The notes beneath the pieces are model-generated. The model saw only the letters and a program-made list of their open reading frames with translations. It did not search any database and was not told the DNA's origin. Source: Fibrobacter succinogenes (GTDB lineage Bacteria > Fibrobacterota > Fibrobacteria > Fibrobacterales > Fibrobacteraceae). Taken from it: a DNA stretch of 62,813 nt. The stretch spans positions 1 through 62,813 of the forward strand of contig CACXMH010000025.1 in the NCBI GenBank assembly GCA_902768715.1, in the 5' to 3' direction. Position numbers and translations under genes: made by a program. Shown here one piece after another: positions 1-62,813 of this stretch (position 1 is the first letter of the stretch; each line of letters begins with the position of its first letter).

Positions 1-120
1 GACACCCTTGTCCGTATCCACGTTGATGTCGATGGCGGCGCTGGCCGCCGTTGCTGAAATTCCAGCGGTAATTATTGCCGCAAGGACGCCCGAAAACTTA
101 AGAGTTTTTACTGCACCCAT
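1..120 (-). CDS. N-terminus of an exported protein (runs off window)
   Basis: Forty codons are visible from an ATG at 120, preceded by an AGAGG ribosome site. They encode a classic signal peptide: MGAVKTLKF, then a hydrophobic Ala/Ile/Gly stretch, then an Ala-rich cleavage region, then a mature start like AAIDINVDTDKGV. The rest lies beyond the left edge, so the function cannot be called. It is probably a periplasmic or surface protein. Confidence 0.75.
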   Translation of the reverse strand, partial: MGAVKTLKFSGVLAAIITAGISATAASAAIDINVDTDKGV

Positions 121-152
121 ATGCACCTCTCATTTCCTTGAAATCTAGTACT

Positions 153-1073
153 TTATTTTTCCACCACGATAAGTTCCGGCTCGCCACGGCCCGGGAGCGG
201 CCTGAAAATCTTTACCTTGGTTTCTGTGGCAGGCCCGCCAAAGGCCTTCATTTCGCAAGTGAACAAGAAGTTGGTGCCCGCCACCACCTGTGTGGAGACA
301 CTCAGGGGCTTAAGGCTCAGGTAACCGTAGTCCTTGGTGGCGGCGACAAACACGGCAGAGTCTTCGGCTGTAAGCGGGCGCTGTTCCGAATAGCCGCCCA
401 TGAGCATCTCTTCGGTCTTGCCAGCTTCCAAGTCGGCAAAGAAGGCTTCTACTTCGGCGGACACGACGGAATCTGCACCTTCGGCGCTGATTCGCCTGTT
501 GGAAATTCCGTAGGCCAGGGTGACGCTTGCGTTCGGTTCCAGGGTCTTGAGTTCGGCGGCGCTGGCCTTGCGGCCACCGCTACCGTAGGTGCAGAAGGGC
601 ACCACCACCTTACCGCTCAGGTCGTTGGAATCCAAGAAGCTGTAGATGGGGGGCGCGAAGGTGCCGAACATGATGGGGTAGCCCAAGAAGACGGTGTCGT
701 ATTTGGCCAGGTCGGCCTTGGCGTTCACCAAGGCGGGCCACTGCTTGTTTTCGCGCTGGCTGCGGACGGCGGCGACGGTGCTGTCGTAGGTAGAAGGGTA
801 GGGGGTGGCGGTCTTGATTTCAAAGACATCGGCGTTCCGGGCCTTCTGGAAAGCATCGGCCACCTTCTTGGTGGAGCCTGTCTGGGAGTAGAACACCACC
901 AGGGACTTGGAAGTCGCGGGCTGTTCTGCGGCCTGCTCAGCAGCCTGTTCCCCGGTTTTGGCGGGCGTTTTGTTTTGGGCTGGTTCCTGGTTACCGCAGG
1001 CGCACAGGGCAAGTGCCGCCACCGCGGCGAAGCTGCTGAACTTGGCGATAAAACCGTTAAACATCCGATTCAT
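153..1073 (-). CDS. Flavodoxin-fold lipoprotein
   Basis: This 306-residue protein starts with a lipoprotein signal (hydrophobic run ending in LCAC) and an Ala/Gln/Glu-rich linker. A flavodoxin-like domain begins near residue 55 with VVFYSQTGSTKK, the FMN-phosphate loop, followed by LGYPIMFGTFAPPIYSFL and a TYGSGG segment typical of flavodoxins. About 80 C-terminal residues after the domain (GYLSLKPLSVSTQVV...) look like a beta-rich extension and are not recognised. Being a lipoprotein, it would act at the inner or outer membrane facing the periplasm, which is unusual for a flavodoxin. The redox partner is unknown. Confidence 0.8.
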   Translation of the reverse strand: MNRMFNGFIAKFSSFAAVAALALCACGNQEPAQNKTPAKTGEQAAEQAAEQPATSKSLVVFYSQTGSTKKVADAFQKARNADVFEIKTATPYPSTYDSTVAAVRSQRENKQWPALVNAKADLAKYDTVFLGYPIMFGTFAPPIYSFLDSNDLSGKVVVPFCTYGSGGRKASAAELKTLEPNASVTLAYGISNRRISAEGADSVVSAEVEAFFADLEAGKTEEMLMGGYSEQRPLTAEDSAVFVAATKDYGYLSLKPLSVSTQVVAGTNFLFTCEMKAFGGPATETKVKIFRPLPGRGEPELIVVEK

Positions 1074-1193
1074 AAAACCTCCGTCCCCATAAGGGCGTTT
1101 ACCTACTAAAAATAAACTTTTATGGGAAAAGAGGAAATGTCAAGCCTGGCAGAAACTGTGCTCAGACAGGAACAAAGAGCTTCAACAAGGCTT

Positions 1194-2189
1194 TTACAGC
1201 TCGAATCCGGCTTCTACCATGCACTTTTGCGCGAAGGCGTTGGCTTCGTCTTCTTTTTCGGGGTAGTTGTGGGTGATTTCGATGTTCTGCAGGCAAATTC
1301 CCTTTTTGCCGTGGTATAGCACGTGGGCCAGCTCGTGGAAGAACGTAAACCACATCGTCGCGCGCTTCTCGAAGCGGTCGTGCAACTGGATCAGGGGCAC
1401 GTCCTTGTACCAGCGGTACATGCCGTGAATCGGTGCGCACTTGAAATTCTGCACGAACAGCACACGAATCCCGATTTTGCGGCAGATTTCCTGCAGGCCC
1501 GTCATGCAGTCGTCCACCACTTCGGCTTCCGGCGTCCAGTAGGTAATGCGCTTTTTGCTTTTGGGGCGTACCTTGTTCGCGGCGGCGAAGGCGATGATTT
1601 CGGGGAGGGCGGCTTTTAGGCGCTTGCGCACCGGAATCTGTTCCTGCTTTTCCATCGGGTCTCGGTCCGCAAGAATTTCGCCACGACGAATCCATGCCGA
1701 TGTGGCATACGGGTCCTTGACATCGGCAAGGGAGATGCGAAACGCCACCTTAAGCTTAGCATCCTTGTAGTAACCGTCCCACGCCTTGGGGGACGCTACC
1801 GCGAAGAACTTGAGGAGGGGCATCAAAGATTTTTCGTTATCCTTCGTTTGTCGCACCCATTCGCGGACGTTAACCTCTTCGGGAAAAGACCTTCTCCAAA
1901 GAGACTGATCCGAAAGCGAAGCCTTGATTTTTTCGCGAGCAACATACTCATCATAGGCAATTTGGCTACGTAACCAGTAACCAGCCGGAATTTGCGTAAT
2001 CATTTCCAACATAACTGCAACTTCCGGCGTAATACGGCAATTGCCCTGCAAAATGTCGTTCACCGCCTTGGGCGTATAGCCCATGCGTGTAGCCAAGTCG
2101 TTCGCATCCAAGCCCATTTCTTCAAGTTTTTCGGCCAAATCCCTTCCCGGAGGAAATTCAACCCACAATTTAAAATCATTATTAATCAT
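1194..2189 (-). CDS. higA: HigA-type antitoxin fused to an ImmA/IrrE metallopeptidase
   Basis: Residues 15-75 form an XRE/HigA helix-turn-helix (DLATRMGYTPKAVNDILQG) with the typical GYWLRSQIAYDEY continuation. The C-terminal half is an ImmA/IrrE domain with the zinc motif HELAH at about 285-289 and a downstream acidic ligand near 313-318. It lies 6 bases after the HigB-like toxin gene, the usual toxin-first higBA order. The helix-turn-helix should bind its own promoter. The peptidase may cleave a repressor or the protein itself (inference). Confidence 0.85.
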   Translation of the reverse strand: MINNDFKLWVEFPPGRDLAEKLEEMGLDANDLATRMGYTPKAVNDILQGNCRITPEVAVMLEMITQIPAGYWLRSQIAYDEYVAREKIKASLSDQSLWRRSFPEEVNVREWVRQTKDNEKSLMPLLKFFAVASPKAWDGYYKDAKLKVAFRISLADVKDPYATSAWIRRGEILADRDPMEKQEQIPVRKRLKAALPEIIAFAAANKVRPKSKKRITYWTPEAEVVDDCMTGLQEICRKIGIRVLFVQNFKCAPIHGMYRWYKDVPLIQLHDRFEKRATMWFTFFHELAHVLYHGKKGICLQNIEITHNYPEKEDEANAFAQKCMVEAGFEL

Positions 2190-2195
2190 ACTTCC

Positions 2196-2519
2196 TCACT
2201 TGTGATAATCCGCTATTTCAAGCATTTTTGCAACACGTTCCTTGGCCCACACAATTTGGGCGACGGGCCCCTCGTTTGTGCTCTTGAATATCAACCTGTA
2301 CGGCTGATCCAGGTCGCAAGCCCATTGACCGGCTCGATTTCCAATCAAATCGTGATAATGACCCGGCAAGCCACGCAATTGTTCAAAATTGTCAGCGCGG
2401 TCAATCTGCATCAATCGCACCGCGTAGCAATTGGCGCGCCGCTGGCCCAGCGTTTTCTGCGCATACGCCTTGTCAGTAGCGCATTTTTTCAGATCCTTGT
2501 CCTCAAAAAGTATGTTCAT
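2196..2519 (-). CDS. higB: HigB-like toxin (RelE superfamily mRNA interferase)
   Basis: This 107-residue protein matches the HigB/plasmid-killer pattern: FEDKDLKKC at the start, a central RLMQIDRADNFEQLRGLPGHYHDL, and GQWACDLDQPYRLIF near residue 75. HigB toxins cleave ribosome-bound mRNA and are neutralised by HigA, encoded 6 bases downstream. The upstream region is very AT-rich and carries TATAGT/TATATT boxes but no good Shine-Dalgarno sequence. Confidence 0.85.
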   Translation of the reverse strand: MNILFEDKDLKKCATDKAYAQKTLGQRRANCYAVRLMQIDRADNFEQLRGLPGHYHDLIGNRAGQWACDLDQPYRLIFKSTNEGPVAQIVWAKERVAKMLEIADYHK

Positions 2520-2669
2520 TTCTATCTCATTATTTTACTATACCTATAATATACATTAAAATTTTAAATAATGCAATAGGTGTAGTATTATTTTTGAAAA
2601 TAAACGATAGGGATGCTGACAAGGAATTCTTGAAAAAGATTGACTGCAAATGGTAAAAGTCCGCACGCT

Positions 2670-2756
2670 CTACGCTTTATATTCCGCCATGGCATCCATA
2701 AGCTTGTCAAAGTCGCCCTCGGCAAACGCCTTTACGGCTCTGTCAAGTCTTTTCAT
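2670..2756 (-). CDS. Possible 28-residue ORF next to SMR repeat A
   Basis: A short frame begins MKRLDRAVKAFAEGDFDKL and ends at TAG (2670-2672). Its first five codons lie inside the duplicated SMR-upstream block: copy C also reads MKRLD before diverging. It could be a remnant of a gene that was once divergent from the SMR gene, or chance. No ribosome site is visible and no family is recognised. Confidence 0.25.
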   Translation of the reverse strand: MKRLDRAVKAFAEGDFDKLMDAMAEYKA

Positions 2757-3100
2757 GAATATTTTGGGAATTATTTTCTGGCAAATTCTATATTCCCCAT
2801 CAGATGCTCACGGTCCTTAAATACATCGCCCTAGTCGGCACGTTCTTCATTTACACCACCTCGGGGGTGTTCTCGAAGCTTGCGTCGCAGCGGGAGTTCC
2901 TCTCGCCGGGGTACATCGCGTTCCTCGCCTGCACGGTGGGCGTGCTGGGAATCTACGCGGTGCTGTGGCAGCAGATTATCAAGCGGATGGACGTGAGCCT
3001 GGCCTACATGTTCAAGGGCACGGGCGTGGTGTTCGGGCTAATGCTTGCGCACTTCGTGTTTGGCGAGGCAATCACCACGACGAATATCGTCGGGGCGGGA
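2741..3100 (+). repeat. SMR direct repeat, copy A (360 bp)
   Basis: This stretch, from TGTCAAGTCTTTTCATGAAT through about codon 99 of the SMR gene, matches 5531-5889. By eye there are roughly 18 differences in the 297 coding bases, mostly synonymous. Upstream of 2741 and downstream of about 3100 the similarity ends abruptly. It is a direct repeat flanking inserted cassettes. Confidence 0.9.
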
Positions 3101-3112
3101 ACGACGAACTAG
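2804..3112 (+). pseudogene. SMR/EamA-type transporter, copy A, 3' end replaced
   Basis: It encodes 102 residues of a four-helix small multidrug resistance/EamA-like protein: TTSGVFSKLAS, GYIAFLACTVGVLGIYAV, SLAYMFKGTGVVFGLMLAH, FGEAITTTN. After IVGAG the frame switches to foreign sequence and stops two codons later, overlapping the stop of the oppositely oriented 3109-3333 gene. The last helix is therefore incomplete. TATATT at 2789-2794 lies 9 bases before the ATG, so transcription may still occur. The substrate is unknown. Confidence 0.75.
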
Positions 3113-3333
3113 CGGCCGCGAGCAAGTTCCTGGCGGTACTGTTCTTCTATAAACGCCGGACCATCCCACCAGAGTTTGCTGCTTTCGTTATAGAGCATTT
3201 GCCCCGTATGCGAGCGTAAAAAACTAGGCAAAACATCAGATGCGTCGCGACCATCCTCTTTTGCGATGCTTTCGACAACCATCACCGTAAGCAAATCGAT
3301 GGCGGCATTTATGCGGTTGGCCATTACATCCAT
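3109..3333 (-). CDS. Small protein of the DUF3791/DUF3990 module
   Basis: It encodes 74 residues (NRINAAIDLLTVMVVESIAKE ... LYNESSKLWWDGPAFIEEQYRQEL). It is translationally coupled to the DUF3990 gene: the DUF3990 stop TAA at 3326-3324 overlaps an internal ATG (TAATG, fourth codon), which may be the true start. Its end abuts the truncated SMR copy A. It resembles small helical partners found next to DUF3990 proteins, and I infer an accessory antitoxin-like role. The exact family was not identified. Confidence 0.6.
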   Translation of the reverse strand: MDVMANRINAAIDLLTVMVVESIAKEDGRDASDVLPSFLRSHTGQMLYNESSKLWWDGPAFIEEQYRQELARGR

Positions 3334-3887
3334 ACCCGTTCACTCCCCATAAATGACAACTGGTTCAATGCGGCAACAGACTTGAAGCAATACTGATTCT
3401 TCAACCGCTCCGGAAGCAGCAGCCGAATGCAGATATCGTCTGCAGAGGCGGAACCCACCTCGCCAAAAGCATTCGCCATGTAAGTCACAATCGTGCTGTT
3501 AGTCGCATCGTTTGCAATCTTGCCCCCAATAACATCATAATTAGAGCAATCTTCCAGGACCTCGCCAAAAACATCCTTCTTTCGATGAGCGACTACGCAA
3601 TGGAGCCAAGCGGAATCAGCGGCCTCATAGATTTTTATATTGAGCCTGGCATTGCCATTATACCGAAACGCCGAGACCACGCCGAATCTTTGACTTGCGA
3701 CAACACCATTTTCTACAGCCTTCTGCGTAGAAATCTTCGCAAAGGATTCAGCCTGTCCCTTGTCAGTCGTCAGATAAAAGCCTTGACCAAAGTCCTTATA
3801 CCGGGCACACTTCCGTAAATCGGGAGTCTGGACCGAGCAAAAACTACCATGGTACAAAATGTCGCCGTCTTTCAAAATATCAACCAC
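3324..3887 (-). CDS. DUF3990-family protein (ADP-ribosyltransferase-like fold, putative toxin)
   Basis: The pattern LYHGSFCSVQTPDL ... DFGQGFYLTTDKGQAESFA (residues 10-55) is the DUF3990 signature, related to the ADP-ribosyltransferase fold. I prefer the GTG at 3887 because AAGGAGG lies 6 bases before it; the ATG at 3905 is upstream of that site. The GTG overlaps the stop of the DUF3791 gene (GTGGTTGA), so the two are coupled. In sequenced genomes DUF3990 and DUF3791 commonly co-occur. The toxin role is inferred from fold and context. Confidence 0.75.
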   Translation of the reverse strand: MVDILKDGDILYHGSFCSVQTPDLRKCARYKDFGQGFYLTTDKGQAESFAKISTQKAVENGVVASQRFGVVSAFRYNGNARLNIKIYEAADSAWLHCVVAHRKKDVFGEVLEDCSNYDVIGGKIANDATNSTIVTYMANAFGEVGSASADDICIRLLLPERLKNQYCFKSVAALNQLSFMGSERVWM

Positions 3888-4101
3888 AGGCAGCCTCCTT
3901 CGCATCGAGATACTGCTTTACATCGTCAAGCACGGCCAAATCGCCCTCTATATGGAACAAGTCCCACATCTTCGCGATATAACGATACACGCCCCTTTCT
4001 TCAAAAAGGGATGCAACCTGCGGAAGCGACATTTTCCACTGTTCCGCAGCAAGGCGCGTAAGCCGGGTCTGCATATAGACGACTTGCGATTCTTTGTCCA
4101 T
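3880..4101 (-). CDS. DUF3791-family small protein (putative antitoxin)
   Basis: It is 73 residues from the ATG at 4101. The core RLAAEQWKMSLPQVASLFEERG, then YIAKMWDLFHIEGDLAVLDDV, is the DUF3791 pattern. The start is supported by AATATA/TATATT at 4109-4114, seven bases upstream, giving a leaderless mRNA. A longer frame to 4155 would translate the promoter. It is first in the three-gene module and overlaps DUF3990 by 8 bases. Confidence 0.75.
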   Translation of the reverse strand: MDKESQVVYMQTRLTRLAAEQWKMSLPQVASLFEERGVYRYIAKMWDLFHIEGDLAVLDDVKQYLDAKEAACG

Positions 4102-4114
4102 TACCTTAAATATA
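4102..4114 (-). promoter_or_regulatory. -10 box for leaderless DUF3791 gene
   Basis: TATATT (minus strand, 4114-4109) is followed by TAAGGTA and the ATG at 4101. A seven-base gap puts the expected transcription start on or next to the start codon. Confidence 0.55.
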
Positions 4115-4466
4115 TATAAAAATGAACCTACACAGCGACCTTTAACTCTTTTCAATCATTTAAATGCACCACGCCATGTAAGACGGAACTTTCGTTACCA
4201 TTTTCAATAGTGCGCAAGGTATTCTTTGTAAAAAGCACCAATAATGCGCAAATTTCAACGTTTTCTAATCATTTTTTAGGCGTTTTTATGCATTTTCATA
4301 TTTTTGATGCGTTTGGCAATATTTTGTTGATGTGTTTGGCGTATTTTCGTCAACGCATTTGACCAAGCATCGCTTTTCCTTTCTATACATTTGAGCACTA
4401 TTGAATATAAATTCGCCGGAGGCATTTGTCAATACCTAAAAAAGAAAAATTTTACCCCTAATAACA
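4115..4466. other. AT-rich gene-free stretch
   Basis: I see no gene. Runs such as TTTTTAGGCG, TTTTTATGCA and repeated GCGTTTGGC/GCATTTGAC words occur. The right part (GCACTATTGAATATAAATTC, then TTGTCAA) resembles the promoter-bearing borders upstream of the other cassettes, but SMR copy B starts only at about 4467. Confidence 0.5.
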
Positions 4467-4617
4467 ATTCTATATTCCCCATCAGATGCTCACGGTCCTT
4501 AAATACATCGCCCTGGTCGGCACGTTCTTCATTTACACCACGTCGGGGGTGTTCTCGAAGCTGGCGTCGCGGTGGTACAAAATTACTTCACCATCGCGAG
4601 CACCTGTTCCTTGGTGA
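4467..4617 (+). pseudogene. SMR transporter remnant, copy B (first 28 codons)
   Basis: AATTCTATATTCCCCATCAG and 28 SMR codons from the ATG at 4486 match copies A and C up to TTCTCGAAGCTGGCGTCGC (about 4570). The sequence then becomes foreign, and the frame runs to a TGA at 4615-4617. The RhuM-like gene ends only 12 bases after the break, from the opposite direction. Confidence 0.85.
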
Positions 4618-5455
4618 CAAAATTCAGCACCGAGAACGCGGTCATCTGGTTTCCCAGTTCCTTGAACGACGCTCCCACGTGATAAACTACGTCGTCGACG
4701 ATGACAAAACGGTCGTGGACCTCGCGCATGTTCTCCAGACGAACCGTCGGGAATTGCCTATTCAAGCGGGTCTCTTCTTCTCTCATGGCATGGGTGATTC
4801 TGGCAGAATAGATGGTTGCGTTTACGCCTTCGGCACGCTTTGCCATAAGGGATAGCACCATGTCGTTGGCATATGGATCTATAATGACGAGTTCTTTTTT
4901 CGCGGAACGCACCAGCTGCACGGCAAACTCGTAACCGCTCCACTGCGAATGCGCGGGCAGCAGCCCCTCGCTTGGCGGCAAGTTCGCCTTCACGAAGAAA
5001 TCCACCTGCTTTTCGAGGTAAATGACCCGGGAATCAAGGTTTTCCAATCTGTTTTCGTGCGAAACGAGTCTTTGATTGACACTAAATCCCTTAAGCAAGT
5101 GCTCTTTTAGAACCTGGTTGGCCCAACGGCGAAATTGCGTTCCTTGATAGGATTTAACTCTATACCCGACAGAAATGATGACGTCTAGACTGAAAAGTTT
5201 GACCGGCTTATCCGAATTTGCAATTTGCAAAAAATGCAAATTGCTTTTCTCTTCCAGTTCGTGTTCTGCAAAAACATTGGCAATATGCCGTGAAATAACA
5301 GAAATGCTTTTAGAAAACAGTTCTGCCATCTGCGCCTGCGTGAGCCAGACGGTCTCGTTCTCTACCCGAACCTCGATGTGGAATTCCCCGCCCTCCGGCT
5401 GATAAACGATAATCTCGTTCTTTTCGGTAGCCGGTATCAACTCTTTTTCATCCAT
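4583..5455 (-). CDS. RhuM-like protein
   Basis: It is 290 residues from the ATG at 5455, which has a strong AAGGAGAG site; the upstream ATG at 5506 has none. The N-terminal 130 residues match the RhuM virulence family: VENETVWLTQAQMAELFSKS, SVISRHIANVFAEHELEE, VISVGYRVKSYQGTQFRRWAN. A coiled linker follows, and then a C-terminal region with VIIDPYAND and HDRFVIVDDVVYHVGASFKEL, resembling a phospholipase-D-like HxK/R-type fold. Such genes are common in islands near defence loci. The function is unknown. It sits alone between SMR copies B and C. Confidence 0.7.
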   Translation of the reverse strand: MDEKELIPATEKNEIIVYQPEGGEFHIEVRVENETVWLTQAQMAELFSKSISVISRHIANVFAEHELEEKSNLHFLQIANSDKPVKLFSLDVIISVGYRVKSYQGTQFRRWANQVLKEHLLKGFSVNQRLVSHENRLENLDSRVIYLEKQVDFFVKANLPPSEGLLPAHSQWSGYEFAVQLVRSAKKELVIIDPYANDMVLSLMAKRAEGVNATIYSARITHAMREEETRLNRQFPTVRLENMREVHDRFVIVDDVVYHVGASFKELGNQMTAFSVLNFVTKEQVLAMVK

Positions 5456-5470
5456 CTTGCTCTCCTTTTG

Positions 5471-5494
5471 CCGCAGACAAGCGTGAAACTGCGG
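5471..5494 (-). promoter_or_regulatory. Leader hairpin before the RhuM-like gene
   Basis: In mRNA sense a 24-base element starts CCGCAG and ends CTGCGG, giving a 6-bp stem. It sits 15 bases before the RhuM start codon. An element identical at about 20 of 24 positions lies upstream of AbiEi at 7424-7447, where the inner stem pair is A-U instead of G-C. Confidence 0.6.
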
Positions 5495-5507
5495 TGTATA
5501 CTGCACA

Positions 5508-5536
5508 AATATACACTAGCACAAGGGCGTTGTCAA
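5508..5536 (-). promoter_or_regulatory. Promoter of the RhuM-like gene
   Basis: On the minus strand, TTGACA (5536-5531), 17 bases, then TATATT (5513-5508). The -35 box is the last part of the duplicated SMR-upstream block, so the repeat supplies part of this cassette promoter. Confidence 0.65.
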
Positions 5537-5911
5537 GTCTTTTCATGAATATTTTGGGAATTTTTTTTTGCAAATTCTATATTCCCCGATAGATGCTCAC
5601 AGTCATTAAATACATCGCCCTGGTCGGCACATTCTTCATTTACACCACGTCGGGGGTGTTCTCGAAGCTCGCGTCGCAGCGGGAGTTTCTCTCGCCGGGG
5701 TACATCGCGTTCCTCGCCTGCACGGTGGGAGTGCTGGGAATCTACGCGGTGCTGTGGCAGCAGATTATCAAGCGGATGGACGTGAGCCTGGCCTATATGT
5801 TCAAGGGCACGGGCGTGGTGTTCGCGCTACTGCTCGCGCACTATGTGTTCGGCGAGGCAATCACCACGACGAACATGGTCGGGGCGGCAATCATCATCTG
5901 CGGCTTAACGG
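5531..5911 (+). repeat. SMR direct repeat, copy C
   Basis: This is the longest copy. It shares with copy A the block from TGTCAAGTCTTTTCATGAAT through ACGACGAACATGGTCGGGGC and continues to about codon 107. Recombination between copies A and C would delete both intervening cassettes. Confidence 0.9.
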
Positions 5912-5943
5912 TCAAACCCCCGCCAAATCCAGTATTTCTTTAG
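5593..5943 (+). CDS. SMR/EamA-type transporter, copy C (nearly complete)
   Basis: It encodes 116 residues with four predicted helices: IALVGTFFIYTTSG, YIAFLACTVGVLGIYAVLW, MFKGTGVVFALLLAHYVF, MVGAAIIICGL. It is the most complete of three copies, but the last codons (PPPNPVFL) overlap the end of the convergent AbiEii gene, so the native C-terminus was probably replaced. These proteins export small cations or metabolites as dimers. The substrate here is unknown. Confidence 0.75.
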   Translation: MLTVIKYIALVGTFFIYTTSGVFSKLASQREFLSPGYIAFLACTVGVLGIYAVLWQQIIKRMDVSLAYMFKGTGVVFALLLAHYVFGEAITTTNMVGAAIIICGLTVKPPPNPVFL

Positions 5944-6757
5944 CGCAGTCAAGAACCTGCGACAAAGTTATCCCTTTAGCAAACGGATTCTTGGCAACAA
6001 ATCTTCTCCAAAAATCATTCTGAACCAAATCCACTTTAATCGACTCTAAGATTTGTGGATATCCTTCTAGAATTTTGAACGTATTCCGCCGGTGAGAAGT
6101 CGCTTCAAGAGCAATCCTTAGTGTTTCGAAGTCTATTTCATCTTTCTTCAATGCATAAAGCATATACACATCGTAGAAATCTCTAGTTCGTGTATTAGCC
6201 GCACCTCTCGAAACAATTGTATCAAGTTTTTCCGCAAAAACATTCTCTAGCGGATAAGCCAAAACCGGAATCTCCTTATCGTCAAACACGCACTTATGCA
6301 TGTATTCTACTTCCCGGGGAATGATGGTATCTCCAGTTGTAAGGTCGACAGTCAAAGGAACTTTCATCTTTCCATAATGGCATTCAATAAAAACCCTGAG
6401 TCCTAGATAATCATCTTTTTCCCGAATCTCCTCAATCCGCTCGAACGAGAATGTCAGCTGATCGGCAATATCTATGCCGCAAATTTCCTTAAAAGCAGAA
6501 TCAACATTTTCATAGCTGACGCTAAACCCCTTTACTGTCGCATCAATGTCCATTGTTGAGCGGCTTCCGATTCCAAGAATAGATGCAATCAAGAACCCAC
6601 CCTTAATAACAAAATGGTCGCGAAAACGTGATACGGCAATTCTATCCAGCAAGCGTTCGAGGCAATACATTTGCAAGGTTGCTTGAGGCGTGATTCCAAA
6701 TTTTACAGACAGGCCCCTCAGTAATGCCTTTAGCTTCATCTCGTTATTCGTAATCAC
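5912..6757 (-). CDS. abiEii: AbiEii-family nucleotidyltransferase toxin
   Basis: It is 281 residues, starting at a GTG that overlaps the antitoxin stop (GTGA). FVIKGGFLIASILGIGSRSTMDIDAT (residues 48-73) is the nucleotidyltransferase core, with the GG...S and DxD elements. AEKLDTIVSRGAANTRTRDFYDVYML is the conserved AbiEii C-terminal motif. AbiE is a type IV toxin-antitoxin and abortive-infection system: AbiEii blocks growth and AbiEi represses the promoter. All key motifs look intact. Confidence 0.88.
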   Translation of the reverse strand: MITNNEMKLKALLRGLSVKFGITPQATLQMYCLERLLDRIAVSRFRDHFVIKGGFLIASILGIGSRSTMDIDATVKGFSVSYENVDSAFKEICGIDIADQLTFSFERIEEIREKDDYLGLRVFIECHYGKMKVPLTVDLTTGDTIIPREVEYMHKCVFDDKEIPVLAYPLENVFAEKLDTIVSRGAANTRTRDFYDVYMLYALKKDEIDFETLRIALEATSHRRNTFKILEGYPQILESIKVDLVQNDFWRRFVAKNPFAKGITLSQVLDCAKEILDLAGV

Positions 6758-7356
6758 AGCAACACCTCTAAATACGCTCTGAGTTTTTTTTCTACATGAA
6801 AAGTCTTTGCAAGTTGCATCAGTTTCGGAATATTCTTTTCTTTACGGCTGGCGTACGTTTTAATTGCATAGGTTATTGTCTGGATATCGGCCGCAACTTT
6901 GGCCGTCATGATTTCGCACAAGGTTCTTTCGGCAGAATAGGCATGCACAACATTACCTAAGGGCGTTTTGACCTCTACGATCTCAAGCGGATAAAGATTC
7001 TTCGATGAATGCTTTACCACAATTCCATTTTTTGCCAGAGAGGGCGAATGGTAGAACCCCTTAAACGTCATGGTCCACATAAACGGCGCGCGTTCTGTCA
7101 GAGAATGCAAGAACAAAGCCGTTTCGCACGAGAATACGCCCGTCGGGCAACGATGCTGCAAATTCAGGAGTTCGTCCTCTTGTGCCGTTTCCAACTGATA
7201 CACTCCGCGCGCAACCCTTACGATTTTCCCGGCATCGGAAAGCTGTTTCAGGATCATCCTGTGGATACCTGCAAGCGAAGCCTGCTTCGCAGTAATCCGC
7301 CCGCCCTTTTCCAAGAGAAGGTTCATTAGTGTCTTTTCTTTGTTATTGACAATCAT
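6754..7356 (-). CDS. abiEi: AbiEi-family antitoxin/repressor
   Basis: It is 200 residues from the ATG at 7356. The N-terminal winged helix (GGRITAKQASLAGIHRMILKQLSDAGKIVRVARGVYQL) is typical of AbiEi; the C-terminal domain includes SAERTLCEIMT and YASRKEKNIPKLMQLAK. A second possible start at 7410 has a good GGAGGAG site but would translate the operator. The start at 7356 is leaderless, with TTGACA-17-TATATT-7-ATG. AbiEi binds inverted repeats in its own promoter. Confidence 0.85.
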   Translation of the reverse strand: MIVNNKEKTLMNLLLEKGGRITAKQASLAGIHRMILKQLSDAGKIVRVARGVYQLETAQEDELLNLQHRCPTGVFSCETALFLHSLTERAPFMWTMTFKGFYHSPSLAKNGIVVKHSSKNLYPLEIVEVKTPLGNVVHAYSAERTLCEIMTAKVAADIQTITYAIKTYASRKEKNIPKLMQLAKTFHVEKKLRAYLEVLL

Positions 7357-7392
7357 ACTAACAAATATACAAGATATTAGTATAAATGTCAA
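7355..7392 (-). promoter_or_regulatory. AbiEi promoter with operator repeat
   Basis: Minus strand: -35 TTGACA at 7392-7387, a 17-base spacer, -10 TATATT at 7369-7364, ATG at 7356. Inverted arms ATACTAA (7355-7361) and TTAGTAT (7377-7383) straddle the -10 box, as expected for autorepression by AbiEi. Confidence 0.7.
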
Positions 7393-7423
7393 TATATTCA
7401 GGTTGTCCATCTTTCACTCCTCC

Positions 7424-7447
7424 CCGCAAACAGGCCTGAAATTGCGG
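7424..7447 (-). promoter_or_regulatory. Leader hairpin upstream of AbiEi
   Basis: In mRNA sense it begins CCGCAA and ends TTGCGG, extended by C/G pairs outside. It contains an inner CAGGCCTG palindrome and is followed by GGAGGAG and the ATG at 7410. It matches the hairpin before the RhuM-like gene. Confidence 0.6.
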
Positions 7448-7492
7448 GTCTTCAATTGTTTTTCGCGAGCAAAAGCTACTCACTTGTGCACT

Positions 7493-7521
7493 AATATAAA
7501 TTTTCAGGGTGTCACTGTCAA
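7493..7521 (-). promoter_or_regulatory. Upstream AbiEi promoter (P1)
   Basis: On the minus strand TTGACA (7521-7516), a 17-base spacer, then TATATT (7498-7493), the same layout as the RhuM promoter. It would drive a leader of about 80 bases carrying the hairpin. The remaining 7522-7658 contains only a (TA)n run at 7601-7613 upstream of pseB. Confidence 0.6.
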
Positions 7522-7658
7522 GCGTTTTCAAAAAAAGTCCAGTAGAATTCGCTTTTTGTTGCCCATTTTCCTGTTTCCGCCTGTTCCGGCAGGGCGTTTT
7601 ATATATATATATTACTAAATGTAAAAATCCTTTTTATGGTCACTCTTTGGAAGACAGC

Positions 7659-8657
7659 ATGTTAACTAATAAGACGATTCTGATAACTGGCGGCACGGGT
7701 TCGTTCGGCAATACGTTCGTCCCGATGACATTGGCCAAGTATAATCCCAAGAAGATTATTATCTACTCCCGTGATGAGATGAAGCAATGGAACATGGCGA
7801 AGAAGTTCCAGGGCGACGGACGCGTGCGGTTCTTTATCGGCGACGTCCGCGACAAGGACCGCCTGTACCGTGCTCTTGACGGCGTGGACTACGTGGTCCA
7901 TGCGGCAGCAACAAAGATTGTCCCGACGGCGGAATATAACCCGTTCGAGTGCATCAAGACCAACGTTCACGGGGCGATGAACCTTATCGATGCCTGCCTG
8001 GACAAAGGTGTAAAAAAACTCGTCGCGCTCTCTACCGACAAGGCATGTAAGCCCGTAAACCTTTACGGAGCAACCAAACTCTGTTCCGACAAACTCTTTG
8101 TTGCTGGGAACTCCTACTCTGGCGGCAAGTCCACAAAGTTTGCTGTAGTTCGCTACGGGAACGTGATGGGCAGCCGCGGCTCCGTAATCCCGTTCTTTAT
8201 GGAAACTGCCAAGACTGGCAAACTCACCATCACAGACAAGCGCATGACGCGTTTCATGATTAGCCTGGAACAGGGTGTCGAGCTCGTGTGGCACGCATTT
8301 GAAGACATGGAAGGCGGTGAAATCTACGTCAAGAAAATTCCTTCCATGAACATCTGCGATATCGCAACGGCTGTCGACCCGAATGCCGAACAAGTAGAAA
8401 TCGGAATTCGCCCGGGCGAGAAACTCCACGAAGCTATGATCAGTTCCGAAGACTCCTACTACACCTATGAGTATGCGGAACACTTCAAGATTCTTCCGCA
8501 AATTTGCGAATGGGGTCCCATTGAAAAGATGATAAAGGGCGGCACAAGAGTTCCCGAAGGATTCAGTTACACATCCGACAACAACAAAGAATGGATGACC
8601 ATTCCACAACTGCAGAAATGGATTGAAGAAAACAGGGCCAAGGTAGGGAACATCTAG
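7659..8657 (+). CDS. pseB: UDP-N-acetylglucosamine 4,6-dehydratase (inverting), PseB
   Basis: It is 332 residues from the ATG at 7659, preceded by GGAAGA. It has a short-chain dehydrogenase fold with NAD motif ITGGTGSFGNTF (residues 8-19), STDKACKPVNLYGATK around the catalytic Tyr/Lys, and IRPGEKLHE near 245, typical of PseB/CapD-like soluble dehydratases. It catalyses the first step of pseudaminic acid synthesis. It opens the cluster and is followed 13 bases later by pseC. Its base composition is nearer the genome average than that of the genes after pseC. Confidence 0.9.
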   Translation: MLTNKTILITGGTGSFGNTFVPMTLAKYNPKKIIIYSRDEMKQWNMAKKFQGDGRVRFFIGDVRDKDRLYRALDGVDYVVHAAATKIVPTAEYNPFECIKTNVHGAMNLIDACLDKGVKKLVALSTDKACKPVNLYGATKLCSDKLFVAGNSYSGGKSTKFAVVRYGNVMGSRGSVIPFFMETAKTGKLTITDKRMTRFMISLEQGVELVWHAFEDMEGGEIYVKKIPSMNICDIATAVDPNAEQVEIGIRPGEKLHEAMISSEDSYYTYEYAEHFKILPQICEWGPIEKMIKGGTRVPEGFSYTSDNNKEWMTIPQLQKWIEENRAKVGNI

Positions 8658-8670
8658 TTTCGAGGTGCAG

Positions 8671-9816
8671 ATGATTGGCTATGGACATCAGTATATAGAC
8701 GAATCCGACATAAAAGCGGTAGTCGATGTTCTAAAATCGGACTATCTTACGCAGGGCCCGTTTGTTACCAAATTCGAGCAGGAAATTTGCCGTATTACCG
8801 GCGCAAAATATTGCGTTAGCGTGAGTAACGCTACCGCAGGGTTGCATATTGCCGTTGCAGCGTTGGAATTAGGCGATAATGCAGAAGGAATTACGACCCC
8901 CAATACCTTCCTCGCCTCAAGCAATTGCATGGTCTATAACCACGTCAAGCCCGTTTTTGCAGATATCAATCCTGTTACCTACAATATCGACCCCATTGAA
9001 ATTGAAAAACACATTACAGACAAAACCAAACTTTTGATACCCGTCCATTTTGCAGGCTTACCATGTGAAATGGAAAAAATCAGCGCAATCGCTAAAAAGT
9101 ACAACCTCCGCGTTATAGAAGATGCCGCACACGCCATTGGTAGCCAATACGCAGACGGTTCCTATGTGGGCAACTGCAAGTATTCCGACATGACCGTATT
9201 CAGTTTTCACCCCGTAAAAACTATAACGACGGGCGAAGGCGGAGCCGTTACGACAAACGACGAGAAACTGTACCAGAAATTACTGATGCTCCGCAGTCAC
9301 GGAACAACCAAAGACGAAAAACTGCTAACAAAAAATCCCGGTCCCTGGTATTACGAGATGCAGGCACTCGGATTCAATTACCGAATGACTGACATGCAGG
9401 CGGCATTGGGGTATTCCCAACTCCAGAAACTTGATTTCTTTAAAAAACGGCGCCGCGAAATCGTCGCGAAATACAACAAAGCCTTTGCTGGGATGAAATA
9501 TCTCAGGGCCCCTACCGAGCCCAAAGAAGTTTCCTCGTGTTTCCACCTGTATGCAGTCCAGATCGATTTCAATGCATTAGGTAAATCTAGAAGTCAAGTA
9601 ATGCAGGAACTTCGCGACCAGGGAATCGGCACGCAAGTTCATTATATTCCTGTTCCTACGCAGCCTTTCTATAAAGAAACTTTCGGCTACAAAGACGGCG
9701 ATTATCCCGTAGCCGAAAAATACTATGAGCAGGAACTGTCATTGCCGCTTTATCCGGGGATGAGCGACGAGGATGTAGACTATGTTATTTTTAAAACAAA
9801 GGAGTTTTTTGCATGA
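8671..9816 (+). CDS. pseC: PLP aminotransferase PseC
   Basis: It is 381 residues. The ATG at 8671 follows GAGG at a spacing of 5; a GTG at 8665 overlaps that site. DegT/DnrJ fold with FSFHPVKTITTGEGGAV (PLP lysine near residue 180) and an N-terminus GYGHQYIDESDIKAVVDVLKSDYLTQGP characteristic of PseC. It aminates the 4-keto product of PseB. Its stop overlaps the ATG of the methyltransferase (ATGA), so translation is coupled. Confidence 0.92.
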   Translation: MIGYGHQYIDESDIKAVVDVLKSDYLTQGPFVTKFEQEICRITGAKYCVSVSNATAGLHIAVAALELGDNAEGITTPNTFLASSNCMVYNHVKPVFADINPVTYNIDPIEIEKHITDKTKLLIPVHFAGLPCEMEKISAIAKKYNLRVIEDAAHAIGSQYADGSYVGNCKYSDMTVFSFHPVKTITTGEGGAVTTNDEKLYQKLLMLRSHGTTKDEKLLTKNPGPWYYEMQALGFNYRMTDMQAALGYSQLQKLDFFKKRRREIVAKYNKAFAGMKYLRAPTEPKEVSSCFHLYAVQIDFNALGKSRSQVMQELRDQGIGTQVHYIPVPTQPFYKETFGYKDGDYPVAEKYYEQELSLPLYPGMSDEDVDYVIFKTKEFFA

Positions 9817-10442
9817 AAAAATACGAAACAGAACAAGAAAATTTTTGGGCAGGAGAATTTGGCGATGAGTATATATTAAGAAATGAATCAGCGTCAATGT
9901 TAGCATCAAAAATAGCATTCTTTTCTCAATGCCTCCGAAAATGTGTTGATATGCACAGATATGACGGAGCTTTAGAATTTGGTTCCAACATCGGATTAAA
10001 CTTGAAAGCCATTGGGACGCTTTTTCCAAATATCAATATGACAGCCGTGGAAATAAACGAAAAGGCTGCTAAAATCTGCAAAGAAATTAACGGAGTGGAT
10101 GTATTCAATGGTTCCATATTCGATTTCTCTTCAGAAAAAAAATTCGATTTAACTTTTACATGTGGTGTATTAATTCACATAAACCCCAACAAGCTAGATA
10201 TTGTTTATGAGAAATTATATAACTATAGCAACAGATATATTCTCGTAGCAGAATACTACAATCCAAGCCCTGTTGAAATATCGTACAGAGGTAACAAAGA
10301 CCGATTATTTAAAAGAGATTTTGCGGGAGAATTGATGGACAAATACAAAAATCTTGACTTAATAGATTATGGTTTTGTTTACCATAGAGACAATAACTTC
10401 CCCGATGATGATATCAACTGGTTCTTACTAGAAAAAAAATGA
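9813..10442 (+). CDS. Pseudaminic acid biosynthesis-associated methyltransferase
   Basis: It is 209 residues, a class I SAM methyltransferase with ALEFGSNIGLNLKAI (motif I, about residue 50), TAVEINEKA (motif II) and FDLTFTCGVLIHINP (motif IV). The opening EQENFWAGEFGDEYILRN is the hallmark of the methylase family that travels with pse genes. It probably methylates an intermediate or the finished sugar. It overlaps both neighbours by 4 bases, and the AT-rich stretch starts here. Confidence 0.85.
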   Translation: MKKYETEQENFWAGEFGDEYILRNESASMLASKIAFFSQCLRKCVDMHRYDGALEFGSNIGLNLKAIGTLFPNINMTAVEINEKAAKICKEINGVDVFNGSIFDFSSEKKFDLTFTCGVLIHINPNKLDIVYEKLYNYSNRYILVAEYYNPSPVEISYRGNKDRLFKRDFAGELMDKYKNLDLIDYGFVYHRDNNFPDDDINWFLLEKK

Positions 10443-11140
10443 GTATAGTTGCAATTATAACGGCGCGTGGCGGAAGCAAACGCATTCCTCGCAAAAACAT
10501 AAAGTCTTTTTGCGGTAAACCCATTATTGCCTATTCAATAGAGGCTGCTCTACAATCGGAATTATTTGACGAAATCATGGTTTCTACTGATGACGGGGAA
10601 ATTGCAGATATTGCAAAGCAATATGGGGCGAATGTTCCGTTTTTACGGAGCGCGGACACAGCAAATGATTTCGCAGACACATCAGATGTGTTAAAAGAAG
10701 TTCTTTTTGAATATAATAAATTAGGAAAACGTTTTGAATTCTTTTGCTGCTTATATCCAACGGCACCCTTTGTGACACCCCAAAAATTAAAAAATAGTTT
10801 TGAATTATTTCAAAATGATGATGTGTACAACGTTGTGCCAATGGTTCCCTTTTCATTTCCTCCACAACGAGGAATGATAAAGGAAAAAGATTTCGTCAAG
10901 CCATTCAGCCCACAAGACATAGAAAAAAGGTCTCAAGATTTGCCAGAGATTTTACATGACTGTGGACAATTCTATTGGTGTAAAACACAGGCTTTTCTTG
11001 ACAACTCAAACATCCTTTACAATCACACAGCCCCCTTTATTGTTTCCGAAACCGAAGTTCAAGATATAGACAACCAATCTGATTGGGAATTGGCTGAAAT
11101 AAAATATTCATATATGGTGCGCAAAAATGGAAACAATTGA
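10439..11140 (+). CDS. pseF: Pseudaminic acid cytidylyltransferase PseF
   Basis: It is 233 residues. The N-terminal IITARGGSKRIPRKNIKSFCG (residues 5-25) is the CTP-binding loop of the CMP-sialate synthetase family; DEIMVSTDD follows, and LYPTAPF lies near residue 105. It activates the nonulosonic acid as its CMP sugar for transfer. It starts at an ATGA overlap with the methyltransferase and overlaps pseI by 14 bases. Confidence 0.9.
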   Translation: MSIVAIITARGGSKRIPRKNIKSFCGKPIIAYSIEAALQSELFDEIMVSTDDGEIADIAKQYGANVPFLRSADTANDFADTSDVLKEVLFEYNKLGKRFEFFCCLYPTAPFVTPQKLKNSFELFQNDDVYNVVPMVPFSFPPQRGMIKEKDFVKPFSPQDIEKRSQDLPEILHDCGQFYWCKTQAFLDNSNILYNHTAPFIVSETEVQDIDNQSDWELAEIKYSYMVRKNGNN

Positions 11141-12176
11141 AATTAACGGCAAAACAATCGGACTAACTAGCGAGCCCTTCGTTATTGCAGAAGCGGGAAT
11201 CAACCACAATGGAAATCTAGATCTCGCAAAAAAAATGATTTTGGCCGCTAAGGGTGCTGGTGCAGACGCAATTAAATTTCAGACCTTCCATGCAGAAGAA
11301 TTTATCCAGGACAAAACAACAACCTATACATACATGTCTCAAGGAAAAGAAGTGACAGAATCGATGCTTGAGATGTTCAAAAGGTATGAGTTTACCGAAA
11401 CAGAATGGTTTGATATTAAAGATTTTTGCAGCGAACAGAACATCACTTTTTTGTCCACCCCCCAAAATTTTACTGATTTAGAGTTATTAATCAAAATAGG
11501 AATTCCCGCCATAAAAATAGGTTCAGATGATTTTGTAAACATTCCTCTTATAAGGCAATATGCAGGCATCGGCTTACCCATGATGCTCTCTTGTGGAATG
11601 GCCAACGAAGACGAAATCACAAAAACTTTAGACGAAGTTGCAAATAACCCAACCATTCTGTTCCTATGCACATCCCAATATCCGACCCCTCCAGAAGATG
11701 TAAACATATTAAAAATAAACACGCTGAAGCAAAACTACCCCAATGTTATTTTAGGTCTTTCTGATCACACTCAAGGAACGGAGGCCGCGGTAATGGCCGT
11801 TGCTCTTGGAGCAACCGTTTTCGAAAAGCACTTTACAATGGACCACGATTTACCAGGTCCAGACCATTGGTTTTCAAATGATCCTAAGGAATTGGAACAT
11901 TGGATTTCATCTATTCGCACAGCCCACAGAATGAAAGGCGACTCAAAACTCGCACCAACCGCTAGCGAAATCGAAATGAGAAAAATCGCCCATAGAAGCA
12001 TCACTGTTTTGAAAGACATGTGCATTGGAGAAACTTTTTCACCAGACAATTTGGGTATGAGGCGTCCAGGAACTGGATTACCCGCTTCGTTGTGGGATTC
12101 AATTTTAGGGAAAAAAGCTCGTCGAAATCTTATTGCCGGCACACAACTTTGCATGGAGGACGTGAACAATGACTAA
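11127..12176 (+). CDS. pseI: Pseudaminic acid synthase PseI (NeuB family)
   Basis: It is 349 residues. EPFVIAEAGINHNGNLDLAKKMI (residues 13-35) opens the TIM-barrel synthase; KFQTFHAEEF, STPQNF, GLSDHTQG and EKHFTMD are the conserved active-site segments. The C-terminal 60 residues (SITVLKDMCIGETFSPDNLGMRRPG) are the SAF antifreeze-like domain. It condenses the 6-deoxy-AltdiNAc sugar with phosphoenolpyruvate. The length is normal for the family. Confidence 0.93.
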   Translation: METIEINGKTIGLTSEPFVIAEAGINHNGNLDLAKKMILAAKGAGADAIKFQTFHAEEFIQDKTTTYTYMSQGKEVTESMLEMFKRYEFTETEWFDIKDFCSEQNITFLSTPQNFTDLELLIKIGIPAIKIGSDDFVNIPLIRQYAGIGLPMMLSCGMANEDEITKTLDEVANNPTILFLCTSQYPTPPEDVNILKINTLKQNYPNVILGLSDHTQGTEAAVMAVALGATVFEKHFTMDHDLPGPDHWFSNDPKELEHWISSIRTAHRMKGDSKLAPTASEIEMRKIAHRSITVLKDMCIGETFSPDNLGMRRPGTGLPASLWDSILGKKARRNLIAGTQLCMEDVNND

Positions 12177-12618
12177 AGAAGAATTCTTGAAATTGTTCAG
12201 CGAAGCGACAAATATGAAAGAAAACGCCTTTCATCCTCTAGTTTGGATTAATGGGGAGCCTGAAATTGGCAAGAATGTTTATATTGGCGGCATGTCTGAA
12301 GTATATGCAAAAGGAGCAAAAGTTGTTATTGGGGACAACTGCGACATAGCCTCCTTCGTCGCAATCAACTGTTCCGATTCCCATAAAAAAACAATCGGGC
12401 TAAAAGAAGAGATTGAACGAGCAGACATTGTTCTAGAAGACCATGTATATGTGGGAACACAAAGTTTTATTGGTGGAGGAACATTTATTGGGCACCACTC
12501 TGTTATTGGAGCCGGCACAATAGTTCCTAAGGGCAAATATCCCCCTTACACGTTAATTGTCGGAAATCCCGCCATAATTAAACCAGAATATTATAAAGAT
12601 AAATATAAAGACAAATAG
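12169..12618 (+). CDS. Hexapeptide-repeat acyltransferase
   Basis: It is 149 residues with LpxA-like left-handed beta-helix repeats (IGKNVYIGGMSEVYAKGAKVVIGDNCDIASFVAI; VYVGTQSFIGGGTFIGHHSVIGAGTIVPKG), and the NCSDSHKK histidine is a candidate active-site base. It ends with NPAIIKPEYY, as in sugar O-/N-acetyltransferases. It overlaps pseI by 8 bases. It could N-acylate the PseC product in place of PseH, or O-acylate the product; the sequence cannot decide. Confidence 0.75.
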   Translation: MTKEEFLKLFSEATNMKENAFHPLVWINGEPEIGKNVYIGGMSEVYAKGAKVVIGDNCDIASFVAINCSDSHKKTIGLKEEIERADIVLEDHVYVGTQSFIGGGTFIGHHSVIGAGTIVPKGKYPPYTLIVGNPAIIKPEYYKDKYKDK

Positions 12619-12655
12619 TTCATAATAAGAAATCTTTTTTAAAAAGGCAGCATAT

Positions 12656-13324
12656 ATGATTATGTCAGCTCATCAACCAGCCTATTTGCCGTGGCTAGGA
12701 TATTTAGACAAAATTAAACGTAGCGACATATTTATATTCCTAGACACAGTCCAATTTGAAAAGAATAGTTTCACAAACAGAAATAAAATCAAAACAAAAA
12801 ATGGACCAATATGGCTTTCAATACCCGTCATCAAAACTGATCATTTTGACAAGACTATGAACGAAATGTTAATTGACAATAATTTTCATTGGCAAAGAAA
12901 GCATCTTTGTTCTATTCAAACGGCCTATTCCAAAGCCCCTCATTTCAAGGAATTATTTCCAAAACTACAAGAATTATACGCAACAGAATACGACAACCTT
13001 GTTGATGCAACATGGAATCATTTGATATTTTGGCTTGATATTTTAGGAGTAAAAACCAAGATCATCAAATCATCAGAGCTCGACATTCACAGCAAAAAAA
13101 GCGATTTAGTACTTGATTTATGCAAGTCTATAAACGCTGATTATTATATTTCTGGTGCTCTAGGAAAAGATTATCTGGAGCTTGAGAAATTTAAAGCGGC
13201 AGGAATTCAAGTGGAATTTCAAAATTACAAGCACCCTGTATATAACCAACTATATGGAGAGTTTCTTCCTTATATGGGAGTCGTTGATTTTGCAATGAAC
13301 GCAGCAGACTATAGTATAATTTAA
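12656..13324 (+). CDS. WbqC-family protein
   Basis: It is 222 residues opening with MSAHQPAYLPWLGYLDKI and DIFIFLDTVQFEKNSFTNRNKI, the WbqC signature, plus HLIFWLDILGVKT and PYMGVVDFAMN. A second ATG at 12662 follows closely. WbqC-like proteins occur in O-antigen and nonulosonate clusters and probably modify sugars, but the reaction is not established. It is part of the plus-strand operon and is AT-rich. Confidence 0.8.
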   Translation: MIMSAHQPAYLPWLGYLDKIKRSDIFIFLDTVQFEKNSFTNRNKIKTKNGPIWLSIPVIKTDHFDKTMNEMLIDNNFHWQRKHLCSIQTAYSKAPHFKELFPKLQELYATEYDNLVDATWNHLIFWLDILGVKTKIIKSSELDIHSKKSDLVLDLCKSINADYYISGALGKDYLELEKFKAAGIQVEFQNYKHPVYNQLYGEFLPYMGVVDFAMNAADYSII

Positions 13325-13336
13325 AAGCAGGTTTTT

Positions 13337-14032
13337 ATGAACAATTCAGAATCATGGAATATGATTTACGACACCAGTGACTTTGGCAACAAATATCCAT
13401 CGTCATATCTACTGAGTTTATTCCATGCTAGAATAAAGCCTCTTCTCCTAAGCCAAAAGAGTCCTATCACAGACATAAATGTTCTTGATTTCGGTTGCAG
13501 CATTGGCGCAAATTCTAAGATATTTCGCGATTTAGGAATAAACACCTACGGAATAGACGTATCAGAATCTGCAATTCATCGGTTATGCTTAAAAGACGGC
13601 GACGAAAAACATTTTAAAGCCGCAAATTTGCTAGATTCTAGCACATCACTACAAAATATTTTCCCTAATATTCGTTTTGATTTCGTTGTCGCATCAGAAG
13701 TAATGTATTATTTCACCAACAAAGAGAGAGCTTTAATCATTGAAAAAATCGCAGATGCCATGAACAATGAAGGTTTGATTTACATATCGATGCCAACATA
13801 CGATTTCCCGCTATACAAAGAATACAAATCCGTTCCTAAAGATAAAGACGGCATGGTCACCATACAAGAATCTGGAAGAATAAAAAATAAACTTCTAGTT
13901 AATCTTCCAAGAAACAAAGAAGAAATGATAGCGATGTTCAACCCGCTAAAAGTAATCGATCTTATCACAGTAAACACACCGCTTTATTCGGAAGAACAAA
14001 TGACGGAATATCATTTGTTAGCACAAAAATAG
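13337..14032 (+). CDS. Class I SAM-dependent methyltransferase
   Basis: It is 231 residues with VLDFGCSIGANSKIFRDLG (motif I, about residue 49), YGIDVSESAIHRL (motif II) and FDFVVASEVMYYF (motif IV). The final part (LPRNKEEMIAMFNPLKVIDL) is typical of small-molecule methyltransferases. The substrate is probably a sugar precursor of this cluster (inference). It starts 12 bases after the WbqC gene with an AGCAGG site. Confidence 0.8.
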   Translation: MNNSESWNMIYDTSDFGNKYPSSYLLSLFHARIKPLLLSQKSPITDINVLDFGCSIGANSKIFRDLGINTYGIDVSESAIHRLCLKDGDEKHFKAANLLDSSTSLQNIFPNIRFDFVVASEVMYYFTNKERALIIEKIADAMNNEGLIYISMPTYDFPLYKEYKSVPKDKDGMVTIQESGRIKNKLLVNLPRNKEEMIAMFNPLKVIDLITVNTPLYSEEQMTEYHLLAQK

Positions 14033-14043
14033 GAGACTTTGGA

Positions 14044-14724
14044 ATGAAAAACATTTTGGTTTTTGCAGCACATCCTGACGATGAACTATTGGGGCTTGGA
14101 GGAACAATCCGACGACTTGCTAATGAAGGAGTCATAGTTCGAGCTGTTGTTATGGCTGAAGGATTAACATCTAGAGCAAAATCCAGAGATAAAGCCGATA
14201 AAAAAGAACTGTTAGAATTACAAAAAGACGCAAAAAAAGCGTCCAATATTATAGGGTACAAAAGTATTGATTTCTGCGGTCTCCCTGACAACCGAATGGA
14301 TGGTTTGGAGCTTCTTGATGTCGTGAAAATAGTTTCAAAATATGTAGAGAAATACAAGCCGGATACAATATTTACACATCACCATGGAGATTTGAATATT
14401 GATCATAGAATTACATGCGAAGCCGTGCTTACCGCATGCAGGCCTGTAGGAAATTATAGTGTAAGACGAATTTTCGCTTTTGAAACCCCAAGCAGTAGCG
14501 AATGGAACTACAATTACTCCGAACCATTTAAGCCCAATGTTTTCTTTGACGTGACCGAGACAATTGAAGCGAAAATAAAGGGCATGAAATGTTATAAAAC
14601 AGAAACGACTCTCCCTCCCCACCCGAGAAGTGCTGACGCTCTTATAGCCTTGGGGAAGTATAGAGGTAGTAATGTCGGTTTCGCAATGGCAGAAGCATTT
14701 GAACTTTTGAGAGAGATCTATTAG
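14044..14724 (+). CDS. PIG-L family deacetylase
   Basis: It is 226 residues. The zinc motif AAHPDDELLGLGG (residues 8-20) and the downstream HHHGDLNIDHRIT segment give the His/Asp ligands of the PIG-L/LmbE family; PPHPRSADALIALGKYRGS near the end is also conserved. It removes an N-acetyl group from a sugar. Within a pseudaminic cluster it may free an amine for a different acyl group (inference). Confidence 0.82.
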   Translation: MKNILVFAAHPDDELLGLGGTIRRLANEGVIVRAVVMAEGLTSRAKSRDKADKKELLELQKDAKKASNIIGYKSIDFCGLPDNRMDGLELLDVVKIVSKYVEKYKPDTIFTHHHGDLNIDHRITCEAVLTACRPVGNYSVRRIFAFETPSSSEWNYNYSEPFKPNVFFDVTETIEAKIKGMKCYKTETTLPPHPRSADALIALGKYRGSNVGFAMAEAFELLREIY

Positions 14725-14740
14725 TTCTGGACAATTCCAA

Positions 14741-15808
14741 ATGAACATCATTTTTCGCGCTGATGCAAATTATAACATAGGAATTGGACACATAATGCGG
14801 TGTCTATCCATTGCTGACAGTTGCAGCGCGAAAGATTTTTGCGTGAAATTTATAACCGCAGGCCATGACGCAGAATTCCTTATTAAAAATAGAGGGCATG
14901 AAGTTGAGGTTTTGTCTTCTGATTACAGCCAAATGGATGACGAATTAAATTTATGGTCAAATACAAATCATCCTGATATAATAGTCATTGATTCCTATTT
15001 CGTGACTTCCAGCTACTTCTTAAAAGTAAAAAAGACATATAAATGCCCAATAGTCTATATAGACGATTTGTATTCACATCCTTACCCTGTTGATATACTT
15101 ATTAATTATAATGCATATGGTCTAGAATTAGATTACGACAAGCTCTATTCAAGCGCAGGAGTTAAATGTCCGCAGTTAATTCTAGGTCCAGCATTTGCTC
15201 CGTTAAGGCAAATGTTCAAAGGATTGCAACAAAAGAAGCAGAAAGATAAAATCGAACACATATTGATTTCCACAGGCGGATCCGACGAGTTCCATCTGGC
15301 ATTGACCTTTGTAGAAACTGTGCTCAAGCAGGATTCATTAAATTATACATACCACATCCTACTGGGGGCGTTAAACCGGGACAAACAGGAAATTAGAGCT
15401 AAAATCAGCAACAACAAGGATATTGTTCTTCATGAAAATGTTTCTGACATGAAAACATTGATTCAATCTATGGATATTGTAGTTTCTGCTGCGGGGTCAA
15501 CGCTCTACGAAATCTGTGCTTGTGGAGTTCCTTTAATCACCTATATTTTGGCAGAAAACCAAATACCAGGAGCGCAAGCCTTCGATAAATTGGGTTTAGC
15601 CTTAAATGTTGGCGACATAAGAGACACCACAGAGAAAAAAAACATTATTTCATACGCATTGCGAGCGGACGCTGTTACTATAATTCTAAATACAATCCGT
15701 GATTTGTCGAATAATATTGAATTAAGAAAAAAAATGGCCATGCAAATGCAAAAAACAGTAGATGGATTTGGAGCAGATAGAATCGCAGATGCTTTGGACA
15801 AAAATTAA
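14741..15808 (+). CDS. pseG: UDP-sugar hydrolase PseG
   Basis: It is 355 residues. The opening FRADANYNIGIGHIMRCLSI is the PseG signature (GHxxRC), and a GT-B-like C-terminal domain contains SAAGSTLYEICACGVPLI. PseG removes UDP from UDP-2,4-diacetamido-2,4,6-trideoxy-altropyranose. The flippase gene begins within its last codons, a 20-base overlap. Confidence 0.9.
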   Translation: MNIIFRADANYNIGIGHIMRCLSIADSCSAKDFCVKFITAGHDAEFLIKNRGHEVEVLSSDYSQMDDELNLWSNTNHPDIIVIDSYFVTSSYFLKVKKTYKCPIVYIDDLYSHPYPVDILINYNAYGLELDYDKLYSSAGVKCPQLILGPAFAPLRQMFKGLQQKKQKDKIEHILISTGGSDEFHLALTFVETVLKQDSLNYTYHILLGALNRDKQEIRAKISNNKDIVLHENVSDMKTLIQSMDIVVSAAGSTLYEICACGVPLITYILAENQIPGAQAFDKLGLALNVGDIRDTTEKKNIISYALRADAVTIILNTIRDLSNNIELRKKMAMQMQKTVDGFGADRIADALDKN

Positions 15809-17057
15809 ATCAATCATCAAAAACGAAACCCTGCGCAACGGAGCCTTTTTTACGTTGTTTTCCTTCGTTAATAAAGGAATGAATTTCGTTTTGTTAATTC
15901 TTTTAGCTAGATACATCTCTCCAACAGAATATGGCTATTGGAGCCTATTTGGTACAATTACGATGTTTCTTGGTTATTTTATGGCTATGACAACAGAAGG
16001 CTATATATCCATTTCATATTTTCAAGAGGGAATGGAAGGGGTCAAAAAATCTTTTTCTTGCATTTTGCTAACCACGTTAATTGTTTCAAGCATTCTTTTT
16101 TCAACAACAGCCTTGTTGAGGGATTATTTACAACAAACATTAGAACTGCCATGGCAATATTTGTTTTTGGCTATTGGAATCGCGTTCTTTACCGTCCATT
16201 CAAATGTTTGTTTAGATTTTTTACGAATAAAGAAAAAAATAGCCTTGTATGGTTTGTTTTCTTGCGGTAGTGCATTCCTTGTATTCGGCTTATCAATTGT
16301 TCTTGTTAAATTCTTCTTAATGGGGTGGCGTGGATGCGTTCAAGCTCAATTTTTCAGCATTTTATTATTTGGTATAATTGGATTGTGCTATTTCCTGTTT
16401 TCTAAAAAAATCGCCTTACCAAATAAAGCGCATTGGAAAACGATGCTGTGTTGGGGTATTCCATTAATTCCTCATTTGGCGACCCAGTTTATTCGTTTAG
16501 GTTGCGATAGATACATTATCAATCATTATTATTCTATAGAAATGGTCGGCTTGTTTAGTTTTGCCTATACAATAGCCATGGCAATAAGTACGATAGGATA
16601 TGGTTTTAATGAGGCAAATAGTGTAAATATCTATGAAATATTGGGAGACAAAAAATTAAAACCTAACGAAAAAATCAATCTTTTAAATAAGCAAAAAAAG
16701 AATATGTTGGTTGTTTATTTATGCGGATCGGTCGCAACAATACTGATAAGCATTTTTTTTATTCCATTTTTTTTGCCTAAATACACATCGGCTATCGGCT
16801 ACTGTGTTATTTTGTCTATCTTCGCTTTTCTACAGTGTTTGTATTTCCTATACACAAACTTCTTGTTCTTTTTCAAGCAAACACAATCATTGATGCGTAT
16901 AACTTTTTCTTTTGCCATAATGCATTTTGTATTATCAATTCTGCTAACGCACTATTCGCTTTATATCACTTGTTGTATATATTGCATCACTCAATTAGGG
17001 GTTGTTTTTTTCGTACAGAAAAAAGCCATTAAAACAATCACAGAGAAATTAAAATAA
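15789..17057 (+). CDS. Wzx-like flippase (MATE/polysaccharide transporter superfamily)
   Basis: It is 422 residues from the ATG at 15789, chosen because the frame upstream runs through pseG. About 12 hydrophobic segments occur. NGAFFTLFSFVNKGMNFVLLILLARYISPTEYGYW is the typical first-helix region of O-antigen/teichuronic flippases, and INHYYSIEMVGLFSFAYTIA sits mid-protein. It would flip lipid-linked glycan across the inner membrane. Base composition is very AT-rich, supporting recent transfer. Confidence 0.85.
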   Translation: MLWTKIKSIIKNETLRNGAFFTLFSFVNKGMNFVLLILLARYISPTEYGYWSLFGTITMFLGYFMAMTTEGYISISYFQEGMEGVKKSFSCILLTTLIVSSILFSTTALLRDYLQQTLELPWQYLFLAIGIAFFTVHSNVCLDFLRIKKKIALYGLFSCGSAFLVFGLSIVLVKFFLMGWRGCVQAQFFSILLFGIIGLCYFLFSKKIALPNKAHWKTMLCWGIPLIPHLATQFIRLGCDRYIINHYYSIEMVGLFSFAYTIAMAISTIGYGFNEANSVNIYEILGDKKLKPNEKINLLNKQKKNMLVVYLCGSVATILISIFFIPFFLPKYTSAIGYCVILSIFAFLQCLYFLYTNFLFFFKQTQSLMRITFSFAIMHFVLSILLTHYSLYITCCIYCITQLGVVFFVQKKAIKTITEKLK

Positions 17058-17093
17058 AAACTTTTTGACAATACCAAGACAGGTTTTTCACAA

Positions 17094-18059
17094 ATGACTA
17101 AGGTTTATATAATAGAGACTCCATACCATTTATTGATTAGCACCACTAAAACAATTCTGGAAAAGAGAATAGGAAAAGATATCGTTTTGTTATATAAACA
17201 AAATTTTTCTTCAATTACGATAAAAAGATTAAAAACAATCTTCAAGGAAGTTTTATGTTTCAATATGATTGAGAACTTCATTAGTCTTCTAAATCTCAAA
17301 TTGCGTCAAAAGAAAATCCCATTACTTCCTTTGTTTATAAAGCAGAATCACAATATTAACGAAGAATGGTTAAGAAATAAAGAAGTATTCATATTTAACG
17401 ACAACGACTATTACGGCTGTTTTTTAAACTTCATCAAGAAAGATTACAACCTCATAGAAGACGGACTTAATTGTTTTTCTTTTGATCTGGCCGCTTCTGC
17501 TCGTAAATATCGCCATAAACTATATCCATTATTAGGATTTTCATGGGGTTGCTTCGGAGAATCGAAAAATACAAAAACAATTGAAGTCAACGACATTAGC
17601 AGAATGCGAATAAAATACCCCAACTCTATAGAAATAAACAGAGACCAATTATTCAAATGCTTGGACGATGATGGCGTTGACACCATCGCCTATGTATTTA
17701 ACTATCAGCCTCTTCTTTCTTCACCAAAAGGAGATTGCTCTCTTTTGTTAACACAACCCCTTTCTGAATATGGTTATGTTAGCCATTCAAAAAAAATCGA
17801 AATATACAAATATCTTGCTACGAAATACGCCATTGGCACCCTCTACATAAAGGCTCATCCGAGAGAAAAGGAAGATTACTCCAAAATATTGCCCAATGCA
17901 ATTATTTTGAGCAACAATAAAATACCCTTTGAATTATATCAGTTAAAAGAAAAATTTCATTTTAGACGAGCCATATCGACATTCACTACTGCTATGGATT
18001 CGATATTTTGCGCTGATGAGAAAATACAAATGGGAGAGGAATGGACTAGGAACTTCTAA
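17094..18059 (+). CDS. GT52-like glycosyltransferase (candidate pseudaminyltransferase)
   Basis: It is 321 residues. IIETPYHLLISTTK at the N-terminus, FNDNDYYGCFLNFIKKDYNLIEDGLN in the middle, and LYIKAHPREKEDYSKILPNAIILSNNKIPFEL at about 250 resemble GT52 sialyltransferase-type enzymes that use CMP sugars. Being last in the pse operon makes it the best candidate for using CMP-pseudaminate (inference). It converges with the acyl carrier protein gene with no spacer. It lacks transmembrane helices. Confidence 0.6.
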   Translation: MTKVYIIETPYHLLISTTKTILEKRIGKDIVLLYKQNFSSITIKRLKTIFKEVLCFNMIENFISLLNLKLRQKKIPLLPLFIKQNHNINEEWLRNKEVFIFNDNDYYGCFLNFIKKDYNLIEDGLNCFSFDLAASARKYRHKLYPLLGFSWGCFGESKNTKTIEVNDISRMRIKYPNSIEINRDQLFKCLDDDGVDTIAYVFNYQPLLSSPKGDCSLLLTQPLSEYGYVSHSKKIEIYKYLATKYAIGTLYIKAHPREKEDYSKILPNAIILSNNKIPFELYQLKEKFHFRRAISTFTTAMDSIFCADEKIQMGEEWTRNF

Positions 18060-18284
18060 TCATATTTTCCCTTCCACAATTTTCAACGCAGTAGCAAAAT
18101 CACGCATCTGTTCCATTTCTTCGGGTTCCAAAGAAATGTTGAACACACCTTCGATAGCGACAATCAAATTCAAATGATGGATGGAATCCCAGGCTTCGCA
18201 GTTCTCTTGCGAAACCGAAGCATCAATGTCCTGCGTTTCTAGGACATCCTTGAAAATTTGCAGTAACTGTTCGGACTTACTCAT
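18060..18284 (-). CDS. Acyl carrier protein
   Basis: It is 74 residues with EAWDSIHHLNLIVAIEGVFNISLEP; Ser in DSI is the phosphopantetheine site. It overlaps the FkbH gene by 4 bases (ATGA), implying coupled translation and that this is the carrier on which the FkbH-like enzyme works. It ends the second glycan operon. Confidence 0.88.
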   Translation of the reverse strand: MSKSEQLLQIFKDVLETQDIDASVSQENCEAWDSIHHLNLIVAIEGVFNISLEPEEMEQMRDFATALKIVEGKI

Positions 18285-19831
18285 ACGTTATCCTTTTTCA
18301 AGCAATATACATAACTTTTTTTCTGTTCATCCTTGTTTAAGACTGAAAAGCCTATAGACTCGTAGAAATTTTCCACCAATTGGTTCTTTTGGGTTTTGTT
18401 GTAAGCCGCAGTTACAGTCTTTAAGAAATTCTCTTTCAAACCCAAGAGAATTTGTTCCACAAATGTATTCTCAATCTTGCGGCCCAAAATTCTGCAGCTC
18501 AAGAACAGATTCTCTATATGGGCATCATTGCCAATCAAAGATACAACAGCAGCTCCGGTAAGGCCGCTATCGCCGAATTTGTCCTTTACCGAAAGCGAGA
18601 AAACTTTTCCGTTGCTTTCAATAATTTCCTTGAGTTCTAGGTCCGTATAGCGTTTGCCTGTCAAATTGAACTGGTTTGTTTTTTGCGACATTTGGGCGAT
18701 GCGGGGCAAGTCCGCCGGGTCGTTCAGGCGAATGGTCGTCTCGATTTGCAGGCTCTTGATAAAGTCGTCGATATTTGTGAACTGCTGCTGCAACTGACGG
18801 CGTTCCGCATTTTGCTTGTATTGTTCCGTTTTGCGAAGGTCTTCTGCCGACGCCTGGTATATGTTAAAATACTGTTCCTGCAAATTCCTAAAAAATACCG
18901 GCAATAGATACGGAACCGTCGGAAAATCGGGGACAGTCACTTCGGGGAGCATGCTCTTTACCAGCTCCCGTTCGGTAGGCTGGTCATCAAGGAACACCAT
19001 GCTGTCCAAGCCGATGTTCAGTTCCTTCGCAAGTTCTGCTATGTTGCCAGCCTTGTCATTCCAGTTTATGCGCCAGGCGGCAATGTGTTCTTTCTTTAGA
19101 ACCTGGTCACGACTGTTGTCGATAAATTCCCATACATCTGCTTCGTTATTCTTGCTGCATACAGCAAGGATTATTCCGCGTTTTTGCAATTCCAGAATTT
19201 GCTGCTGAAAAAGTAAGAACGCTTTACCGGGGTAGTCTCCGCCAATCTTCAGGTGCTCCGGCCCGTCTTCACCGAGAATTCCGCCCCACAGGGTATTGTC
19301 CAAGTCAAGGACCAAACACTTTTTTGCAGGCTTTGAGAAAGACGATTTCTTTAATTCAAACCATTTCCTGAATGCGATGGCCAATTTCGGATTTATCGCC
19401 GCTTGTGAAAGAAAATAGAATTTCCAATCAATTAAATCTGCAGTGGCATAACGACTGCAAAAATCAGAAAAATCAACGACCCGCACATTAGAATTTGTTT
19501 TAGCAAATTCAAGAACAAAGGAATTAAAGCCATCAATTGCCGTTTCCACCGAGAAATCTATTGATTCCGCCTTAAAATCAAAAAGACTATAAAGGGTAAA
19601 AACAATCAACTGGCTTGTCGCAGGAATTTGCGAATGAACGAATTTCAATCGTTCCGCATAACTAGAAATCTCGGTTGCTACAGACTGCGTGTCGGCGTGA
19701 AACGGGACCGTATAGAGCCATATAAAGGAATCGGCATTGCCGGAATAAACGATTTCGTCATACCCCGAAAAAGAATACCCTGCATTGCCAAACAGCAGTT
19801 CTGCCGTCGAATTTCTAAACACATGCGTCAT
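18281..19831 (-). CDS. FkbH-like HAD-IIIC protein
   Basis: It is 516 residues. The N-terminal half is an SGNH-like domain (SFIWLYTVPFHADTQSV ... WKFYFLSQAAINPKLA). The HAD core starts near 170 with CLVLDLDNTLWGGILGEDG (nucleophile DxD) and contains ILAVCSKN and MVFLDDQPTERELVK. The C-terminal part resembles a GNAT fold. FkbH proteins load glyceryl or related three-carbon units onto acyl carrier proteins for polyketides or glycan acylation. Here it lies between KAS III and an ACP. Confidence 0.85.
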   Translation of the reverse strand: MTHVFRNSTAELLFGNAGYSFSGYDEIVYSGNADSFIWLYTVPFHADTQSVATEISSYAERLKFVHSQIPATSQLIVFTLYSLFDFKAESIDFSVETAIDGFNSFVLEFAKTNSNVRVVDFSDFCSRYATADLIDWKFYFLSQAAINPKLAIAFRKWFELKKSSFSKPAKKCLVLDLDNTLWGGILGEDGPEHLKIGGDYPGKAFLLFQQQILELQKRGIILAVCSKNNEADVWEFIDNSRDQVLKKEHIAAWRINWNDKAGNIAELAKELNIGLDSMVFLDDQPTERELVKSMLPEVTVPDFPTVPYLLPVFFRNLQEQYFNIYQASAEDLRKTEQYKQNAERRQLQQQFTNIDDFIKSLQIETTIRLNDPADLPRIAQMSQKTNQFNLTGKRYTDLELKEIIESNGKVFSLSVKDKFGDSGLTGAAVVSLIGNDAHIENLFLSCRILGRKIENTFVEQILLGLKENFLKTVTAAYNKTQKNQLVENFYESIGFSVLNKDEQKKSYVYCLKKDNV

Positions 19832-19832
19832 A

Positions 19833-20849
19833 TCAGTACTCCACCAGTTCCGAAATTTTTGTTCTTGACAAGTTCAGCCAAGCTGTGCCCCAAGAAAGTC
19901 CAGAGCCAAAGCCAGAAAACAGGACTGACTCGCGTTGCGGATATTTTGTGCAATCGTGTAGTTCTGAAACAATCGTGAGCGGAACAGACGCCGAGCTTGT
20001 ATTTCCGAAGCGGCGTAGCGAATACGGCGTTTTTTCAGAATAGAGTTTGAGATGCTTGCTAAAAAAGTCCGTCATGAATTTATTCGCCTGGTGATAAATC
20101 AACAAGTCAACATCTTCTACAGTCTTGCCAATATGTTTCAGCAGATTGCGAATATCAGAGGGAACCGCTCGGATGCCGAAGTTGAATACTTCCATGCCAT
20201 CCATCTGCAAGGTTTCTTCCTTGCCGCAACTGAGATTTCGATAGCCCCCGTACGTCATTTTCAGCACGTCAGCCTTGCTGCCGTCGGAATTCAAAGAAAA
20301 TGCGGATGCGCCGAAATCACCCGTTTCTATCAAAGTAGCTGTACCGGCATCGCCAAATAGCGGCACCATTCCCTTGTCATTTTGGGATATGGTTTTCGAC
20401 ATGGTCTCACCAGTAAGGAGCAGCACCTTGCGCACACTAGGATTTGCAGCAAAAGCAAATGAGGTTGCTAGCCCATATACATAACCCGAGCACGCCAAGT
20501 TCACATCAAAAGAAAGCACTCCCGTCGAAAGCCCAAGCCGCGATGCCAAATGCGGGGCTGTCGCAGGCTGACGGTAATCAGGAGTTTGGCTTAAAAAGAT
20601 AAGTGCATCGATTTCTTTCGGATTAACCTGATTGTCCTCAAACAGCTTCAAAGCGGCCTTGTAGCACAAATCCGAAGCACAAACATCAGGTTCGGCATAT
20701 CGTTTTTCTTCTATACCGACAAATTCAATAACCTTCTGCAATTCCTCTGCATTCAGGAATCCGGCAAGGTCCCTGTTTTTCATCACCTTTGGGGGAACAC
20801 ACGCGGCGATAGCAGAAATACCGATATCTTTATAATCCAGAATCGCCAT
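19833..20849 (-). CDS. 3-oxoacyl-ACP synthase III-like enzyme
   Basis: It is 338 residues. Catalytic Cys lies in FDVNLACSGYVYGLATS (about 120), His in LLIYHQANKFMTDFF (about 255) and Asn in RRFGNTSSASVPL (about 285), so the Cys-His-Asn triad is complete. In glycan islands KAS III homologues make a short hydroxyacyl chain on an ACP to decorate an amino sugar, as reported for viosamine islands. It lies one base from FkbH and 3 from an ACP. It is not likely the housekeeping FabH, given this context. Confidence 0.82.
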   Translation of the reverse strand: MAILDYKDIGISAIAACVPPKVMKNRDLAGFLNAEELQKVIEFVGIEEKRYAEPDVCASDLCYKAALKLFEDNQVNPKEIDALIFLSQTPDYRQPATAPHLASRLGLSTGVLSFDVNLACSGYVYGLATSFAFAANPSVRKVLLLTGETMSKTISQNDKGMVPLFGDAGTATLIETGDFGASAFSLNSDGSKADVLKMTYGGYRNLSCGKEETLQMDGMEVFNFGIRAVPSDIRNLLKHIGKTVEDVDLLIYHQANKFMTDFFSKHLKLYSEKTPYSLRRFGNTSSASVPLTIVSELHDCTKYPQRESVLFSGFGSGLSWGTAWLNLSRTKISELVEY

Positions 20850-20852
20850 AAT

Positions 20853-21095
20853 CTAGCCGTTCTTTTCCTTGTTCCGTTTCACGGCATCGAACAAATCCTG
20901 AATGGTTACTGCATCTCGAATTTCTTCGCTAGGCACGGTAACACCGTAATTCTCTTCCATCATGGCGATTTCCATCAAGGCGGTCATAGACGACCATCCG
21001 CTCAATTCATGGAAGCGGGTCTCGGGCGAAAAATCCGTCTCGTTCGGATTCATAAACTGGTCGGCAAATTGCGATACAAATTCCGTAATATCCAT
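20853..21095 (-). CDS. Acyl carrier protein
   Basis: It is 80 residues: MDITEFVSQFADQFM, then FHELSGWSSMTALMEIAMMEENYGVTVPSEE; one of the Ser in GWSSM is the phosphopantetheine site. AAGGTG lies before the ATG. It is the second ACP of the operon, divergent in sequence from the one at 18060, so the two probably carry different acyl units or serve different enzymes. Confidence 0.82.
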   Translation of the reverse strand: MDITEFVSQFADQFMNPNETDFSPETRFHELSGWSSMTALMEIAMMEENYGVTVPSEEIRDAVTIQDLFDAVKRNKEKNG

Positions 21096-21103
21096 AGAAC
21101 ACC

Positions 21104-21547
21104 TTATTTCAAAAGCTTCGCAAAACGATTACGCTGCTTTAGGTAATCTTCCTTAGTCAAAATATATATCATCTTGCCCGTATCGGGGCTTGACGCATCT
21201 TTCTTGTACCCAAGAATCAGGTTGAAATCTATCGCACGCTGGTTATCGCTCATAATATGGGCAATCATTCGCTCCAGACGCAGTTCATCAAAAAGAGAAC
21301 TGAAATATTCATGATTCATATCCTTGACATTAGTCAAGCCGATTTCTTTACCCTTGTATTCTATGATGAAATAGTAATTCTGGTCGTTATCGATTTTAGC
21401 AAACCACTTGGTCTGCATTTTTGGAGTGATATAATCCCTAAACTCCATATACTGCGAAATTTTCGGGTCATTACGCCAATTGCGGACAAGTTCTATTTTG
21501 TCCTTTGTAAGCCGCTTGAGAGTAATGCCGTATTTTTCGTAAGTCAT
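21104..21547 (-). CDS. PseH-like GNAT acetyltransferase with internal gap
   Basis: It is 147 residues. The start (LKRLTKDKIELVRNWRNDPKISQYM) and end (LRLERMIAHIMSDNQRAIDFNLILGYKK) match PseH-type sugar N-acetyltransferases. Between IGLTNVKDMNHEY and FSSLFDELRLE the region that normally holds the acetyl-CoA pyrophosphate loop (R/QxxGxG/A) is missing, about 20-40 residues, in frame. It starts by ATGA overlap with the GT2 gene. It may be inactive. Confidence 0.65.
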   Translation of the reverse strand: MTYEKYGITLKRLTKDKIELVRNWRNDPKISQYMEFRDYITPKMQTKWFAKIDNDQNYYFIIEYKGKEIGLTNVKDMNHEYFSSLFDELRLERMIAHIMSDNQRAIDFNLILGYKKDASSPDTGKMIYILTKEDYLKQRNRFAKLLK

Positions 21548-22485
21548 TCGTGTTCCTCAAAATTGATTTTTTCAGAAATCACGAATAACGGTCTTCCCTT
21601 TACTTGTTCAAAAATCTTACCTACATAAAGGCCAACTATACCGAGCATCGAAAGCAATAGACCACCAACAAACCAAATGGAGAATACCGTCGTGGTAAAG
21701 CCGGGAACCTGGATGATGCCTATATTATAGGCAGCAAGATTGTAGATTGCCAACAAAAAAGAAACGGCCGCTAGGAGGAGCCCAAGTTCTACAGCCATTT
21801 TCAAAGGTCGGTTACTATTGGCTATGGTCACGTTAAAACTCAAGTGAATCAACTTGGCTAGCGTATAGGAAGTTTCACCTGCGAAACGAGCCGCGTGCTT
21901 TACGGGAATGGCCGCCGTCTTAAACCCTAAAAAGGCGATGAGTGAAGGAAACGAACGGGCTTGTTCGGGCATTTTGTTAAATTCAGCAATAACCTTGTGG
22001 TTGTAAATGCCGAAATTTGCGATAGTCTTGTCTGTCTTGATTCCGCTAAAGAAGTGAAAAACCAAATGGAATAAGGTAGATGACATTTTCTTGAAAAAAT
22101 TGTCGATACGGTACATTCGTTTGGCGAAGACGATATCGAAACCTTCAAGCGCTTTTTTATAAAGATTCGGGATTTCTTCAGGGACATCCTGCAAGTCGCA
22201 GTCCATCACCACGACCCATTCTCCCTTGGCAAGGCTCAACCCTGCCGATATGGCATAATGCTGACCGAAGTTACGGCTTAGGTTTACTCCCTTCACTCTT
22301 GAATCTTTGCGTGCTTCCTCAGTGATTTGGCTCCAGGATGTATCGGGTGAAGCGTCGTTCACCAAAATGATTTCAAAGTTTTCGGTAATAGACGAAAGAC
22401 TCTGTACGAGACGATGTACCAATTCGCCGACGATTCCTTCGGCACGATAAACAGGAGAAACAACGGAAATTAAAGGCGAATTCAT
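21544..22485 (-). CDS. GT2 glycosyltransferase, polyprenyl-phosphate type
   Basis: It is 313 residues from the ATG at 22485; a GTG four codons upstream is possible. It has a GT2 fold with ISVVSPVYRAEGIV, IILVNDASPDTSW and VVMDCDLQDVPEEI (DxD-like metal site). Two C-terminal helices (LGLLLAAVSFLLAIYNLAAY, FSIWFVGGLLLSMLGIVGLY) anchor it, as in DPM1/GtrB/ArnC enzymes. It would charge undecaprenyl phosphate with a sugar, probably for the GT-C-like protein at 24350-26050 (inference). Confidence 0.85.
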   Translation of the reverse strand: MNSPLISVVSPVYRAEGIVGELVHRLVQSLSSITENFEIILVNDASPDTSWSQITEEARKDSRVKGVNLSRNFGQHYAISAGLSLAKGEWVVVMDCDLQDVPEEIPNLYKKALEGFDIVFAKRMYRIDNFFKKMSSTLFHLVFHFFSGIKTDKTIANFGIYNHKVIAEFNKMPEQARSFPSLIAFLGFKTAAIPVKHAARFAGETSYTLAKLIHLSFNVTIANSNRPLKMAVELGLLLAAVSFLLAIYNLAAYNIGIIQVPGFTTTVFSIWFVGGLLLSMLGIVGLYVGKIFEQVKGRPLFVISEKINFEEHE

Positions 22486-22509
22486 ACTCACACCCACTCT
22501 CTTTGATGA

Positions 22510-23646
22510 TTACACCCCAAAGAACTCATACACCTTCCCGCAGATATACTCAATTTCTTCCATTTTCAACCCATAGAACATGGGCAAACGCAGCAGGCGG
22601 TTGCTTTCGTTGGTCGTATATTTGTCTTCGCCGTGGAACCGGCCGAACCGCATGCCCGCGGGTGACGAGTGCAGCGGAACATAATGGAAAACAGCGAGAA
22701 TGCCATTATATACCAAATGCTTCAGCAATGCCGTTCGCGTCGCAAGGTCTTCCACCTTTAGGTAGAACATGTGCGCGTTATGTTTGCAATGTTCCGGAAT
22801 GTACGGCAACTTGACCAGGCCCTTTTCGGCAAGGGGCGCGAGCCTTTCACGATAGGCGTTCCAGCACGCCATGCGTGCGTCATTGATGATGTCGGCACAC
22901 TCCAGTTCAGCGTAAAGATAAGCCGCGTTCAATTCACTCGGCAGGTAGCTAGAGCCAAGCTCTACCCATGTGTATTTGTCGACTTCGCCGCGATGGAATT
23001 GGCAACGATTAGTGCCTTTTTCACGGATGATCTCGGCTCGGTCGTTGTACTTAGGATCGTTAATGAGCAGCGCTCCGCCTTCTCCCATGCTGTAGTTCTT
23101 AGTCTCGTGATAGCTGTAACAGCCAAAGTCACCGAGCGTTCCAAGAGTACGGTCCTTGTAGGTCGCCATCATGCCCTGTGCGGCATCTTCGACGACGAAC
23201 AAATTATGGCGCTTCGCGATTTCGTTTATCGCGTCCATTTCGCAGGCGACCCCCGCATAGTGGACCGGCACAATCGCCTTCGTTTTTTCGGTAATCGCAT
23301 CTTCGATAAGCTTTTCGTCTAGGTTCATCGTGTCGGGGCGGATATCCACGAACACGCATTTTGCCCCTTGCGACACGAACGCATCGGCAGTACTCACGAA
23401 CGTGAACGACGGCATAATCACCTCGTCGTCGGGAGAGATATTACAGAGACGGGCTGACATTTCCAGTGCGTGCGTACAACTGGTGGTCAGGAGCGCCTTC
23501 GCGGCCCCCGTATGCTTTTCGAGCCATTCATGGCAACGTAAGTTGAATGTTCCGTCACCACAAATGCGACCGCTCTCCACGGCCTGCTTCACGTAATCGA
23601 ATTCCATCCCCACAAAGGGAGGCTTGTTAAAAGGGATCTTCTGCAT
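22510..23646 (-). CDS. WecE/RffA-like dTDP-4-amino-4,6-dideoxyhexose transaminase
   Basis: It is 378 residues. PFNKPPFVGMEFDYVKQAVESG begins the DegT/DnrJ fold; YSYHETKNYSMGEGGALLIN carries the PLP lysine (about 185); MFYGLKMEEIEYICGKVYEFFG ends it. The pattern is WecE-type, making a 4-amino-4,6-dideoxyhexose. It heads the minus-strand operon and has its own leaderless promoter: TATATT ends six bases before the ATG. No dTDP-glucose genes (RmlA/B) lie in this window. Confidence 0.85.
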   Translation of the reverse strand: MQKIPFNKPPFVGMEFDYVKQAVESGRICGDGTFNLRCHEWLEKHTGAAKALLTTSCTHALEMSARLCNISPDDEVIMPSFTFVSTADAFVSQGAKCVFVDIRPDTMNLDEKLIEDAITEKTKAIVPVHYAGVACEMDAINEIAKRHNLFVVEDAAQGMMATYKDRTLGTLGDFGCYSYHETKNYSMGEGGALLINDPKYNDRAEIIREKGTNRCQFHRGEVDKYTWVELGSSYLPSELNAAYLYAELECADIINDARMACWNAYRERLAPLAEKGLVKLPYIPEHCKHNAHMFYLKVEDLATRTALLKHLVYNGILAVFHYVPLHSSPAGMRFGRFHGEDKYTTNESNRLLRLPMFYGLKMEEIEYICGKVYEFFGV

Positions 23647-23658
23647 ACTTGAAATATA
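23647..23658 (-). promoter_or_regulatory. -10 box for leaderless wecE-like gene
   Basis: TATATT (minus strand 23658-23653), six bases TCAAGT, then the ATG at 23646. Confidence 0.55.
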
Positions 23659-23664
23659 AACAAT

Positions 23665-24363
23665 TCACCTGGTCTGTGGTACGCAATTGATGAATACGGC
23701 TGGAACCCAGGGAGCAAGGTGCTTGCGCCGTGTTTCTGGTGTGCCGAGAATAGGCCTGTGCGTTCCTTGAACAATAAACTGGACATCGGGGTGCTTGGCC
23801 GCCACCGCAGAAATTTCCTTGAGTAGATTATGAAGCTTATTTCGGTCTCCCTCGCGTGCGCCGCGTGCAGTCCAGGCAATTCGGTTCCACAAACTATCAG
23901 AAATAAGGGAATCTATTTTGGCGCATCCTACAGAATCATCGCCGGTAATAACAATCCCATCCTTAAAATCGCTTCCGTATTCTGTCGATTCCGCAAAAGA
24001 TGTTGTCTGGAACAGCCTCTTGTGAACGGCATAGGAAACGTTTTTCCCGCCAATCATCTGAAAGTCCGCTTCTAGGAGACCTTCGTCATAGGGAACTCCC
24101 CAACCGTCAACGAGAATCATGACCAACGGCCTAGTTGAATCCTGCAAAAGGGTCGCTAGCGGTTTTTCGTCTAGCACCTGATAGCGGTCCTTGTAATATT
24201 GGGATAGTGAATCTGCACCGAATGGGATAAGATGCCATGGTCCCTGACTCCAGCCGGCTCGTATGGAAACTCCCTTGTCCAGATGCAAAATTGGCACGGA
24301 TACAAGCAACGCAAGGAACGCGGAGAACAGCAGAAGATTAATGTTGCGTTTATTCATCTTCAT
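23665..24363 (-). CDS. Membrane-anchored protein, possibly alkaline-phosphatase-like
   Basis: It is 232 residues with an N-terminal signal or anchor helix (INLLLFSAFLALLVSVPIL). RPLVMILVDGWGVPYDEGLLEADF recalls the metal-binding start of the alkaline phosphatase/phosphoglyceromutase superfamily, and VITGDDSVGCAKIDSLI and FIVQGTHRPILGTPE follow. It is shorter than typical members, so the call is weak. It overlaps the GT-C-like gene by 14 bases and probably acts with it in the periplasm. Confidence 0.45.
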   Translation of the reverse strand: MKMNKRNINLLLFSAFLALLVSVPILHLDKGVSIRAGWSQGPWHLIPFGADSLSQYYKDRYQVLDEKPLATLLQDSTRPLVMILVDGWGVPYDEGLLEADFQMIGGKNVSYAVHKRLFQTTSFAESTEYGSDFKDGIVITGDDSVGCAKIDSLISDSLWNRIAWTARGAREGDRNKLHNLLKEISAVAAKHPDVQFIVQGTHRPILGTPETRRKHLAPWVPAVFINCVPQTR

Positions 24364-26050
24364 TCTCCAAAGCGCGGTACTTGAGCAGTTTGATGTTCCC
24401 GAAACTCATCAGCGTATCCGTTTTCAATCGCGTATGATAGTGCATCTTGTAAAAAGGGGCAAGAGATAACGCCGTTGCCTCGGAAATTATATAGACATTA
24501 TCTTTCGTTACATCCTTGATAAGGTTTGTCACGCCCCTCTTTTCCAGTTCCTGCTCTATCGCGGGCAGATACATGTTCCAGTAACCCGTGGAATGAATGT
24601 TGTTCCAGCTGCCCGGTTCAACGGCGGAAAAAACATAATCCGTTTTATGTGAAAATTCTTTGTAGCGCTCAAACGGCAGGAGGAATACATCATCAGGATG
24701 CTCTTTTGTGTAAGAAAGGAATTTTGACCAGTCTTCCTGTGAACCGGATGTTGGCCTTGCCGCTTTTGTAGTTTTAGCCAATTCACCAAAGTAGATGTTT
24801 ATACCCAAAATGACAAGACTAGAAATGCCGACTATTGTGACAACCTTCAGGAAAAGCTTTGTTTGTTTCTTGTCAAGAATGTCGTCTTTTTCCACAAAGA
24901 ATAGAACAAAAACAACGGCCAGAGCCCATATTCCAACCTCTACATGATCAACAACCCTGCTCACCAAAAGTAGATATGTGTAGGGGAGGGCTATAAGGGC
25001 AACGGATACCCAGGGCACCCACCAATTACGCTTGTTAGAAAAGAATATTAGAGCCAGGCACAGAAGCGCCCAGCACCATGTACTTCCGCGCATTAAGGAA
25101 TCAGACAGAACGAGTACGAGCGCAGCCGGAAATTTCGCATAATTCGGCTCATAGCGATGTCTATCTGCGATTTCAATCAAATGCCTCATGCTATCCAGCG
25201 AAAAGACGTTCTTGTCGTAAAAGTACCATGCCTGTAGGTAAGTGAGGTCAAGACTGTTCAAGCCCCGTTCGTCCAATTCAGCCTCAAAAGATTTGTCGTC
25301 GTAAAAAGCGCCATCCCCAAAATAGGCGCGGGGGCCCTGGTACGCAGCATAGAATTCATAATCTCCCTTGTAATGTTCGGAGTCAAATTTGCCAAGCGTT
25401 ACATAGGCAAGGGCGAGAACGACCAAAGCGATTAGAGATGTTTTCCAAACTGTTTTCTGTCGCAAAAATGTGAAGAACAGGAGCGCAGCGAGGGTAGGCA
25501 TCCCTAGTAGGAACATCTCCTTTCGGAACACGAACCCCGCGAGTAATAATAGGATTCCAAAGATTAAGTAGGAACGCTTCTTTTCGGCGTTACCGACAGC
25601 AAAAAGCAGAATGCCCGCCGCAGTCGCGATACCTGCACATTGGGTAAATGCCACCTGTAAATAGAAATCAGGTGCAACACAGGTCAACAGCAAAAAGGTC
25701 AATACACCACCGGCCCTTTTGCCAAACCTTTCCAGAACTACATAGCATAGTGTCGTGAAAGATGCAAAAACTGTAAAGTACTGAAATACAGAGTACCAGC
25801 TTACGCTAGGCAGTACGGCATAGAATGGGCGCAAGAAATAGCCGTAAACGACATTGACGAAATACATGTGCACATCGTATTCCCCGCCATAGGCACCCGT
25901 CAATACAGCGGACATGAAAAAGTCGTCTAGCGAAGAAAATTTTCCGTCTCCAATAACGAGGGCGATCGCAAGAACGACAATGTTCAAACAGACCGCAAAA
26001 AAAAGCGACGAACGGCACAGCTTGTTTATGGCAGGAATGTCCTTCAGCAT
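24350..26050 (-). CDS. Polytopic membrane protein, GT-C glycosyltransferase-like
   Basis: It is 566 residues with about 10-12 hydrophobic segments in the first 420 residues, then a soluble C-terminal domain (GSQEDWSKFLSYTKEHPDDVFLLPF ... VYIISEATALSLAPFYKMHYH). An acidic SSLDDFF motif in the first periplasmic loop fits the GT-C catalytic Asp region. I infer transfer of a polyprenyl-linked sugar to a periplasmic acceptor. It begins the left-going run of genes and has TATATT six bases before its ATG. Confidence 0.6.
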   Translation of the reverse strand: MLKDIPAINKLCRSSLFFAVCLNIVVLAIALVIGDGKFSSLDDFFMSAVLTGAYGGEYDVHMYFVNVVYGYFLRPFYAVLPSVSWYSVFQYFTVFASFTTLCYVVLERFGKRAGGVLTFLLLTCVAPDFYLQVAFTQCAGIATAAGILLFAVGNAEKKRSYLIFGILLLLAGFVFRKEMFLLGMPTLAALLFFTFLRQKTVWKTSLIALVVLALAYVTLGKFDSEHYKGDYEFYAAYQGPRAYFGDGAFYDDKSFEAELDERGLNSLDLTYLQAWYFYDKNVFSLDSMRHLIEIADRHRYEPNYAKFPAALVLVLSDSLMRGSTWCWALLCLALIFFSNKRNWWVPWVSVALIALPYTYLLLVSRVVDHVEVGIWALAVVFVLFFVEKDDILDKKQTKLFLKVVTIVGISSLVILGINIYFGELAKTTKAARPTSGSQEDWSKFLSYTKEHPDDVFLLPFERYKEFSHKTDYVFSAVEPGSWNNIHSTGYWNMYLPAIEQELEKRGVTNLIKDVTKDNVYIISEATALSLAPFYKMHYHTRLKTDTLMSFGNIKLLKYRALENEDE

Positions 26051-26062
26051 ATCACTAATATA
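26051..26062 (-). promoter_or_regulatory. -10 box for leaderless GT-C-like gene
   Basis: TATATT (minus strand 26062-26057), six bases AGTGAT, then the ATG at 26050. Confidence 0.55.
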
Positions 26063-26083
26063 AATTTTTTTCCCGTATGCAGG

Positions 26084-26917
26084 CTAAAGCTTGTTGAACT
26101 TTCTCATTTCTTTGTCCAAGAAAGGATCTACGAATTTTGCGTAAATCAGCGTTGTTTCTAGGTTCCGGTGACCGAGCAGCTTGCTTGTGGCTGGGAGGGG
26201 GATGCCGAGAGTTATGCAAGTCGTCGCAAACGTGTGCCGCGCCAAGTGGCAGTGGATGTACTTGCCGTGTCCGAGTTTTTGTGCCGCTCTGCGCAATGAC
26301 CTGTTGAAGTACGAGTTCTCAACCACCCTAAATATTGGGCCGTTTGTCATTTTTTGGGGCAGCAACAAGCGAGCCTGCACCGGGATAGGAATGTACACCG
26401 GATCGCCAGTTTTGTGCATCTGCTTGCGGATTTTCCAGTCGAAAATCTCGTTGCCGTTTAACGTTTTCAAATCGCTGTAGCGCAGTCCGGTAAAACAACT
26501 GAACAAAAAGACCCGCATGGTGTCCTGTTCTGTTTGCGTCAGAAACCTCCTCTTTTCTTCAAAACTCAGATAAAGGCTTTTGAGTTCGCGCTTTGTCAGA
26601 AAACCCCTACGGGTGTAAACCCGTCCAATCTTGATCTTGTCAAACGGGTTAACCTTCAATAGTCCGTCTTGAAATATCCGGTTTGTAAAATTCCTGAAAA
26701 CGGAAAGGGCTTTGTTTATGGTACTCTGCTTGTTGCCTTGCTGTATCAGGTGAGTCTTGTATTCCTGTACCAGTTCGGTGGTTATGTTTTCACACTCCAA
26801 GTCTGGGCAAAATTTTGAAATTTTCTTTAAATTCCAGTAGTAGGCCCGCACCGAAAGCGGCGCAAGATTGTATTTTTCTTTTTCTAGATATTGTAGGGCG
26901 GTATCAAAGAAAGACAT
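26084..26917 (-). CDS. Tyrosine recombinase (phage-integrase family)
   Basis: It is 277 residues. An N-terminal SAM-like core-binding domain (1-100) is followed by a catalytic domain with Arg146 (FTGLRYSDL), Lys169 (MHKTGDP), His224/Arg227 (HLARHTF), His250 (LLGHRNLETT) and Tyr259 (TLIYAKF); the set is complete. It lies about 60 bases from the first pilin cassette, and no prophage or conjugation genes are nearby. It may act on the pilin cassettes as a shufflon-type invertase. An alternative is a leftover integrase. Confidence 0.88.
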   Translation of the reverse strand: MSFFDTALQYLEKEKYNLAPLSVRAYYWNLKKISKFCPDLECENITTELVQEYKTHLIQQGNKQSTINKALSVFRNFTNRIFQDGLLKVNPFDKIKIGRVYTRRGFLTKRELKSLYLSFEEKRRFLTQTEQDTMRVFLFSCFTGLRYSDLKTLNGNEIFDWKIRKQMHKTGDPVYIPIPVQARLLLPQKMTNGPIFRVVENSYFNRSLRRAAQKLGHGKYIHCHLARHTFATTCITLGIPLPATSKLLGHRNLETTLIYAKFVDPFLDKEMRKFNKL

Positions 26918-26980
26918 TTTGGACTCCTTTTGTCGTTAAAAAGCGCCGCCAAATTAGTTTTTTTGTTCGTCCTGGTATTT

Positions 26981-27263
26981 AGCAGGATTCTACGTGCATC
27001 TGGAGGATGCTTGGGTTGTGGATCAGCAGAAGTATGGTTCCTTTACTGATATTGGCTACGAAGCTCCAACCTCTACAGTTTTCACCTACAGCGAACAAAA
27101 CGGCTTTAAAGCCGTTAGTACCGCTCTTGACAAGTGCACTGGCGCAAATGGACAAACTTGGACGGTCGGTGTGGTTGTAACCAATGGTAAAGCCACATAC
27201 ACCGCCTCCGACAACTGCCCTGTCCTGACCCCGAACTTCAAGAACATCGGTTCCAGCAAGTAA
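26981..27263 (+). pseudogene. Silent pilin cassette 1 (C-terminal part only)
   Basis: The frame reads FYVHLEDAWVVDQQKYGSF, IGYEAPTSTVFTY, ALDKCTGANGQTW, SDNCPVLTPNFKNIGSSK, then stops. It aligns with residues 48-140 of the pilin at 29571-29993 but lacks the prepilin leader, the N-terminal helix, a promoter and a ribosome site. The Cys pair of the pilin is kept. Similarity to pilE begins at AGCAGGAT and continues past the stop codon (TAATCTAGGCAGTAAAGCTT). It ends with its own terminator. Confidence 0.85.
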
Positions 27264-27285
27264 TCTAGGCAGTAAAGCTTGACAC

Positions 27286-27316
27286 AAAAGGCCCTCCCCT
27301 CACGGGAGGGCCTTTT
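27286..27316 (+). terminator. Terminator of pilin cassette 1
   Basis: Stem AAAAGGCCCTCCC / GGGAGGGCCTTTT with a 5-base loop and a following T-rich tract. An unexpressed fragment with an intact terminator suggests it was copied from, or swaps with, an expressed gene. Confidence 0.85.
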
Positions 27317-27477
27317 GTTGTGTCATAAGTCCGTCATACGCTAGGCGCTATCTACAGAAACGATATTGTTTTTGTAAAAAAAAGAGCACCTTGAGCAAGT
27401 TTAAGTCGTTAAGAACCTATTTCGATAAGAACAGGAATGAGGGATGTGTTTATGTGAGATGTTGGTTAAAAGTGGAC

Positions 27478-27750
27478 GGAACCTACGTGCATATGCAGGA
27501 TGCCTATATTGTGGACCAGCAGGCTGCCGGTACTTTTGATCAGATCGGCTACGACAAACCCACTTCCACGGTTTTCACCTATACCGACAACAACAAAAGC
27601 TTTAAGGCCACATCCACTGTTCTCGACAAGTGCTCTTCCCAGGAATGGACGATCGGTGTGGCTATAGATGGCGGCAAGGGCAAATATACGGCCTCCGATA
27701 ACTGCCCGACCCTGACCCCGAACTTCAAGCTTATCGGATCCAGCAAGTAG
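27478..27750 (+). pseudogene. Silent pilin cassette 2 (C-terminal part only)
   Basis: The frame reads TYVHMQDAYIVDQQAAGTF, IGYDKPTSTVFTYTDNN, VLDKCSSQEWTIG, SDNCPTLTPNFKLIGSSK. It shares 19 identical bases with pilE at its 5' edge (27482-27500). The open frame continues upstream to a TTG at 27391, but those 30 residues are not pilin-like and have no ribosome site. It has an intact Cys pair and terminator but no promoter or leader peptide. Confidence 0.85.
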
Positions 27751-27781
27751 TCGTAATCCTAGCAGTATAGCTTTACGCGAT

Positions 27782-27812
27782 AAGCACTCCCTCGCACGGG
27801 AGTGCTTTTTTT
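27782..27812 (+). terminator. Terminator of pilin cassette 2
   Basis: Stem AAGCACTCCC / GGGAGTGCTT and a run of T. The stem sequence is nearly that of the pilE terminator at 29519-29548. Confidence 0.85.
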
Positions 27813-27901
27813 GTTTTACCCAAAACTAAAGGAGATTTTTTTCCATCTTGTCGCATAATGCGATAATGGCCGGCCTCATTCTGAACGATAATCCCGCAAG
27901 T

Positions 27902-28544
27902 TCAGTTGTGTCCAGCAACGGCACCAGTGTCCAGCAACGGCACCAGTTCCGCAAAGGAGTCTTCTGTCATGTTATCCGCGACCTGTCGCAATTTTTCGAC
28001 AAGCGCTTCCAGGCTTTTTGCTGCAACGATATTCCTGTATGAACGCGCCTTTTTCAAGCGTGGTAGCAAGATGTTCACTCTGGGAGTAGATTTGAATAGG
28101 GACTCGTACTGATAAATGTCGTAAAGGTCGCGCATCAGCTCTCGCTCATTCCAAGCGGCAATCTTATGAGCGAACGACACTCCGGGTTCCATGATGCGCA
28201 CGATACGGGCCGGACGACCATATGGTGTCGTCAATAGTGACGACGACATCGCTATGGACGGACATTCCTGTTCGGTATTGATTTCGATTTGTGCGCTCTG
28301 CCCCCCGAAATCAACGACAATGCGCAACGCCTTGGAATTCAGGGTCGATTCGAACTTTAGTCCTTCTACCATCTTTTTTGGAATCGAAGGGAACGAATAT
28401 ATAGTCAACATCGTTCGTGTAACGGGGGCTGTGCATCAGCCGCAAGGACATGCCGCCATTGAGAATGGCCGAGTTGCCGAACCTGTCCGCAAAAAAATCT
28501 ACAATCCAAGCCAACAAGGCTTCAGTGCTTTCAAACCTTTCCAT
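27902..28544 (-). pseudogene. AbiEii-like nucleotidyltransferase, frameshifted
   Basis: The 5' frame (28544-) gives FGNSAILNGGMSLRLMHSPRYTNDVDYIFVPFDSKK and then leaves frame. The next frame gives MVEGLKFESTLNSKALRIVVDF ... EPGVSFAHKIAAWNERELMRDLYDIYQYESLF, the rest of the family. The switch falls in an A6 run (28374-28379 as T6 on the plus strand); five A would restore one protein. A 19-base tandem duplication (27908-27945) also changes the last residues. It overlaps the AbiEi gene by 14 bases. It may be phase-variable, dead, or a sequencing error. Confidence 0.75.
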
Positions 28545-29136
28545 AAACCGTATTCCTTACAAATATCCTGAATTTCGGATTGGCGAAACGCTCCAGATAG
28601 GCGTCCAATCTTTCCTTGGAGACCTTTGAAAAATCAATGTCCTGAAAAATATTGAAATAGAAGACTTTTTTGTGCTGGTAAAAATAGAGGGTGTCCAGCA
28701 CGGCCTTCTCCGCATCGGCCATCCGTACGCCGTTCTCGAGCGAGGTCATGCCAAAGTACAGTTCCTTCGAGATTCTTGCGTAAGAGAGGTTCACGTCACC
28801 CGTGAACTCGCTGGCTCGTGACGGAACCACGCAGCTTACCAGAAATGGACTCTCCGTGCCGATGATCCTGTGGTAGGCTAGGGCAGATCCGAACGATATG
28901 TACGAATCTGTTCGGACTTTCGCAGAAAGAACTTGCGAATTGAAATCGCGGGTAACATAAATTCCGCGGCAGTAGCGTTTCAGCAGTCCGGCCGCCTCGA
29001 ATTGTCTGACAGAGCCCCAAAGCGATTGTCGGTTGGAAATGTTGAAAAGTGAACTGAGTTCGGATAGCGAGAAAACCTCTCCCACCTTGGGAGCGAAATT
29101 CGTAAGTTTTTCCGTATTCTCCAGCGCAAATTTCAT
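28531..29136 (-). CDS. AbiEi-like antitoxin/repressor
   Basis: It is 201 residues: VGEVFSLSELSSLFNISNRQSLWGSVRQFEAAGLLKRYCRGIYVT (winged helix) and SYISFGSALAYHRIIG, plus MADAEKAVLDTLYFYQHKK, conserved in AbiEi-type transcription regulators. It differs strongly from the AbiEi at 6754, so it is an independent acquisition. A 12-bp inverted repeat overlaps its promoter. It is intact although its toxin is frameshifted. Confidence 0.8.
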   Translation of the reverse strand: MKFALENTEKLTNFAPKVGEVFSLSELSSLFNISNRQSLWGSVRQFEAAGLLKRYCRGIYVTRDFNSQVLSAKVRTDSYISFGSALAYHRIIGTESPFLVSCVVPSRASEFTGDVNLSYARISKELYFGMTSLENGVRMADAEKAVLDTLYFYQHKKVFYFNIFQDIDFSKVSKERLDAYLERFANPKFRIFVRNTVYGKV

Positions 29137-29140
29137 ATTT

Positions 29141-29174
29141 ACAGATAATATACCATTTTTTTTATATTATCTGT
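29141..29174 (-). promoter_or_regulatory. AbiEi operator/promoter, perfect 12-bp inverted repeat
   Basis: ACAGATAATATA (29141-29152) and TATATTATCTGT (29163-29174) are perfect inverted arms separated by 10 bases. The arms cover a TTGACA and a TATATT box reading toward the ATG at 29136. This fits autorepression by the AbiEi-like protein. Confidence 0.7.
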
Positions 29175-29310
29175 CAATATGAAAATAAGGGGAAATTACC
29201 TCACGGGGAGGTCTAGGAATTGGCTTCTACTTTGCGCTTTACTGGCAAAATTCATGAAAAATACATTGCGCACTATTGGAAAAATTGAACCAATGAAATA
29301 GGATTAACGG

Positions 29311-29493
29311 TTATTCAACACGAATAATCTTAAAGGTGGCGAATTTTCCGTTCTTGACGGCGAAAAAGTCTTTAACAATCCGGGTCTTTTTCACGGAATC
29401 GTAACGTGGGATAACGGCAACATCGACATCGCTCCTGAAACGCTATACCATGATAGTATGGCATATAATTGCGATGACCAAATCCTGATGTAA
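29311..29493 (+). pseudogene. DUF2442-like gene remnant
   Basis: An open stretch without a usable start reads LFNTNNLKGGEFSVLDGEK, VFNNPGLFHGIVTWDNG, NIDIAPETLYHDSM and ends at TAA. It resembles the C-terminal two thirds of DUF2442 proteins (LKdpelF..v.vd.GtivWpNGaDiaPetLY). The 5' end is missing. The stretch 29175-29310 shows nothing else I recognise. Confidence 0.55.
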
Positions 29494-29518
29494 AAAAAAA
29501 TGAAAATAATTTTTTATA

Positions 29519-29548
29519 AAAGAAGCACTCCCAGGGGGAGTGCTTCTT
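29519..29548 (-). terminator. Terminator of the expressed pilin gene
   Basis: On the minus strand, stem AAGAAGCACTCC / GGAGTGCTTCTT is followed by an AT-rich tract. Confidence 0.8.
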
Positions 29549-29570
29549 GTGTTAAGCTATACCGCTTAGA

Positions 29571-29993
29571 TTACGAGCCGGCGGCGCTGGAACCGATATA
29601 CTGGAAATTCGGGGTAAGGGTCGGGCAGTCTGCTCCAATGGTGTATTTCGCTCCGCTACCTTGTAGCGCTGCGTTAATCCCCCATTCGCCGTTATTAGCA
29701 CATTTGTCGAGAGCTTTACTAGCCTTGGCATGCCAAGTGTAGGTTGTTTCGTCATAGGTTATAACTGAAGAGGTGGGTTTTTCGTAGCCAATCTCAGCAA
29801 ATGATCCCACTTTCTGCTGATCGACTACGTATGCGTCCTGCATATGCACGTAGGATCCTGCTGCAGGGCCGACTTCAGAGGCCTTGGACTTCTGGATCTG
29901 TGCGAACAGTTTCGGCACTGCCACGGCGGCCAAGATGCCCATGATCACGATCACGACCATCAATTCAATAAGGGTAAAACCTTGCTTTTTCAT
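29571..29993 (-). CDS. Type IV pilin (complete, presumably expressed)
   Basis: It is 140 residues. MKKQGFTLIELMVVIVIMGILAAVAVP has the prepilin peptidase site G/F and Glu5 of the mature pilin. A conserved helix to about residue 45 is followed by the switchable domain YVHMQDAYVVDQQKVGSFAEIGY ... DKCANNGEW ... DCPTLTPNFQYIGSS with one Cys pair. It has AAGGAGA before the ATG, a promoter, and a terminator. Two silent cassettes in the opposite orientation match only the domain after residue 47. Pili of this kind have been linked to cellulose adhesion in Fibrobacter. Confidence 0.92.
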   Translation of the reverse strand: MKKQGFTLIELMVVIVIMGILAAVAVPKLFAQIQKSKASEVGPAAGSYVHMQDAYVVDQQKVGSFAEIGYEKPTSSVITYDETTYTWHAKASKALDKCANNGEWGINAALQGSGAKYTIGADCPTLTPNFQYIGSSAAGS

Positions 29994-30000
29994 AGTGTGT

Positions 30001-30085
30001 TCTCCTTGTTGTTAGTGACACATTTGTTTGGGCGGAATTGCCCGGTTACATCCTGTAATATACAACTTTTTTCACGGAAAAGCAA
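30001..30085 (-). promoter_or_regulatory. Pilin promoter and ribosome site
   Basis: Minus strand: -35 TTGCTT at 30085-30080, a 17-base spacer, -10 TATATT at 30062-30057, a leader of about 55 bases and AAGGAGA at about 30006-30000. The rest of the gap to 30318 is AT-rich with TTGACA words but no recognised gene. Confidence 0.65.
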
Positions 30086-30265
30086 TAGTTTTGTCAAAAA
30101 AATGTCACGATTGCGTCATAACAAGGTTGAACATTGACAAAATTGCCGTTTTTCGCAAAAAATCGCCATATTGCAGGTGCGTTTGCTGGCAATAAACATA
30201 GATTTTTTTTTACAGAAAGGGGGATTTTCCCGGATTTTTATAGTCCAAGTTGGAATATATATCGA

Positions 30266-30292
30266 ATAAAAAGCCCGTTCGGTGAACGGGCT
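30266..30292 (-). terminator. Terminator downstream of the Rpn fragment
   Basis: On the minus strand, stem AGCCCGTTC / GAACGGGCT is followed by TTTTTAT. Confidence 0.8.
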
Positions 30293-30318
30293 GGTTGGAA
30301 AACTATTTGACGCTTGAA

Positions 30319-30702
30319 CTATGTCTCCGGCGAGTCGATTTCTTTCTTGAGCTCAAGGACGGTTGATTGGGGAAGTTCCGTAAGATCAGCGATTTCTTCA
30401 ATAGGCTTATTCATCGCAAGCATTTTCCTCGCGATTTCCTTCTTCGTTTTCCGGGCCGCACCGTATTCCCAGTACGACTTGTCGATGTCTTTCATGATGT
30501 TGCTGAGCATATATCCTGCACTAAAATTACACAATTTTACCTCGTTTTGCAATACCCTGAACACGGGATCGCTTGCGAATTCGCTGAAATCGTCTTCTTT
30601 ATTGAGGGCGTCGATGGCGCGGAGCCACTGGGCGATGCGGCATTTATCAAAATCGTCGTTTACTTTGAACTTGTCTTCCCCGACTTGGTCGGGGACCTCC
30701 AT
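30319..30702 (-). pseudogene. C-terminal fragment of an Rpn/PD-(D/E)XK transposase-like nuclease
   Basis: ALNKEDDFSEFASDPVFRVLQNEVKLCNFSAGY and EIARKMLAMNKPIEEIADLTELPQSTVLELKKE match the C-terminal tail of Rpn-family recombination-promoting nucleases, whose catalytic N-terminal domain (about 200 residues) is missing. The first codons (MEVPDQVGED) are encoded by a palindromic repeat bordering the GIY-YIG gene, so the truncation point is the repeat. Confidence 0.65.
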
Positions 30703-31022
30703 TTCTTTATGTTATCTACAATATCTGCGGTCACGCCAATAGATTCTGCAAGGTCGTTCCAGCTCGGGTTTGTTTTTTCTATCAAGTTCATTTTCCATAA
30801 GCGATTCCAGCGTTTAAGACGCTTTTCCCTGGCGATAGCATCGTTTATGTTGAAGAACAACTCGTAATGCACGAGTTGATTTACGTTGTAGTCGCTGGTA
30901 AAACCCTCGTTCAATTTAATTTTGTGTTCAAGGATTCTGCGATATAAGTCATTTGTCACTCCCGTATAGAAGACGGTTCGGTATTTATTGGTGAGAATGT
31001 AAACGTAATAGTTGTTGTTCAT
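30660..31022 (-). CDS. GIY-YIG single-domain nuclease
   Basis: It is 120 residues: MNNNYYVYILTNKYRTVFYTGVTNDLYRRILEHK is the GIY-YIG core, followed by LVHYELFFNINDAIAREKRLKRWNRLWKMNLIEKTNPSWNDL, the standard end of the UPF0213-like family. The last 11 residues (SPTKSGKTSSK) are encoded by a palindromic repeat. The gene lies between two inverted copies of that palindrome. It probably cuts DNA; a link to spreading of the repeat is inference. Confidence 0.85.
   Translation of the reverse strand: MNNNYYVYILTNKYRTVFYTGVTNDLYRRILEHKIKLNEGFTSDYNVNQLVHYELFFNINDAIAREKRLKRWNRLWKMNLIEKTNPSWNDLAESIGVTADIVDNIKKWRSPTKSGKTSSK
30671..30700 (-). repeat. Palindromic repeat, left of GIY-YIG gene
   Basis: Reading on the minus strand: GGAGGTCCCCG, a loop, CGGGGAAGACAA. 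It is the inverse of the copy at 31031-31059. Confidence 0.8.
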
Positions 31023-31030
31023 ATTTTATA

Positions 31031-31059
31031 GGAGGTCCCCGCCTCCGCGGGGAAGACAA
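31031..31059 (+). repeat. Palindromic repeat, right of GIY-YIG gene
   Basis: GGAGGTCCCCG, CCTCC loop, CGGGGAAGACAA: outer bases identical to the left copy with a different loop, facing the other way. Confidence 0.8.
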
Positions 31060-31180
31060 TGGGTTGGTTGATTTACAATTATATTCGAACGGGGAAAAAA
31101 CCCATCTGCTATATAGACGTTTTTTTGAGGGAAAATATGCCTGAAAATTTTGTTTACGTGCGGATTTTACAGATGATAGC

Positions 31181-31210
31181 GGATCCTCGCCTTCGCGAGG
31201 ATGACGAGGG
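31181..31210 (+). repeat. Dispersed palindrome (GGATCCTCG...CGAGGATGACGA type)
   Basis: A hairpin CGGATCCTCGCC/TTCGCGAGGATGACGAGG. Degenerate relatives follow at 31275-31300 (GGGCGAGGATGACGAAGG) and 31408-31437. The gap 31060-31456 otherwise holds no recognisable gene; its open frames are translated repeats. Confidence 0.8.
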
Positions 31211-31456
31211 GGGAACCTCGCCGGAGCCTGCCCCTGCTTGTGCTGAGCAAAGCCGAAGCAAGCAGGGCCGAATGGGCGAGGATGACGAAGGGAGATGGTG
31301 ATGGTAGGGATAGGAGGTGCCCGGTCAGATGCGAATGAGGCGAACGATATGCAAAAACTCGTTTTTGCATATCTGAGCCGAAGAGCATCGCACTTGTGCA
31401 AGCCGGGCATGACAGCGGGAGGGGCGCGGGGATGACAAAGGAGGAGCGGGGAGGTG

Positions 31457-32050
31457 TCAGTGTCGCAGGGATTCTGCATAAGGGAATAGGTCGCAGCACA
31501 TTGTGCGGCTATGCAGGGTTTGCCCGTCTTGCAATTGTAGGCTTGCTCGTTCTTCGTTTTCGGATTTGAATACGAAAGAGAATTCGTTGTTCTCGTAGAA
31601 TTTCAAGATAGAGTGAACATTGTAGGCGTCAACAGCAAGGAATCGGCATCCAGTCTTGTTGTGTGAGTCAGAAAACCATATTTTCAGGAAGTCTAAAATT
31701 TCAGATCCGATTCCCTTCCCCTGAAATTTTTCGCTTACTGCAAGCCGGCCGATTAATACAGAAGGATAGTTGTGAATCAACCTCTTGGGGTATGGGACAT
31801 TTTCGCGAAGCTTACGCCTCATCTGTTTGGCTTGGATTCCGCCATTGGAGATTGTAAACATTGACGTGATGTTGTTTCTTTTATCGATGAATGCGTATGT
31901 TTTTCCGAATAGTGCGTATTCGTACGCTGCGGCATCGCATTGAAAAAATTCATCGAGATCTTTGTCTCCACAGGAAAAAAAAGACAGGTTCGACTGAACC
32001 TGTATATCCTGCAAACTTGTCAACCTGCAGTTGGGTAAAAGATAACTCAT
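31457..32050 (-). CDS. GNAT acetyltransferase (toxin-like)
   Basis: It is 197 residues with SVLIGRLAVSEKFQGKGIGSEILDFLKIWF (acetyl-CoA loop QGKGIG at about 108-113) and FLAVDAYNVHSILKFYENNEFSF. DKDLDEFFQCDAAAYEYALFGKTYAFID is typical of GNAT enzymes paired with small antitoxins. It starts 3 bases after a 51-residue gene. Family members of this kind acetylate aminoacyl-tRNA; here the role is inferred. Confidence 0.78.
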   Translation of the reverse strand: MSYLLPNCRLTSLQDIQVQSNLSFFSCGDKDLDEFFQCDAAAYEYALFGKTYAFIDKRNNITSMFTISNGGIQAKQMRRKLRENVPYPKRLIHNYPSVLIGRLAVSEKFQGKGIGSEILDFLKIWFSDSHNKTGCRFLAVDAYNVHSILKFYENNEFSFVFKSENEERASLQLQDGQTLHSRTMCCDLFPYAESLRH

Positions 32051-32053
32051 GGG

Positions 32054-32209
32054 CTATATCTTTGCATTTTTGAGAATAAAGGCTGTGGCTTTGACTTTTT
32101 TGCTTAAGTCGAGTTTTTTCTTCGCTTTCAGCATTCGGTTTGCTTTTCTTACGAACCTGTCTGCTGCTGCGCCCTCTAGAACTGGTAATGGACGTATTGC
32201 TAATGCCAT
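32054..32209 (-). CDS. Small basic protein upstream of GNAT (putative antitoxin)
   Basis: It is 51 residues from the ATG at 32209 (MALAIRPLPVLEGAAADRF ... MLKAKKKLDLSKKVKATAFILKNAKI). The start is set by TATATT at 32221-32216, six bases upstream (leaderless). It is rich in Lys and could bind DNA. Its position directly before a GNAT toxin-like gene suggests an antitoxin. I do not recognise a family. Confidence 0.6.
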   Translation of the reverse strand: MALAIRPLPVLEGAAADRFVRKANRMLKAKKKLDLSKKVKATAFILKNAKI

Positions 32210-32369
32210 ATCTTCAATATAGAATAAATTCATAGCCAAGGCAAGAAATACTACACCTTAGTTTTAAAAAAAGATTTTACAAAAAATTCAGGCTGTTTTT
32301 GAATGGAAATAGAGTCATATATAAATGGTTGGGGTTGGACGGGGTGGCTCAAGGGTGGAAAAAGAATGT

Positions 32370-32382
32370 TATATTACTGTAC
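32370..32382 (+). promoter_or_regulatory. -10 box for the leaderless hydrolase gene
   Basis: TATATT at 32370-32375, then ACTGTAC, then ATG. Confidence 0.6.
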
Positions 32383-32958
32383 ATGGATACATCTATTCTC
32401 GATAAGGCCATTGTTTTCGCTGTCAATGCCCACAAAGGGGGCGAGCGACGGGGCAAGGGGTTCCCCTACATAGTGCACCCCATGGAAGCGGTGGCCATCG
32501 CGGCCACCATGACCGGCGACCAGGAACTGCTTGCGGCGGCGGCGCTTCACGACACGGTAGAAGATACGGACGTGACCATGGAAGACATCCGTCGTGAATT
32601 CGGCGAGCGGGTGGCGTCCCTGGTGACGGCGGAAACGGAAATTCCCATAGAGAACGTGACCGAAGAAGAATCCTGGCATATCCGCAAGCAGGCGGCCATA
32701 GACCGTATTTCGGCGGCCAGTCACGAGGCCAAGATGGTGGCCCTTTCGGACAAGCTGAGCAACGCCCGCGCCATTTACCGCGACTACCTGCAGATGGGCG
32801 ACAAGGTCTGGGACCTGTTCCGCGTAAAGAACGTGGCGGACCACGAGTGGCATTACCGGGGCCTTGCCCGTGCGCTCTCAAGCCTGAAGGGAACTTTTGC
32901 CTATAACGAGTTCGAAGAACTGATTTCTAAATTGTTTGACAAGTCCGGCTCTAGATAA
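32383..32958 (+). CDS. Single-domain (p)ppGpp hydrolase (SAH, SpoT HD domain)
   Basis: It is 191 residues from the ATG at 32383, which follows TATATT (32370-32375) by 7 bases; the frame upstream to 32299 translates the promoter. PYIVHPMEAVAIAA, AAALHDTVEDTDVTMED and MVALSDKLSNARAIYRD carry the His, HD, ED and Asp ligands of the Mn-dependent hydrolase, all present. There is no synthetase domain in this protein; a synthetase gene follows 15 bases later. Confidence 0.85.
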   Translation: MDTSILDKAIVFAVNAHKGGERRGKGFPYIVHPMEAVAIAATMTGDQELLAAAALHDTVEDTDVTMEDIRREFGERVASLVTAETEIPIENVTEEESWHIRKQAAIDRISAASHEAKMVALSDKLSNARAIYRDYLQMGDKVWDLFRVKNVADHEWHYRGLARALSSLKGTFAYNEFEELISKLFDKSGSR

Positions 32959-32973
32959 GGAGACACTTGCTTT

Positions 32974-34069
32974 ATGTCTGATAAACCCGTAGGAAGTTAT
33001 GGCTTGGATGCCCACGGCAACACCATCCTGGAGGAGTTCCGGGAGAACCGTCCGGTGTTTGCGAAGATGCTCTCCATTGTCCGGGACACGCTCCGCAAGA
33101 GTATTCAGGACAACCACATTTACATCAATGCGGTAGAGGCGCGGATCAAGGAAGAAAGCAGCCTCGCGGGCAAGCTGGACCGCAAGGGCGAAAAATACAA
33201 GAGCCTGGACGACATCACGGATATTCTGGGCGTGCGGGTCATTACCTTCTATAACGACGAGGTGGACAAGATTGCGGCCCTTGCCGAGCAGCTCTTTGAA
33301 GTGGACTGGGTGAACAGTATCGACAAGCGCAAGATGCACGAGCTCCACAGCTTCGGCTACAATTCCCTGCATTACATTTGCAGGCTGCCCGAAAAGATTT
33401 ACAAGGATCCGGAATGCCCCCAGCTGGCTCCAGATGCGAAGCGCCCTGCAGCACGTGTGGGCCACCCTGGACCACGACACGGGTTACAAGACCGGCGTAG
33501 AAGTGCCCCGTGAATACCTGCGGAACCTGAACCGTCTGGCGGGAATGCTGGAGCTTGTAGATGAACAGTTCTGCCAGATTCGCACGGGTATCAACAACTA
33601 CCGTCGTCGCGTGCAGGCCCTGGTGCATTCCGGCAATTTCGAAGAGGTTTCGTTGGACGGCGACTCCTTCAGTAATTACCTGCAGCTGAGGCCTTTCGAT
33701 GCGCTGAACAAGCGCATAGCCTCCATCAATCAGGCCGAAATCCACGAGTCTTCGCTGTTACATTACCTGAAGGTTTTCAAGGCTCTGGGCTTTGAATCTC
33801 TGGGAGATATCCAGAAGCTCATTCGGGATTACGGCGAGGACGCCTACCAGCTGGCGGTTTCGCAGCTGGGCAATACGGACATCGACATTATCAGCTCGAC
33901 GGTAGCGCCCCAGAACCTGGTGGTGGTTTACATCTTGAAACAGGGCGGCGGCGAAATCGGCCTCAAGAAGTTCTTTGAACTTTTGTATGGGGCGCAGCCC
34001 AAGAACGAGGCTCACGCCCACCGCCTGATGCAGCGCGCCAAGCAGCTGCCGTTTATGCAAGAGGTGTGA
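32974..34069 (+). pseudogene. RelA/SpoT-type (p)ppGpp synthetase, broken by a deletion
   Basis: The first frame (32974-33513) has KYKSLDDITDILGVRVITFY, KMHELHSFGYNSLHYI and ends near KDPECPQLA. A second frame, from about 33426, resumes with LQMRSALQHVWATLDHDTGYKT and continues to 34069 (EVPREYLRNLNRLAGMLELVDEQF). Family members have about six residues (GFRFEI-like) between these points, so a deletion near 33426 both removes part of the catalytic core and shifts frame. The C-terminal extension of about 180 residues is intact. It is paired with the hydrolase upstream. Confidence 0.75.
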
Positions 34070-34080
34070 GAGAATAGGGA

Positions 34081-34111
34081 GTAGGGTCTAGGGGCTAGGA
34101 TCTAGGGGCTA
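34081..34111 (+). repeat. 14-bp tandem repeat, inverted copy
   Basis: About two units of TAGGGGCTAGGATC. This is the reverse complement of the array at 38433-38523. Confidence 0.75.
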
Positions 34112-34121
34112 AAGACGCAAG

Positions 34122-34150
34122 CGGATTCTCGCCTTCGCGAGAATGACGAA
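34122..34150 (+). repeat. Dispersed palindrome
   Basis: CGGATTCTCGCC/TTCGCGAGAATGACGAAGG: a hairpin between the convergent synthetase and glmM genes, where it could act as a terminator-like structure for both. Confidence 0.8.
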
Positions 34151-34158
34151 GGTGGAGG

Positions 34159-35499
34159 CTAAATCATCCCTTCGACTTTAGAGCAAAGAGCTTCTGCTTC
34201 TTCGGCGGTAGGGGCTTCGGCGATGACGCGGATGACGGGCTCCGTGTTGCTGGCACGCACGTGCACCCAGGACTTTTCCTTGCCAAGCCACAGGCCGTCC
34301 CGCTCGTCGCTTTTCCAGTCGGCGAAGGCCTGCTTGACTTTGGGCAGAATGTCGGCCACCTTCTTGTCGCCCAGTTCGAACTTTTTCTTGGGCATCACGT
34401 AGGCCGGGTTTTCGGCTACGAACTTTTCGGGCCCGCCCTGGTGGTGGGCCATCCAGCTGAGCACGAGAGCCGCCGCTACCAGGGAGTCGCGACCGTAGTG
34501 GAGGGCGGGCAAAATCACGCCGCCGTTTCCTTCGCCACCGATGATGCAGCCCTTCTCGATCATCTGCAGGCTTACGTTGATTTCGCCTACCTTGGCCCGA
34601 CTGCATTCACAGCCGTACTTTTCGGCCACGTCTTCGTTCATGCGGCTGGTGGAAAGGTTCACGCAGGTGGCTCCCTTCTTTTGGCTCAAAACCTCTTCGG
34701 TTGCAATGGCGAGGGTGTATTCTTCGCCGATACTTTGTCCTAAACCATCTACCAGGGCGCAACGGTCGGCATCGGGATCAACGGCAAAGCCCAAGGCGCA
34801 GCCGTTCTTTTTGACGGTGTCACGAAGGTCACCCAGGTTTTCGGGAATGGGTTCGGCCCCGCGAGGGAACGTGCCGTCGGGCTTGCAGTGAACGCGAACA
34901 ACTTCGCAGCCCAGTTCTTCTAGCAGGCGAGGCACGATGTAGCTGCCTGCGCCGTTTACGGCATCCACAGCCACCTTGAACTTGCACTTGCGGATAGCCT
35001 CAACATCCACGAAGGGAATGGCCAGCGTCCCTTGGATATGGATGCCGTCGGCATCGGGGGCGACTTCGTAGCTGCCCATGGTGCGGTAGTCGGGGTAATC
35101 GAACCGGTCCTGGTCTGCCAGTTCGAACAGTTTTTTGACATCGTCCGGTCCGAGGAATAACCCTTTGTTGTTCAAGAACTTAAGGGCGTTCCACTCCAGG
35201 GGGTTGTGGCTTGCGGTAATGATGATGCCGGCGTCTGCCTTGAAGTGAGTGGTGAGAATTTCCACAGAAGGAGTGGTGGAAAGACCCACATCTACCACAT
35301 CTACGCCCGAAAGCCTGCAGATGCCCGACACGAACTGCTGAATAGCCTCTCCGGTGGGGCGGCTGTCGCGGCCGATGACCACCCGCTTGGCCTTGGTAAT
35401 CTGGAGAAAGGCCTTCACATGGGAGGATAGGACCTGAGGGGTAAGAGTGTCACCCACGATACCGCGGATGCCCGAAATGGAACGCATGAGCTTGGACAT
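34159..35499 (-). CDS. glmM: Phosphoglucosamine mutase-like phosphohexomutase
   Basis: It is 446 residues. SGIRGIVGDTLTPQV opens domain 1; GIIITASHNPLEWNALKFL holds the phosphoserine loop; FAVDPDADRCALVD is the metal-binding loop; EGNGGVILP and VRASNTEPVIRVIAEAPT (sugar- and phosphate-binding) complete the set. The family interconverts hexose-6- and 1-phosphates. GlmM is the closest fit and would supply UDP-GlcNAc for peptidoglycan and the pse pathway; phosphomannomutase is the alternative. A CAGGAG site precedes the start. Confidence 0.8.
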   Translation of the reverse strand: MSKLMRSISGIRGIVGDTLTPQVLSSHVKAFLQITKAKRVVIGRDSRPTGEAIQQFVSGICRLSGVDVVDVGLSTTPSVEILTTHFKADAGIIITASHNPLEWNALKFLNNKGLFLGPDDVKKLFELADQDRFDYPDYRTMGSYEVAPDADGIHIQGTLAIPFVDVEAIRKCKFKVAVDAVNGAGSYIVPRLLEELGCEVVRVHCKPDGTFPRGAEPIPENLGDLRDTVKKNGCALGFAVDPDADRCALVDGLGQSIGEEYTLAIATEEVLSQKKGATCVNLSTSRMNEDVAEKYGCECSRAKVGEINVSLQMIEKGCIIGGEGNGGVILPALHYGRDSLVAAALVLSWMAHHQGGPEKFVAENPAYVMPKKKFELGDKKVADILPKVKQAFADWKSDERDGLWLGKEKSWVHVRASNTEPVIRVIAEAPTAEEAEALCSKVEGMI

Positions 35500-35512
35500 G
35501 AAAACTCCTGAA

Positions 35513-35542
35513 AAATGAAAAAGCCCCGCGGTGGGCGAGGCT
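35513..35542 (-). terminator. Terminator between 35558 gene and glmM
   Basis: On the minus strand AGCCTCGC / GCGGGGCT with one mismatch is followed by TTTTTCATTTTT. It separates the upstream secreted-protein gene from glmM. Confidence 0.7.
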
Positions 35543-35557
35543 CTCGAAAGAAACTTG

Positions 35558-36136
35558 TTAGAAGACAGGGGCGCTTGCGGCTTTTTCCTTGGCCTTGGCC
35601 TTTTTGCTCTGTTCCTTGGCCAGGCCTCTGTGCTCTACCACGCCCATCACGAAATAGCGGTTGTTGTTCTTGACTACGGAGGTGTAGGCGTTGAGGGCCT
35701 TGACGGAGAACCACTCCTGGTAGATGTTCCTGCCGTTCTTGATGTTGGTCTCGTCGATGGTTGCGGGTTCTACCGGCTTGCCGTACTTGAGAGTGAACTG
35801 CTCGGACATATAGATGGCGGCCTCGACGGCCTTGTTCTTGCGGGATTCTTCTACACGGCCGGTACGGATTTCGAAGGCGTAGAACTTGTCGTTCTGGTTG
35901 AAGATGAAATCTACCTGCACCGGCAGTTCGCCGAACTTGAACACGGGGATGACCACACGTTCGCCTTCGCCGCTCTGTCCATAGGGCTCGTAACCCATCT
36001 TCATGACCTCTTCGATGACGGTCTGGCGGTCGGAGCCAAAGGGAATGCCTGCAAAATCTTCACTACGCTGGGCAAAGGCGCTCATGGAAAATGAGAACAC
36101 AAAAAGCGTAATGATAAGCAACAATCTCGGCATCAT
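35558..36136 (-). CDS. Secreted protein of unknown function
   Basis: It is 192 residues with a signal peptide (MMPRLLLIITLFVFSFSMSAFAQ). The mature part contains FAGIPFGSDRQTVIEEVMKMGYEPY, then ERVVIPVFKFGELPVQVDFIFNQNDKFYAFEIRT, a pattern of small periplasmic proteins with a beta-sheet lipoprotein-like fold. The C-terminus is a Lys/Ala-rich tail. GTAGGAGTT lies before the ATG. No family is recognised. Confidence 0.7.
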   Translation of the reverse strand: MMPRLLLIITLFVFSFSMSAFAQRSEDFAGIPFGSDRQTVIEEVMKMGYEPYGQSGEGERVVIPVFKFGELPVQVDFIFNQNDKFYAFEIRTGRVEESRKNKAVEAAIYMSEQFTLKYGKPVEPATIDETNIKNGRNIYQEWFSVKALNAYTSVVKNNNRYFVMGVVEHRGLAKEQSKKAKAKEKAASAPVF

Positions 36137-36214
36137 AACTCCTACAGGTATTGTAAAATATAGTAAACTCTTTCAAAAAAGGTGCAAAATAGGGGAAAAT
36201 AGGCGCTCTTTATC

Positions 36215-36226
36215 TATATTTTGGGC
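36215..36226 (+). promoter_or_regulatory. -10 box for leaderless aroC
   Basis: TATATT at 36215-36220, TTGGGC, then the ATG at 36227. Confidence 0.6.
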
Positions 36227-37309
36227 ATGTCTAGCACTTTTGGTAAGATTTTTTCTGTTTCGACCTGGGGTGAATCCCATGGTCCTGCCGTCGGGGCTGT
36301 CTTGGACGGCTGCCCTGCCGGAATTCCCCTTTCCGAGGCCGATATCCAGGTTTTTCTGGACCGTAGGCGCCCGGGGCAGGGCAAGATGACCACCGCCAGG
36401 GACGAAAAGGACCAGGTGAAGATTCTGAGCGGCGTGTTCGATGGCAAGACCACCGGCACTCCTATCTCCTTTGTGGTCTTTAACGAGGACCAGCGGAGCG
36501 GAGACTACTCCGATATCGAAAAATGGTTCAGGCCTGGCCATGCGGACCTGTGCTACGACATCAAGTATGGCTTTAGGGATTACCGTGGCGGCGGACGCAG
36601 TTCTGCCCGTGAGACCATCGGACGTGTGGCTGCCGGTGCGGTGGCCCGGAAGTTCCTGGCTCAGGTGGCAGGTGTAGAGTTTGTGGCCTGGGTGGATAGC
36701 GTGGGCGCCGTGGATTGCCCCGCCCTGGATTTGGAAACTCTGTCGGCTGAAGCGGTGGAGGCTTCGCCTGTGCGTTGCCCCGATGCGGCGGCCAGCGCCA
36801 AGATGGAGCAAGAAATTTTGGACGCCAAGAAGAACGGCGACAGTGTTGGCGGAACTGTGGGGCTTGTGGTGCGGAACGTGCCTGCAGGTCTTGGTGAACC
36901 CGTGTTCGACCGTCTGGATGCACTGCTGGCACAGGCGATGCTTTCGATTCCGGCCTGCAAGGGCTTTGAAATCGGAAGCGGGTTCAAGGCGGCCCGCATG
37001 CACGGCAGCGAACACAACGACGAGATTTTCTTTGACGGAAACCGCTACAGGACCCGGACCAACAACGCAGGCGGTTCTCTGGGCGGAATCAGCAACGGCG
37101 AGAACATCGTATGCCGCATGGCCTTCAAGCCCACGGCCACGATTTCGCAAGAACAGAAGACGGCAGGCCGGGGTGGCGAAAACGGCAGCCTCGCTGCCAA
37201 GGGTCGGCACGACCCTTGCGTGGCCGTGAGGGCGCCGGTCATCGTAGAGAGCATGGCGGCTCTGGTGCTTGCGGACCTGTTCCTGCAGCAGAAGAGGAAC
37301 GGAGCCTGA
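36227..37309 (+). CDS. aroC: Chorismate synthase
   Basis: It is 360 residues from the ATG at 36227. FSVSTWGESHGPAVGAVLDGCP (signature 1), FRDYRGGGRSSARETIGRVAAGAVARKFL (signature 2) and HDPCVAVRAPVIVESMAALVLADLF (signature 3 region) are all clear. It makes chorismate from EPSP using reduced FMN. It stands alone with its own leaderless promoter. Downstream, 37311-37360 holds a GTGTGATG-type imperfect repeat. Confidence 0.95.
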   Translation: MSSTFGKIFSVSTWGESHGPAVGAVLDGCPAGIPLSEADIQVFLDRRRPGQGKMTTARDEKDQVKILSGVFDGKTTGTPISFVVFNEDQRSGDYSDIEKWFRPGHADLCYDIKYGFRDYRGGGRSSARETIGRVAAGAVARKFLAQVAGVEFVAWVDSVGAVDCPALDLETLSAEAVEASPVRCPDAAASAKMEQEILDAKKNGDSVGGTVGLVVRNVPAGLGEPVFDRLDALLAQAMLSIPACKGFEIGSGFKAARMHGSEHNDEIFFDGNRYRTRTNNAGGSLGGISNGENIVCRMAFKPTATISQEQKTAGRGGENGSLAAKGRHDPCVAVRAPVIVESMAALVLADLFLQQKRNGA

Positions 37310-37442
37310 TGGCGATGGGGAATGTGTGATGTGGAGTGTGGAGTGTGTGATGAGGTGTGAAAAACAAGTCCATTTTCGTCATGTTCGCGACCTGTGGTGA
37401 GCCATGTCGAACCAAAGCGAACATCCACTAACTTCACTCAAG

Positions 37443-37470
37443 CGGATCCTCGTCTACACGAGGATGACGA
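37443..37470 (+). repeat. Dispersed palindrome
   Basis: GCGGATCCTCGTC/TACACGAGGATGACGA in the aroC-lpxK gap, which also contains GTGTGATG-like words at 37316-37350 and their approximate complement (CACATTCCACATTTCACAT) at 37493-37511. Confidence 0.75.
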
Positions 37471-37512
37471 TGTTGACAACTCATTAGTAATCTCACATTC
37501 CACATTTCACAT

Positions 37513-38415
37513 ATGTTTCTTGCGTTAATCTACAGGGCTCTTTACAAGCTTCATCACTGGCTTTTTCTCCGGCCGGGCAAGCCCTTGGCCCATGCCAAGC
37601 TGATTGTGGTAGGGAGCTTTTTGGCTGGCGGTGCAGGCAAGACTCCTTTTGTAGCGTGGCTTGCAGAGAATCTTAAAAACCGTTTTGCTAATTTGTCTAG
37701 AACAGCGGAAGGCACGAAGGTGGCGGTGCTTTGCCATGCGAAAGCCCGCGACGAGTTTGAACTTTTGAAGAAAAAACTCCCCTGGGCTACGGTGGTTGCG
37801 ACATCTAGTCGTTATAAGACGGCCCGTGAGCTGGACCGGAACTTTGACTACATCATTTGCGACGACGGCTTTGAGGATAGCCGCCTGCGCCCTGCGTGGA
37901 CGGTGCGGCTGGACTGGAGTGAACCGCCCCGTAGGTTGGCCGACTTGTGGCCCGCAGGACCGAACCGTAGTCTTGTGCAGGACCATGCGCCTGCGGACAC
38001 AGTCTTGAAGTGCTACGGAGAAAAGCCGGACGTGAAATTCGCCATTTCAGAAATCGTGAACGGTGCGGGTGAACGGCTGGACATAAACGGCGGCGCGGGC
38101 AACGGAGAAACTGCCGCAGGTTTTGGAATGTGGGCCCTGTGCGGCATCGGGAATCCGGAAAGGTTTTTTAGGGATGTTGAATGCTTTGGCGTGAAAGTGG
38201 CGCGGAAGGTCGTGCGTCCGGACCATGACCGCCATTTTGAAGGCGCCGTTCGGAACGCGCTAAAGACGGCCCGCTGCGTGCTTATGACGGAAAAGGACTT
38301 TGTGCGGCTGGGCGAGGACTTGCAGAAGAACCCGCAGGTGTACCGCTGCGTGCAGAAAGTGGACGCGGATTTTGGGCAGGCTTTTTCAAGTGGATCCTCG
38401 CCTTCGCGAGGATGA
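37513..38415 (+). CDS. lpxK: Tetraacyldisaccharide 4'-kinase
   Basis: It is 300 residues. KLIVVGSFLAGGAGKTPFVAWLAE (residues 28-51) is the LpxK P-loop (GGAGKTP), YIICDDGFEDSRLRP is the DDGFQ-type motif, and LMTEKDFVRLG is the conserved C-terminal element. It phosphorylates lipid A disaccharide at the inner membrane. The last residues (SSGSSPSRG) are encoded by a dispersed palindrome, so the original C-terminus may have been altered. Confidence 0.85.
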   Translation: MFLALIYRALYKLHHWLFLRPGKPLAHAKLIVVGSFLAGGAGKTPFVAWLAENLKNRFANLSRTAEGTKVAVLCHAKARDEFELLKKKLPWATVVATSSRYKTARELDRNFDYIICDDGFEDSRLRPAWTVRLDWSEPPRRLADLWPAGPNRSLVQDHAPADTVLKCYGEKPDVKFAISEIVNGAGERLDINGGAGNGETAAGFGMWALCGIGNPERFFRDVECFGVKVARKVVRPDHDRHFEGAVRNALKTARCVLMTEKDFVRLGEDLQKNPQVYRCVQKVDADFGQAFSSGSSPSRG

Positions 38416-38418
38416 CGA
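38391..38418 (+). repeat. Dispersed palindrome overlapping lpxK end
   Basis: TGGATCCTCGCC/TTCGCGAGGATGACGA. It supplies the final codons and the TGA stop of lpxK. Confidence 0.85.
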
Positions 38419-38432
38419 CTCTTGAGACCAGC

Positions 38433-38523
38433 GATCCTAGCCCCTAAATCCTAGCCCCTAGATCCTAGCCCCTAGATCCTAGCCCCTAGATCCTAGCCCC
38501 TAAATCCTAACCCCTAAATTCTA
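38433..38523 (+). repeat. 14-bp tandem repeat array, about 6.5 units
   Basis: Units of (G/A)ATCCTAGCCCCTA at 38433, 38447, 38461, 38475, 38489 and 38503, and a decayed seventh unit. Four of the units read GATCCTAGCCCCTA exactly. It lies between lpxK and the RavA-like gene. It is not a CRISPR, because there are no spacers. Confidence 0.9.
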
Positions 38524-38556
38524 TTTACTACCTTTATCATTAGAAGAGGTGAAAAT

Positions 38557-40023
38557 ATGAACTTGACAAAGCGCATTTCTGAATTGATGGCATCCCTGGT
38601 GACGGGAATTCCGGAGAGGGAATTCCAGATTCAGCTGGGATTTTTGGCTTCTCTGCTGGGTGAACCGTTCTATCTGTATGGCCGTTCCGGTTCAGGGAAG
38701 GGCCTAATTCTGGAACGCCTTGTGGCGGCTTTCAAGAACGCGAAGGCCCTGAAAATCGGTTCCCGCGAACAGGATATGCCTGATAATTTGGGAAGTTATG
38801 ATTTTATCCAGTTCCTCGCCTACGACCCCAGGGACGAAAAGACCAAGGACAATGCCAAAATCGCCATGGAAGACCATGGCAAGGCTTCGGTCATTTTTTC
38901 TGGCGAGATGCGCCCCGAAGATGCCCTGTGCCGTGGTGAGATTATCGACGCCATGACTCTTTCGATTGTGCTGCCCGAAAATATTTCGCCCAGTTCCCTT
39001 TGCGAGCTTTTGAAAACCCAGGGCGACGTGACCAGTACCCGAGTGTCTCCCGGCCTAAGCGTCACCGCCGAAGAAAAGGCCCAGTGGAACGAAGAAATCA
39101 AGAAGGTGGTTCTGTCCGACGATGCCCTGAAGGTCATTGCGGGCGTCGTGGAAATCTGCGACGAAAACCACATCTATGTTTCTGTGCGGAAATGGATTTC
39201 TCTTGCCAATATCATGAAGGCCATGGCCTTCTTTAACGGACGCACGGAAACCCGCTTGGAAGATACCTTCTTCTTGGGGCTCCCCATTTGGTCCAGGTCC
39301 GTATCCAACAAGATTATTACGGAAAAGTACCGGCAGATTGTGCTGAAGCAGCTCCTCAAGGATGTGCCCGAAATTCTGGAAAAGCCCTACGATGCAGAAA
39401 ATCTGATGAGCCGCATCCAGAAGTTGTTGAGAAGTAGCAACAACCAGTACGAAACCAAGATGTTCAACGAAGAACCGTGCCTGTTCTACCGTATTACCAT
39501 CGCCGGTGAGACGGTGCCCCTGTACGCGCCCCTCCGCTATATCGAGACCGAAGGGGACTTTTTCCCGTACAACGAACTGAAGCATGTGGAAAAGCGGGTG
39601 CGCTGCAATTACCACGGCACCTCCAACTGCACCATCTCGGTGGCGTCTTCGGTGAAATCTACGGGAATCCGCACCATGGTGGCGAGGAACAATACCATTT
39701 CGCCTAACGAAAAGTACGAAGATTACGGCGTGCTGCCCACCCACATTCTCAAGGAAAACGACCCGGAGATTGCAGAAAAGAAAAAGACGGAATTGGCCGA
39801 AATTCGTCAAGAAATCCAGACGGTGGCGGAGAGGGAGACCAAGACTTTGCAAGCCCTCAAGACGGTCTTTGCAAATATCAAGAGTTCCAAGGAAGACCTG
39901 TTCTGCAACAAGGAATTCTTTACGGAATTGCAGGACCAGGTTACCGCCCTGTTCGATTCTACCAAGGTGGTTCTCGGAAAAATCAAGGAAGCCCACGACC
40001 TGCTGGCAAGCCAGGGCGCTTAG
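38557..40023 (+). CDS. MoxR/RavA-family AAA+ ATPase
   Basis: It is 488 residues. GIPEREFQIQLGFLASLLGEPFYLYGRSGSGKGLIL carries Walker A (about 48-55), and IFSGEMRPEDALCRGEIIDAMTLSIVLPE fits the RavA-type sensor region. The C-terminal half has a RavA-like discontinuous domain and a helical tail rich in Glu/Lys (residues 405-480). RavA usually pairs with a VWA protein (ViaA); none is adjacent. AGAGGTG precedes the ATG. Confidence 0.75.
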   Translation: MNLTKRISELMASLVTGIPEREFQIQLGFLASLLGEPFYLYGRSGSGKGLILERLVAAFKNAKALKIGSREQDMPDNLGSYDFIQFLAYDPRDEKTKDNAKIAMEDHGKASVIFSGEMRPEDALCRGEIIDAMTLSIVLPENISPSSLCELLKTQGDVTSTRVSPGLSVTAEEKAQWNEEIKKVVLSDDALKVIAGVVEICDENHIYVSVRKWISLANIMKAMAFFNGRTETRLEDTFFLGLPIWSRSVSNKIITEKYRQIVLKQLLKDVPEILEKPYDAENLMSRIQKLLRSSNNQYETKMFNEEPCLFYRITIAGETVPLYAPLRYIETEGDFFPYNELKHVEKRVRCNYHGTSNCTISVASSVKSTGIRTMVARNNTISPNEKYEDYGVLPTHILKENDPEIAEKKKTELAEIRQEIQTVAERETKTLQALKTVFANIKSSKEDLFCNKEFFTELQDQVTALFDSTKVVLGKIKEAHDLLASQGA

Positions 40024-40038
40024 TTATTGCGCCTCTGC

Positions 40039-40422
40039 TTACAGGTTGTCCACGCTGTCGGGGATTTCGTTCCGCAGCACTAGCAAAATAGCGTTTTGAC
40101 CCACGACGACATAGCGTTCGTCGTTGATTTCTATTTCGTAGCCGCCGGCATGGAGGTACAGGGCCTCGTCCCCTTCCTTGACCTGCAGGGGCACGTAGCT
40201 CACGGGGTCCTGGGATTCGTTCTTGAACAAATCGTCGGGGTCCTTGGAGGCGGGAATCGGATACCCCGGCCCCACCTTGACCACCAGCCCCGTATGCACG
40301 GCGTCGCGCTCCTTGACACTGGGAGGCAGGTAGAGCCCGCTGCCGGTCTTGTTGGATGCCTCTAGGGGCTTGATGAGGATTCTGTCCCCGATGATGACGA
40401 TATTTTCAAGTGAATTCAGCAT
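40039..40422 (-). CDS. GroES-like co-chaperonin paralogue
   Basis: It is 127 residues. IVIIGDRILIKPLEASNKTGSGLYLPPSVKE matches the GroES N-terminus; GLVVKVGPGYPIPA, then VPLQVKEGDEALYLHAGGYEIEINDERYVVVGQNAILLVL match the rest. A 25-residue insertion (KDPDDLFKNESQDPVSY) replaces the usual short loop, and no groEL lies next to it, so it is probably an auxiliary GroES-like protein. Confidence 0.75.
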   Translation of the reverse strand: MLNSLENIVIIGDRILIKPLEASNKTGSGLYLPPSVKERDAVHTGLVVKVGPGYPIPASKDPDDLFKNESQDPVSYVPLQVKEGDEALYLHAGGYEIEINDERYVVVGQNAILLVLRNEIPDSVDNL

Positions 40423-40439
40423 GTCCCCAAATTAGAAAT

Positions 40440-40452
40440 TATATTGGATAGC
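40440..40452 (+). promoter_or_regulatory. -10 box for leaderless 40453 gene
   Basis: TATATT at 40440-40445, GGATAGC, then GTG. The box also overlaps an earlier in-frame TTG, which would translate the promoter. Confidence 0.55.
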
Positions 40453-41346
40453 GTGGCACTGTTGGTGATAGCGATTATTTGGATTGCCATTTCGGCTTTC
40501 CTTGTCTTGTACCTGGGGCATACCCCAAAGGGCAGGGCGTGGGCGAAGTTGCTTTGGCACCACCGCAAGGTGCGTTGGGCTCTGCTTGCCTTCGCCGTTT
40601 TTTTGGCGTCGATTGTGGCGGCCTATGCGCTGTACCCTCACGACATAGCCGAAGGCGGGCAAGATTCCAGGCAGGTGTTCAGGGATTATTCCAGGACCAT
40701 GGTCACAAACCTGGGTAGTGAAAAGGCTATCGTCATCGATTCTGTTTGCGATTTGAAAAGTCCTTTGCCGGAGCTTGCTTACGGCCTGCCCGCCCTGCTG
40801 AAAATATACGGCGAAGAGGTGCAACGGCCAACGACCCCGAGGCTTGTGCGGCTGGACGATACCCTGTGGCTTTCTTTTGACGGTTACAAGCAGTTCAAGA
40901 ACCGCGGAATCCGTATAGTGAAAAAAGTGCAGCAACGGCTTGGGGCCCGCTACTTGGTGAAGATTGATTCCAGAGGGGAGAATCACCGGCTGGAGCTGGT
41001 CTATAGGGGTGCGCCCTGGAGCACGGAGCAGCTGTGCGGTCTCCCTGTGATGGAGGCGTCCATCAGGGAAAACGTGGACCCTGCATTGTTGATGGCGGTT
41101 ATCCGCCACACGTCGAATTTTAATCTGGAATCGGAAGGGCTTTCGCAGGTCTATACGGCCGCGTCGGAGCTTGCGGCGGCTCTGTCACAAGAAAAGACGG
41201 TCGAAGATGCCGTGGCTCAGATGTACCCCAAGGAGCGGGGAAGCCTTCACGAGGAATGGCGGAACAACCCGCTGAAGCAGTCCTGGATCGAAGAGGTCCT
41301 GAAGGATGTGCCTTACTACAAGGCGAACGGGCTGGTAAGAGATTGA
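40453..41346 (+). CDS. Membrane protein with degenerate lytic-transglycosylase-like domain
   Basis: It is 297 residues from the GTG at 40453. Two N-terminal helices (VALLVIAIIWIAISAFLVLYL and WALLAFAVFLASIVAAYAL) are followed by a periplasmic region. RENVDPALLMAVIRHTSNFNLESEG resembles the start of SLT domains (VDPaLllAvirqESgFn), but the catalytic Glu position is Thr, and the later GLMQ-type segment is not evident. It may bind rather than cut peptidoglycan (inference). Confidence 0.55.
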   Translation: MALLVIAIIWIAISAFLVLYLGHTPKGRAWAKLLWHHRKVRWALLAFAVFLASIVAAYALYPHDIAEGGQDSRQVFRDYSRTMVTNLGSEKAIVIDSVCDLKSPLPELAYGLPALLKIYGEEVQRPTTPRLVRLDDTLWLSFDGYKQFKNRGIRIVKKVQQRLGARYLVKIDSRGENHRLELVYRGAPWSTEQLCGLPVMEASIRENVDPALLMAVIRHTSNFNLESEGLSQVYTAASELAAALSQEKTVEDAVAQMYPKERGSLHEEWRNNPLKQSWIEEVLKDVPYYKANGLVRD

Positions 41347-41360
41347 GCGGTCGCTCGTGA

Positions 41361-41395
41361 GCAACAAGCCCCTAGTATTGACTAGGGGCGGTTGC
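41361..41395. terminator. Bidirectional terminator-like hairpin
   Basis: GCCCCTAGT / ACTAGGGGC with loop ATTG, flanked by GCAAC/GTTGC, between the convergent 40453 gene and the helicase gene. No long T run is seen, so it is a hairpin candidate only. Confidence 0.5.
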
Positions 41396-41449
41396 GAGAG
41401 CGAGGTTGTTCCGGAGGGAATCGACCGTAGAAGAAGACCGAGCGGTCGT

Positions 41450-43288
41450 TTAATGTCTACCGAAGCGGCGGGTCTTGCGGAAGGGCTTGTCGCCGTGGAA
41501 TTCCCGGAAGGTTTTTTCCTTGCCCTTCGGTTTCTTGCCGAAATCCTTCTTGCTCTTGAAGCTCTTGCGTTCTTTTGGCGGCGGGGCATCGTCGGTCATG
41601 AGCCTGAACTTGGCGTCGTTACCCCGGATGGTCATTTCGGAGAGAATGTCCAGCACGCTCTGGTCGGTATTGTCCGGAAGTTCTACGGTGCTGAACTTGT
41701 CGAAAAGCTTGATACGCCCGATGATGGCGCTGCTGATGTCGGCCTCGCCGGCGATGGCGCCTACGATGTCCCGGGGGGACACGTGGTCCCTGCGGCCCAC
41801 CGCCAGATAATAACGCAGGTAGCCTTCTTCTACACCGTTGGCGCCTTCCTTGCGTTCCTTGCGGGGCTTTTCCGGCATGTCGTCGCGGTCGCCATTGTCT
41901 TTGACCTTCGGGGTAGAGAGCTGCTCCATCTTGGGGAACAGCGGTTCCCGTTCCTGGGCCATGCAGAGGGCGGCTGCAGCGATGTCTTCGACATTTGTTC
42001 CCAGTTCCACCGTCATCTTCATGAGGATTTCTCGGAACTTGTCGAGGTTTGCGTTTGCTAATTTGTCTTGAATCTTTTTCTGGAAATTGGCGACGCGCTT
42101 TGCGCTGATCTGTTCGGCACTGGGGAGGGCCATGGCCTCGATGGGCTGGCGGGTGGCCTTTTCGATGGTCTTGAGCAGGCGACGTTCCCTGGGAGTGATG
42201 AACAATATGGCGTTTCCGCTACGGCCTGCGCGGCCGGTACGGCCGATACGGTGCACGTAGGATTCCGTATCGTAGGGAATGTCGTAGTTCACCACGTGGG
42301 TAATGCGGTCCACGTCAATTCCGCGGGCCGCGACGTCTGTGGCCACCACGATGTCCAGCTTTCCCATTTTGAGTCGGTTGATGGTCCGCTCCCTGAGAGT
42401 CTGGGCCAGGTCGCCGCTTAGCGGAGCTACGTTGAAGCCCCGTGCTTCTAGCCGTTCCGAAACTTCGGAGGTGGCTTGCTTGGTCCGCACAAAGATGAGC
42501 ATGCCGTCGAAATCTTCGCCTTCGATGACCCGGGCAAGGGCTTCCATCTTGTCGTGGCTCTTGACCAGCAAAAAGCGCTGGCGGATATTTTCCACCGTGG
42601 TGGTCTTGCCTTCGATACGGGCTTCGCTGTATTCGCCCAGGTGTTCGTCGATGATTTCCAGGACTTCTTTCGGCATGGTGGCGCTGAAAAGGGCCCGCTG
42701 GGCGTTTTTGGGAATCTTGCTCAGGATGGTTTCTACATCTTCCATGAATCCCATGTCCAGCATTTCGTCAGCTTCGTCCAGAACAACGGCCTGGACCTTG
42801 TCCAGGGTAACCGAACCCCGCTTGAGGTGGTCGATGAGCCTGCCCGGCGTTGCCACGATGACGTTGGCGGCCCGCTTTAATGCCTTGAACTGCACCGCAA
42901 TGTCTTGCCCGCCATAGACGGGAACCACGTGGACCTTCGGAAGCTTCATGGCGTACTGCTGGATTGCTTCGGCCACTTGGATAGAAAGTTCCCGCGTAGG
43001 TGTGAGCACCAGCAGGGAAGTGTCCTTGCCGTTGAACTCTATGCGGGAAAGCAGCGGGAGTGCAAACGCTGCGGTCTTGCCGGTGCCGGTCTGCGCCGTA
43101 CCCAGCAGGTTCTTGCCCTGCAGCAAGGCGGGAATGGCCTTCGCCTGGATGGGGGAGGGAGTTTCGTAACCTGCGGCCTTGACGGCTTCTAGAATTTCGG
43201 GAGCAAGGCCAAGACCTTCGAAACCCTCAACGTTATCGATGGTAGTTTCGTTTAGGGATTCGTTTTCGGGGAGGTTGTTGTTTTCCAA
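41450..43288 (-). CDS. deaD: DEAD-box RNA helicase (DeaD/CsdA type)
   Basis: It is 612 residues, probably from a TTG start with AAAGGAA upstream. The motifs are all present: Q motif (YETPSPIQAKAIPALL), Walker A AQTGTGKT, VLDEADEML, FSATMP, LIFVRTKQ, ATDVAARGIDVDRITHVVNYD and HRIGRTGRAGR. The C-terminal RNA-binding domain (YYLAVGRRDHVSPRDIVGAIAGEADISSAIIGRIKLFDKFSTVELP) and a basic tail follow. It unwinds RNA in ribosome assembly and mRNA decay. Confidence 0.93.
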   Translation of the reverse strand: MENNNLPENESLNETTIDNVEGFEGLGLAPEILEAVKAAGYETPSPIQAKAIPALLQGKNLLGTAQTGTGKTAAFALPLLSRIEFNGKDTSLLVLTPTRELSIQVAEAIQQYAMKLPKVHVVPVYGGQDIAVQFKALKRAANVIVATPGRLIDHLKRGSVTLDKVQAVVLDEADEMLDMGFMEDVETILSKIPKNAQRALFSATMPKEVLEIIDEHLGEYSEARIEGKTTTVENIRQRFLLVKSHDKMEALARVIEGEDFDGMLIFVRTKQATSEVSERLEARGFNVAPLSGDLAQTLRERTINRLKMGKLDIVVATDVAARGIDVDRITHVVNYDIPYDTESYVHRIGRTGRAGRSGNAILFITPRERRLLKTIEKATRQPIEAMALPSAEQISAKRVANFQKKIQDKLANANLDKFREILMKMTVELGTNVEDIAAAALCMAQEREPLFPKMEQLSTPKVKDNGDRDDMPEKPRKERKEGANGVEEGYLRYYLAVGRRDHVSPRDIVGAIAGEADISSAIIGRIKLFDKFSTVELPDNTDQSVLDILSEMTIRGNDAKFRLMTDDAPPPKERKSFKSKKDFGKKPKGKEKTFREFHGDKPFRKTRRFGRH

Positions 43289-43488
43289 GGCCGCGTTCCT
43301 TTATTGATTTTAAGAGAAATATAGAATTTGGAGCCTTTAAAACAAAGGGTGTTTTCTAGCTTTGTTTTTGTGAGCTACGAATGCAAATACTTGCGGAATA
43401 CCTTTTGTGACAAGCGGAAAAAGGAATGCGACCCCGGTTCGCCCGGTTGCGTGCTGTTCGGCAAGTTCGCATTTCCGTTGAAAGAAAA

Positions 43489-43552
43489 GGAGATGCCCCC
43501 CGGAACAAGTCCGGGGCAGGCTATTCAAGCCGGGCATGACAACGGGACGCCA
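43489..43552. repeat. Dispersed palindrome, longer variant
   Basis: GATGCCCCCCGGAACAAGTCCGGGGC, then CAAGCCGGGCATGACAACGGG, in the 276-bp gap between the helicase start and tsaD end. The rest of that gap has no gene I can support; its one open frame is a translated repeat. Confidence 0.6.
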
Positions 43553-43564
43553 AAGAAGTGACCG

Positions 43565-44572
43565 CTAGATAGCCAGCGGCATCCAGGGTTTCACCACGTC
43601 TATTGATTTGAGCATGTCCTGTTTTTGACGGCGGATAGCCGCAGCGGCAATCATGGCGCCGTTGTCGGTACTGAGGCTACGGTCCGGAATGCAGAAACGC
43701 ACTCCGTGCTTTTGGCAATAATCCAGGAGTCTCGTGCGAAGCCAGGCGTTGGCGCTTACGCCGCCTCCCATCACCAGGGTTTTCATCTTGGTCTTTTTGA
43801 GGGCGTTGATGGTCTTGGTGACAAGGCTATCAACGATGGCGTCTTCCAGGGAGGCGCAGATATCGCCCAGGTTTTTCTGGATGTATTCGGGGTCGTGGGT
43901 TTCGGTGTAGCGGAGCACGGCCGTCTTGAGCCCGCTGAAAGAAAACTCGCAGCTGTCGTGGGTGTGGAGCGCCCGCGGGAATTCCACGAATTTGCGGTTA
44001 CCGTTTTGTCCCAGCTTGCTGATGGTGGCGCCTGCCGGGTACTTGAGCCCGATAAGCTTTCCGCACTTGTCGAAGGCTTCGCCTGCGGCGTCGTCCCGGG
44101 TGCGCCCGATGCTTGTATATTTGAATCCAGGTTCTTCCAGCACCAGTTCCGTATGCCCGCCCGAAACGGTCAGCGTCAAGAAAGGCGGTTCGATGTCGGG
44201 GTTCGAAAGCCAGGCGGCGGCCAGGTGGCCTTCCAGGTGGTTCATGCCGTAGGCAGGGATGTTCAAGTCCCGGGCTAGGCCTTTGGCAAAGCTTGCTCCC
44301 ACCAGCAAGGGCCCCATGAGCCCCGGTCCCGTGGTGTAGGCGATGGCGTCGATATCGGTGAGCTTGATGCCTGCTTCCTTGACGGCGGCTTCGGCGATGG
44401 GGGCGATCTTTTGCAGGTGCGCCCTGGCGGCAATTTCTGGAACGACGCCGCCATAGAGGGCGTGTTCGTCAATCTGGCTGTAGAGCGGGTTAGAAAGGAC
44501 CTTCAGGGGTTCGTCTTGCAGCACGGCGCAGGCGGTTTCGTCGCAGCTGGATTCGATGCCGAGCCAGAGCAT
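43565..44572 (-). CDS. tsaD: tRNA threonylcarbamoyladenosine transferase
   Basis: It is 335 residues. GIESSCDETACAV at the N-terminus, the metal motif MNHLEGHLAAAW (His/His), LTVSGGHTELVL, GRTRDDAAGEAFDKCGKL and LVMGGGVSANAWLR are all TsaD signatures. It forms t6A37 in tRNAs together with TsaB/E/C, which are not in this window. It starts one base into the end of the YbbR-domain gene, so the two are co-transcribed. Confidence 0.95.
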   Translation of the reverse strand: MLWLGIESSCDETACAVLQDEPLKVLSNPLYSQIDEHALYGGVVPEIAARAHLQKIAPIAEAAVKEAGIKLTDIDAIAYTTGPGLMGPLLVGASFAKGLARDLNIPAYGMNHLEGHLAAAWLSNPDIEPPFLTLTVSGGHTELVLEEPGFKYTSIGRTRDDAAGEAFDKCGKLIGLKYPAGATISKLGQNGNRKFVEFPRALHTHDSCEFSFSGLKTAVLRYTETHDPEYIQKNLGDICASLEDAIVDSLVTKTINALKKTKMKTLVMGGGVSANAWLRTRLLDYCQKHGVRFCIPDRSLSTDNGAMIAAAAIRRQKQDMLKSIDVVKPWMPLAI

Positions 44573-45573
44573 TATTCCTCTTCTCCTAGGGAATCCACAG
44601 GCGCTGCGGTGACTTCGGTCTTGACCAGTTTCACCTTGTCGGGCACAAGTTCGTAGCCCTTGATGGACATTTCCCGGTTCACGGAAGAAGGCAGGTTCAT
44701 CTTGACCGTAGGTGCGAGGCTATCTACGTCTTCGATGGCAAAACGGTTGATTTCTACAAAGAGCTGAAGATTCTGGGACGTGATGGAATCCAGCACGTTC
44801 TGGCCGCCGGTAATCTTGATGGAAACCGTGTCGGGAGAGAGCTTTGCTTCGTCTTTGTTGTAACGCCCGATAAGATGCACCGGGATTTTCTGGAAGGTCT
44901 TGCTTTCCAGTTTCTGGATGTCGATGCTCATGATGACGCTGGAATCGCTGGGCGTCACGTAGGCGGGGAACGTTTCCAGGTTCAGGGCTACCTTGAAATT
45001 GTCGTTGGCGGTGAGGCTATCGAACCGCACGGAATCCGTGGGGATTTCGAAGATGCGGGTCAGGGCGTCTCTTGCGCCGGATACGCGAATCTGTTCGGGA
45101 GTGATTTTCGGAACGTCCGTCATGATGTAGCCGGGCGCCGGGTCGAAGGTCACGTTGGACTTGACGGGAATGTTCCTCTCGATGCGGGTGTCAAGATCCA
45201 GGTCCAAAAACAGGAGCTGGTTCGAAGGCTCTACGAACACCACGTTAGGAAAATTCGGTGCCGAAAAATTCCTGGCGCCGATGTGCCTGCGGGTGGCGCC
45301 CAGTTCCGCCTCTTGGAGGTCGATGACAATGGAGACCGCGTTGGAATCCTTGTTCATGTAGTTCCAGCGCATGCGGATAAGGTCGAAGGCCGGGCCCTTG
45401 ACGGTAATGGGCAAGGTGTGGGGCGGCTTGGAGGCTACTGCCAGGAGTTCGGGCAACCGGACCAGCTTGACGGGAACCTCCATGGTGATTTGAAAGTCCT
45501 TGGTGGACATGACAAAAAACCAGAAGGCGATTCCGAACAGGAAGGCCATTATCTTCAATCCGATATTATTCAT
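44572..45573 (-). CDS. YbbR/CdaR-domain membrane protein
   Basis: It is 333 residues: one N-terminal helix (IGLKIMAFLFGIAFWFFVM), then repeated YbbR domains (IPVKSNVTFDPAPGYIMTDVPKITPEQIRVSGARDALTRI; FQKIPVHLIGRYNKDEAKLSPDTVSIKITGGQNVLDSI). In Gram-positives such proteins regulate CdaA; no diadenylate cyclase is next to it here, so the partner is unclear. Confidence 0.8.
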   Translation of the reverse strand: MNNIGLKIMAFLFGIAFWFFVMSTKDFQITMEVPVKLVRLPELLAVASKPPHTLPITVKGPAFDLIRMRWNYMNKDSNAVSIVIDLQEAELGATRRHIGARNFSAPNFPNVVFVEPSNQLLFLDLDLDTRIERNIPVKSNVTFDPAPGYIMTDVPKITPEQIRVSGARDALTRIFEIPTDSVRFDSLTANDNFKVALNLETFPAYVTPSDSSVIMSIDIQKLESKTFQKIPVHLIGRYNKDEAKLSPDTVSIKITGGQNVLDSITSQNLQLFVEINRFAIEDVDSLAPTVKMNLPSSVNREMSIKGYELVPDKVKLVKTEVTAAPVDSLGEEE

Positions 45574-45606
45574 AGCAGTACCGTGATAAACACTAGCAAA
45601 TTTAAT

Positions 45607-45618
45607 TATATTCGGGCG
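45607..45618 (+). promoter_or_regulatory. -10 box for leaderless ftsX
   Basis: TATATT at 45607-45612, CGGGCG, then GTG at 45619. The whole promoter must fit in the 45-bp gap to the divergent YbbR gene. Confidence 0.6.
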
Positions 45619-46506
45619 GTGCTAGGACAATTAGGCTACTTAATATCTGAATCTTTTCGGGGGCTGAAACAGCACCGCACCGTGGTGCTGCCGTCCCTGG
45701 TGACCATCTTTCTGTGTTCTGTCTTGCTGGCGGGCTCCCTGACCTCCTTCGGAGGCGTGGTGAAACTCCTTTCGGCGGAGAAGGCCCTCTATACGGTGGA
45801 GGCGTTCTTGCCCAAGACGGTGAGCGCCGACTCCATCAAGGCCATCTCGGAAAACCTGCTCCATACCAAGCGGGTGGAATCCGTCGAATACGTGAGCGCC
45901 GATTCGGCCCTGGCGGATTTCCGCAGGCATTTTTCGGGAGAGATGCTGGACCTGGTAGAAGGTAACCCCCTGCCGCCGTTTTTTCGCGTGAAACTGAAAG
46001 AGGAGGCCCACAACCCGGTGGACCTGATGGAAGCCCGCACGGAACTGTTCCGCAAGGGCTATTTCGAAGAAGTCCAGGCCCCCATCGAATGGGCGGAACG
46101 CATTGCCAAGTGGAAATTCAAGATGGTGTTCTGGCCCCTGTGCCTGAGCGTGCTGTTGCTTGCCACCCTTTCTTTGATTATCTGCAATTCGGTGCGGCTG
46201 TCTCTTTTCTCCAGGCAGCTTTTGGTAGAAAACATGAAATACACCGGCGGGAGCCCCTTCTTTATCGAGTTCCCCTTTGTGCTGGAAGGCTTGATTCTTG
46301 GACTTGTGGGTAGCGGCCTTGCGGTAACCCTCTTGGCGGTCCTTGTAAACGCTATCGGAAACGCGATCCCCGTGGTGGCAAACAACAGGAGCGGTCTTGG
46401 GCTCATGCTTGCAGGCGTGGTGGCGCTGGTGACGGTCCTTTCGGCCTACTTCAGCTACAGGACGGTGCGCAGGTTCTTGACGGTGAAGAATTTTGAGCAG
46501 GAATAA
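45619..46506 (+). CDS. ftsX: Cell-division protein FtsX
   Basis: It is 295 residues from the GTG at 45619. Four helices are evident: one after SFRGLKQHRTVVLPSLVTIFLCSVLLA, then three at WPLCLSVLLLATLSLII, FPFVLEGLILGLVGSGLAV and LGLMLAGVVALVTVLSAYF. The extracytoplasmic domain between them (KRVESVEYVSADSALADFRRHF ... PPFFRVKL) is FtsX-like. FtsEX controls EnvC-type murein hydrolase activators. The ATPase FtsE is not in the window, but envC follows directly. Confidence 0.9.
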   Translation: MLGQLGYLISESFRGLKQHRTVVLPSLVTIFLCSVLLAGSLTSFGGVVKLLSAEKALYTVEAFLPKTVSADSIKAISENLLHTKRVESVEYVSADSALADFRRHFSGEMLDLVEGNPLPPFFRVKLKEEAHNPVDLMEARTELFRKGYFEEVQAPIEWAERIAKWKFKMVFWPLCLSVLLLATLSLIICNSVRLSLFSRQLLVENMKYTGGSPFFIEFPFVLEGLILGLVGSGLAVTLLAVLVNAIGNAIPVVANNRSGLGLMLAGVVALVTVLSAYFSYRTVRRFLTVKNFEQE

Positions 46507-46507
46507 G

Positions 46508-47749
46508 ATGCGGATTCTTTCCATCATCTTGTGTCTTTTGATAGGGCTCTCTTTCGGAGCGCCTAAAAAGACCGATGCCCAAATCAAGGAACAGCGCACG
46601 GCCCTCAAGAAATTGGAGACGGACCTGGCCAAGAAACGCAAGGAACTGGCCTTGCTGGAAACCGAAGAAAAGGGCGTGCTCAACACCATCTCCCTTTTGG
46701 ACCAGAACCTGAACCAGACCAGGACCTACATCCAGGAACTTTCCAAGAGCGAAATCCTGGTGCAGGGGGCGGTGCGGCAACTTTCCCGGGACCTGGATTC
46801 TCTGGACCGGCAAATCAGGGAACGCAAGGAAGTCATGCGCAAACGCATCCGGACCCTGTACGAAAAGGGCCGGAGCAGCGAAGCCGAAGTCCTGTACGGC
46901 CTGCTGACCCAAAAGGGGAATCCCGAGCGGCAGGTTTACTGGGTCCATCATCTGCTTTATCAGGACCAGGAACAGGTGAACACCCTGCTTAGGCTCATGC
47001 GGGAACGCGATGAAAAGAAAAAGCAGGAGATTAGCCACCTGCAAGAGCTTTCCCAGCTGCGCCACAAGAAGAACGCCGAAGAAAAGGGCCTGGTGACCCA
47101 GATGAGCGGGCAAGAGAAAATGCTCCTTTCGTTGAAGCACGACAAGGCCATGCAGCGTCGCGCCCTGGAAGAGTTCGAGCGTAACCAGAAGACCATGCTT
47201 GCGTTGATCAAGAAATTGGAAGAAAAGCGCAAGAAGGAACTGGCCGCCGCCAAGAAGGCCGAGGCTGAACGCAAGAAAAAGGAAAAGGAAAGGAAAAAGA
47301 AAAAGGAGAAAGAGAAAGTGGTGGAAAAACCGAAGCCCACGGTGACCACCACCCTCAAGGGCCCCAAGTGCATGCCGCTGGAAGGCGAAGTCATCAGTCG
47401 TTACGGCCTGCAGGAACACCCTGTGCTCCATATCGCGACCCGTAACTTGGGTATCGAAATCCGTGGCAAGCGTGGCAAGATGGTAAAGGCCGCCGCTCCC
47501 GGTACGGTGGTGATGGTCTCCGAAATTGACGGTCGTGGCCCGTCGGTAATTATCGAGCACGAGGGCGGAACCTACTCCGTTTACGGGCACCTCCGTACGA
47601 TTCGCGTCCAGGAGGGCAAAGAGGTGCAGAAATGCGAAGAAATCGGCGAAGTAGGCGATATTGCGTCCTTAAATGGAATTAAATTGTATTTCCAAGTTAG
47701 CGAAGGGACCCAGACCGTGGATCCCCTACAGTGGTTGAAGGAAAAATGA
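46508..47749 (+). CDS. envC: EnvC-like murein hydrolase activator
   Basis: It is 413 residues: signal peptide (MRILSIILCLLIGLSFGA), a long coiled coil (residues 25-280, rich in K/E/Q/L), a Lys/Glu stretch, then a degenerate LytM domain (RNLGIEIRGKRGKMVKAAAPGTVVMVSEIDGRGPSVIIEHEGGTYSVYGHL). The zinc-binding His/Asp of active M23 enzymes are replaced, as in EnvC. It starts one base after the ftsX stop. It would activate amidases at the septum. Confidence 0.9.
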   Translation: MRILSIILCLLIGLSFGAPKKTDAQIKEQRTALKKLETDLAKKRKELALLETEEKGVLNTISLLDQNLNQTRTYIQELSKSEILVQGAVRQLSRDLDSLDRQIRERKEVMRKRIRTLYEKGRSSEAEVLYGLLTQKGNPERQVYWVHHLLYQDQEQVNTLLRLMRERDEKKKQEISHLQELSQLRHKKNAEEKGLVTQMSGQEKMLLSLKHDKAMQRRALEEFERNQKTMLALIKKLEEKRKKELAAAKKAEAERKKKEKERKKKKEKEKVVEKPKPTVTTTLKGPKCMPLEGEVISRYGLQEHPVLHIATRNLGIEIRGKRGKMVKAAAPGTVVMVSEIDGRGPSVIIEHEGGTYSVYGHLRTIRVQEGKEVQKCEEIGEVGDIASLNGIKLYFQVSEGTQTVDPLQWLKEK

Positions 47750-48870
47750 TAGAGTACAGGCTAAATGGTCCAGCTTCTCAGGAGCGCCAGCGGATTCGGC
47801 TCATGTCGGCTCTGCGGGAGAACCGTTTCCCTCAGGCCATCTTGATTGACGGCCCTGCGGGAATCGGCAAGAAGGCCCTGGCTATGGAAATATCCAAGGC
47901 CCTGCAGTGCGAGAACAAGGAAATGCGCCCCTGCGGGAAATGTTTCGGCTGCAAGCTGGCCATGGACGCAGGCGTCACCGACGGTTGGGTGGTGCCCATG
48001 GAGTCCAAGGAGGCCCACGCCCGGAGTGCCGCCGATGTTTCTGCCGGCAGTACCGCCAAGACGGTGCAGGACTACAAGCTGGCCTACATTTCGGAGATTT
48101 TCAAGAATCCCTACCGCATAGACATTTTTAACGCCGCCGCCGAAATTTCGGTGGAGCTGATTCGTTCTATGACGGGCGCGTTCGCCCTGAAAGGGGACCG
48201 TGTCCGCGTGATAATCGTGGCCGAGGCAGACCGCATGAACGACTCTGCGGCTAACGCCTTCTTGAAAACGCTGGAAGAAGTTCCGCCAGACACCTACTTT
48301 ATTTTGACCACCAGTTCCCGCGAAAAACTTTTGCAGACTATTCGCTCCCGCTGTTTGGCGCTGCACCTGTTGCCCCTCAGTGACAAGGAAGTTCGCGAAG
48401 AAACCCTCCGCCTGTTGGGCGAAGACGCCGACGAAGATAGCGTCACCGAAGATGTGGTGGGGCTTGCGGTAGGCTCTCCAGGCAAGGCTTTGTACTACGT
48501 GGAACACGGGGCGCGCTGGTGTGCCATGGCGGTGGACTTTTTGCTGATGAGCCTTCGTGGGGATTACGGCGATTTGTTTGCCGCCCTGAAAGAAGCGGAT
48601 TTTGAAGACCCCCTGGAGGCGAACCGTTTTCTGGACGTGCTGGGCTACTTGATTTCGGACCTGTTGCGTGCCAAGTCCGGAGCGCCCCTGCGGATACCGG
48701 ACACCACCGGTCGCGTCCATCTGGAAAATTTCCCGAGGGTGAACGTAGATGCCCTGGAAACGGCTTTGAAAGACGTGCAGGAAACCATGTCCCGTATTGC
48801 TACCCGCAGGTCCACGGAAACCATGTGCCTGCAGGCCCTGGCCATCAAGCTCTTTGAAGGATATAAATGA
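47746..48870 (+). CDS. holB: DNA polymerase III delta-prime subunit
   Basis: It is 374 residues from an ATGA overlap with envC. It is a clamp-loader ATPase fold with AILIDGPAGIGKKALAMEI (Walker A), CGKCFGC (zinc finger), VIIVAEADRMNDSAANAFLKTLEEVP and FILTTSSREKLLQTIRSRC (sensor/SRC). A 20-30 residue insertion after the zinc finger (ESKEAHARSAADVSAGSTAK) is unusual. The C-terminal domain is typical delta-prime. Confidence 0.88.
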   Translation: MIEYRLNGPASQERQRIRLMSALRENRFPQAILIDGPAGIGKKALAMEISKALQCENKEMRPCGKCFGCKLAMDAGVTDGWVVPMESKEAHARSAADVSAGSTAKTVQDYKLAYISEIFKNPYRIDIFNAAAEISVELIRSMTGAFALKGDRVRVIIVAEADRMNDSAANAFLKTLEEVPPDTYFILTTSSREKLLQTIRSRCLALHLLPLSDKEVREETLRLLGEDADEDSVTEDVVGLAVGSPGKALYYVEHGARWCAMAVDFLLMSLRGDYGDLFAALKEADFEDPLEANRFLDVLGYLISDLLRAKSGAPLRIPDTTGRVHLENFPRVNVDALETALKDVQETMSRIATRRSTETMCLQALAIKLFEGYK

Positions 48871-50564
48871 CCGAAGACCTGGTGGCATCGACCCTTTCTA
48901 TGGAACTGGGAATCCCCCATCTGGTGGCGAGATTCCTGGTGTCCCGCGGGTACAAGTCCGTGGGCGAGGTGCAGAAGCTCATGGCCGGAAGCGCAGACGA
49001 CGTGCTTTCGCCCTGGCTGATGCTTGGAATGGATCGGGCCATCCAGTGGATTATGGATGTGCGGGACCGCAAGGAAAAGGTTTTTATCTTCGGCGACTAC
49101 GACCTGGACGGTATGACTTCGGTAACCCTGTTGACCAGGGGTCTGCAAGAGGCGGGCATCGAATCTGAGTGGAGGCTCCCTAGCCGTTTTGGCGATGGAT
49201 ATGGCCTGTCTATGTCGGCGGTAGATGAAATGTTCAAGTCTGGCGCACGGAACGTGATTACGGTAGATACGGGCATTACCGCCAACGGTGAAATCGCTTA
49301 CGCCAAGGAACTGGGCATGGCGGTGATGGTGATAGACCACCACCAGCCTTCTGGAGATGGCCTGCCTCCTTGCGACGTGCTTTTGGACCCTCACCAGGTG
49401 GGCGACACTTACCCGAATCCTGAACTTTGCGGCGTGGGTGTTTCTTACAAGTTCATTTGCGCCCTGTTCGAAAAGCTGGGCAAGCCCGTTCCCGAAAAAT
49501 ACCTGGACCTGGTGGCCCTCGGAACACTTGCAGACCTGGTGGGTATGACTCCCGAAAACAGGGCTTTTACCAAGGCTGGGCTTAGACGGTTGCAGAACAG
49601 CGAATGGCCCGGACTCCAGGTGCTGTACAATTCCCTGCAGAAGCCGGGAAGCCTTGTGGGCGGCATCGATGTGATGTACAAGTTTGCGCCCCTGTTGAAC
49701 GCCCCCGGCCGTATGGAAAGGCCCGACCCGGCGCTAAAACTGTTGCTGTGCGAAAACAAGGCCGACGCCCCGACGCTGCTTTCGGAGCTGAAGGACTGGA
49801 ACGCCCGCCGCAAGCAGAAAGAGGCGGAAATTACCGACATGGCCATGGAGCAGGTCCAGAACATCTACGGCGAAAACATTCCGCCGGTGCTGTTGGTGGC
49901 CGGCGAGAACTGGCATGTGGGTGTCATCGGGATCGTGTCCGCAAAGCTCGCGCAGGAATTCAACCGCCCCACGGCGGTGCTTTCGGTAATGGAAGGAATG
50001 GCACATGCCAGTGCCCGTGCCGTTCCCGGCTTCAACTGGCACAAGGCCCTCTTTGAATCTCGGGACTTGTTCGACCGCTGGGGAGGCCACGCCAATGCCG
50101 CCGGATTCTCGCTCCCTGCAGGCAAGATTCAGGAACTGCAGGGCCGCATTCTCGTATCGGCGAAGGAACAGGGCTACACCGGCGAAGTCCCTCGTGAGAC
50201 GGGCGGACAGAATTACGACATCCAGGTGGCCTTGGGAGAGCTCCTTGTAGATCCGACCAACAAGAACGGCGCAACGGTGCTGGACTATTTCGACAAGATG
50301 GAACCTTTCAGCGGGAACTTCCCGTACCCTGTGTTCCGGGCCGAAAACGTGAAGGTCCATCGGCTGCGGGAACTCCGTGGCGGCCACCTGCAGATGGAAG
50401 TCTCCCAGGCGGGGAGTCCGGCGTTTTCGGCTATTGCCTTCGGGCTCCGCAAGTGCAAGGCCCTCATCGGCAAGAGCCATCGGGTGACCATCGTGTTCGA
50501 ACCCACCTGGAACTACTACAACGGCAGGCGTTCCTTGCAGCTTTGCATCAAGTCCATCGAGTAG
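48867..50564 (+). CDS. recJ: Single-stranded-DNA exonuclease RecJ
   Basis: It is 565 residues from an ATGA overlap with holB. IFGDYDLDGMTSVTLL (motif I), VTVDTGITANGEI (motif II), MVIDHHQPSGDGLPPCDVLLDPH (DHH motif III) and LGTLADLV (motif IV) are all present; VGVIGIVSAKLAQEFNRPTAVLS and GHANAAGFSLP form the DHHA1 part. It is a 5'-3' exonuclease in recombination and mismatch repair. The length fits the family. Confidence 0.94.
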   Translation: MTEDLVASTLSMELGIPHLVARFLVSRGYKSVGEVQKLMAGSADDVLSPWLMLGMDRAIQWIMDVRDRKEKVFIFGDYDLDGMTSVTLLTRGLQEAGIESEWRLPSRFGDGYGLSMSAVDEMFKSGARNVITVDTGITANGEIAYAKELGMAVMVIDHHQPSGDGLPPCDVLLDPHQVGDTYPNPELCGVGVSYKFICALFEKLGKPVPEKYLDLVALGTLADLVGMTPENRAFTKAGLRRLQNSEWPGLQVLYNSLQKPGSLVGGIDVMYKFAPLLNAPGRMERPDPALKLLLCENKADAPTLLSELKDWNARRKQKEAEITDMAMEQVQNIYGENIPPVLLVAGENWHVGVIGIVSAKLAQEFNRPTAVLSVMEGMAHASARAVPGFNWHKALFESRDLFDRWGGHANAAGFSLPAGKIQELQGRILVSAKEQGYTGEVPRETGGQNYDIQVALGELLVDPTNKNGATVLDYFDKMEPFSGNFPYPVFRAENVKVHRLRELRGGHLQMEVSQAGSPAFSAIAFGLRKCKALIGKSHRVTIVFEPTWNYYNGRRSLQLCIKSIE

Positions 50565-50570
50565 GCGGTT

Positions 50571-51074
50571 ATGATTAAACGGAACTTTCCACTGATCGTG
50601 CTGTTCCTGGTGTTCTTGGGCCTGCTGGACTTTATCTGGCAGGTGACGCCCTACAAGGCTCCTCTGTCTCAAGAGAACGAGTCGGCGGTTGCAGGGCCAG
50701 AAAAGTCCAGGGCCTTTACGGGCCGCATGGACATGCCGAACCTGGACGACATCTACGTGCTGGACAATTCCGCCGGTCGTGATGTGGAAGCCCTGGAAAA
50801 ATACATCCAGGGTCGTGCCGCGGGCCTGCACTGGCTCGGTCAGGAGCATTTCAAGAAGAAGGGCGCCGACGATATCCGCCTGGGGCTCCATCTGGTGGTG
50901 GATTCCCTCGGGATCTTTACCTGCAAGGAGATTCTCTTTTCCGATGCCGACGACGAAGCCTTCGAGCAGAAACTCAAGGACCACATCGAGTACTTTTGGC
51001 GGTACAAGAAAAGCGAAAATGGGGTAACCGATTTCTGGATACCCCTCCGCTGGAAAGCGAAATACTCCAAATAA
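50571..51074 (+). CDS. Membrane-anchored or secreted protein, unknown
   Basis: It is 167 residues: one N-terminal helix (FPLIVLFLVFLGLLDFIWQV), then a periplasmic region DIYVLDNSAGRDVEALEKYIQ, DIRLGLHLVVDSLGIFTCKEILFSDADDEAFEQKLKDHI, with TDFWIPLRWKAKY at the end. The shape (a short beta-rich domain ending in a strand that could pair) recalls TonB/AgmX-like C-terminal domains, but I would not assign it. It is co-transcribed with recJ, 6 bases downstream. Confidence 0.65.
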   Translation: MIKRNFPLIVLFLVFLGLLDFIWQVTPYKAPLSQENESAVAGPEKSRAFTGRMDMPNLDDIYVLDNSAGRDVEALEKYIQGRAAGLHWLGQEHFKKKGADDIRLGLHLVVDSLGIFTCKEILFSDADDEAFEQKLKDHIEYFWRYKKSENGVTDFWIPLRWKAKYSK

Positions 51075-51097
51075 AAAACGCAGGACTTTGCCTGCGT
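51072..51097 (-). terminator. Terminator (minus strand), possibly bidirectional
   Basis: ACGCAGG / CCTGCGT stem; on the minus strand it is followed by TTTTTTAT. Confidence 0.8.
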
Positions 51098-51111
51098 CAC
51101 CATGTTGCGTT

Positions 51112-51164
51112 CGTCACCCCCGAGGGCCCTATCGGCCTTCGGCCTCCAGGATGACAGGGGGGCT
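51112..51164. repeat. Dispersed palindrome, longer variant
   Basis: CGTCACCCCCGAGGGCCCTA, then GGCCTTCGGCCTCCAGGATGACAGGGGGG, of the same general CCAGGATGAC/GTCACCC style as the others. Confidence 0.55.
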
Positions 51165-51174
51165 GCTTTCAGTA

Positions 51175-51600
51175 TCATCCCTTCAGAATAGCCAGCAACT
51201 GGTCGGCCTTCTTCTCGATAAGGATGAAGGCTTCGAACATGCGGGCTTCGCGCCATTTGGTAAGGTACTTGCCCCACCATTCGGTGGCAATCTCGTCCGG
51301 AGATTTTTTGTCTTTTTCGTTCTGGTACCAGATTTCCTTGGAGACTTCCCTGATGACGGCGGCCATGTCGGCGGCAGGCTGCAAAGAACCCTTGCAGAGA
51401 AGCAGGGCCCGCAGGTTGTCCAGCAGGATTTCGTCGGTGGGGGAATCGGAATCGTCACGGGCGCAGTCCCAGATTTCTCCACGGTGGCGTTCCGTCCAAG
51501 AAAGCAGGTGGCTCTCGGTCTCTTTCAGTTCGCCCTTGGCGAGTTTTTCCTCTACCGCCTCGCGGGGGTAATAGATGCTGTTGGGGTAAAATTCAATCAT
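51175..51600 (-). CDS. Hypothetical cytosolic protein
   Basis: It is 141 residues, helical and acidic, without a signal peptide: ESHLLSWTERHRGEIWDCARDDSDSPTDEILLDNLRALLLC, ATEWWGKYLTKWREARMFEAFILIEKKADQLLAIL. It has an own terminator and no close partner. No family is recognised. Confidence 0.65.
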   Translation of the reverse strand: MIEFYPNSIYYPREAVEEKLAKGELKETESHLLSWTERHRGEIWDCARDDSDSPTDEILLDNLRALLLCKGSLQPAADMAAVIREVSKEIWYQNEKDKKSPDEIATEWWGKYLTKWREARMFEAFILIEKKADQLLAILKG

Positions 51601-51622
51601 AGGCGTCCTAAAAAGCCATTAG

Positions 51623-51705
<83 letters not shown>

Positions 51706-51738
51706 CGTTGGCGTGGCTCAAATATATAAAATTCCTGA

Positions 51739-52677
51739 CTAGGATTGGCGTGAGGGAGTGTAGTTCGCCAGGTATTCCTTCATTTCCTGGATGTAGGTCT
51801 GGCATATGGAGGAAATGTTGAAGTTCTTCTTGACGATGTATCCGATTTCCATGGTGCGGTCATCCTTGCCCTTGCTGTCCTTGAAGGGAACGGCCACGTA
51901 GTCGGAACCGTTGATTTCTTCGCTGATAATTCCTGAACAGAGGGTATATCCGTTGAGCCCCACCATCAGGTTCAACATGGTGGCACGGTCATTGGCCTTG
52001 ATAGTCCGGTGGTATTCGTTTGTACTTAAAATCTCTTCGGCAAAGTAGTAGGTGCCACTTTCGCTCTGCTCAAAGGAGAGGCAGGGGTAGTCCGAAAGGT
52101 CGTGCAGGTTCACATGCTTGCGGCTTGCCAGGGGGTGGTTTTTCCACATGTAGGCGTAGGCCTTGCAGTCAATCAGATGGTGGAATTCCAGATCCTTTTC
52201 CTTGAACAGGTAGTTGATGTACTTGCGGTTGAAATCACTCAGGTACAATATGCCGATTTCGCTCTTGAGGGTGGCCACGTCATCGATGACTTCTTTGGTC
52301 TTGGTTTCCCGGAGGGCGAACTCGTATTCGTCGGAGTCGGACTTTTTGACCATCTCCACAAAGGCCTTGACGGCAAAGGAATAGTGCTGTGTGGAAATGG
52401 CGAACTTTCTCTTTTGGCGAACGCCGTCGCTGTAGTGCTCCAGTACCGTTTCGTAGTGGTGGTACAGCTGGCTTGCCTGGGCGATAAACTCTTCGCCTTC
52501 GACGGTGAGGGAGACCCCTCGGCTGGTGCGGTTGAAGATGACGATGCCGATTTCGTCTTCTAGGTCGTGGATGGCCGCTGTAAGAGACGGTTGAGATATA
52601 AACAGGTTTTCGGCGGCCTTGTTGAAGGAGCCGACCTTTGCGATGCCGATGGCGTAACGAAGTTGCTGGAGAGTCAT
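51739..52677 (-). CDS. LysR-family transcriptional regulator
   Basis: It is 312 residues. MTLQQLRYAIGIAKVGSFNKAAENLFISQPSLTAAIHDLEDEIGIVIFNRTSRGVSLTVEGEEF is the N-terminal winged helix, and an OxyR/CysB-like ligand domain follows (AISTQHYSFAVKAFVEMV; DYPCLSFEQSESGTYYF; LNLMVGLNGYTLCSGI). It is not divergent from a recognised target: the tRNA lies downstream and an AT-rich 147-bp stretch upstream. The inducer is unknown. Confidence 0.9.
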   Translation of the reverse strand: MTLQQLRYAIGIAKVGSFNKAAENLFISQPSLTAAIHDLEDEIGIVIFNRTSRGVSLTVEGEEFIAQASQLYHHYETVLEHYSDGVRQKRKFAISTQHYSFAVKAFVEMVKKSDSDEYEFALRETKTKEVIDDVATLKSEIGILYLSDFNRKYINYLFKEKDLEFHHLIDCKAYAYMWKNHPLASRKHVNLHDLSDYPCLSFEQSESGTYYFAEEILSTNEYHRTIKANDRATMLNLMVGLNGYTLCSGIISEEINGSDYVAVPFKDSKGKDDRTMEIGYIVKKNFNISSICQTYIQEMKEYLANYTPSRQS

Positions 52678-52824
52678 GGTTGTAGTTCGGATTTTGGAAT
52701 TCGGAGTTGGGAGTTGGTATTAGAAGGTTAGTATGGAAGATGTATTTCCTATGTGTTTGATAGGAATAAAATATAGGAAAAAGCTATAGCTTTTACAAGA
52801 TTGTATGAACAAAATAAGCTGAAA

Positions 52825-53484
52825 TTAGTCTTCGAAGGGGCGGACTCTCAGGGTGACGCCCAGATTTTCGCAGGTTTTGCGGCAGATTTCGATTTTTTCT
52901 TCGGACATGACCTTTTCTACGACGGTCAGCACCACGCTTGGTACGAACTGCTTTGCCTTGACGGCGAAGTCCTTCAGGGCGTCGTAGGACTGGATGCCGA
53001 ACTTGGACCGGGTAAGGGCCAAAAATTCTTCGGCGTCCGGCGCGTTCAATGAGATGGAGACCGTATCGAAACGGCCTTTCAGTTCGGGGGTTATGTCTTT
53101 CCCGTGAATCAGGTTTGCAAGTCCGTTGGTGTTTACTCGGACCTTCAGGTTCGGGTATTTCGCCTTCAGCTGGTCGATAATCTTGCACACGTCGCCCAGG
53201 CGTTCCAGGGGTTCACCGAAACCGCAGAAAATCAGCTCGTGAATGACGGAAAGGTCAAAGGCGTCGAATTCTTCCATCACGGTCTCTACGCTGGGCTCGC
53301 CGCCCTTGAGCCAGAGGGAGTTGCCTTCCATCATCTTCTTGGTCTGGCGCAGGCAAAAGACGCAGCTACAGGGGCAGCGGTTGGTGATGTTCACATAGAC
53401 ATTCTTTCCGGTCAAGTCACCGCTGTCCTTGAGGTTCAGGTAGCCTGCCTGGCCTGCTTTTCCGGTAACCGTATATAAAATCAT
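52825..53484 (-). CDS. TatD-associated-type radical SAM protein
   Basis: It is 219 residues from the ATG at 53484, with GGAGG upstream and overlapping the kinase stop (ATGA). NITNRCPCSCVFCLRQTK provides the CxxxCxxC-type cluster motif; ELIFCGFGEPLERL and VRVNTNGLANLIHGKDI are radical SAM strands 2 and 3. The pattern resembles the TatD nuclease-associated family, but no tatD is adjacent. The substrate is unknown. Confidence 0.75.
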   Translation of the reverse strand: MILYTVTGKAGQAGYLNLKDSGDLTGKNVYVNITNRCPCSCVFCLRQTKKMMEGNSLWLKGGEPSVETVMEEFDAFDLSVIHELIFCGFGEPLERLGDVCKIIDQLKAKYPNLKVRVNTNGLANLIHGKDITPELKGRFDTVSISLNAPDAEEFLALTRSKFGIQSYDALKDFAVKAKQFVPSVVLTVVEKVMSEEKIEICRKTCENLGVTLRVRPFED

Positions 53485-54314
53485 TTTTCCTCCTCCGTCA
53501 AATCGCGAAGGTACATCTCGACGCTGAGCCCCCAATGGGTGGGCACGTTGTTTTCTTCGCAATAGGAAATGCACTTGGAGGCGAATTCGGTGGCCCGCTT
53601 TACGGAGTCGTAGAAACCGTGCCCGTTCAGGTACATGCCTGCAATCACGGCGCTAATCACATCGCCGGTTCCGCTCCGGTCGCCTCCGATGCGGTCCACC
53701 ATGATGGTCTTGGGCGTTTCGCCACGGCTGAAAACAAAGTTCATGATTTGTTTGCCGTGGTGGATTCCCGTAACCACAATGTGCTTGGGTCCCTGGAAAC
53801 TCAGCTGCTGGCACATGGCTTCCAATTCGGCTGGCGAAAAGTCGCCATCCCGATAGTCCACGTCCATCAGGGAGCAGAGCTCCGTCAGGTTGGGTGTCAA
53901 GATATCTGCGTGGCGGATCAGGTCTTTCATCTTGTTGCAGAGGGCCGGCGTGTAGGTCTTGTAAAGCCGTCCGTAGTCGCCCATCACCGGGTCCACCAGG
54001 GTGAATACGCCCTCTTTCTTGAAGGTCTTGATAAAATCGACGACGATGTCCACCTGCTCTTCGGAACCTAAAAATCCCGTGGCGATGGCGTCGAAGGACA
54101 TGTCCAGTTTCTTGTAGGTGTCGATGTAGTCCCGCATGCGGGGGGTGTAATCGTCAAAGTAGTATTCCGGAAACTGCGTATGGGTCGAAAGGATTGCAGT
54201 AGGCACGGCAACGGCCTGGATTTTCATGGCCGAAACCACAGGCGCCATGACGGCGATGGAGCACCGTCCGAAACCTGTAATGTCATTGATTAACGCAATC
54301 TTTTTCTGAGGCAT
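53481..54314 (-). CDS. Pyridoxal/pyridoxamine kinase-like protein (PdxY/PdxK family)
   Basis: It is 277 residues. INDITGFGRCSIAVMAPVVSAM, VPTAILSTHTQFPEY, DPVMGDYGRLYKTYTPAL, DILTPNLTELCSL and DRIGGDRSGTGDVISAVIAG (anion hole/catalytic Asp) are typical of pyridoxal kinases of the ribokinase superfamily. It lies 2 bases after the CytX-like transporter gene, so a salvage function is likely. HMP kinase (ThiD) is the alternative but fits less well. Confidence 0.85.
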   Translation of the reverse strand: MPQKKIALINDITGFGRCSIAVMAPVVSAMKIQAVAVPTAILSTHTQFPEYYFDDYTPRMRDYIDTYKKLDMSFDAIATGFLGSEEQVDIVVDFIKTFKKEGVFTLVDPVMGDYGRLYKTYTPALCNKMKDLIRHADILTPNLTELCSLMDVDYRDGDFSPAELEAMCQQLSFQGPKHIVVTGIHHGKQIMNFVFSRGETPKTIMVDRIGGDRSGTGDVISAVIAGMYLNGHGFYDSVKRATEFASKCISYCEENNVPTHWGLSVEMYLRDLTEEEK

Positions 54315-54316
54315 GT

Positions 54317-55522
54317 TTACGCCGATTTAACCTTGTTTTTCAAGACCCAAATATAGGAAATTGCGGCGGATACGATAACGGATATGAGTGTAGGTCCAAG
54401 GAACACGGACTCTAAATGGACCGTTACCTGGTAAACGACAAAGCCTGCAAGCCAGGCGAAAAGATTCCAGAGCCAGAACGCCTTGCCGGTTCGTCCTTGT
54501 TTGTCTAAAAAGAACGACACCAGAAGAACGGCGGCCATGGGCGCAAAGACGGAAGCGATGAGGTAGAGGAAACTGATGTAGTGGTCCATGATTCCCGAGA
54601 TGGCGAGAACGGCGCTGATGGCGCTTACCACAACGCCTGTGATTTTCGGATTGAGCTTGTGGACGATAGCCTTTGCCGATTCACCTGCGGAATTTGCCGC
54701 AAGGAAATTGGTGGTGACCGTCGAGAGCACCACGATGATGATTCCGGGGATTCCAAGGCCCGCCAGGAGAATGGCCTGGGCGATATCGTTTCCGACACCG
54801 GCGCTTGCAATTTCAAGCCCGATAAAGTACATCCAGAAGCTGGCGACGGTGTAGGCGATGGCGGAAACGGCCGTTGTGCGGACCGGTTTTGCAACATCTT
54901 TCGTGTAGTCCGAAATTACGGGCAACCAAGAAAGAGGCAGAGCCATGGAGATTTCGAAGATGCTCCAGAAACCGAGGCTATGGCCTGCGGCACTGTTTAC
55001 TCCGGAGGCAGAGACGTTTGCAAGAGAGCTGCCGACGCCGAACAATTTAACAGTCAGGGCCACCAGCAAAACGGTCAGCACCGCCATCACGACGGTGGTG
55101 ACCTTCGCAAAACGGCGCAGACCCACAAAAACCCAAAGAGCGATGAGGATCGCCAGCACTACGCAGGTCAGCGGAAACGAAATAGGCAAGTGTAGCTCGG
55201 CCAGCACGGTAGCGCCTTGGGCGTTCAGTACGGCAATCCAGGCCACCAGCTGGAACAGGTTCAAGGAAGCAAAAAACTTGGAACCGTACGACCCATAGAC
55301 AGAAGCCGTAGTTTCCATGGCGTTCAGGCGAATGCGGGCGCCGATAAGGCCCACGAAGAAAAGAAAGATCCCGCCGATGATATGGCCGAGAACCAGAGGC
55401 AACCATAAGGAGCCAGGAGCGGCTTCGGCACCGATCTCGATGCCTGCCTCTATTTCGGAAACGGAAACGGCCACGCCAAACCAGATGATGGCATTTGTAA
55501 AGAGACCAGTGCGTTTTTCCAT
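54317..55522 (-). CDS. NCS1-family transporter, CytX-like
   Basis: It is 401 residues with about 10-12 helices. GLFTNAIIWFGVAVSVSEIEAGIEIG at the start, LSWLPVISDYTKDVAKPVRTTAVSAIAY and ATTVTT-like LSTVTTNFLAANSAGESA match CytX/CodB-type cytosine or hydroxymethylpyrimidine permeases. No TPP riboswitch is seen upstream. With the PdxY-like kinase it could import a vitamin B6 or pyrimidine precursor (inference). Confidence 0.75.
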   Translation of the reverse strand: MEKRTGLFTNAIIWFGVAVSVSEIEAGIEIGAEAAPGSLWLPLVLGHIIGGIFLFFVGLIGARIRLNAMETTASVYGSYGSKFFASLNLFQLVAWIAVLNAQGATVLAELHLPISFPLTCVVLAILIALWVFVGLRRFAKVTTVVMAVLTVLLVALTVKLFGVGSSLANVSASGVNSAAGHSLGFWSIFEISMALPLSWLPVISDYTKDVAKPVRTTAVSAIAYTVASFWMYFIGLEIASAGVGNDIAQAILLAGLGIPGIIIVVLSTVTTNFLAANSAGESAKAIVHKLNPKITGVVVSAISAVLAISGIMDHYISFLYLIASVFAPMAAVLLVSFFLDKQGRTGKAFWLWNLFAWLAGFVVYQVTVHLESVFLGPTLISVIVSAAISYIWVLKNKVKSA

Positions 55523-55685
55523 AAATTCTTCCTCTCTTCCAACAAATTTGTGCGCAAATATAGAATATTGGAGAAAGCCTGTCTAATACGCTTTTTTTAG
55601 AATGGGATATAAATTTTTTCTATTACGCGTTTTGTATTTTTGAATTGTGGTGTACAAAGAAACGGACTTTCATTGAGCAACTGGA

Positions 55686-56654
55686 TTACAGAAACCCGTG
55701 GGGCTTGAACCCGAGCCCTTTCACCAACTCGAAATCCTTGCAACTGTTGACGCCGGCGGTAGTGAGCATGTCGTCGGTGATGGCCGCGTTGGCACCACTC
55801 TTGAATGCCCGCTTGCCGTCGTCACCCAAGACGCCACGACCACCCGCCAGGCGGATAAATGCCTTCGGATTGATAAAGCGGTAAATCGCCACGATGCGGC
55901 AGAATTCGTCGTTCGTGAGTTTGGGCAAGTTCTCGTAAGGCGTGCCTGGAATGGCGTTCAGCACGTTTACTGGGGTGGATTTGACGCCGAGGGCGCGCAG
56001 GTCCAGGCACATGTCGATGCGGTCTTCCATGGTCTCACCGAGGCCCATGATGCCGCCGCTGCAGATTTCCAGCCCTGCGGCAAGGGCGTTCTGGAGGGTT
56101 GCTATCTTATCGTCGTAGGTGTGTGTGGTGCACACGTCGGGAAAGTGCCTGCGGTAAGTTTCCAGGTTGTTGTGGAAGCGGGTGAGGCCAGCTTCTTTCA
56201 GCTTGTCGAACTGTTCCCTGTTCAAGAGCCCTGCCGAAAGGCAGACGGAAAGCTTCGTCTCCTTTTTGAGCCTGCGGATGGCTTCGGAAATCTGTTCCAC
56301 GTCCCGGTTCGAAAGGGTACGGCCCGAGGTGACGATGGAGTAGCGAGGGATGCCTGCGGCCTCTTTCTTCTTGGCGTCTTCCACAATCTCGTCGGCACTG
56401 AGGAGCTTGTATTCGGGGGCTCCCGTGTGGTAGTAGCTGCTCTGGGCGCAGTACTTGCAGTTTTCGGAGCAGCGTCCGCTGCGGGCGTTCACGATGGAGC
56501 AAAAGTCAAAGTCTTTGCCGTGGAACTTTTCGCGGATTTCGTTGGCGGCATCGCAGAGTTCCTTGAGGTTTTCGCTTAAAAGGCGGATGGCGTCGTCGCG
56601 AGTGACCTCGTAGCCGCTCAATACTTTTTCTTTTAAATCAGAAATGAAAGACAT
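55686..56654 (-). CDS. bioB: Biotin synthase
   Basis: It is 322 residues. CSIVNARSGRCSENCKYCAQSSYYHTG holds the CxxxCxxC cluster; SAGLLNREQFDKLKEAGLTRFHNNLET, ICSGGIMGLGETMEDRIDM and TPVNVLNAIPGTPYEN are BioB segments; Arg in IRLAGGRGVLG binds the [2Fe-2S] cluster region. It inserts sulfur into dethiobiotin. It has an AGGAAA site. Other bio genes are absent in the window. Confidence 0.93.
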   Translation of the reverse strand: MSFISDLKEKVLSGYEVTRDDAIRLLSENLKELCDAANEIREKFHGKDFDFCSIVNARSGRCSENCKYCAQSSYYHTGAPEYKLLSADEIVEDAKKKEAAGIPRYSIVTSGRTLSNRDVEQISEAIRRLKKETKLSVCLSAGLLNREQFDKLKEAGLTRFHNNLETYRRHFPDVCTTHTYDDKIATLQNALAAGLEICSGGIMGLGETMEDRIDMCLDLRALGVKSTPVNVLNAIPGTPYENLPKLTNDEFCRIVAIYRFINPKAFIRLAGGRGVLGDDGKRAFKSGANAAITDDMLTTAGVNSCKDFELVKGLGFKPHGFL

Positions 56655-56666
56655 AACGTTTCCTAA

Positions 56667-56698
56667 AAAGGAGATGCCCGCACAAGGCGGGCATGACA
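56667..56698. repeat. Dispersed palindrome (GATGCCCGC...GCGGGCATGACA type)
   Basis: GGAGATGCCCGC/ACAAG/GCGGGCATGACAG, in the argF-bioB gap. Confidence 0.8.
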
Positions 56699-56717
56699 GT
56701 TTTAACTTTTCCCGCTA

Positions 56718-57677
56718 TTAGGCGTTGAACGGAGGCATGACTTGCCACAGAACAGCTTTGTGGGCGTGAAGTCTGTTTTCCGCTTCTTCGAAGCTCATGT
56801 TCACGTCCAGGTTGTCCATGACGGAGTCCGTGATTTCTTCGCCGCGGTGTGCAGGCAGGCAGTGGCTCACCTTGCAGTGTGCCGGAGCCAGCTTCAAAAG
56901 TTCATCGTTAATCTGGAACGGCAAGAAGTGGCTCTGCTTGGAGGCCTTTTCGCCTTCTTGACCCATAGAAACCCACACGTCGCTGTAGAGGATGTCGGCG
57001 TCCTTGACGGCTTCCTTGGGGTCGTGGAAAACGCGGTACTGGCAACCGTGCTTCTTGAGACCGGCCTCGGCTTCTTCGACCACCTTGGCGGGCTGTTCAA
57101 AACCCTTGGGGCAGGCGAGCGTAAAGTTCATACCCACCTTGGAGGCGAGTGCCAAGAAGGAGTTGGCCACGTTGTTGCCGTCGCCGATGAAGGCGACAGT
57201 CTTGGGCTTGCCGTCTGCGTTCTTGAAACCGCCCAGGTTTTCGCAAATCATCTGGGCAAAGGCGATGGCCTGGCAGGGGTGGTAGTCGTCGGTCAGGGCA
57301 TTTACCACAGGAACGCTACCGTATTCGGCCAGCTCTTCTACCAGCTGCTGCTTGAAGCAACGGACCACGATGGCGTTGACCCAGCGGCTGAGGCAGCGGG
57401 CCACATCCTTGACGCTTTCGCGCTTGCCAAGACCGATAGAATCCGGTGCCAGCAGCACGGCGTGGCCGCCCAGCTGGTTCATGCCCACCTGGAAGGTGGT
57501 GATGGTGCGCAACGAGGGCTTTTCAAAGAACATGGCGATGTTCTGGCCGTGGAGGCGTTCGGACATCTTGCCTGCATGGACTTCTTTCTTGAGCCGGGAG
57601 GCAATTTCCACGGTTTCGAGAATCTTTTCCTCGCTCCAGTCGGCGAGGCGAAGGAAATGCTTGTTGCGATCGATCAT
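56718..57677 (-). CDS. argF: Ornithine carbamoyltransferase
   Basis: It is 319 residues. MFFEKPSLRTITTFQVGMNQLGG replaces the usual S-T-R-T-R carbamoyl phosphate loop (here SLRTI); NALTDDYHPCQAIAFAQMI, VAFIGDGNNVANSF, YSDVWVSMGQEGE (ornithine loop) and VSHCLPAHRGEEITD (active-site HCLPAHRG) are intact. It makes citrulline for arginine synthesis. The substitution in the loop should be checked but does not remove the second Arg. A GAAGGA site precedes the ATG. Confidence 0.9.
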   Translation of the reverse strand: MIDRNKHFLRLADWSEEKILETVEIASRLKKEVHAGKMSERLHGQNIAMFFEKPSLRTITTFQVGMNQLGGHAVLLAPDSIGLGKRESVKDVARCLSRWVNAIVVRCFKQQLVEELAEYGSVPVVNALTDDYHPCQAIAFAQMICENLGGFKNADGKPKTVAFIGDGNNVANSFLALASKVGMNFTLACPKGFEQPAKVVEEAEAGLKKHGCQYRVFHDPKEAVKDADILYSDVWVSMGQEGEKASKQSHFLPFQINDELLKLAPAHCKVSHCLPAHRGEEITDSVMDNLDVNMSFEEAENRLHAHKAVLWQVMPPFNA

Positions 57678-57834
57678 CTTTTATCCTTCGGGCAGAACCC
57701 AATCAAAAAAAAAGAAAACGGCTATCCGCTTTGACGAACGGCCGAATTGTTGAACGAAAGTCTAAATATATATAAAAAATCGGAGGAAGTTCAGTTTTTT
57801 GTAAAAAAAAGGAATTTATAGCAAGGAAAGGCAA

Positions 57835-57864
57835 GGAGATGCCCGCCTTCGCGGGCATGACAAG
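57835..57864. repeat. Dispersed palindrome (GATGCCCGCC...GGCGGGCATGACA type)
   Basis: GGAGATGCCCGCC/TTC/GCGGGCATGACAAGGG between cstA end and argF start. Confidence 0.85.
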
Positions 57865-57872
57865 GGCTGGAC

Positions 57873-59435
57873 CTAAAATTTTACGTGTTCCGGACCCTTG
57901 ATGGGGTTGGATGCCTGGTATTTTTCTTCCTTGACCGGGTCCCAAACGTCGGCGTCGAAGCCTTCCATCTGGGTGAGGGTCTTGCCTCTCATGCACAGCA
58001 GTGCCCCGAGGAGGGCCGCGTTTTCGATGGCGATGACCAGGGCGGTCTTGTAGTCAAGGCCGAATCCCAGGGGAGCGCCTTTCAGGTTTTCGGGACTCAC
58101 CCACAAGATATAGTGGCAGGTGATGAAGGTCATGAACATGCAGGGCACGAGGGCAATCCAGAAGTTCTTCTTCTTGCTCCGCAGGTAAACCACGGCCACG
58201 CACAGGCTGCAAACCGCCATCAACTGGTTGCTCCAGCTGAAGTAGTTCCACAAGATGTTGAAACCTTCGGGGTTCATGTTGCTCCAGAAGATAATCAAGG
58301 CGCAAAGGGTGAACATGGGAACCGTCAAAATCAGGCGGTTCTTGGCGGACCTCTGGTCAATGCCCGTAAGTTCGGCGATGGTAAGGCGGAGGCTACGGAG
58401 GCTGGTGTCGCCACTGGTGATGGCGAGGATGATTACACCCACAACCACCAGCACAGAAATGGGGGCGAAGGGGATGACGGTAGAGACCAATACGCTTAGC
58501 ACTTTCACACCGCTTGCACCTGTCAAAAGTTCGGGCATCTGGTGGTAGATGAACATGCCACCGGCAGCCCAGATCATGCCGATGAGGCCTTCGATAATCA
58601 TCATGCCGTAGAATGTCTGGCGGCCACGCTTTTCGGTCACTTCGGTACGGGCCACGATGGGACTCTGGGTGCTGTGGAATCCGCTGATGATACCGCAGGC
58701 GATGGTCACGAACAGCATGGGGAGTATGGGTTGGCCCGCCGGATGCTGGTGGAAGTTTGCGCCGAAGTCTGTCAGGTTGATTTCGTCAAGAATGTTCAAG
58801 TTGGGGGCGATACCGATAAGGATTCCGAGGGAAGCAAGAATCAGGAGTCCGCCGAAGATGGGGTAGATGCGACCGATGATCTTGTCGATGGGGAAGAAAG
58901 TACTGGCAAAGTAGTAGGCGAAAATGCAGGCCACCGCTATCCAGAACACGGTGGGGGACTTGGCGTCACCTACGATAATGGGGGTGTTGATGAGGGCGGC
59001 AGGCGTGTTGGTGAACACCGCGCCCACAAGAATCAGGGCCACGGAGATAAGGGCCATGACCACCTTGGAAGGCCCTTTGCCCAAGAACTTGCGGGCCAGG
59101 GCGGGAACGTTGTAGCCGTTGTTGCGCATGCTGATCATGCCGCTAAAGTAGTCATGGACGGCACCGCCCAGCACGTTTCCGATGGGGAGCAGAATGAACA
59201 CGATGGCGCCGAACTTGATGCCGAGAATCACGCCGATAACAGGGCCGATTCCTGCGATGTTCAGCAGCTGGATAAGCATGTTTTTCCAGTGAGGGAGTAC
59301 CATGCGGTCCACGCCGTCGGGGTTCGCGAGGGCCGGGGTCTTGCGGTCGTCGGGGCCGAACACCCTCTCCACGAACTTTCCGTATGTGAAGTAGCCGCCA
59401 ATCAAGATGGCAATGCCGATAAGGAATGTAATCAT
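57873..59435 (-). CDS. cstA: CstA-family carbon starvation/pyruvate transporter
   Basis: It is 520 residues with about 14 helices. GYFTYGKFVERVFGPDDRKTPALANPDGVDRM, WKNMLIQLLNIAGIGPVIGVILG and HDYFSGMISMRNNGYNVPALARKFLG are CstA hallmarks; HSTQSPIVARTEVTEKRGRQTFYGMMIIEGLIGMIWA is the conserved middle. CstA proteins take up peptides or pyruvate. The family is normally 480-700 residues, so this is a short-type member. Confidence 0.9.
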   Translation of the reverse strand: MITFLIGIAILIGGYFTYGKFVERVFGPDDRKTPALANPDGVDRMVLPHWKNMLIQLLNIAGIGPVIGVILGIKFGAIVFILLPIGNVLGGAVHDYFSGMISMRNNGYNVPALARKFLGKGPSKVVMALISVALILVGAVFTNTPAALINTPIIVGDAKSPTVFWIAVACIFAYYFASTFFPIDKIIGRIYPIFGGLLILASLGILIGIAPNLNILDEINLTDFGANFHQHPAGQPILPMLFVTIACGIISGFHSTQSPIVARTEVTEKRGRQTFYGMMIIEGLIGMIWAAGGMFIYHQMPELLTGASGVKVLSVLVSTVIPFAPISVLVVVGVIILAITSGDTSLRSLRLTIAELTGIDQRSAKNRLILTVPMFTLCALIIFWSNMNPEGFNILWNYFSWSNQLMAVCSLCVAVVYLRSKKKNFWIALVPCMFMTFITCHYILWVSPENLKGAPLGFGLDYKTALVIAIENAALLGALLCMRGKTLTQMEGFDADVWDPVKEEKYQASNPIKGPEHVKF

Positions 59436-59450
59436 CTTTTGCCTACCTTA

Positions 59451-59475
59451 AAAAACACCCGTCTATGGGACGGGT
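59451..59475 (-). terminator. Terminator downstream of the 59482 gene
   Basis: On the minus strand ACCCGT / ACGGGT stem with a run TGTTTTTT. Confidence 0.8.
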
Positions 59476-59481
59476 TCTAGT

Positions 59482-60663
59482 TTAAAAATCTTCGAACTCG
59501 GATTCATCCGACTCGGCACTTGCTGAGTCGGCCTCTTCCTCTTCTTCAGGTTCTTCCACGACCCTCTTTTTCTTCGGGGATTTCTTGGCCTTCTTCTTCT
59601 TGGTTTTCGGAGTTTCTTCAGCCTCTTCTTCGTCGTTCGAAACGCTGCCGCCCCGCACGTAGCCCTTTTCCTTGGCGATTTCGTCGGGAGTCTTGTCCTT
59701 GCCGAACTGCTGCTTGAAGTAGAGCACGTTGGTGGTGAAGCTGGACTTGCCTGCATAATCGTAGCCCAGCACCGGATGGAACGACGACCCGAACTGGAAG
59801 GCTACTGCCAGGCCGAACTTGAAACCGTTATTTCCATCGACGGTAATGTTCGGGTCGATAGTCTGCCCGTTCCAGCCTTCGGCGTGGCTCACCAGGTGAC
59901 CGCTGGAGGCCATGCTCCCACTCTGGTAACCCAGGGTCAGCATGACTTCGACAATTTCGATGGGCTTGTATCCGATAACCAGATCAAAGGTAAATGCAGA
60001 AATGTCCAGGTCGAGAGTGCCCTCGTAATCTTCGGGCTGGTAGCTGATGCCGCTGGAGCTGTAACCCAGCACCAGGCTCACGTCCAAGCCCTGGGCGGGC
60101 TTGGGCAGCATGTACTGGAAAAGGTGGCCAAAACTGTACTGCAGGCCGATACCGATGAGGTTGAATTTCTGGAGTTCGCTTACGGCGGGGAGCCACATGC
60201 CGCGAAGTACCAGACGGGCATGGTAGTAGCCTCCGGCCAGCTGCAGGTAGGGGTAGGTGAAAACGCCCAGGTTGTGGAGGGTCTCGTTACCGTAAACGGT
60301 GGGGTCATAGTTCAGAGGGTCACCGTGGTCGCCAAAGATGGTAGGGACACTTGCACCGTTTTCCGAGAAGGAGCGGTCGTCACTCCCGATGGGGATGATG
60401 GCGAAGGGAAGTCCCGCCTCGAAGGATATGCTCTGGGGAACTGTCGCGCTCACGTACCAGTTGCTGTTCAGCACAGGGGAGAGGTTCGTGATGATGGGCT
60501 TCACATAGCCCGGACGGTTGAATATCCTGGCATCTCCACCAGGGCGATTTTCAAAAGCGGCGATGGACTCGTAGATGGAGGCGTAGCCCTTGTCGTCCAT
60601 GGCGTGTGCCACAGCCGCCAAGCACAGTCCTGCAACCAGAAGTAGCTTGAAAGGCGTTTTCAT
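59482..60663 (-). CDS. Outer-membrane protein with charged tail
   Basis: It is 393 residues from the ATG at 60663. It has a signal peptide (MKTPFKLLLVAGLCLAAVAHA), and a beta-barrel-like middle rich in alternating aromatic/hydrophobic strands (WYVSATVPQSISFEAGLPFAIIPIG, LVLGYSSSGISYQP, FKFGLAVAFQFGSSFHPVLGYDY). The last 60 residues are Lys/Glu-rich, low complexity (KTKKKKAKKSPKKK, EEPEEEEEADSASAESDESEFEDF). The role of the acidic-basic tail is unknown. A hairpin with TAAAAT overlaps its start. Confidence 0.7.
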   Translation of the reverse strand: MKTPFKLLLVAGLCLAAVAHAMDDKGYASIYESIAAFENRPGGDARIFNRPGYVKPIITNLSPVLNSNWYVSATVPQSISFEAGLPFAIIPIGSDDRSFSENGASVPTIFGDHGDPLNYDPTVYGNETLHNLGVFTYPYLQLAGGYYHARLVLRGMWLPAVSELQKFNLIGIGLQYSFGHLFQYMLPKPAQGLDVSLVLGYSSSGISYQPEDYEGTLDLDISAFTFDLVIGYKPIEIVEVMLTLGYQSGSMASSGHLVSHAEGWNGQTIDPNITVDGNNGFKFGLAVAFQFGSSFHPVLGYDYAGKSSFTTNVLYFKQQFGKDKTPDEIAKEKGYVRGGSVSNDEEEAEETPKTKKKKAKKSPKKKRVVEEPEEEEEADSASAESDESEFEDF

Positions 60664-60690
60664 GGGCCCAATTTTAGAAAATTTGGGCCC
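60664..60690. promoter_or_regulatory. GGGCCC-arm hairpin next to the ATG
   Basis: GGGCCCAATTTT (60664-60675) and AAAATTTGGGCCC (60678-60690) are inverted arms with one bulged base. On the minus strand TAAAAT (60676-60671) is 7 bases from the ATG, so the hairpin holds the -10 box. It could also be the terminator of the upstream lipoprotein gene. Confidence 0.6.
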
Positions 60691-60702
60691 TCTGAGCAAG
60701 AA

Positions 60703-62265
60703 CTAGTATTCGCAAGTCCCGTATTTTCCGATGGACATGATGTTGAAACCGTACTGGCCGTTGGCAGCTTGCGCGATAATTTTCAATGAAACAAGCATTT
60801 CGGCAGCTTCAGGACCCGTTATGGAGATTCCAGATTCATCAACAGCCCAGTTGGGCATCTTGAAATTGCTCCAGGAGAAATTTTTCACCATCATTTTACC
60901 ATAAGGCAGGGTGACGGACGGAGGCCCCCCATGCAGTGCGTTATCTGTCGCATCTCCAAGGCCCATCTCGAATCGTAAGTCCACGTCAGAAGAATACACG
61001 ATGCAGACACCACCCCAGGCACTGGCATCACCTGCAGCGGCATCGTGGTTGGAAGCGCTGATTTCACCCACAATGTTGAAACCGATACCAACAAAACCGC
61101 TATAATCAAGAAGTCCATAATTGAGGCTGGCCGTACCGCAAACGCCGGAGCATTCAGCGATGATTGGCTGCTTGCTGTCCGGGCTATATTCGTTACCCTC
61201 CGGGACTGGCCATAATATAGTAGATCGACCTCCATCTTTACTGTCATCAAAATCGAACCAATAACCATTGGTCTCGGTGTCGTTTCCAAGGCCTGTTTCA
61301 ACCTGTTCTGAGCCGGTCACTCCGCACCACATGTCGCCACAGGGAATATCCCCGACGGGATATAAATAAAAAGATGAGTTGCTGGAAGAGGATTCAGTTT
61401 TGGGATAGGTGTCGCCGGTATTCGAACTCCACCAGAGCCCTTCATAGCAGTAATAGTAATCGTCCTCGCCGGTTACGTAATAGACGGAGTATTCCATGCT
61501 GACAGTACACGTGGGCAGGCTGCTTAGATAGGAAACGGTATTGATAATTTCGGAACTGCCGTTAGAGCTGGAGGAGGGTTCAGTTTCGGGGTAGGTGTTT
61601 CCGCTTACCATGCTGACCCAAATCGAGCCAGAGCAGTAGTAGTAATCGTCTTCGTTGGTTACGTAATAGTATGTGCCTTCTATACTCATGGAGCACGTGG
61701 GCAAGCGGCTCAGAGATGCAACCGTATTGTATAGGACCTCGGACCCGCCTTTAGAACTCGAAGACTTGTCTGTGTCGGGGTCTGTGTCGATTTCAACCCA
61801 CTTGCCCTTGTCGCTGTCACACGAGACATACACATCGTCATCTTCTATATAGTAGATGTCGCCGTCCTTCTTGTCGTTGCACTTGGGCAGGTCGTCTCCG
61901 GATTCGATGGTCTCATCTGCTACAGGCTTCTTGGCTTTCTTCTTTGCCTTGACCCACTCGCCCATTTTCAGGTCTTCATCGTAGTTACAGGTGTAGGTGA
62001 TGTCTTCCTCTTCTACGTAGTAGACCTTTTCATCCTTTTTGGCGGTGCACTTGGGCAAATCATCGGCAAACTCGACCGACTCATCGTAGTCTCCTTTCTC
62101 TTTGGTATCGCTATCGCCGGTCTTGTCGCCGGTCTTGTCATCGGTAGAAGACGAGGATGTGTTTTTACCCATGATCCCGTTGTTGGCGTTCACTCCCGCA
62201 TCGCCGCATCCGGTAAAGTACATTGTGGCCGCTGTCGCCACTAGAAGGGCTGTGAGTTTTTTCAT
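60703..62265 (-). CDS. Lipoprotein with four Cys/Tyr-rich repeats and a C-terminal domain
   Basis: It is 520 residues. The lipobox is in MYFTGCGDAGVN. Four repeats at about residues 72-110, 128-165, 190-222 and 248-281 follow the pattern LPxCxx...xxYYVxxxDxxYxCxxxxW, separated by Ser/Asp-rich linkers (e.g. SSSTDDKTGDKTGDSDTKEKG, ESSSSNSS). The last about 220 residues form a domain (GDMWCGVTGSEQVETGLGNDTETNGYWFDFDDSKDGGRSTI ... FSWSNFKMPNWAV) resembling carbohydrate-binding or adhesion domains. ACGGAGG precedes the ATG. It may bind a plant polymer (inference). Confidence 0.7.
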   Translation of the reverse strand: MKKLTALLVATAATMYFTGCGDAGVNANNGIMGKNTSSSSTDDKTGDKTGDSDTKEKGDYDESVEFADDLPKCTAKKDEKVYYVEEEDITYTCNYDEDLKMGEWVKAKKKAKKPVADETIESGDDLPKCNDKKDGDIYYIEDDDVYVSCDSDKGKWVEIDTDPDTDKSSSSKGGSEVLYNTVASLSRLPTCSMSIEGTYYYVTNEDDYYYCSGSIWVSMVSGNTYPETEPSSSSNGSSEIINTVSYLSSLPTCTVSMEYSVYYVTGEDDYYYCYEGLWWSSNTGDTYPKTESSSSNSSFYLYPVGDIPCGDMWCGVTGSEQVETGLGNDTETNGYWFDFDDSKDGGRSTILWPVPEGNEYSPDSKQPIIAECSGVCGTASLNYGLLDYSGFVGIGFNIVGEISASNHDAAAGDASAWGGVCIVYSSDVDLRFEMGLGDATDNALHGGPPSVTLPYGKMMVKNFSWSNFKMPNWAVDESGISITGPEAAEMLVSLKIIAQAANGQYGFNIMSIGKYGTCEY

Positions 62266-62350
62266 GAAAACCTCCGTTTTATCTGTATTAATATAAATAA
62301 AAATGTCGGCAAACGAACAAAAAACAGGTCAGAATAACTTCCTGTTTGGT

Positions 62351-62813
62351 CTAGAACTGTAATTGTAGCGAGATTGAAGCCGAAACGAAGGTCTGCCACA
62401 GGAACGGATCCAGTTCCTGGTTCTCGCTGTCGTCGGTATAGACATTCTTGAACCAGTTCCGGTAAAACTTTACTGCAGGGATGATGGCGATTTCGTTGGT
62501 AAAATAGTATTGGACGTTTGCCATGAGGCCCACGCCAGAACCCATGAATTCGGTATCTTGAGGCTCTCCCCTATAGATAGCGCTGTTTTCGGTCTTGACG
62601 CTGGTGTACGAGAAACCGGCACCCAGGCCTACCTGGAAATAGTCCGGCCAGAAAAAGTTGTAGTAGAATTCAAAACCCAATCGCCAAAAACGAGTGGACT
62701 CTTCTTCAGAGAGCTGTACCAGTTCCTCTTGCTGTTTCCAGTACTGGAACGCCACGGCCAGGGTGAATTCCCTGATGTTTACACCCAGGAGGAATTCCGG
62801 GTCGCCCATGAGG
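62351..62813 (-). CDS. Outer-membrane beta-barrel protein, C-terminal part (runs off window)
   Basis: The frame is open to the right edge. The visible residues show barrel strands (LLGVNIREFTLAVAFQYW, FWRLGFEFYYNFFWPDYFQVGLGAGFSYTS, GVGLMANVQYYFTNEIAIIPAVKFYRNWF) and a C-terminal QTFVSASISLQLQF ending in Phe, as in proteins assembled by the Bam machinery. The true start is beyond the window, so the ATG at 62809 is internal. Confidence 0.7.
   Translation of the reverse strand, partial: LMGDPEFLLGVNIREFTLAVAFQYWKQQEELVQLSEEESTRFWRLGFEFYYNFFWPDYFQVGLGAGFSYTSVKTENSAIYRGEPQDTEFMGSGVGLMANVQYYFTNEIAIIPAVKFYRNWFKNVYTDDSENQELDPFLWQTFVSASISLQLQF

Follow-up and report, generated by a model that had tools for sequence, protein, structure and literature searches.

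Two leader hairpins before unrelated accessory genes

The window, that is, the whole stretch of 62,813 nucleotides of Fibrobacter succinogenes DNA analysed here (contig CACXMH010000025.1), carries two cassettes on its reverse strand, each headed by a promoter-like sequence, a short hairpin and a ribosome-binding site:

4583-5455 (-): RhuM-family gene behind the hairpin (PF13310; PADLOC PDC-S05)
5462-5465 (-): Shine-Dalgarno sequence GGAG of the RhuM gene, read from the sequence; start ATG at 5455-5453
5471-5494 (-): leader hairpin of the RhuM-like gene, stem CCGCAG/CTGCGG, loop TTTCACGCTTGT (R2 32.0 bits, E 2.2e-6)
5508-5536 (-): promoter-like TTGACA-N17-TATATT of the RhuM cassette, read from the sequence; most copies have the same arrangement upstream
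5912-6757 (-): AbiEii gene, coding for a nucleotidyltransferase toxin and second in the AbiE cassette (domain and PADLOC match)
6754-7410 (-): AbiEi gene behind the hairpin (PF13338, AbiEi_4; PADLOC AbiEi)
7417-7423 (-): Shine-Dalgarno sequence GGAGGAG of the AbiEi gene, read from the sequence; start ATG at 7410-7408
7424-7447 (-): leader hairpin of the AbiEi gene, stem CCGCAA/TTGCGG, loop TTTCAGGCCTGT (R2 31.1 bits, E 4.1e-6)
7465-7483 (-): possible second leader hairpin GTGAG/CTCGC (centroid fold), which differs among leaders and is not uniformly conserved
7481-7492 (-): 5'-end motif AGTGCACAAGTG right after the -10 box, common to most TTGACA-type leaders
7493-7521 (-): promoter-like TTGACA-N17-TATATT of the AbiE cassette, read from the sequence

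The two 24-mers, CCGCAGTTTCACGCTTGTCTGCGG at 5494-5471 (-) and CCGCAATTTCAGGCCTGTTTGCGG at 7447-7424 (-), are identical at 20 of 24 positions, in agreement with the match at about 20 positions claimed in the preliminary description of this DNA. Its other statements about the pair also hold: the inner stem pair is G-C in one copy and A-U in the other with pairing retained, a TTGACA-17-TATATT promoter lies upstream and a GGAG-type ribosome site downstream of both, and the genes behind them are unrelated (RhuM, PF13310, versus AbiEi_4 with AbiEii). The spacing from the -10 box to the hairpin is unequal, 13 nt in the RhuM copy versus 45 nt in the AbiEi copy. A degenerate-pattern search of the window returned exactly these two copies (0 expected, from 100 shuffles), and the covariance model built later recovered the same two and no others. 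The AGTGCACAAGTG motif has five copies in the window's own genome and none in the reversed control.

Elsewhere in the window, at 4391-4409 (-), a promoter with the start motif AGTGCTCAA stands without a hairpin; this motif occurs only five times in the genome, the other four at hairpin leaders. Between the accessory cassettes lie three partial copies of an EamA-like transporter gene (2804-3112, ~4466-4600 and 5593-5943, all on the forward strand) with their 5' ends and upstream DNA in common, as though duplicates of that gene had accompanied the cassettes on insertion or mediated their recombination.

The hairpin family is specific to Fibrobacter and close relatives

Additional copies of unchanged layout occur in the same genome, and a pattern search of 111 genomes of the family gave strong matches with nearly empty reversed controls. 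A covariance model built from 36 hairpins found matches in 66 of the 80 genomes of Fibrobacter, a genus of common gut bacteria in grazing animals, at E <= 0.05, with up to 13 copies per genome; in the phylum-level search at E <= 0.001, 62 of the 80 genus genomes and five others were positive. Outside Fibrobacter, the model finds the hairpin in a few sister genera only. The preliminary description had proposed such a covariance search across Fibrobacterota as its check, and the outcome is clear: there are hundreds of copies, accessory genes follow nearly all of them, and covariation is far more extensive.

When about 85,000 species were scanned for one form of the hairpin together with a ribosome site, 77 stretches came back, all but three from Fibrobacter or Fibrobacterales. 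The pattern matches in Neomarinimicrobiota and Oscillibacter are chance hits in which the leader is missing. The third exception, from Treponema, is a genuine Fibrobacter-type cassette on a short contig and is due to mis-binning or recent transfer; this 4.6-kb contig of a rumen Treponema bin holds a Fibrobacter leader and the beginning of its gene (L127, 1-330 (-)). A phage or viral origin was considered and dropped, with no match among viral contigs or phage records. No family in Rfam 15 matches the hairpin and literature searches found no description of the element. These hairpins make up a genuine new family of RNA elements, restricted to Fibrobacter and its close relatives.

A constant loop on a covarying stem

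The loop is constant, UUU-NNN-GC-N-UGU over 11-12 nt (consensus TTTNNNGCNTGT), while the sequence of the stem is free to change provided that it pairs. The loop positions TT...GC.TGT were set by the search itself; the first T is usual there and the Ns are variable. In the loci that were examined closely (116 matches from 81 sources), the commonest stems are CCGCCT/AGGCGG, CCGCAA/TTGCGG, CCGCAG/CTGCGG and CTGCGG/CCGCAG. A search on the loop alone (129 matches, 0 with a reversed loop) retrieved stems unlike CCGC/GCGG, such as TGGCAT/ATGCCA, TGCGGA/TCCGCA, TCGTCT/AGACGA and CTGCGT/ACGCAG, and these divergent hairpins again have a promoter on one side and a ribosome site on the other. Genes of the ORF6N, KilA-N or Rpn type follow those with TGGCAT/ATGCCA, TCGTCT/AGACGA and CTGCGT/ACGCAG stems. 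This control bears on the idea that the hairpin is a passive insulator, which merely frees the ribosome site or protects the mRNA without any trans factor, its leaders having been spread by recombination as useful parts. The fixed distance to the ribosome site, the freely varying stem and the use with different promoters and genes would all suit an insulator, but it has no need of a constant eight-base loop signature over unrelated stems, and we consider it improbable.

Among 47 distinct hairpins, 98.2% of stem cells are paired and all six pairs show two-sided change, giving a covariation score of 0.807 against 0.260 +/- 0.027 in shuffles (0 of 500 reached it) and at most 0.30 in slid controls. 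Since the hairpins were partly gathered by pairing, the percent-paired figures are biased upward; the number of different pair types is not easily created by such a collection bias. When orthologous leaders are aligned between species, divergence is 3.3% in the stem, 5.5% in the loop, 18.2% in the adjoining spacer and 4.7% in coding sequence. Stem pair changes in near-identical orthologous leaders are two-sided in 14 cases and one-sided in 1, representing about three independent events, one of them in an AbiEi leader where CCGCAA/TTGCGG became CCGCCT/AGGCGG within surroundings that are 97% identical. Hairpin swapping, or palindrome correction during replication, could be the source of part of this compensatory change.

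Minimum free energy (MFE) folds of single leaders are no better than those of shuffles, and two of three leaders favour a different MFE fold. Two of these folds suggested a pseudoknot or ribosome-site switch, in which the loop contacts the start region; pairing permutations went against it throughout (p 0.14-0.85), and likewise gave no support for pairing of the loop with an upstream ACAAG motif. More generally, pairing of the loop with neighbouring leader sequence is not above chance and does not covary, hence the loop must either have its target in trans or act alone or passively. A 5'-terminal mini-hairpin, AGTG-NNC-AARY-GNN, was also rejected: its three pairs form in only 84% of cases, one of them failing about a third of the time, and it is retained as a motif of sequence and not of structure.

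Position, strand and promoters

A ribosome site and start codon follow 104 of 116 copies, and among the 85 genes that are at least 80 aa long, 74 have their ATG 11-14 nt from the hairpin end. About nine copies lie immediately 3' of a gene and are not followed by a ribosome site. Perfect pairing is found in only 4 of 9 hairpins with no ribosome site following, against 77 of 90 leaders (p = 0.009). The second genes of arrays have no promoter of their own, yet hairpin and ribosome site are kept. Imperfect stem pairs, read on the sense strand, are G-T in 16 cases and A-C in 2 (p = 0.001); because the non-Watson-Crick pairs are G-T and not A-C, we infer that the mRNA-sense strand is the one that folds. 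Part of this strand bias could reflect mutation bias, and the counts are small.

Two promoter classes drive the leaders, TTGACA/TATATT followed by AGTGCACAAGTG, and TGTCATAATATGACA/TATATT. In the second class, the palindrome TGTCATAATATGACA lies about 20 nt upstream of TATATT and resembles a repressor operator; its members include L049, L058, L060, L086, L098, L102, L104, L119, L123 and others. One leader (L118, ~2757-3860) is split by an insertion with inverted ends TTGGCTCTGTCAAG and GACAGAGCCAA and a target repeat ATTATT, and the sequence of its right-hand end also precedes hairpins in L016, L019, L023 and L060.

Genes behind the hairpin

At least 12 gene families are led by the hairpin, interchangeable accessory genes of defence or toxin-antitoxin type: ORF6N, RhuM, PDDEXK_2/Rpn nucleases, two AbiEi types, YhcG/DUF1016, RelB, DUF4160 (DhiT-like), KilA-N, an AAA ATPase, a RelE-like toxin and two families without a Pfam match. 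PADLOC assigns RhuM and ORF6N to PDC-S05, YhcG to PDC-S02, KilA-N to PDC-S22 and both AbiE proteins to AbiE; Rpn proteins are reported to be anti-phage toxin-antitoxin systems (PMC10327210). The same gene set returns behind the most divergent hairpins and in the sister genera. The hairpin is not a property of the ORF6N gene family: in six genomes only 13-14 of 22 ORF6N genes are preceded by one. A seeming exception to the gene set, starting MKKVIAAATS, proved to be an ORF6N gene too.

For the two unnamed families, Pfam, NCBIfam, PADLOC and PHROGs all lack a match. One (L069 3380-4045 (-) and relatives, WLDEIVPCLKDTETGEIKETVVFKIESRS...) is possibly GNAT-like; the other is represented by L089 3693-4016 (-) and relatives (MNTSQTRPENVILP...). 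In L046, L048, L050, L051, L057, L067 and L072, the leader and some ten codons of a gene are followed by one common small two-gene module with its own promoter (TTGACGGG..TATATTATAA), which by appearance only resembles a toxin-antitoxin pair.

This diversity speaks against a further explanation of the family, a single promoter-leader duplicated many times over with a functionless hairpin. The CCGCCT and CCGCAA types are indeed very common and nearly identical, but the copies span two or more promoter types and 12 or more gene families, all six stem pairs are compensated, and the spacer has diverged by 18% around a conserved hairpin; we find this explanation scarcely tenable. The preliminary description would have been refuted by a lack of further copies, or by copies amounting to one duplicated promoter without covariation, and neither is the case.

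Cassette exchange at the hairpin

Homology between loci begins at the 5' edge of the hairpin at 30 boundaries, where permutation predicts 6.7, and ends between hairpin and start codon at 23, where it predicts 7.2; the permutation is approximate because the loci were selected for having a hairpin. In L045 and L052, one cassette (98.9% identity) starts exactly at the hairpin in differing contexts. A single locus with a common right flank holds four cassette orders in six species (GNAT-like, MNTSQ plus GNAT-like, RhuM or MNTSQ), with junctions at hairpins, and gene tails stop at the hairpin regardless of the next gene. A site that is empty in genome G022 is filled in G020 by YhcG between two hairpins; the empty-site hairpin is a hybrid, with its first base from the left copy and its loop from the right copy; if a deletion created it, the crossover fell within its first 14 bases. 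Half hairpins are also found at junctions. As homology between loci breaks there, the hairpin also marks cassette boundaries.

One half hairpin, CCGCCTTTTTATGC, is joined to an identical right flank, TGTTTAAATC, in two species whose left cassettes differ (L052 ~5938 and L056 ~7557, oriented). The sequence GTAAGGAWTCCTTAC was tried as a cassette end signal and discarded, its 13 copies lying at inconsistent distances. A palindrome GTAAGGA(A/T)TCCTTAC, often CAGTATGTAAGGATTCCTTACTAAC, occurs 13 times across loci L044-L107, within cassette tails or close to them.

These exchanges sustain the main rival to an RNA leader, namely that the hairpin acts as single-stranded DNA and that some unidentified recombinase works on it to move hairpin-gene-tail cassettes in the manner of attC, with the start-codon position a by-product of the layout. 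Cassette exchange with junctions at the hairpin is what an integron-like system would require, and the clustering of homology at the hairpin edge, the reordered locus, the empty and filled sites and the half hairpins all favour it. As in integrons, genes are modular, point the same way behind a promoter, form arrays of one to three, include toxin-antitoxin-type cargo and are delimited by hairpins conserved in structure. However, the Fibrobacter hairpin stands at the 5' end of its gene whereas attC trails, and measures 24 bp against about 60-140 bp; its wobble bias points to folding of the sense strand, the opposite of the bottom strand folded in attC. Most cassettes moreover have one site only, with no trailing copy as in integron arrays, which makes excision impossible, copies away from genes degrade, and the integron integrase IntI (TIGR02249) is above its curated cut-off in 0 of 80 genus genomes. 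Nor is a special enzyme required: short-direct-repeat deletions in E. coli proceed without RecA (PMC5426353), and the shared segment of about 45 bp is sufficient for homologous or RecA-independent deletion. We hold a dedicated recombination site to be unlikely, though still deserving of attention.

Discussion

The preliminary description had suggested a common cassette-borne regulatory or recombination element, and both halves are supported: regulation by the fixed start-codon geometry, the stem covariation, the sense-strand G-U bias and the decay where no gene follows, recombination by homology that starts and stops at the hairpin and by the existence of empty and filled sites. The evidence leans towards the RNA leader as the primary function and recombination as its consequence. 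RNA is favoured by the position beside the ribosome site, by the G-T bias, by decay in the absence of a gene and by the hairpin kept in front of promoterless second genes. Against a leader count the roughly nine copies that lie 3' of genes and lack a ribosome site, for which a pure leader has no use (they are, however, more degraded), and the clustering of breakpoints at the hairpin edge, which is equally expected of a recombination site.

We consider it probable, with real room for doubt, that the hairpin is a new 5'-UTR RNA element whose loop is read by a trans factor, creating a post-transcriptional regulon, and whose repeats double as crossover points. Transcription would begin just upstream of the hairpin, and the leader would form a hairpin of 6-8 bp, free in stem sequence, carrying the fixed loop of 11-12 nt on top and finishing about 12 nt before the start codon, beside the ribosome-binding site. 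One genus-wide protein or RNA may then bind the loop and set the translation (or stability) of all these mRNAs; a trans-acting factor seems most likely because such factors read a loop that stays constant while its stem is arbitrary. All led mRNAs would form one post-transcriptional regulon, placing dangerous and often replaced genes under common control. Because the same block of about 45 bp (hairpin, ribosome site, start codon) precedes each gene, it could act as a crossover segment through which whole genes behind existing promoters are swapped, gained or lost. Our observations cover the structure and its covariation, the position, the gene set and the breakpoints; that the mRNA folds, that a trans factor exists, and the regulation and its direction are inferred, in the absence of expression, structure-probing or binding data and of a candidate factor. 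A more specific version, which is possible but which we regard as doubtful, is a genus-wide immunity RNA regulon. One factor would read the loop in front of dozens of unrelated, exchangeable genes against phages or of toxin-antitoxin type, any swapped-in gene would immediately be controlled, and a phage that disabled the factor might, for instance, release these genes.

Known systems include cis-acting RNA leaders whose loops are conserved, for example protein-bound hairpins such as CsrA/RsmA sites, and LoaP-type leader hairpins. The Fibrobacter hairpin resembles them in lying in the 5' UTR by the ribosome site, in its constant loop on a variable stem and in serving several transcripts, and it meets two expectations of a structured cis-regulatory RNA, compensatory changes beyond controls and a consistent 5' UTR position. 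Unlike CsrA/RsmA sites, its loop has no GGA motif, and unlike known RNA leaders it has no known binding protein and no Rfam match, and precedes interchangeable accessory genes of differing families in one genus and a few sister genera. REP/RAYT and IS200/IS605 hairpins are short dispersed palindromes with variable stems, as the Fibrobacter element is; in contrast to them, it is bound to a ribosome site and start codon, and no free intergenic repeats were seen outside cassettes. Mobile promoters are transferable expression modules before unrelated genes. The Fibrobacter leader shares this property, but its conserved part is an RNA hairpin combined with at least two promoters. We rate the element as belonging with cis-regulatory leader RNAs, unusual in being attached to exchangeable defence genes and in marking cassette boundaries.

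The combination of loop, stem and ribosome site provides a sequence handle for new defence genes in Fibrobacter, with two families that Pfam cannot name already behind it. If the recombination reading were true instead, Fibrobacter would have a cassette system delimited by hairpins and lacking an integron integrase. Accessory defence genes are toxic, and strains exchange them; how a host reins in those that it has just acquired has yet to be explained. A plug-in leader RNA, if true, would offer a simple solution: one factor for many unrelated genes, with a ready splice point for swaps.
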